This document shows, in pieces, positions 1 to 11,567 of a stretch of 11,567 bases of DNA. Where the stretch lies: contig VGRU01000107.1 of the NCBI GenBank assembly GCA_016875255.1, positions 1 to 11,567 of the forward strand, given 5' to 3'. Each line of letters begins with the position of its first letter. The first letter of the stretch is position 1. Source of the DNA: Deltaproteobacteria bacterium (GTDB lineage Bacteria > Desulfobacterota > BSN033 > UBA1163). The notes beneath the pieces were generated by a model. It was not told where the DNA came from, made no database searches, and saw only the letters and a list, made by a program, of their open reading frames with translations. The translations under genes were made by a program, and so were the position numbers.

Positions 1-93
1 ACTGTTACACCCGAGGGCTTGGAAGCCGCCCTGGATTTCGCTGCGAGACAAATTCAGGGGGAGGAAGTCAGGTTTTTTGAGAACAGGCCCTAA
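1..93 (+). CDS. C-terminal end of a DUF433-like antitoxin-type protein (partial)
   Basis: Frame 1 is open from the window edge to a TAA at 91-93 and gives about 30 residues, beginning TVTPEGLEAALDFAARQ and ending in RPFF-type charged residues (FFENRP). A helix of the type 'pe-leAALdfAarq' is what DUF433 proteins carry near their C-terminus, and DUF433 genes are the usual upstream partner of DUF5615 genes. The stop overlaps the start of the next gene (TAATGA, 91-96), so the two are almost certainly translationally coupled. DUF433 proteins contain a small helix-turn-helix-like fold and are generally regarded as antitoxin-like DNA-binding partners. The family assignment rests on the tail plus the neighbour; the N-terminal part lies outside the window. 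Confidence 0.6.
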   Translation, partial: TVTPEGLEAALDFAARQIQGEEVRFFENRP

Positions 94-473
94 TGAGACT
101 TCTTGCAGATGAAAATGTTCACACTGGTATTATCCAAGGGCTTCGAAAAGCGAACTTCGAAGTGATCTTTGTCCCCGACATTGATCTGGCTGGTCATAAA
201 GACCGAGAGATTCTGGAATATGCGGAAAAGAATGATTTATTAGTGATATCCGGTGACAAGGATTTCGGAGGGCTTATTGAATTTGGCCTGCTGTGGGGAA
301 TGGGAAAAGTTATGTTAATTCGTTACCGAATCCTCAATATAGAGCGGATTGTTAAAAATATTGTCGAAGTGCTTCACCGGGAAGAAGAAATCCTTGGCAG
401 AGCGGAGACAATCGTGATTGTGCTTTCAGAAGCGGGCTATAGAATCCATAAGCCAGGTGGGTCTACAGGGTAA
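93..473 (+). CDS. DUF5615 family PIN-like protein (putative toxin/nuclease)
   Basis: A 126-residue protein beginning MRLLADENV, the hallmark start of DUF5615 (Mut7-C-like PIN fold) proteins. Acidic residues expected for a PIN-type metal site are visible: D6/E7 in LADEN, D37 in HKDREI, and D55/D57 in the SGDKDFG motif. The length is normal for the family. It starts inside the stop codon of the DUF433-like gene, so the pair forms a two-gene unit resembling a toxin-antitoxin module. The expected activity is metal-dependent RNA cleavage by the DUF5615 protein, restrained by its partner; this is inferred from the fold and has not been shown for most members. The family call is firm, the toxin role less so. 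Confidence 0.85.
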   Translation: MRLLADENVHTGIIQGLRKANFEVIFVPDIDLAGHKDREILEYAEKNDLLVISGDKDFGGLIEFGLLWGMGKVMLIRYRILNIERIVKNIVEVLHREEEILGRAETIVIVLSEAGYRIHKPGGSTG

Positions 474-547
474 AATCGACCTTTCGGATTGGCGATTGGC
501 GTGAAAGAGGGGAATCGGTTGTTTATTGGTGGAGAGGAGGTAAAGAT

Positions 548-808
548 ATGAAAATTGCATCAGTGGCTGATGTGAAGGCACGTTTCAGTGAATTTCTTAA
601 AGCAAGCAAACGGGGTCCAGTGGTCGTTACTCGAAATGGAAAACCAGCAGCAGTATTGCTCTCCGTTAATGATGAAGATGAAATAGAGCGGTTGGCACTG
701 GCTTACTCGCCCAAGTTTCAGAAGATGTTAAGTCTGGCGAGAAAACAGATCCGCGAGGGGGTTGGCATTCAGCACGAAGATTTCTGGAGAGAGGTAGAAG
801 AAAAATAA
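548..808 (+). CDS. Phd/YefM family antitoxin, apparently without its toxin
   Basis: An 86-residue protein of the prevent-host-death/YefM family. The N-terminal DNA-binding half is clear: KIASVADVKARFSEFL is followed by the GPVVVTRNGKPAAVLLS strand-turn-strand typical of Phd. The C-terminal tail (about residues 45-86) is the charged helical segment that normally wraps around a toxin. An AGGAGG ribosome-binding site lies 8 bases upstream of the ATG. Phd/YefM proteins usually autorepress their operon and neutralise a Doc, YoeB/RelE or PIN toxin encoded just downstream. Here the next 209 bases hold no recognisable toxin, and the following gene is an aspartic protease. It may be a solitary regulator, or the remnant of a module that lost its toxin. 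Confidence 0.9.
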   Translation: MKIASVADVKARFSEFLKASKRGPVVVTRNGKPAAVLLSVNDEDEIERLALAYSPKFQKMLSLARKQIREGVGIQHEDFWREVEEK

Positions 809-830
809 AAAACTCTCAAATTTATTCTGG

Positions 831-850
831 ATTCCCGCTTTCGCGAGAAT
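831..850 (+). repeat. Short hairpin repeat (ATTCCCGC...GCGAGAAT)
   Basis: The sequence ATTCCCGC-TTTC-GCGAGAAT forms an 8-pair stem with one mismatch and a four-base loop, beginning 22 bases after the phd stop codon. It lacks the T-run of an intrinsic terminator. From memory, 'CTGGATTCCCGCTTTCGCGGGAATGA'-like units are a common dispersed intergenic repeat in deltaproteobacterial and other environmental genomes; this would be a slightly diverged copy. It is otherwise unexplained. Confidence 0.5.
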
Positions 851-910
851 GGAAGATGAAGGTCTTCGGGATTTGCAGCTCGGATATTTATATCGTTTAT
901 GGGGGAGCAA

Positions 911-967
911 ATGCCAATGAAAACGGATGAGACGGCGAAAAAAATACTTACGAAATTAGGCTATTAG
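911..967 (+). CDS. Possible very short reading frame (16-18 codons), doubtful
   Basis: A short frame runs from ATG at 911, or more likely ATG at 917, to TAG at 965-967, giving KTDETAKKILTKLGY after the start Met. A purine-rich GGGGGAG at 901-907 lies 9 bases before the second ATG. The peptide is lysine-rich and has no family I recognise. It could be a chance frame, a leader peptide ahead of the protease gene, or the stub of a degraded gene such as the missing partner of the Phd antitoxin. Weakly supported. Confidence 0.2.
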   Translation: MPMKTDETAKKILTKLGY

Positions 968-975
968 TGTATAAT
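948..975 (+). promoter_or_regulatory. Candidate sigma-70 promoter for the aspartic protease gene
   Basis: A perfect TATAAT occurs at 970-975 in an AT-rich stretch, about 43 bases before the ATG at 1018. The best -35 candidate at the right distance is TTACGA at 948-953 (16-base spacer), which matches TTGACA at only three positions. The upstream neighbour ends at 808, so a separate promoter here is plausible. The -10 element is good, the -35 poor. Confidence 0.35.
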
Positions 976-1017
976 GTATTAAAATAGCGAAACAGAGGTT
1001 ATTAAGGAGAGCAGGAG

Positions 1018-1404
1018 ATGGGAAGAATAGTTGCCTCAGTGAGAATTGAAAATCCTTCGGATCCAGACGCGAGGATCCGATGCGATGCCCTCGTCGATAC
1101 AGGAGCCTCTTTTATGGTGCTTCCAAGCGCGTGGCGTGACCGGTTGGGACAATTAGACGATATAGGAAAGGTTGCACTGGAAACCGCTACCCAGGAGACT
1201 GTTGAAGGAGAAGTCTGCGGTCCGGTAAGAATACAGATCGAAGGATTCCGTCCCATTTACAACGAGGTTTTATTCGTGGATATGAAGCCAGAAAACGGCG
1301 AATATGAACCATTGATCGGATACGTCATCCTGGAACAATCTCAAGCGGCAGTAGACATGCTTGGGCATCGTCTCGTGCCAGTAAAGCGGATGGACCTGAA
1401 GTAA
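1018..1404 (+). CDS. Clan AA (retropepsin-like) aspartic protease domain protein
   Basis: A 128-residue protein with the retropepsin active-site signature: hydrophobic-hydrophobic-D-T-G-A-S at residues 25-31 (LVDTGAS, catalytic D27). It is followed by the LP-x-W segment and, near the end, a second hydrophobic-G motif (PLIGYVILEQ, about 98-107). The length fits single-domain bacterial clan AA proteins, which must dimerise to bring two D-T-G loops together. There is no signal peptide or membrane segment, so it is probably cytoplasmic. AAGGAG lies 9-14 bases before the ATG. Such genes are often found near toxin-antitoxin-type genes in environmental genomes; substrate and role are unknown. The family assignment is strong, and proteolytic activity is inferred. 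Confidence 0.85.
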   Translation: MGRIVASVRIENPSDPDARIRCDALVDTGASFMVLPSAWRDRLGQLDDIGKVALETATQETVEGEVCGPVRIQIEGFRPIYNEVLFVDMKPENGEYEPLIGYVILEQSQAAVDMLGHRLVPVKRMDLK

Positions 1405-1429
1405 TGTAGCCTTAAAAAGGGACAAGCCT

Positions 1430-2869
1430 TCATTCTATTCCTACAATTTTTTTGGCCCAGCGTTTTTTCTGTTCCAGATTTCCCAGTCGTCCATACATGA
1501 CCTTCTGGGTCTGGGGGGAGCCTGCCCCATGCATGGACTCGATTAGGGCTGTGCCACCACTCATGTTCTCGATGAGTCTGAGGATTTTCATCCGGGCCTC
1601 TACCGGCACCCCTTCGGCCCCTGCCAGATACTTCTTCACATAGCGGCCCACCTCGCTGCTCTCTAAATCGCTCTGGAAGGGCATGGTGGCTACGATGCCG
1701 CCGGCTATATCGTGGGCCAACCGAGATATTTCATAAATGTGACGTGTGACATTATGTTTTGTCGTATTGGCAAGGAGCGGGTCCGGATAATATGCACCTG
1801 ATGGAGTCTTGTATCCCATGGCAGAACAGGCCACCGATCCTGAATAGATCGTCTCGGCCAGGTGAATCATCTCTGCTAATTTTTCTTTAACATGAGAAGC
1901 GCCGCCTGTCCCCTGATATTCAGCAGCCAGAGCCGTTGCCCCCACAAGTATGTCTGAGACCCCTCCCTTACATCCTCCATAATTCTGCCGGTGCAAGGTG
2001 GCAAACCGTTCCACCAATAGCCCTGCCATGTCAAATTCTCCGCAGAGAAACACCCGGTCCCAGGGAACAAAGACATTATCAAAGACGATGAGCGCTTCTC
2101 CTCCCACTGCCCCAAAAGGATTGCCGGCGTCAATCCCGTGCTCGAACTTCCTCTCTTCATTGGTCTGGCGGCCGAAGATGAGAATGACTCCCGGCGCATT
2201 AAGAGGAACGGCACAGGAGAGGGCGTAGTCACGGTCCTCCTCCTTCATTGCCTGGGTGGGCATGATCAGGATTTCGTGGGAATTAATGCCGCCGGTCATA
2301 TGGGCCTTGGCTCCACGGATCACAATTCCATCGGAGCGTCGTTCGACCACATGGGTGAAGAGATCCGGGTCCGCCTGTTTTGTGGGAGGAAGAGACCTGT
2401 CTCCCTTGGTGTCGGTCATTCCGCCTACAACCATCACATTGCTCTCCTGGACATGGAGAAGGTATTTCTTAAATCGCTCGAAGTAGTCGGTTTTATGTTT
2501 CTGATCCAGATCGTAGGTGGTCATATAGACCGAATTCAGGGCGTCAAACCCAACGCACCGTTGAAAACAGGAGCCTGTCTCATGGGCGATGAGGCGAAGC
2601 ATCTGAACCTTTTTGATCAGGTCATCCACGCTCTGATGGATATGGGTGAAACGGTTGATTCTCTTTCCGGTCAGATGGGAGGTGGCGGTCATCAAGTCCT
2701 CATGCTCCGGACGGAGGGCGAGTTCATAGGTGAGGGCTGCGGATTCAATGTGCGGCCGGAGGGCAGGGTGCTCGGTGACATCCTCCACCCGTTTTCCGTT
2801 GTAATAGACCGCATGATGAAGGTCTTTTAGGCTCTGGATATAATCCTCTTTAGTGACGATTCGTTTCAT
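1430..2869 (-). CDS. 4-hydroxybutyryl-CoA dehydratase family protein (vinylacetyl-CoA isomerase type, HpaB fold)
   Basis: A 479-residue flavoprotein of the HpaB/AbfD superfamily, close to the roughly 490 residues of characterised 4-hydroxybutyryl-CoA dehydratases. Known AbfD coordinates a [4Fe-4S] cluster through C99, C103, H292 and C299. Here C101 and C105 (CFQRC, including the intervening Gln) and H293 and C300 (HRQNYGGC) occur at the same spacings, followed by K301. KAHMTGG (188-194), GGEALIVFDNVFVPWDRVF (about 256-274) and MHGAGSPQ (446-453) are further family signatures. The HpaB monooxygenases lack these Cys ligands, so a dehydratase-type radical enzyme is favoured. AAGGAGAG precedes the ATG with good spacing. 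It follows an acyl-CoA ligase but is separated from it by a repeat element. The CoA substrate need not be 4-hydroxybutyryl-CoA. Confidence 0.85.
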   Translation of the reverse strand: MKRIVTKEDYIQSLKDLHHAVYYNGKRVEDVTEHPALRPHIESAALTYELALRPEHEDLMTATSHLTGKRINRFTHIHQSVDDLIKKVQMLRLIAHETGSCFQRCVGFDALNSVYMTTYDLDQKHKTDYFERFKKYLLHVQESNVMVVGGMTDTKGDRSLPPTKQADPDLFTHVVERRSDGIVIRGAKAHMTGGINSHEILIMPTQAMKEEDRDYALSCAVPLNAPGVILIFGRQTNEERKFEHGIDAGNPFGAVGGEALIVFDNVFVPWDRVFLCGEFDMAGLLVERFATLHRQNYGGCKGGVSDILVGATALAAEYQGTGGASHVKEKLAEMIHLAETIYSGSVACSAMGYKTPSGAYYPDPLLANTTKHNVTRHIYEISRLAHDIAGGIVATMPFQSDLESSEVGRYVKKYLAGAEGVPVEARMKILRLIENMSGGTALIESMHGAGSPQTQKVMYGRLGNLEQKKRWAKKIVGIE

Positions 2870-2906
2870 TGGTTTCTCTCCTTAATGTTGAAAATAATGG
2901 TCATTG

Positions 2907-3098
2907 GTGAAAAGGTTAGGGTAACGACGCCCGTTTCGTCAAGAGGTTACGTCTTAGGAAAACCAACGTTTGTCGTTGTCGAAGCTCGTATCCCTGCCCG
3001 CCGGTAGGCAGGGATGCTCGATCATAGAAACTCGATACTCGTCGAGCTTCGTTTACCGAGCTTCTTGCTTCGATACAAGCGTCGTCACCCATAAACGT
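2907..3098. repeat. MITE-like intergenic element, copy A (one terminal arm plus core)
   Basis: This fills most of the 255-base gap between the acyl-CoA ligase stop and the dehydratase start. The terminal arm (about 2907-2953) reads GTGAAAAGGTTAGGG, then CGCCCGTTTCGTC, then GGTTACGTC. The core at 2961-3080 is the reverse complement of 10084-10203 with 117 of 120 bases identical. Inside the core, 2990-3015 is a 9-bp perfect stem (ATCCCTGCC/GGCAGGGAT). Homology to the other copy fades after about 3098, and no second terminal arm is visible, so this copy looks truncated on the ligase side. No open reading frame of note lies within. Confidence 0.85.
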
Positions 3099-3124
3099 TT
3101 GTGTATTAATTCAAACTGGCCATT

Positions 3125-4798
3125 TTAAGGGTTTCTAAAAGCCCTCCTTAAAAATTTCCCGGTGGCGGTTTTGGGCACCTCTTTAACAAACTCTACCTCC
3201 CGTGGATACTTATAGGCAGCCATTCTCTCTTTGCAGAAGGAAATAATCTCCTCATGGGTCACCTTTCCCTCGAAACCCTCTTTCAGGGCAACAAAGGCTT
3301 TGACCGTTTCGCCCCGGTAGGGATCAGGAACCCCGACCACGGCCACTTCCCGAACAGCAGAATGGAGATAGATCGTATCCTCCACCTCTCTTGGCCAGAC
3401 TTTAAATCCGGAGGCGATGATCATGTCCTTCTTTCTGTCCAGGAGGTAGACCCATCCTTTATCATCCATTGTGCCCACATCTCCGGTAAAAAGCCAGCCT
3501 TTGCGTATGGCATGAGCGGTTTCTTCAGGTTTGTTCCAGTACCCTGGAATAATCCCCGGCCCTCTGATGGCCAGCTCTCCCACTTCTCCAGGAGGAAGCT
3601 CTTTGTCCGGATCGCTCAGGTCCATTATCTTCGCCTCATGGCTGGGAATGGGAACCCCAATAGCAATGGCTCCGGTGGAGGGGTCCACAGGCGCCCTTAA
3701 GCCAAGCGGGACCAGTGTGGCAGGTGATGTGCTTTCGGTAAGGCCGTAAACATTGTGGATGTAGGTTCCGGTCAGGTTCTCAAATCGTTCCACGACAGCA
3801 GGAATCACAGGGGCTCCGCCGCTGTAAACTTTTCGGAAGGATGAAAAATCATACTTTCCAATTTCCGGGTCGTTCATCATAGCGATGAAGACCGTAATGG
3901 CTCCGATCGTGCAGGTGGCCTTCCATTTTCCGATCATCTGAAATGTGGTCATGGGATCGAAGCGGTAAAAAAGGATGAGCGGAGTTCCGGAAGCGATGCA
4001 GGCTCCAATGTGACCGACCATCCCCGTCACATGAAAGAAAGGAGCCACTGCTAACATCGTATCCGAGGGGGTCAATTTCCAGCAGTGGCGATAGACTTCG
4101 GAGTTGAAGACGACATTCCCATGCGTGTTCATGGCGCCCTTTGGAGGGCCGGTGGTCCCGGATGTGTAGGTGAGGTAGGCGACATCCTCTTGCGAAAGAT
4201 TGACCTCCGGAGGTTGTTCCCCTCGATAACGTCCAAGAAGAGTGACGAAGTCCAGCGTTTCTAACACCTTTACTTTTTCAATTCCCTTTAGAATCGAAGG
4301 AAGCGGGCTTGCAGGGTCGAAAAAATCGAGTTCTGAAGTAGTGATCACTTGTTCAATGCCCGACTCTTTAACTGCTTTTTGGACCGGTTCTCCATAGAGG
4401 GAGGCCATTGAGACGAGCAGCCGGACCGACGCATCCCGGAAATAGTAGGTGAGTTCCTTTTCCTTATACATTGGATTTAATGGAACAATGATCCCGCCAG
4501 CCTTCCAGATGCCGTACTGGGCAATGATGAATTGGGGAATATTCTGAAGATAGAGAGCCACCCGGTCGCCCTTCTTGATTCCAAGGTATATCAGGCCGCA
4601 TGCAAAGGCATCGCTCATCCTTTCCAGTTCCGCATAAGAGATGATCTTGTCAAAATAATAGAGGGCAGGGCTTTGGCCGTGGTTTTGAAACGTCTTCCGA
4701 AGGTGGTCGAGAGCATTTGTAGCTTCAGGGGTTAAATCGGGCGAATAATCATTAGGGTAGAGGGAAAGCCATCGCCTTGATTGATCTTGCGATTCCAT
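3125..4798 (-). CDS. AMP-forming acyl-CoA synthetase (fatty-acid-CoA ligase family)
   Basis: This enzyme activates a carboxylic acid with ATP and CoA through an acyl-AMP intermediate. Numbered from the preferred start (557 residues), the signatures are the ATP loop YTSGTTGPPKG at 211-221, YGLTES at 351-356, FTGD at 437-440, the hinge region with DRKKDMI and GFKVWPREVE at about 454-473, and the catalytic lysine in TATGKFLRR (K548). The ATG at 4798 has AGGAGA 6 bases upstream; an in-frame ATG at 4834 lies inside the preceding gene and has no such site, so the shorter form is preferred. It starts 20 bases after the small cysteine protein, indicating one transcript. The motifs place it among medium/long-chain fatty acid ligases, but substrate length or type cannot be fixed. 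Confidence 0.93.
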   Translation of the reverse strand: MESQDQSRRWLSLYPNDYSPDLTPEATNALDHLRKTFQNHGQSPALYYFDKIISYAELERMSDAFACGLIYLGIKKGDRVALYLQNIPQFIIAQYGIWKAGGIIVPLNPMYKEKELTYYFRDASVRLLVSMASLYGEPVQKAVKESGIEQVITTSELDFFDPASPLPSILKGIEKVKVLETLDFVTLLGRYRGEQPPEVNLSQEDVAYLTYTSGTTGPPKGAMNTHGNVVFNSEVYRHCWKLTPSDTMLAVAPFFHVTGMVGHIGACIASGTPLILFYRFDPMTTFQMIGKWKATCTIGAITVFIAMMNDPEIGKYDFSSFRKVYSGGAPVIPAVVERFENLTGTYIHNVYGLTESTSPATLVPLGLRAPVDPSTGAIAIGVPIPSHEAKIMDLSDPDKELPPGEVGELAIRGPGIIPGYWNKPEETAHAIRKGWLFTGDVGTMDDKGWVYLLDRKKDMIIASGFKVWPREVEDTIYLHSAVREVAVVGVPDPYRGETVKAFVALKEGFEGKVTHEEIISFCKERMAAYKYPREVEFVKEVPKTATGKFLRRAFRNP

Positions 4799-4818
4799 CG
4801 GGAATCTCCTTTGACGGT

Positions 4819-5076
4819 TTACGATTTCAACCAACCGATCAGTGCCTCGAAATCATTTTCTCCTGTGATTGAATAGTGAGGAACGGTTTGATTAACATCC
4901 TGTGCTGCACAGGCCCTGTGGCATCCACTCAGAAAAACCATCCTATCGATATCCGGTTCGTCATGGCGAAGAAAAAGGAAATGGTCTTTAAGTTGGGATT
5001 GGACGCGCTGAACCATTTCTACTCTCTCATAGGCGGGATTGCATCCTCCGCAGTATTTGACGCCGATCCTTTTCAT
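4819..5076 (-). CDS. Small four-cysteine protein with CGGCNP motif, function unknown
   Basis: An 85-residue protein with two cysteine pairs: C9-x2-C12 in KYCGGCNPAYERV and C52-x3-C56 in LSGCHRACA. Between them is a predicted alpha/beta stretch, and the tail is short and hydrophobic. The C-x2-C plus C-x3-C layout recalls the thioredoxin-like [2Fe-2S] ferredoxins (NuoE type uses C-x4-C and C-x3-C), so a redox or metal site is a reasonable guess. I recall similar CGGCNP-containing small ORFs in anaerobes but no established function. The start is fixed by the closeness of the first Cys pair to the N-terminus, although no good ribosome-binding site is visible. It sits 20 bases ahead of the acyl-CoA ligase and is probably co-transcribed with it. 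Not a thioredoxin: the CxxC context is wrong. Confidence 0.7.
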   Translation of the reverse strand: MKRIGVKYCGGCNPAYERVEMVQRVQSQLKDHFLFLRHDEPDIDRMVFLSGCHRACAAQDVNQTVPHYSITGENDFEALIGWLKS

Positions 5077-5111
5077 TAAACGTTATTCGAAAAATAAGGG
5101 TTTCGTCTAAC

Positions 5112-5226
5112 GGCAACGGTAACGATGCCCGTATCGTCTATAAAAGGCTACGTCTCTCGTATTTAATTTTTTTACCGTAACCGTTACCTCTCATCGAAAC
5201 GGGCTTCGTAACCGTAACCGGTAACC
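5112..5226. repeat. MITE-like intergenic element, copy B (two arms, no long core)
   Basis: This lies in the 177-base gap between the SDR stop and the small cysteine gene. The left arm (5112-5153) has GGTAACGATGCCCGTATCG and then GGCTACGTC. The right arm read on the - strand (5226-5175) has GGTTACGAAGCCCGTTTCG and then AGGTAACGG. The two arms match at about 20 of the first 25 positions as inverted repeats, separated by only about 21 AT-rich bases. The 120-bp core of copies A and C is absent. The arms belong to the same family as those bounding the other two elements, so this is best read as a short, internally deleted member able to fold into one long hairpin. Confidence 0.75.
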
Positions 5227-5253
5227 TATGCCCTCTACGGTTTGCTGAGGCAA

Positions 5254-6012
5254 TTACCAGACCGTCCAGCCTCCATCGATATAGATGGTCTGACCGGTGA
5301 TGAAGTCCGAGGCCGGAGAGGCAAGGAAGATGACCGTCCCTTCCAGTTCCGGAAGATAGCCCCATCGGCCCATCGGTGTTCTCTCATTGATAAAGTTGAA
5401 TCTTGCCGGATCATTCCGGATCTGTTTGACCATATCGGTCTCAAAATAGGTCGGACCGACCGCATTGACCCGGACGCCCTGTTTAGCCCATTCGAGCGCC
5501 ATGACCTTTGTCATCTGTTCAACGCCGCCCTTGGAGGAGGCATAGGCCAACTGATTCGCAAGTCCTACTTTTCCAAAAATGGAACTCATATTGATTACCT
5601 TGCCGTATCCTCGCTCAAGCATCTGAGGGACAATGGCCTGGGCAACGAGAAAATAGCCCTTGAGGTTGGTGTTGATAATCAAGTCCCACTGTTCTTCCGG
5701 GTATTCGAGGACTGGGACCCGATAGTTGGTGCCGGCGTTATTGACAAGTATATCGACACAGCCAAAATGGTTCAGTATCTGCTCAACGGCCCTTTTAACC
5801 TTTTCTTTAGAGAGCACATCAAGCTCAAACCCACGGGACTTTCGGCCCAGTGTCTGGATATCCGCCGCCACCCGTTTCAGGTCCGAAGGGTTCCGGCCAC
5901 AAACCGCAATATCCGCCCCGGCTTTGGCAAGAGCTTTCGCTGCAGTTTCTCCCAGTCCCCGGGTGCTGCCGGTGACCATTGCTACTTTGCCGGTTAAGTC
6001 GAAGAGATCCAT
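5254..6012 (-). CDS. SDR family NAD(P)-dependent oxidoreductase
   Basis: A 252-residue classical short-chain dehydrogenase/reductase. The cofactor loop TGSTRGLG is at 14-21, NNAG at 91-94, and the catalytic tetrad is N115, S144, Y157 and K161 (YASSK). The C-terminal IDGGWTVW is typical of FabG/gluconate-5-dehydrogenase-like members. R40 after the second strand (CGRN) suggests NADP(H) preference. AGGAG lies 8 bases before the ATG. It is likely to oxidise or reduce a hydroxyl/keto group; its position upstream of an acyl-CoA ligase and a hydroxyacyl-CoA dehydratase family gene fits hydroxyacyl metabolism, but SDR substrates cannot be told from sequence alone. A repeat element separates it from the next gene, and a palindromic spacer separates it from enolase. 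Confidence 0.93.
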   Translation of the reverse strand: MDLFDLTGKVAMVTGSTRGLGETAAKALAKAGADIAVCGRNPSDLKRVAADIQTLGRKSRGFELDVLSKEKVKRAVEQILNHFGCVDILVNNAGTNYRVPVLEYPEEQWDLIINTNLKGYFLVAQAIVPQMLERGYGKVINMSSIFGKVGLANQLAYASSKGGVEQMTKVMALEWAKQGVRVNAVGPTYFETDMVKQIRNDPARFNFINERTPMGRWGYLPELEGTVIFLASPASDFITGQTIYIDGGWTVW

Positions 6013-6028
6013 GATAGGCTCCTGATAA

Positions 6029-6112
6029 AGTTCTGAGTTCGGGGTTAAGAGTTCGGAAAATGGAATCCCAAACTTATTTTTTGTTCCCTAACTCAGAACT
6101 CATTACTCCGAA
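6029..6112. repeat. Word-built imperfect palindrome between eno and the SDR gene
   Basis: The gap downstream of enolase carries AGTTCTGAGTTCGGG at 6029-6043 and its inverted partner CCCTAACTCAGAACT at 6086-6100, 14 of 15 bases matching. A further GAGTTCGG (6050-6056) and CTCCGAACT (6105-6113) lie flanking. The repeated word is GTTCTGAGTTC/GTTCGGAGT. On the - strand this forms a stem after the eno stop and could dampen read-through, but it has no U-tract directly after the stem, so a terminator call is not made. Confidence 0.6.
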
Positions 6113-7402
<1,290 letters not shown>

Positions 7403-7420
7403 TCATCCTCCCTTTAATGA

Positions 7421-7960
7421 TCAATGATGACTTCTTTGGTTCAGAATGCGCGTGCCCACATAGATGTAATGGATTCCGGAGAGAACGGTCAGAAAGGTCG
7501 TTGCGTAAATGGCGATGGGGGTCAGTTGCTTGAAGAAGGAATCATGTCCCGCCAGCAAGGCCAGAAGGACGGTCAATATCTGAAAGGTGGTGGTCATCTT
7601 GCTGATGAAACTCGGATGAATTGGGGGAGGCTGACTGATGAGCATGATCACCAGAAGGCCCAATAGAATGATGACATCACGGGTGATGACGATGACCGAG
7701 AGCCAGCTTGGAAGAACCTCTACGATAGCAAGGGCGAGGTAAGCGGAGATGATAAGGAGCTTATCGGCAATGGGATCGAGATAGGCTCCTAACTCAGTCT
7801 TCTGGTGGGTGAGGCGCGCCAATAGGCCATCGAGCCCATCCGTAATTCCGGCGATGGCAAAAGTGACCAAAGCCCACCCGAAGGAATGGTTGATGATAAA
7901 GATGACAAAGGCGGGAATCAAAAGGACCCTGAAGACGGTTAAGGTATTGGGCAGGTTCAT
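7421..7960 (-). CDS. pgsA: CDP-diacylglycerol-glycerol-3-phosphate 3-phosphatidyltransferase
   Basis: This integral membrane enzyme makes phosphatidylglycerol-phosphate, the first committed step to phosphatidylglycerol and cardiolipin. The protein has 179 residues, normal for PgsA. The start MNLPNTLTVFRVLLIP is characteristic. The CDP-alcohol phosphotransferase motif D-G-x2-A-R-x8-G-x3-D-x3-D is complete: D44, G45, A48, R49, G58, D62 and D66, with the extra D41 before it. Hydrophobic segments at about 10-24, 28-40, 68-82, 87-110, 124-138 and 147-168 fit six membrane spans. The ribosome-binding site is weak. It lies 89 bases after dnaB, and that gap contains a repeat-like palindrome. Related CDP-alcohol enzymes are possible, but length and N-terminus favour PgsA. 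Confidence 0.93.
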   Translation of the reverse strand: MNLPNTLTVFRVLLIPAFVIFIINHSFGWALVTFAIAGITDGLDGLLARLTHQKTELGAYLDPIADKLLIISAYLALAIVEVLPSWLSVIVITRDVIILLGLLVIMLISQPPPIHPSFISKMTTTFQILTVLLALLAGHDSFFKQLTPIAIYATTFLTVLSGIHYIYVGTRILNQRSHH

Positions 7961-7978
7961 CGTAAACTATCAACATTT

Positions 7979-8036
7979 TAGATTGCAGATTTCAGATTTC
8001 GGAGTTTTTATTCCGCATTCCGCAATCCGAATTCCA
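7979..8036. repeat. Word-built imperfect palindrome between dnaB and pgsA
   Basis: The gap holds GATTGCAGATTTCAGATTTCG on the left and, read on the other strand, GGATTGCGGAATGCGGAAT on the right, around a short T-rich centre. Matches are partial (GATTGC plus scattered bases). It resembles in style the other palindromic spacers in this window. No open reading frame or terminator is evident. Confidence 0.4.
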
Positions 8037-8049
8037 AAATAGGTTGGGG

Positions 8050-9408
8050 TCATTCGTAGAAATCTCCGGTTTCGCCTTTATAGAGGTCTTTAAAGGTGGT
8101 GAATTTGTCCATAAAGGCCAGATCGACCTTGCCGATCGGTCCGTTTCGCTGTTTTCCGATGATGAGCTCTGCTTTGCCCTGATTCTCCTCCTGCCGGTTA
8201 TAAACCTCTTCCCGGAAAAGAAAGAGGATGACATCGGCATCCTGTTCGATTGCCCCGGATTCCCGGAGATCCGAAAGCTGGGGCCTGTTGCCGTGCCTCT
8301 CCTCGGTTTTCCGGCTGAGCTGGGAGACAGCGATGACCGGGATATTGAGTTCCTTGGCCAGGGCCTTGAGGGAGCGGGAGATTTCGGAGATCTCCTGTTG
8401 ACGGCTCTCCACTCTCGATCTCCCCTTCATCAGTTGAAGGTAGTCGATGACGAGCATACCCAGACGATGATCGGCTTTGAGACGCCGCGCCTTTGCCCTC
8501 AATTCAAGGACGGAGAGTGCGGCCGAATCGTCGATGAAGATGGGCGCCTCGTAAAGCGTTCCTGCGGCAAGCGTCAGCTTGGTCCAGTCGCTCTCGTGGA
8601 GAAAACCTGTTCGGAGCTTATGCCCTTCCACCTGTGATTGAGAGCAGAGCATCCGGATGACGAGTTGTTCCTTCGACATCTCAAGGGAGAAGATGGCGAT
8701 GGGGGTCTTTCGTTCTACGGCCGCATACTGGGCCATGTTGAGGCAGAGAGCGGTTTTGCCCATGCTGGGCCTTCCTGCAACGATGATCAGATCCGAGGGT
8801 TGAAACCCTGCCGTCATCTTGTCAAGCTCTTTAAACCCCGAAGGGATGCCGGTGATGAGCTCCTTCTTCTCATAAAGTTTTGAAATGACATCCAGGCTGG
8901 TTTTGACAACTTCACGGATGGAGTAGAAGGAGGGCCTCACCCTTCTTTCGGAGATTTCGAAAATGGACTTCTCCGCCTCGTCAAGAAAGTTCTCCACATC
9001 GCCACGATCCTGATAACTCTGCGTGATGATCTCCGTGGAGGTTTCGATCAACTTACGGAGGACCGCCTTCTCCCTGACGATCCTGGCATAGTATTCGATA
9101 TTGGCCGCAGTGGGAACCGCGTCAATCAGAGAAGCTAAATAGGAAGCCCCTCCGATGGCATCGAGTTGGTCTTTATTGCGCAACTCGTTGGTTATGGTGA
9201 TCAGGTCGGCAGGTTCGTCCCGTTCGGAAAGATTGATCAGCGCGGCGTAAATCTTTCGATGTCCATCCCGGTAGAAATCATCGGGGGCGAGGATTTCCAT
9301 CACCTTATTGATGGCCTCATTTTCAATAAGGATGCCTCCCAGGACAGACTGCTCCGCCTCGAGGTTTTGAGGCGGGATCTTATGGGAGGATGGCTCCGTC
9401 CCTTCCAT
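8050..9408 (-). CDS. dnaB: Replicative DNA helicase DnaB
   Basis: This hexameric 5'-3' helicase unwinds the replication fork and recruits primase. With the ATG at 9408 it has 452 residues. The N-terminal domain begins IPPQNLEAEQSVLGG, the usual DnaB opening; the RecA-like C-terminal domain has Walker A GRPSMGKT (212-219), FSLEMS, Walker B LVIDYLQLM (319-327), VSQLSRK and the arginine-finger region DLRESGAIEQDAD. No intein or insertion is present. The frame extends upstream to a TTG at 9501, which would add 31 residues. The ATG is preferred because GGGGTGA stands just before it, while the TTG has no visible site and the added residues are unlike DnaB N-termini. The rplI-dnaB order is conserved in many bacteria. 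Confidence 0.95.
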   Translation of the reverse strand: MEGTEPSSHKIPPQNLEAEQSVLGGILIENEAINKVMEILAPDDFYRDGHRKIYAALINLSERDEPADLITITNELRNKDQLDAIGGASYLASLIDAVPTAANIEYYARIVREKAVLRKLIETSTEIITQSYQDRGDVENFLDEAEKSIFEISERRVRPSFYSIREVVKTSLDVISKLYEKKELITGIPSGFKELDKMTAGFQPSDLIIVAGRPSMGKTALCLNMAQYAAVERKTPIAIFSLEMSKEQLVIRMLCSQSQVEGHKLRTGFLHESDWTKLTLAAGTLYEAPIFIDDSAALSVLELRAKARRLKADHRLGMLVIDYLQLMKGRSRVESRQQEISEISRSLKALAKELNIPVIAVSQLSRKTEERHGNRPQLSDLRESGAIEQDADVILFLFREEVYNRQEENQGKAELIIGKQRNGPIGKVDLAFMDKFTTFKDLYKGETGDFYE

Positions 9409-9505
9409 GTTCACCCCATGAGATGGCTCCGCACCTTGCAGCGGAGAAGAAAATAATTTTTGCTTTTTTGAGCGAGCATCCGATTCATGCTCCGTGTTCA
9501 ACGTT

Positions 9506-9528
9506 CCGTTAAAAAAACTTTCTAACGG
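9506..9528 (-). other. Small hairpin between rplI and dnaB
   Basis: CCGTTA at 9506-9511 and TAACGG at 9523-9528 form a 6-bp stem around an 11-base A/T-rich loop immediately after the rplI stop. It lacks a trailing U-run and is too weak for a confident terminator. It may be an mRNA processing or spacing element. Confidence 0.3.
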
Positions 9529-9531
9529 GGT

Positions 9532-9975
9532 TCACTCCTGGACGACCCATACCTTGAGATGGGCAATGACTTCCGGCTGGAGTTTAATCGCAACGGTGTG
9601 CATTCCCAGATTCTTGATCGGCTCTTCGAGAACAATTTTCTTCCGATCCACCTCCATCCCGTTTTCCTTGAGAAAGGCTTCAATCTCCATGGAGGTGACG
9701 GAGCCAAAAAGCTTTCCGCTCTCCCCTACCGTCTTAGCAAAGGTGCAAGAGAGGTTTTCAATCTCCTGAGCCATCTTCACCGCATCTTTTTTCATCTTCC
9801 CCAGACGGTGCTGAACCAGCGCCTTCTCATGCTGCAGGGCTTTGAGGTTCTTTTCCGTTGCAAAGACAGCCTTCTTCTTCGGGATGAGAAAGTTTCTGCC
9901 ATATCCATCCGAGACCTTCACCTGATCCCCGACCTTTCCCAATGAGGGGATATCTTCCAATAGAATGACTTGCAT
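9532..9975 (-). CDS. rplI: 50S ribosomal protein L9
   Basis: L9 binds 23S rRNA at the base of the L1 stalk and helps maintain the reading frame. The protein is 147 residues, normal length. The N-terminal domain is textbook: VILLEDIPSLGKVGDQVKVS, then DGYGRNFLIPKKKA. A long connecting helix (about 41-75) leads to the C-terminal domain with KLFGSVTSMEI and HTVAIKLQPEV. GGAGGTCATC precedes the ATG. Downstream is dnaB after a short gap. Upstream, toward rpsR, lies an unusually long 331-base spacer filled by a repeat element, so rplI may depend on read-through from rpsR or on a promoter within or beside that element. Confidence 0.97.
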   Translation of the reverse strand: MQVILLEDIPSLGKVGDQVKVSDGYGRNFLIPKKKAVFATEKNLKALQHEKALVQHRLGKMKKDAVKMAQEIENLSCTFAKTVGESGKLFGSVTSMEIEAFLKENGMEVDRKKIVLEEPIKNLGMHTVAIKLQPEVIAHLKVWVVQE

Positions 9976-9996
9976 GATGACCTCCGATAAATCTTT

Positions 9997-10266
9997 GTGA
10001 ATAGGTTAGGGTTAGGCGGCCCGTATCGTTTAACGTCAATCGGTTAAGGTCACCACCAAAGAAAATGGGTTTACGGTGACGAAGCTGGTATCGAAGCAAG
10101 AAGCTCGGAAAACGAAGCTCGACGAGTATCGAGTTTCTATGATCGAGCATCCCTGCCTACCGGCGGGCAGGGATACGAGCATCGACAACGACAAACGTTG
10201 GTTCCACCAAGAGTCATTTGGTGAAAGACGTAACCCCTCAACGAAATGGGCATCTTAACCTTGACC
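9997..10266. repeat. MITE-like intergenic element, copy C (two arms plus core)
   Basis: This is the most complete copy, occupying the 331-base gap between rpsR and rplI. The left arm (9997-10036) reads GTGAATAGGTTAGGG, then GGCCCGTATCG, then AACGTC. The right arm read on the - strand (10266-10227) has GGTCAAGGTTAAG, GCCCATTTCG and GGGGTTACGTC. The core at 10084-10203 matches the reverse complement of 2961-3080 at 117 of 120 bases. It includes the 9-bp stem at 10149-10174 (ATCCCTGCC/GGCAGGGAT). Between core and right arm is an additional small hairpin, CACCAA/TTGGTG at 10205-10223, absent from copy A. No protein-coding capacity is evident. The remaining 40 bases of the gap, up to the rpsR stop, show nothing recognisable. 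Confidence 0.85.
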
Positions 10267-10306
10267 GAACAAAGAACCCTTTATTGTCTAACAAAACACT
10301 TTTCCT

Positions 10307-10573
10307 TTAACTCACTGCCGTTGTAAATGGCAGAATGGCTATATTTCTGGCCCTTTTGACGGCGACCGTGATCTGTCTCTGGTGTCTGGCGCAGTTTCCG
10401 GAGATTCTCCGGGGAACGATCTTCCCCCGTTCCGTCACAAAATATCGGAGGACCCTCGGATTTCTATAATCGATATCGAGCTTCTTATCGGTGCAAAACC
10501 GACAGACCTTTCGTCTCATGAAAGGTTTCTTCTTTCTGTCCGGAGCTGACCTTTCAGCCGGTTTTCTAATCAT
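10307..10573 (-). CDS. rpsR: 30S ribosomal protein S18, zinc-ligand (C+) form
   Basis: S18 sits on the small-subunit platform and binds 16S rRNA together with S6. With the ATG at 10573 the protein is 88 residues. The conserved core runs from KVCRFC through the family signature [26 protein letters not shown] to [24 protein letters not shown]. Four potential zinc ligands, C24, C27, C61 and H64, mark the C+ version of this protein. A strong GGGAGGAG lies a few bases before this ATG. An in-frame ATG at 10603 would overlap the preceding stop as ATGA and add ten residues; it lacks its own site but coupling is possible. The gene belongs to the rpsF operon. Confidence 0.96.
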
Positions 10574-10599
10574 CTTCTCCTCCCTTTGCTGATTTGATC

Positions 10600-10989
10600 T
10601 CATTTCTGACTCTGAGGGTTCGCTTCGTTCTCCTCATCGGAATGGAGTTCCGAAACGATCACCTCTGTGCGGGACCTGTATCTTCCCTCGGGCGTTTCCC
10701 AATGCCTCTCATGAAGGCGGCCTTTTACTAAGAGGCGCTGACCACTCTGAATCTCAAGCTTGGATTGGGCCAGTTGGCCAAGGGCCACAATATGAATCAG
10801 GCTCGGATGCGAACCTGCCCGTTTGGATGTCTGCCCCTGGGGACCATGGCCTGTTGTTTTTACGGAAATATTTCCTGAATCGTCTAACTCCAGGGAAAAT
10901 TGAAGCACAGGGGTCCCATCAGGTTGATGATGGAATCGCGGAGGCTTTGCCACCTTCCCTGAGAGAACGACCTGATTTACAGGGGTCAT
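10600..10989 (-). CDS. SSB-family single-stranded DNA-binding protein, PriB-like in position and tail
   Basis: A 129-residue OB-fold protein between rpsF and rpsR, the position of ssb in Gram-positives and of priB in enterics. SSB features include [15 protein letters not shown] (5-19), a [11 protein letters not shown] strand (25-35), [11 protein letters not shown] (65-75) and [33 protein letters not shown] (83-115). Residues 36-62 form a hydrophilic insertion rich in Gly, Ser and Lys. The acidic C-terminal tip DDxPF by which canonical SSB recruits partners is missing; the end is [11 protein letters not shown]. PriB also lacks this tip. It may therefore be an accessory or replication-restart protein rather than the main SSB. 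Its start overlaps the rpsF stop by four bases (ATGA). Confidence 0.85.
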
Positions 10990-11363
10990 GCTTTTTCCCC
11001 TGATTCCTCTTCCGGCTGATCATCCGGAGCGGCTACTGTTGAAACGGAAGTTTCCCTTTCATCCAGGCGAATGGATTGAAACTTGATGACAGCATCCATG
11101 ACTCTAAAATTTCTCTCTAATTCAGAGAGGAGGGCGGGTGATCCTGAAAAATGGATCAGAAGGTACTGACCTTTGGACTTCTTTTTAACTTCATAGGCGA
11201 GTTTGCGTTTTCCCCAGTCTTCGACCTTAAGGATATCCCCGCTGCCCTGGGTGATGATCCCTTTGATCTTCTCGATGGCGGATTGCGCGACCCCTTCTTC
11301 GAGATCGGGGTCCAAAATAAAGATAGTTTCATACTTCCTTTCGGTTTCGAGTCGCAACGACAT
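10986..11363 (-). CDS. rpsF: 30S ribosomal protein S6
   Basis: S6 binds 16S rRNA as a heterodimer with S18 on the subunit platform. The 125-residue protein shows the S6 fold signature: YETIFILDPDLEE at the start, GGDILKVEDWGKRKLAYEVKKKSKGQYLLIHF-type strands (here from GSGDILK onward), and LERNFRVMDAVIKFQSIRL. The last 25 residues are an acidic, low-complexity tail ending PEEESGEKA, a common variable extension. AAGGAGGTGA, a near-perfect ribosome-binding site, lies 4 bases before the ATG. It is the first gene of the ribosomal run in this window and overlaps the SSB-like gene by four bases. Confidence 0.97.
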   Translation of the reverse strand: MSLRLETERKYETIFILDPDLEEGVAQSAIEKIKGIITQGSGDILKVEDWGKRKLAYEVKKKSKGQYLLIHFSGSPALLSELERNFRVMDAVIKFQSIRLDERETSVSTVAAPDDQPEEESGEKA

Positions 11364-11380
11364 GATTCACCTCCTTGTGG

Positions 11381-11427
11381 ATTATAGCCCTAAAACAGAG
11401 TTTAGAGCAAGGGGCTTTGCTAAGGCA
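11381..11427 (-). promoter_or_regulatory. Structured leader region upstream of rpsF, with a TATAAT
   Basis: On the - strand, two small stems precede the rpsF ribosome-binding site: AGCAAA/TTGCT around 11406-11421 and CTAAA/TTTAG around 11390-11405. An alternative outer pairing of GCCTTAG with TTTAGGGC could enclose the region. A TATAAT lies at 11386-11381, with TTGCTC 18 bases upstream at 11410-11405 as a poor -35 candidate. A start from that promoter would fall within the ribosome-binding site, so it is doubtful. rpsF leaders in many bacteria carry an S6:S18-binding autoregulatory RNA, but its CCG bulge is not seen here. Confidence 0.25.
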
Positions 11428-11429
11428 AA

Positions 11430-11517
11430 ATGATCAATGAAAAATGGTCAATTAGCAATGATCAATTGGGAGCAATTCCTGCCCATTGAACATTGACCAT
11501 TGATAATTGGTCATTGG
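11430..11517. repeat. Word-built palindrome upstream of rpsF (ATTGACC/GGTCAAT type)
   Basis: The left part (11430-11470) reiterates AATGATCAATG, AATGGTCAATT and AATGATCAATT. The right part (11483-11517) reiterates the complementary words CATTGAACATTGACC and ATTGATAATTGGTCATTGG. Together they can pair over some 35 positions around a short GC-containing centre. It follows the stop of the preceding gene by about 10 bases on the - strand and may form a large hairpin after that stop. It has no coding capacity. Confidence 0.65.
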
Positions 11518-11527
11518 ATTATTTGGT

Positions 11528-11567
11528 TCACATCCCATCCGGCCTGACGACTCCTGCGATATGGCCC
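11528..11567 (-). CDS. C-terminal codons of an unidentified gene (partial)
   Basis: On the - strand the window edge reads in frame to a TGA at 11530-11528 and gives the tail GHIAGVVRPDGM. The reading frame is supported only by a clean end just before the palindromic spacer and by its orientation, which matches rpsF. Twelve residues are too few to name the family. In related genomes the gene upstream of rpsF is often a peptidyl-tRNA hydrolase or a GTPase, but the tail matches neither closely enough to say so. Confidence 0.35.
   Translation of the reverse strand, partial: GHIAGVVRPDGM

Follow-up and report, generated by a model that had tools for sequence, protein, structure and literature searches.

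Organization of the repeats in the window

The window is the whole analysed stretch of 11,567 nucleotides of deltaproteobacterial DNA. Three related repeats (copies A, B, and C) sit in three gaps between genes, copy C between the S18 and L9 genes, and these elements contain no gene. The repeats have a nested build: a core lies between arms, and a 20-bp palindrome lies inside arms and cores. Copy A consists of a single outer arm (2907-2953, plus strand) and an inner core repeat (2952-3110, minus strand), with the palindrome at 2993-3012. Copy B is a short element (5089-5238, plus strand) with inverted arms at 5112-5153 and 5175-5226, and its left end is GAAAAATAAGGG. Copy C has two arms flanking the inner core, all on the plus strand. 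Its left outer arm and linker (9997-10062) match the orthologous site of G001, the nearest genome compared, at 65 of 66 bases; the core follows at 10063-10212, with the palindrome at 10152-10171. The right part (10213-10292) comprises a linker, the outer arm (10227-10266), and a probable outer end, which was placed by likeness to other copies; here 10213-10266 is identical to G001 at 54 of 54 bases. The largest feature is a 138-bp inverted repeat with 94% identity between 2952-3089 and 10075-10212, which is the inner core.

The first-pass annotation had described five related arms of a MITE-like family, and the positions, block order, and orientation of the arms were all as it stated. The inner core repeat was missing from this picture: the arms of copy C enclose a second repeat, so that the whole is a composite, and copy A is a one-armed composite. 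A profile was built from 30 copies of G001 aligned with copy B of the window, and the copy B row was then removed. It recovered all five arms, scoring 132 bits for copy B (5094-5238), 34 bits for copy A (2902-3000), 24 bits for the left arm of copy C (9988-10053), and 15 bits for its right arm (10223-10269). The best score among 100 dinucleotide-shuffled windows was 4.0 bits, which rules out that the arms are alike by chance. The arms of copies B and C are mutually inverted, and so are those of 34 aligned copies. The left and right arms of one copy are similar but consistently distinct (mostly CCCGTATCG on the left and CCCGTTTCG on the right). Longer copies at other sites reach out to TTAGAAAATAA on the left; on the right they run through TATTTTCATGGTTCG and about 30 bp further, past the matching stretch, in two alternative tails. 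The outer ends of the elements are of a AGAAAATAA type and a TTTTCATGGTTCG type, and no clean inverted repeat is evident at the very tips.

Gene conversion between copies A and C

Copy C was aligned with copy C of G001, the loci L002 and L003, copy A of the window, and the core at the copy A site of G005. The mosaic pattern shows gene conversion between copies A and C, which face in opposite directions and are separated by 7 kb. The tract of copy A sequence in copy C spans approximately 10091-10181; copy C of G001 has no 20-mer. The direction was most likely from A to C, and the centre of copy C was apparently overwritten. The conversion shows that repeats of this kind recombine over a distance of 7 kb even when inverted, which can make the age of any one copy harder to read.

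Family size and distribution

Genome searches bore out that the arms belong to a non-coding family, dispersed in many copies through related genomes; its members have inverted arms and are imperfectly palindromic. The best 40 candidates per genome at most were scored (14 in the survey of 59 relatives), so that all copy counts are lower bounds. The annotation would have been contradicted by a lack of further copies in the genome, and G001 has at least 44 matches to copy B and at least 50 to copy C. Most of the latter fall within the core, which is a high-copy repeat. With at most 14 best candidates scored per genome, copy B was found in 15 of the 59 relatives, all of one family: nine of ten members of the genus, six of seven others of the family, and none of 42 beyond it. 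At least 96 stretches of the family occur in 12 MAG assemblies. The common core of the family is about 115 bp; long copies reach about 175-190 bp, and composites about 270 bp. Only 17 of 211 profile matches, counted on both strands, lie in an open frame of at least 100 codons, versus 461 of 547 random stretches. The blastn searches gave no link to phages (window 2890-3110) or to plasmids (a full-length copy B relative from L109). The letters of the arms and of the 20-mer were absent from the open-access full texts searched, other journals lying outside that search.

Occupancy of orthologous gaps and target duplication

The presence of the element is polymorphic between relatives, and empty sites in orthologous gaps were found as the annotation had suggested looking for. 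Copy B is absent from the orthologous gap in 7/7 genomes, and the copy A arm is absent at 5/5 orthologous loci. At the copy C site, the arms are present in three of eight relatives (G001, G002, and G006) and absent in five; G002 and G006 have the arms without the inner core between them. The orthologous site of copy A on contig C102 of G005 holds a bare core without the arm. An element always at the same place, the other outcome named as contrary to mobility, is therefore not what these gaps show. One filled/empty pair (L125/L174) has flanks 92-93% identical in otherwise collinear DNA, where an entire copy was either gained or cleanly lost. An element inside an element was also found (L131/L058 compared with L138).

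The evidence for target duplications is weak. In L125/L174, the two ends carry the near-repeat CCGATTATGT / CCGATTACTT, which points to a duplication of about 9 bp, and L138/L116 points to one of about 7 bp; the other filled/empty pairs have no readable duplication. An initial test on 17 copies (18 hand-picked copies minus one, with two end types mixed) gave a best z of 4.2, where shuffling set the 95% level at 3.3. Because it was confounded by end type, it was replaced by a permutation test within end types, which gave p values of 0.03 (19 copies) and 0.12 (12 copies), corrected over offsets. Three of the 34 copies were set aside for it: two had doubtful right ends, and one was an ortholog of another copy. 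A single good pair with weak statistics does not amount to a clear duplication. In many loci, letters like ATTGC/ATTAC are found at either end alike; target preference or element sequence may therefore account for some of the resemblance between the ends.

Search for a transposase

A transposase gene bounded by the same arms, which had been proposed as a search target, was not found. None lies between the arms of 172 inward arm pairs, all shorter than 400 bp, and arms on both sides were seen at none of the 69 transposase loci examined (69 of 147 matches to four Pfam families, with about 1.5 kb of flank in incomplete genomes). Y1 transposase genes are common, with 102 matches in eight genomes; the 30 loci examined among them include none bracketed by arms. 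The proposal of a mobile element moved in trans is therefore upheld in part: the polymorphic occupancy agrees with it, but the movement in trans is left with no arm-bounded transposase, weak duplication, and unclean outer ends.

The 20-bp palindrome

The cores of copies A and C each contain a third repeat, a near-perfect palindrome of 20 bp (CCTGCCTRCCGGYAGGCAGG and close variants). In copy A it is an exact 20-bp indel relative to contig C102 of G005, with flanks TATC|GATG and no duplication. This exact, duplication-free insert is the most unusual part of the system. Pattern matching identified it in both cores and gave 54 matches in all. Some places are doubled in this figure where matches overlap, the loci likewise overlap one another, and most of them were chosen for carrying the element. 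The hosts belong to several repeat families, and identical insert positions recur across many copies. The pattern is not enriched near Y1 genes (two matches in 30 loci). Compared with the definition of REPs (20-40 bp, high-copy, intergenic, with a GTAG or CGTC tag), the size and copy number fit, and no such tag was seen by eye in its contexts. It is possible, though doubtful, that the 20-mer is itself mobile: it would enter other palindromic repeats exactly and without duplication, often at a readable C|G step and by a mechanism so far without an enzyme, and would afterwards be carried along by its hosts as a passenger. If so, it would be among the smallest mobile DNA units. The exact filled/empty pair offers a concrete system for studying how palindromes too small to look like a transposon multiply.

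Origin of the family

Copies A, B, and C probably belong (probability about 0.75) to an old, diversified MITE-like family that was once spread by a trans-acting transposase. Its elements, about 115 to 270 bp long and non-coding, have two similar but distinct inverted arms, and in this sample are limited to one family of uncultured Thermodesulfobacteriota. A transposase may have acted in trans on the paired ends, and this enzyme may since have been lost or be rare. An alternative is that Y1 (RAYT-type) transposases, working on single-stranded DNA and leaving no target duplication, spread the repeats as REP-like palindromes. This would account for the hairpin structure, the weak duplication signal, and the duplication-free 20-bp insert, and Y1 genes are abundant in these genomes. 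However, the examined Y1 loci are neither bracketed by arms nor enriched for the 20-mer, and for the large element L125/L174 points to a duplication of about 9 bp; this origin is unlikely.

A fixed regulatory or structural element tied to particular operons, such as a transcript hairpin, terminator, or attenuator, is very improbable. The three copies do fold better than their shuffles (z of -5.8, -8.1, and -4.1), and the gap between the S18 and L9 genes that holds copy C has arms in 3/8 relatives. Yet the gaps in relatives are usually without the element, so gap occupancy rules out a fixed one. A structured RNA is likewise ruled out, with compensatory change at 0 of 12 predicted pairs in 34 copies and no Rfam match for the element. 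There is also little chance that recombination alone replaced transposition, with gene conversion, unequal exchange, and slippage of palindromes during replication rearranging old copies. The conversion between A and C, the element inside an element, and the recurrent insert positions agree with such reshuffling, but conversion places no copies in new, non-homologous gaps, and in L125/L174 an entire copy was gained or cleanly lost within DNA that is otherwise collinear. The MITE-like reading adds a clade-specific family for uncultured bacteria, whose occupancy could be used to mark lineages and which accounts in part for species-to-species differences in the orthologous gaps of these genomes.

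Comparison with known systems

The family looks new, and of an already known type of small mobile DNA. In the passages of PMC10969869 on Chunjie, a MITE of Geobacter uraniireducens, the full length is 235 bp, and copies of 178-235 bp are mostly intergenic, with many partial copies and one inside an operon. Both are non-coding inverted-repeat elements, and the host belongs to a relative phylum branch. By description, Chunjie has conserved terminal repeats and direct repeats (PMC10969869), whereas the ends and duplications here are less settled. QMITE2 of Coxiella burnetii, as outlined in the same source, is about 190 bp at full length with many truncated REP-like copies (PMC10969869). It also hosts another mobile element, but its guest is the insertion sequence IS1111, whereas the guests here are non-coding palindromes, and its clade differs from that of the present family. 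Halothiobacillus is the host genus of CGTC-1. REPs inside larger palindromes are described for GTAG-15 of Anabaena variabilis and CGTC-1 of H. neapolitanus, and the CGTC REPs are presented there as having no associated transposase gene (PMC3733652). As described, these resemble the present case in that small palindromes are lodged in larger ones; unlike them, the 20-bp palindrome here shows no GTAG/CGTC tag by eye and is hosted by several repeat families.

Arms, anatomy and distribution

The arm-bearing repeat family is real, nested, and has been gained and lost over the history of these lineages. The five related arms that the first-pass annotation described as the ends of a MITE-like family are present in the window as claimed, in three intergenic copies: A (~2902-3110), B (5089-5238), and C (9997-10292). 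An arm profile was made from 30 copies of G001, the closest genome compared (20% of the sampled 31-letter words in common with the window); these were aligned with copy B, and the B row was then taken out. The profile recovered all of the arms in the window, scoring 132 bits for B, 34 for A, 24 for C left, and 15 for C right, against a top score of 4.0 bits over 100 dinucleotide-preserving shuffles of the window.

What the family members share is an imperfect palindrome of ~115 bp, with two arms that are similar, yet differ consistently. In the fuller copies, the left end extends to TTAGAAAATAA, and the right end runs on via TATTTTCATGGTTCG to either of two tails; without an extra insert, these copies are ~175-190 bp long. 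Among the window copies, B is a short element and C a composite, in which a second repeat (the core) is enclosed by two outer arms; A joins a single arm to this core, inverted relative to C. Cores in G001 are found within B-like arms and also without such arms. A 20-bp palindrome is located in the A and C cores, and within the arms of several other copies. A short hairpin (TCCCGCG..CGCGGGA) takes the place of a few arm bases at the same spot in L059, L062, and several composites (loci L010, L015, L022, L023, and L029). Palindromes of the CCCTG..CAGGG type lie close to the GCCC block in other family copies.

Further copies are numerous. G001 contains at least 44 matches to copy B (40 of 58 candidates scored) and at least 50 to copy C (40 of 103 scored), the majority of the latter inside the inner core. 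Copy B was found in 15 of the 59 relatives searched: 9/10 of the same genus, 6/7 of other genera in the same family, and 0/42 beyond the family. An exact pattern run over genome contigs gave 96 stretches, spread over 12 MAG assemblies whose titles read Deltaproteobacteria, Thermodesulfobacteriota, Syntrophaceae, or uncultured proteobacterium. No match was found in the phages searched with window 2890-3110, or in the plasmids searched with a full-length family relative from locus L109.

Occupancy of orthologous gaps

The gaps holding A, B, and C were matched to those of relatives by their flanking genes, and each was scanned with the profiles. They often lack the family. The element is absent from gap B in 7/7 genomes, and the arm from gap A at 5/5 loci (four genomes). 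Contig C102 of G005 has a bare core in gap A; on contig C104 the gene pair recurs and the core is missing, in a bin estimated to be 5% contaminated. In gap C, G001 has arms and core, G002 and G006 have the arms but no core, and the profile scan showed no element in G004, G005, G008, G009, and G010. This pattern argues against B being a fixed element, and indicates that C is the older site. By eye, several of the family-free gaps in G002, G004, G005, G007, G008, and G010 hold palindromic repeats of other families (such as the AACCTCTAACCTCC, GGGGAGAGGG, and CTTGTTTCGGCATCTC types); thus repeats seem to have landed in these three gaps more than once.

Copies A, B, and C fold as single strands better than shuffles, as palindromes generally do. 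Compensatory changes were seen at 0/12 predicted pairs in 34 aligned copies, and Rfam gave no match within the window. The genes on either side of copy C encode S18 and L9, and dnaB is next on that strand. The family copies avoid coding frames: an open frame of at least 100 codons covers 17 of the 211 profile hits (both strands counted; 137 locus-level copies), versus 461 of 547 random stretches. To the left of copy A, three features adjoin one another: a DUF5615/PIN-like protein (93-473), a Phd/YefM-type antitoxin with no evident partner immediately downstream (548-808), and a weak match to an aspartyl protease (1018-1404). Inverted repeats not related to the arms occur in intergenic DNA at 6029-6100 and 11429-11515.

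Evidence on transposition

The clearest filled/empty pair is L125 and L174, with flank identities of 91.6 and 92.9%. The element is preceded by CCGATTATGT and followed by CCGATTACTT, and the empty site reads CCGCTTCTC, which suggests a target duplication of ~9 bp. The letters of L138 and L116 suggest one of ~7 bp; no duplication was readable in the remaining pairs displayed. ATTGC- or ATTAC-like letters are repeated at both ends of many loci. Across copies the evidence for a duplication is weak: when each of the two end types was permuted separately, p was 0.03 (19 copies) and 0.12 (12 copies) after correction over offsets. Four transposase families (PF01797, PF01609, PF00872, and PF01527) were searched in 8 genomes, giving 147 matches; none of the 69 loci inspected was bracketed by arms, and two of them, L248 and L262, are flanked by an element on a single side. 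A scan of 1.3 Mb gave 172 pairs of inward-facing arms, all <400 bp apart and bounding no transposase. Of the mobility proposed in the first-pass annotation, filled and empty sites were found, a target duplication is weakly supported, and a transposase between arms was not found among the loci inspected. The family is called MITE-like, rather than a proven MITE, because the duplication evidence is weak and no arms-bounded transposase was found.

Y1 transposase matches number 10 to 25 in each of G001, G003, G005, G007, G008, G010, and G015, and one in G002. Several in G001 are one short fragment with three TGA and one TAA; many lie near contig ends, as would be expected of an assembly-breaking multicopy repeat. 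In L103 (VGSS01000052.1), a family copy contains another non-coding palindromic element of ~130 bp (CGTAAAAAGTC ... GACTTTTTACGA), absent from L060 (contig C129 of G001). This guest is bordered by the direct repeat TCACGTAT, present once in L060, and is likely a second MITE-like family with an 8-bp target duplication.

Copies A and C and the 20-bp palindrome

The arms of copy C are identical to those of the orthologous G001 copy at 65/66 and 54/54 bases, and ~10091-10181 of copy C is copy A sequence. Window copy C lacks a 21-bp block that G001 C and two further G001 composites (L002 and L003) contain. Copies A and C have diagnostic bases and the 20-bp palindrome in common. Judged from these sequences, copy A was the likely donor in a conversion of copy C, because the site-A core of G005 C102 bears the diagnostic bases of A without the palindrome. 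This conversion accounts for the 138-bp inverted repeat, 94% identical, that A and C form.

In 14/17 genomes of this bacterial family (none in G002, G009, and G011), the 20-mer pattern CCTGCCTRCCGGYAGGCAGG is present at 1 to 60 places each; elsewhere in the phylum, 2/102 genomes carry it. The reversed control pattern gave none in the genomes scanned. The two repeats can occur separately, as G002 has many B matches but lacks the 20-mer. At site A, an exact 20-bp filled/empty pair was found, with a one-letter variant of the pattern as insert, flanks TATC|GATG, and no duplication; either a gain or a loss may lie behind it. Among the fetched loci, 29/54 hits fell inside element intervals covering 44,580 of 1,501,937 bp, although this set is biased towards element-fetched loci and counts some places twice. 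A second set comprised 55 contexts retrieved through the 20-mer; judged by eye, no fewer than 8 of them are in MITE-like family arms, and 5 belong to a single different repeat (GGATTCC|CGTTTTCACGGGAATGAC type). Flank pairing scored at least 8 in 25% of contexts versus 5% of random positions; it exceeded all of 20 shuffles in only 9/55; in many hosts, therefore, the sequence surrounding the insert is not clearly palindromic. The adjoining letters are C|G in 6/55, and at least 18 more are readable so after a one-base shift. An identical junction is repeated across many host copies; thus some inserts are passengers copied with their host.

Comparison with known repeats

Neither the arm letters nor the 20-mer letters were found in open-access full texts. 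Chunjie and QMITE2 are known MITEs (PMC10969869), and small palindromes lodged inside larger ones are reported for some REP families (PMC3733652). The arm-bearing repeats are a new family of an already known kind, and the innermost repeat is unusual.
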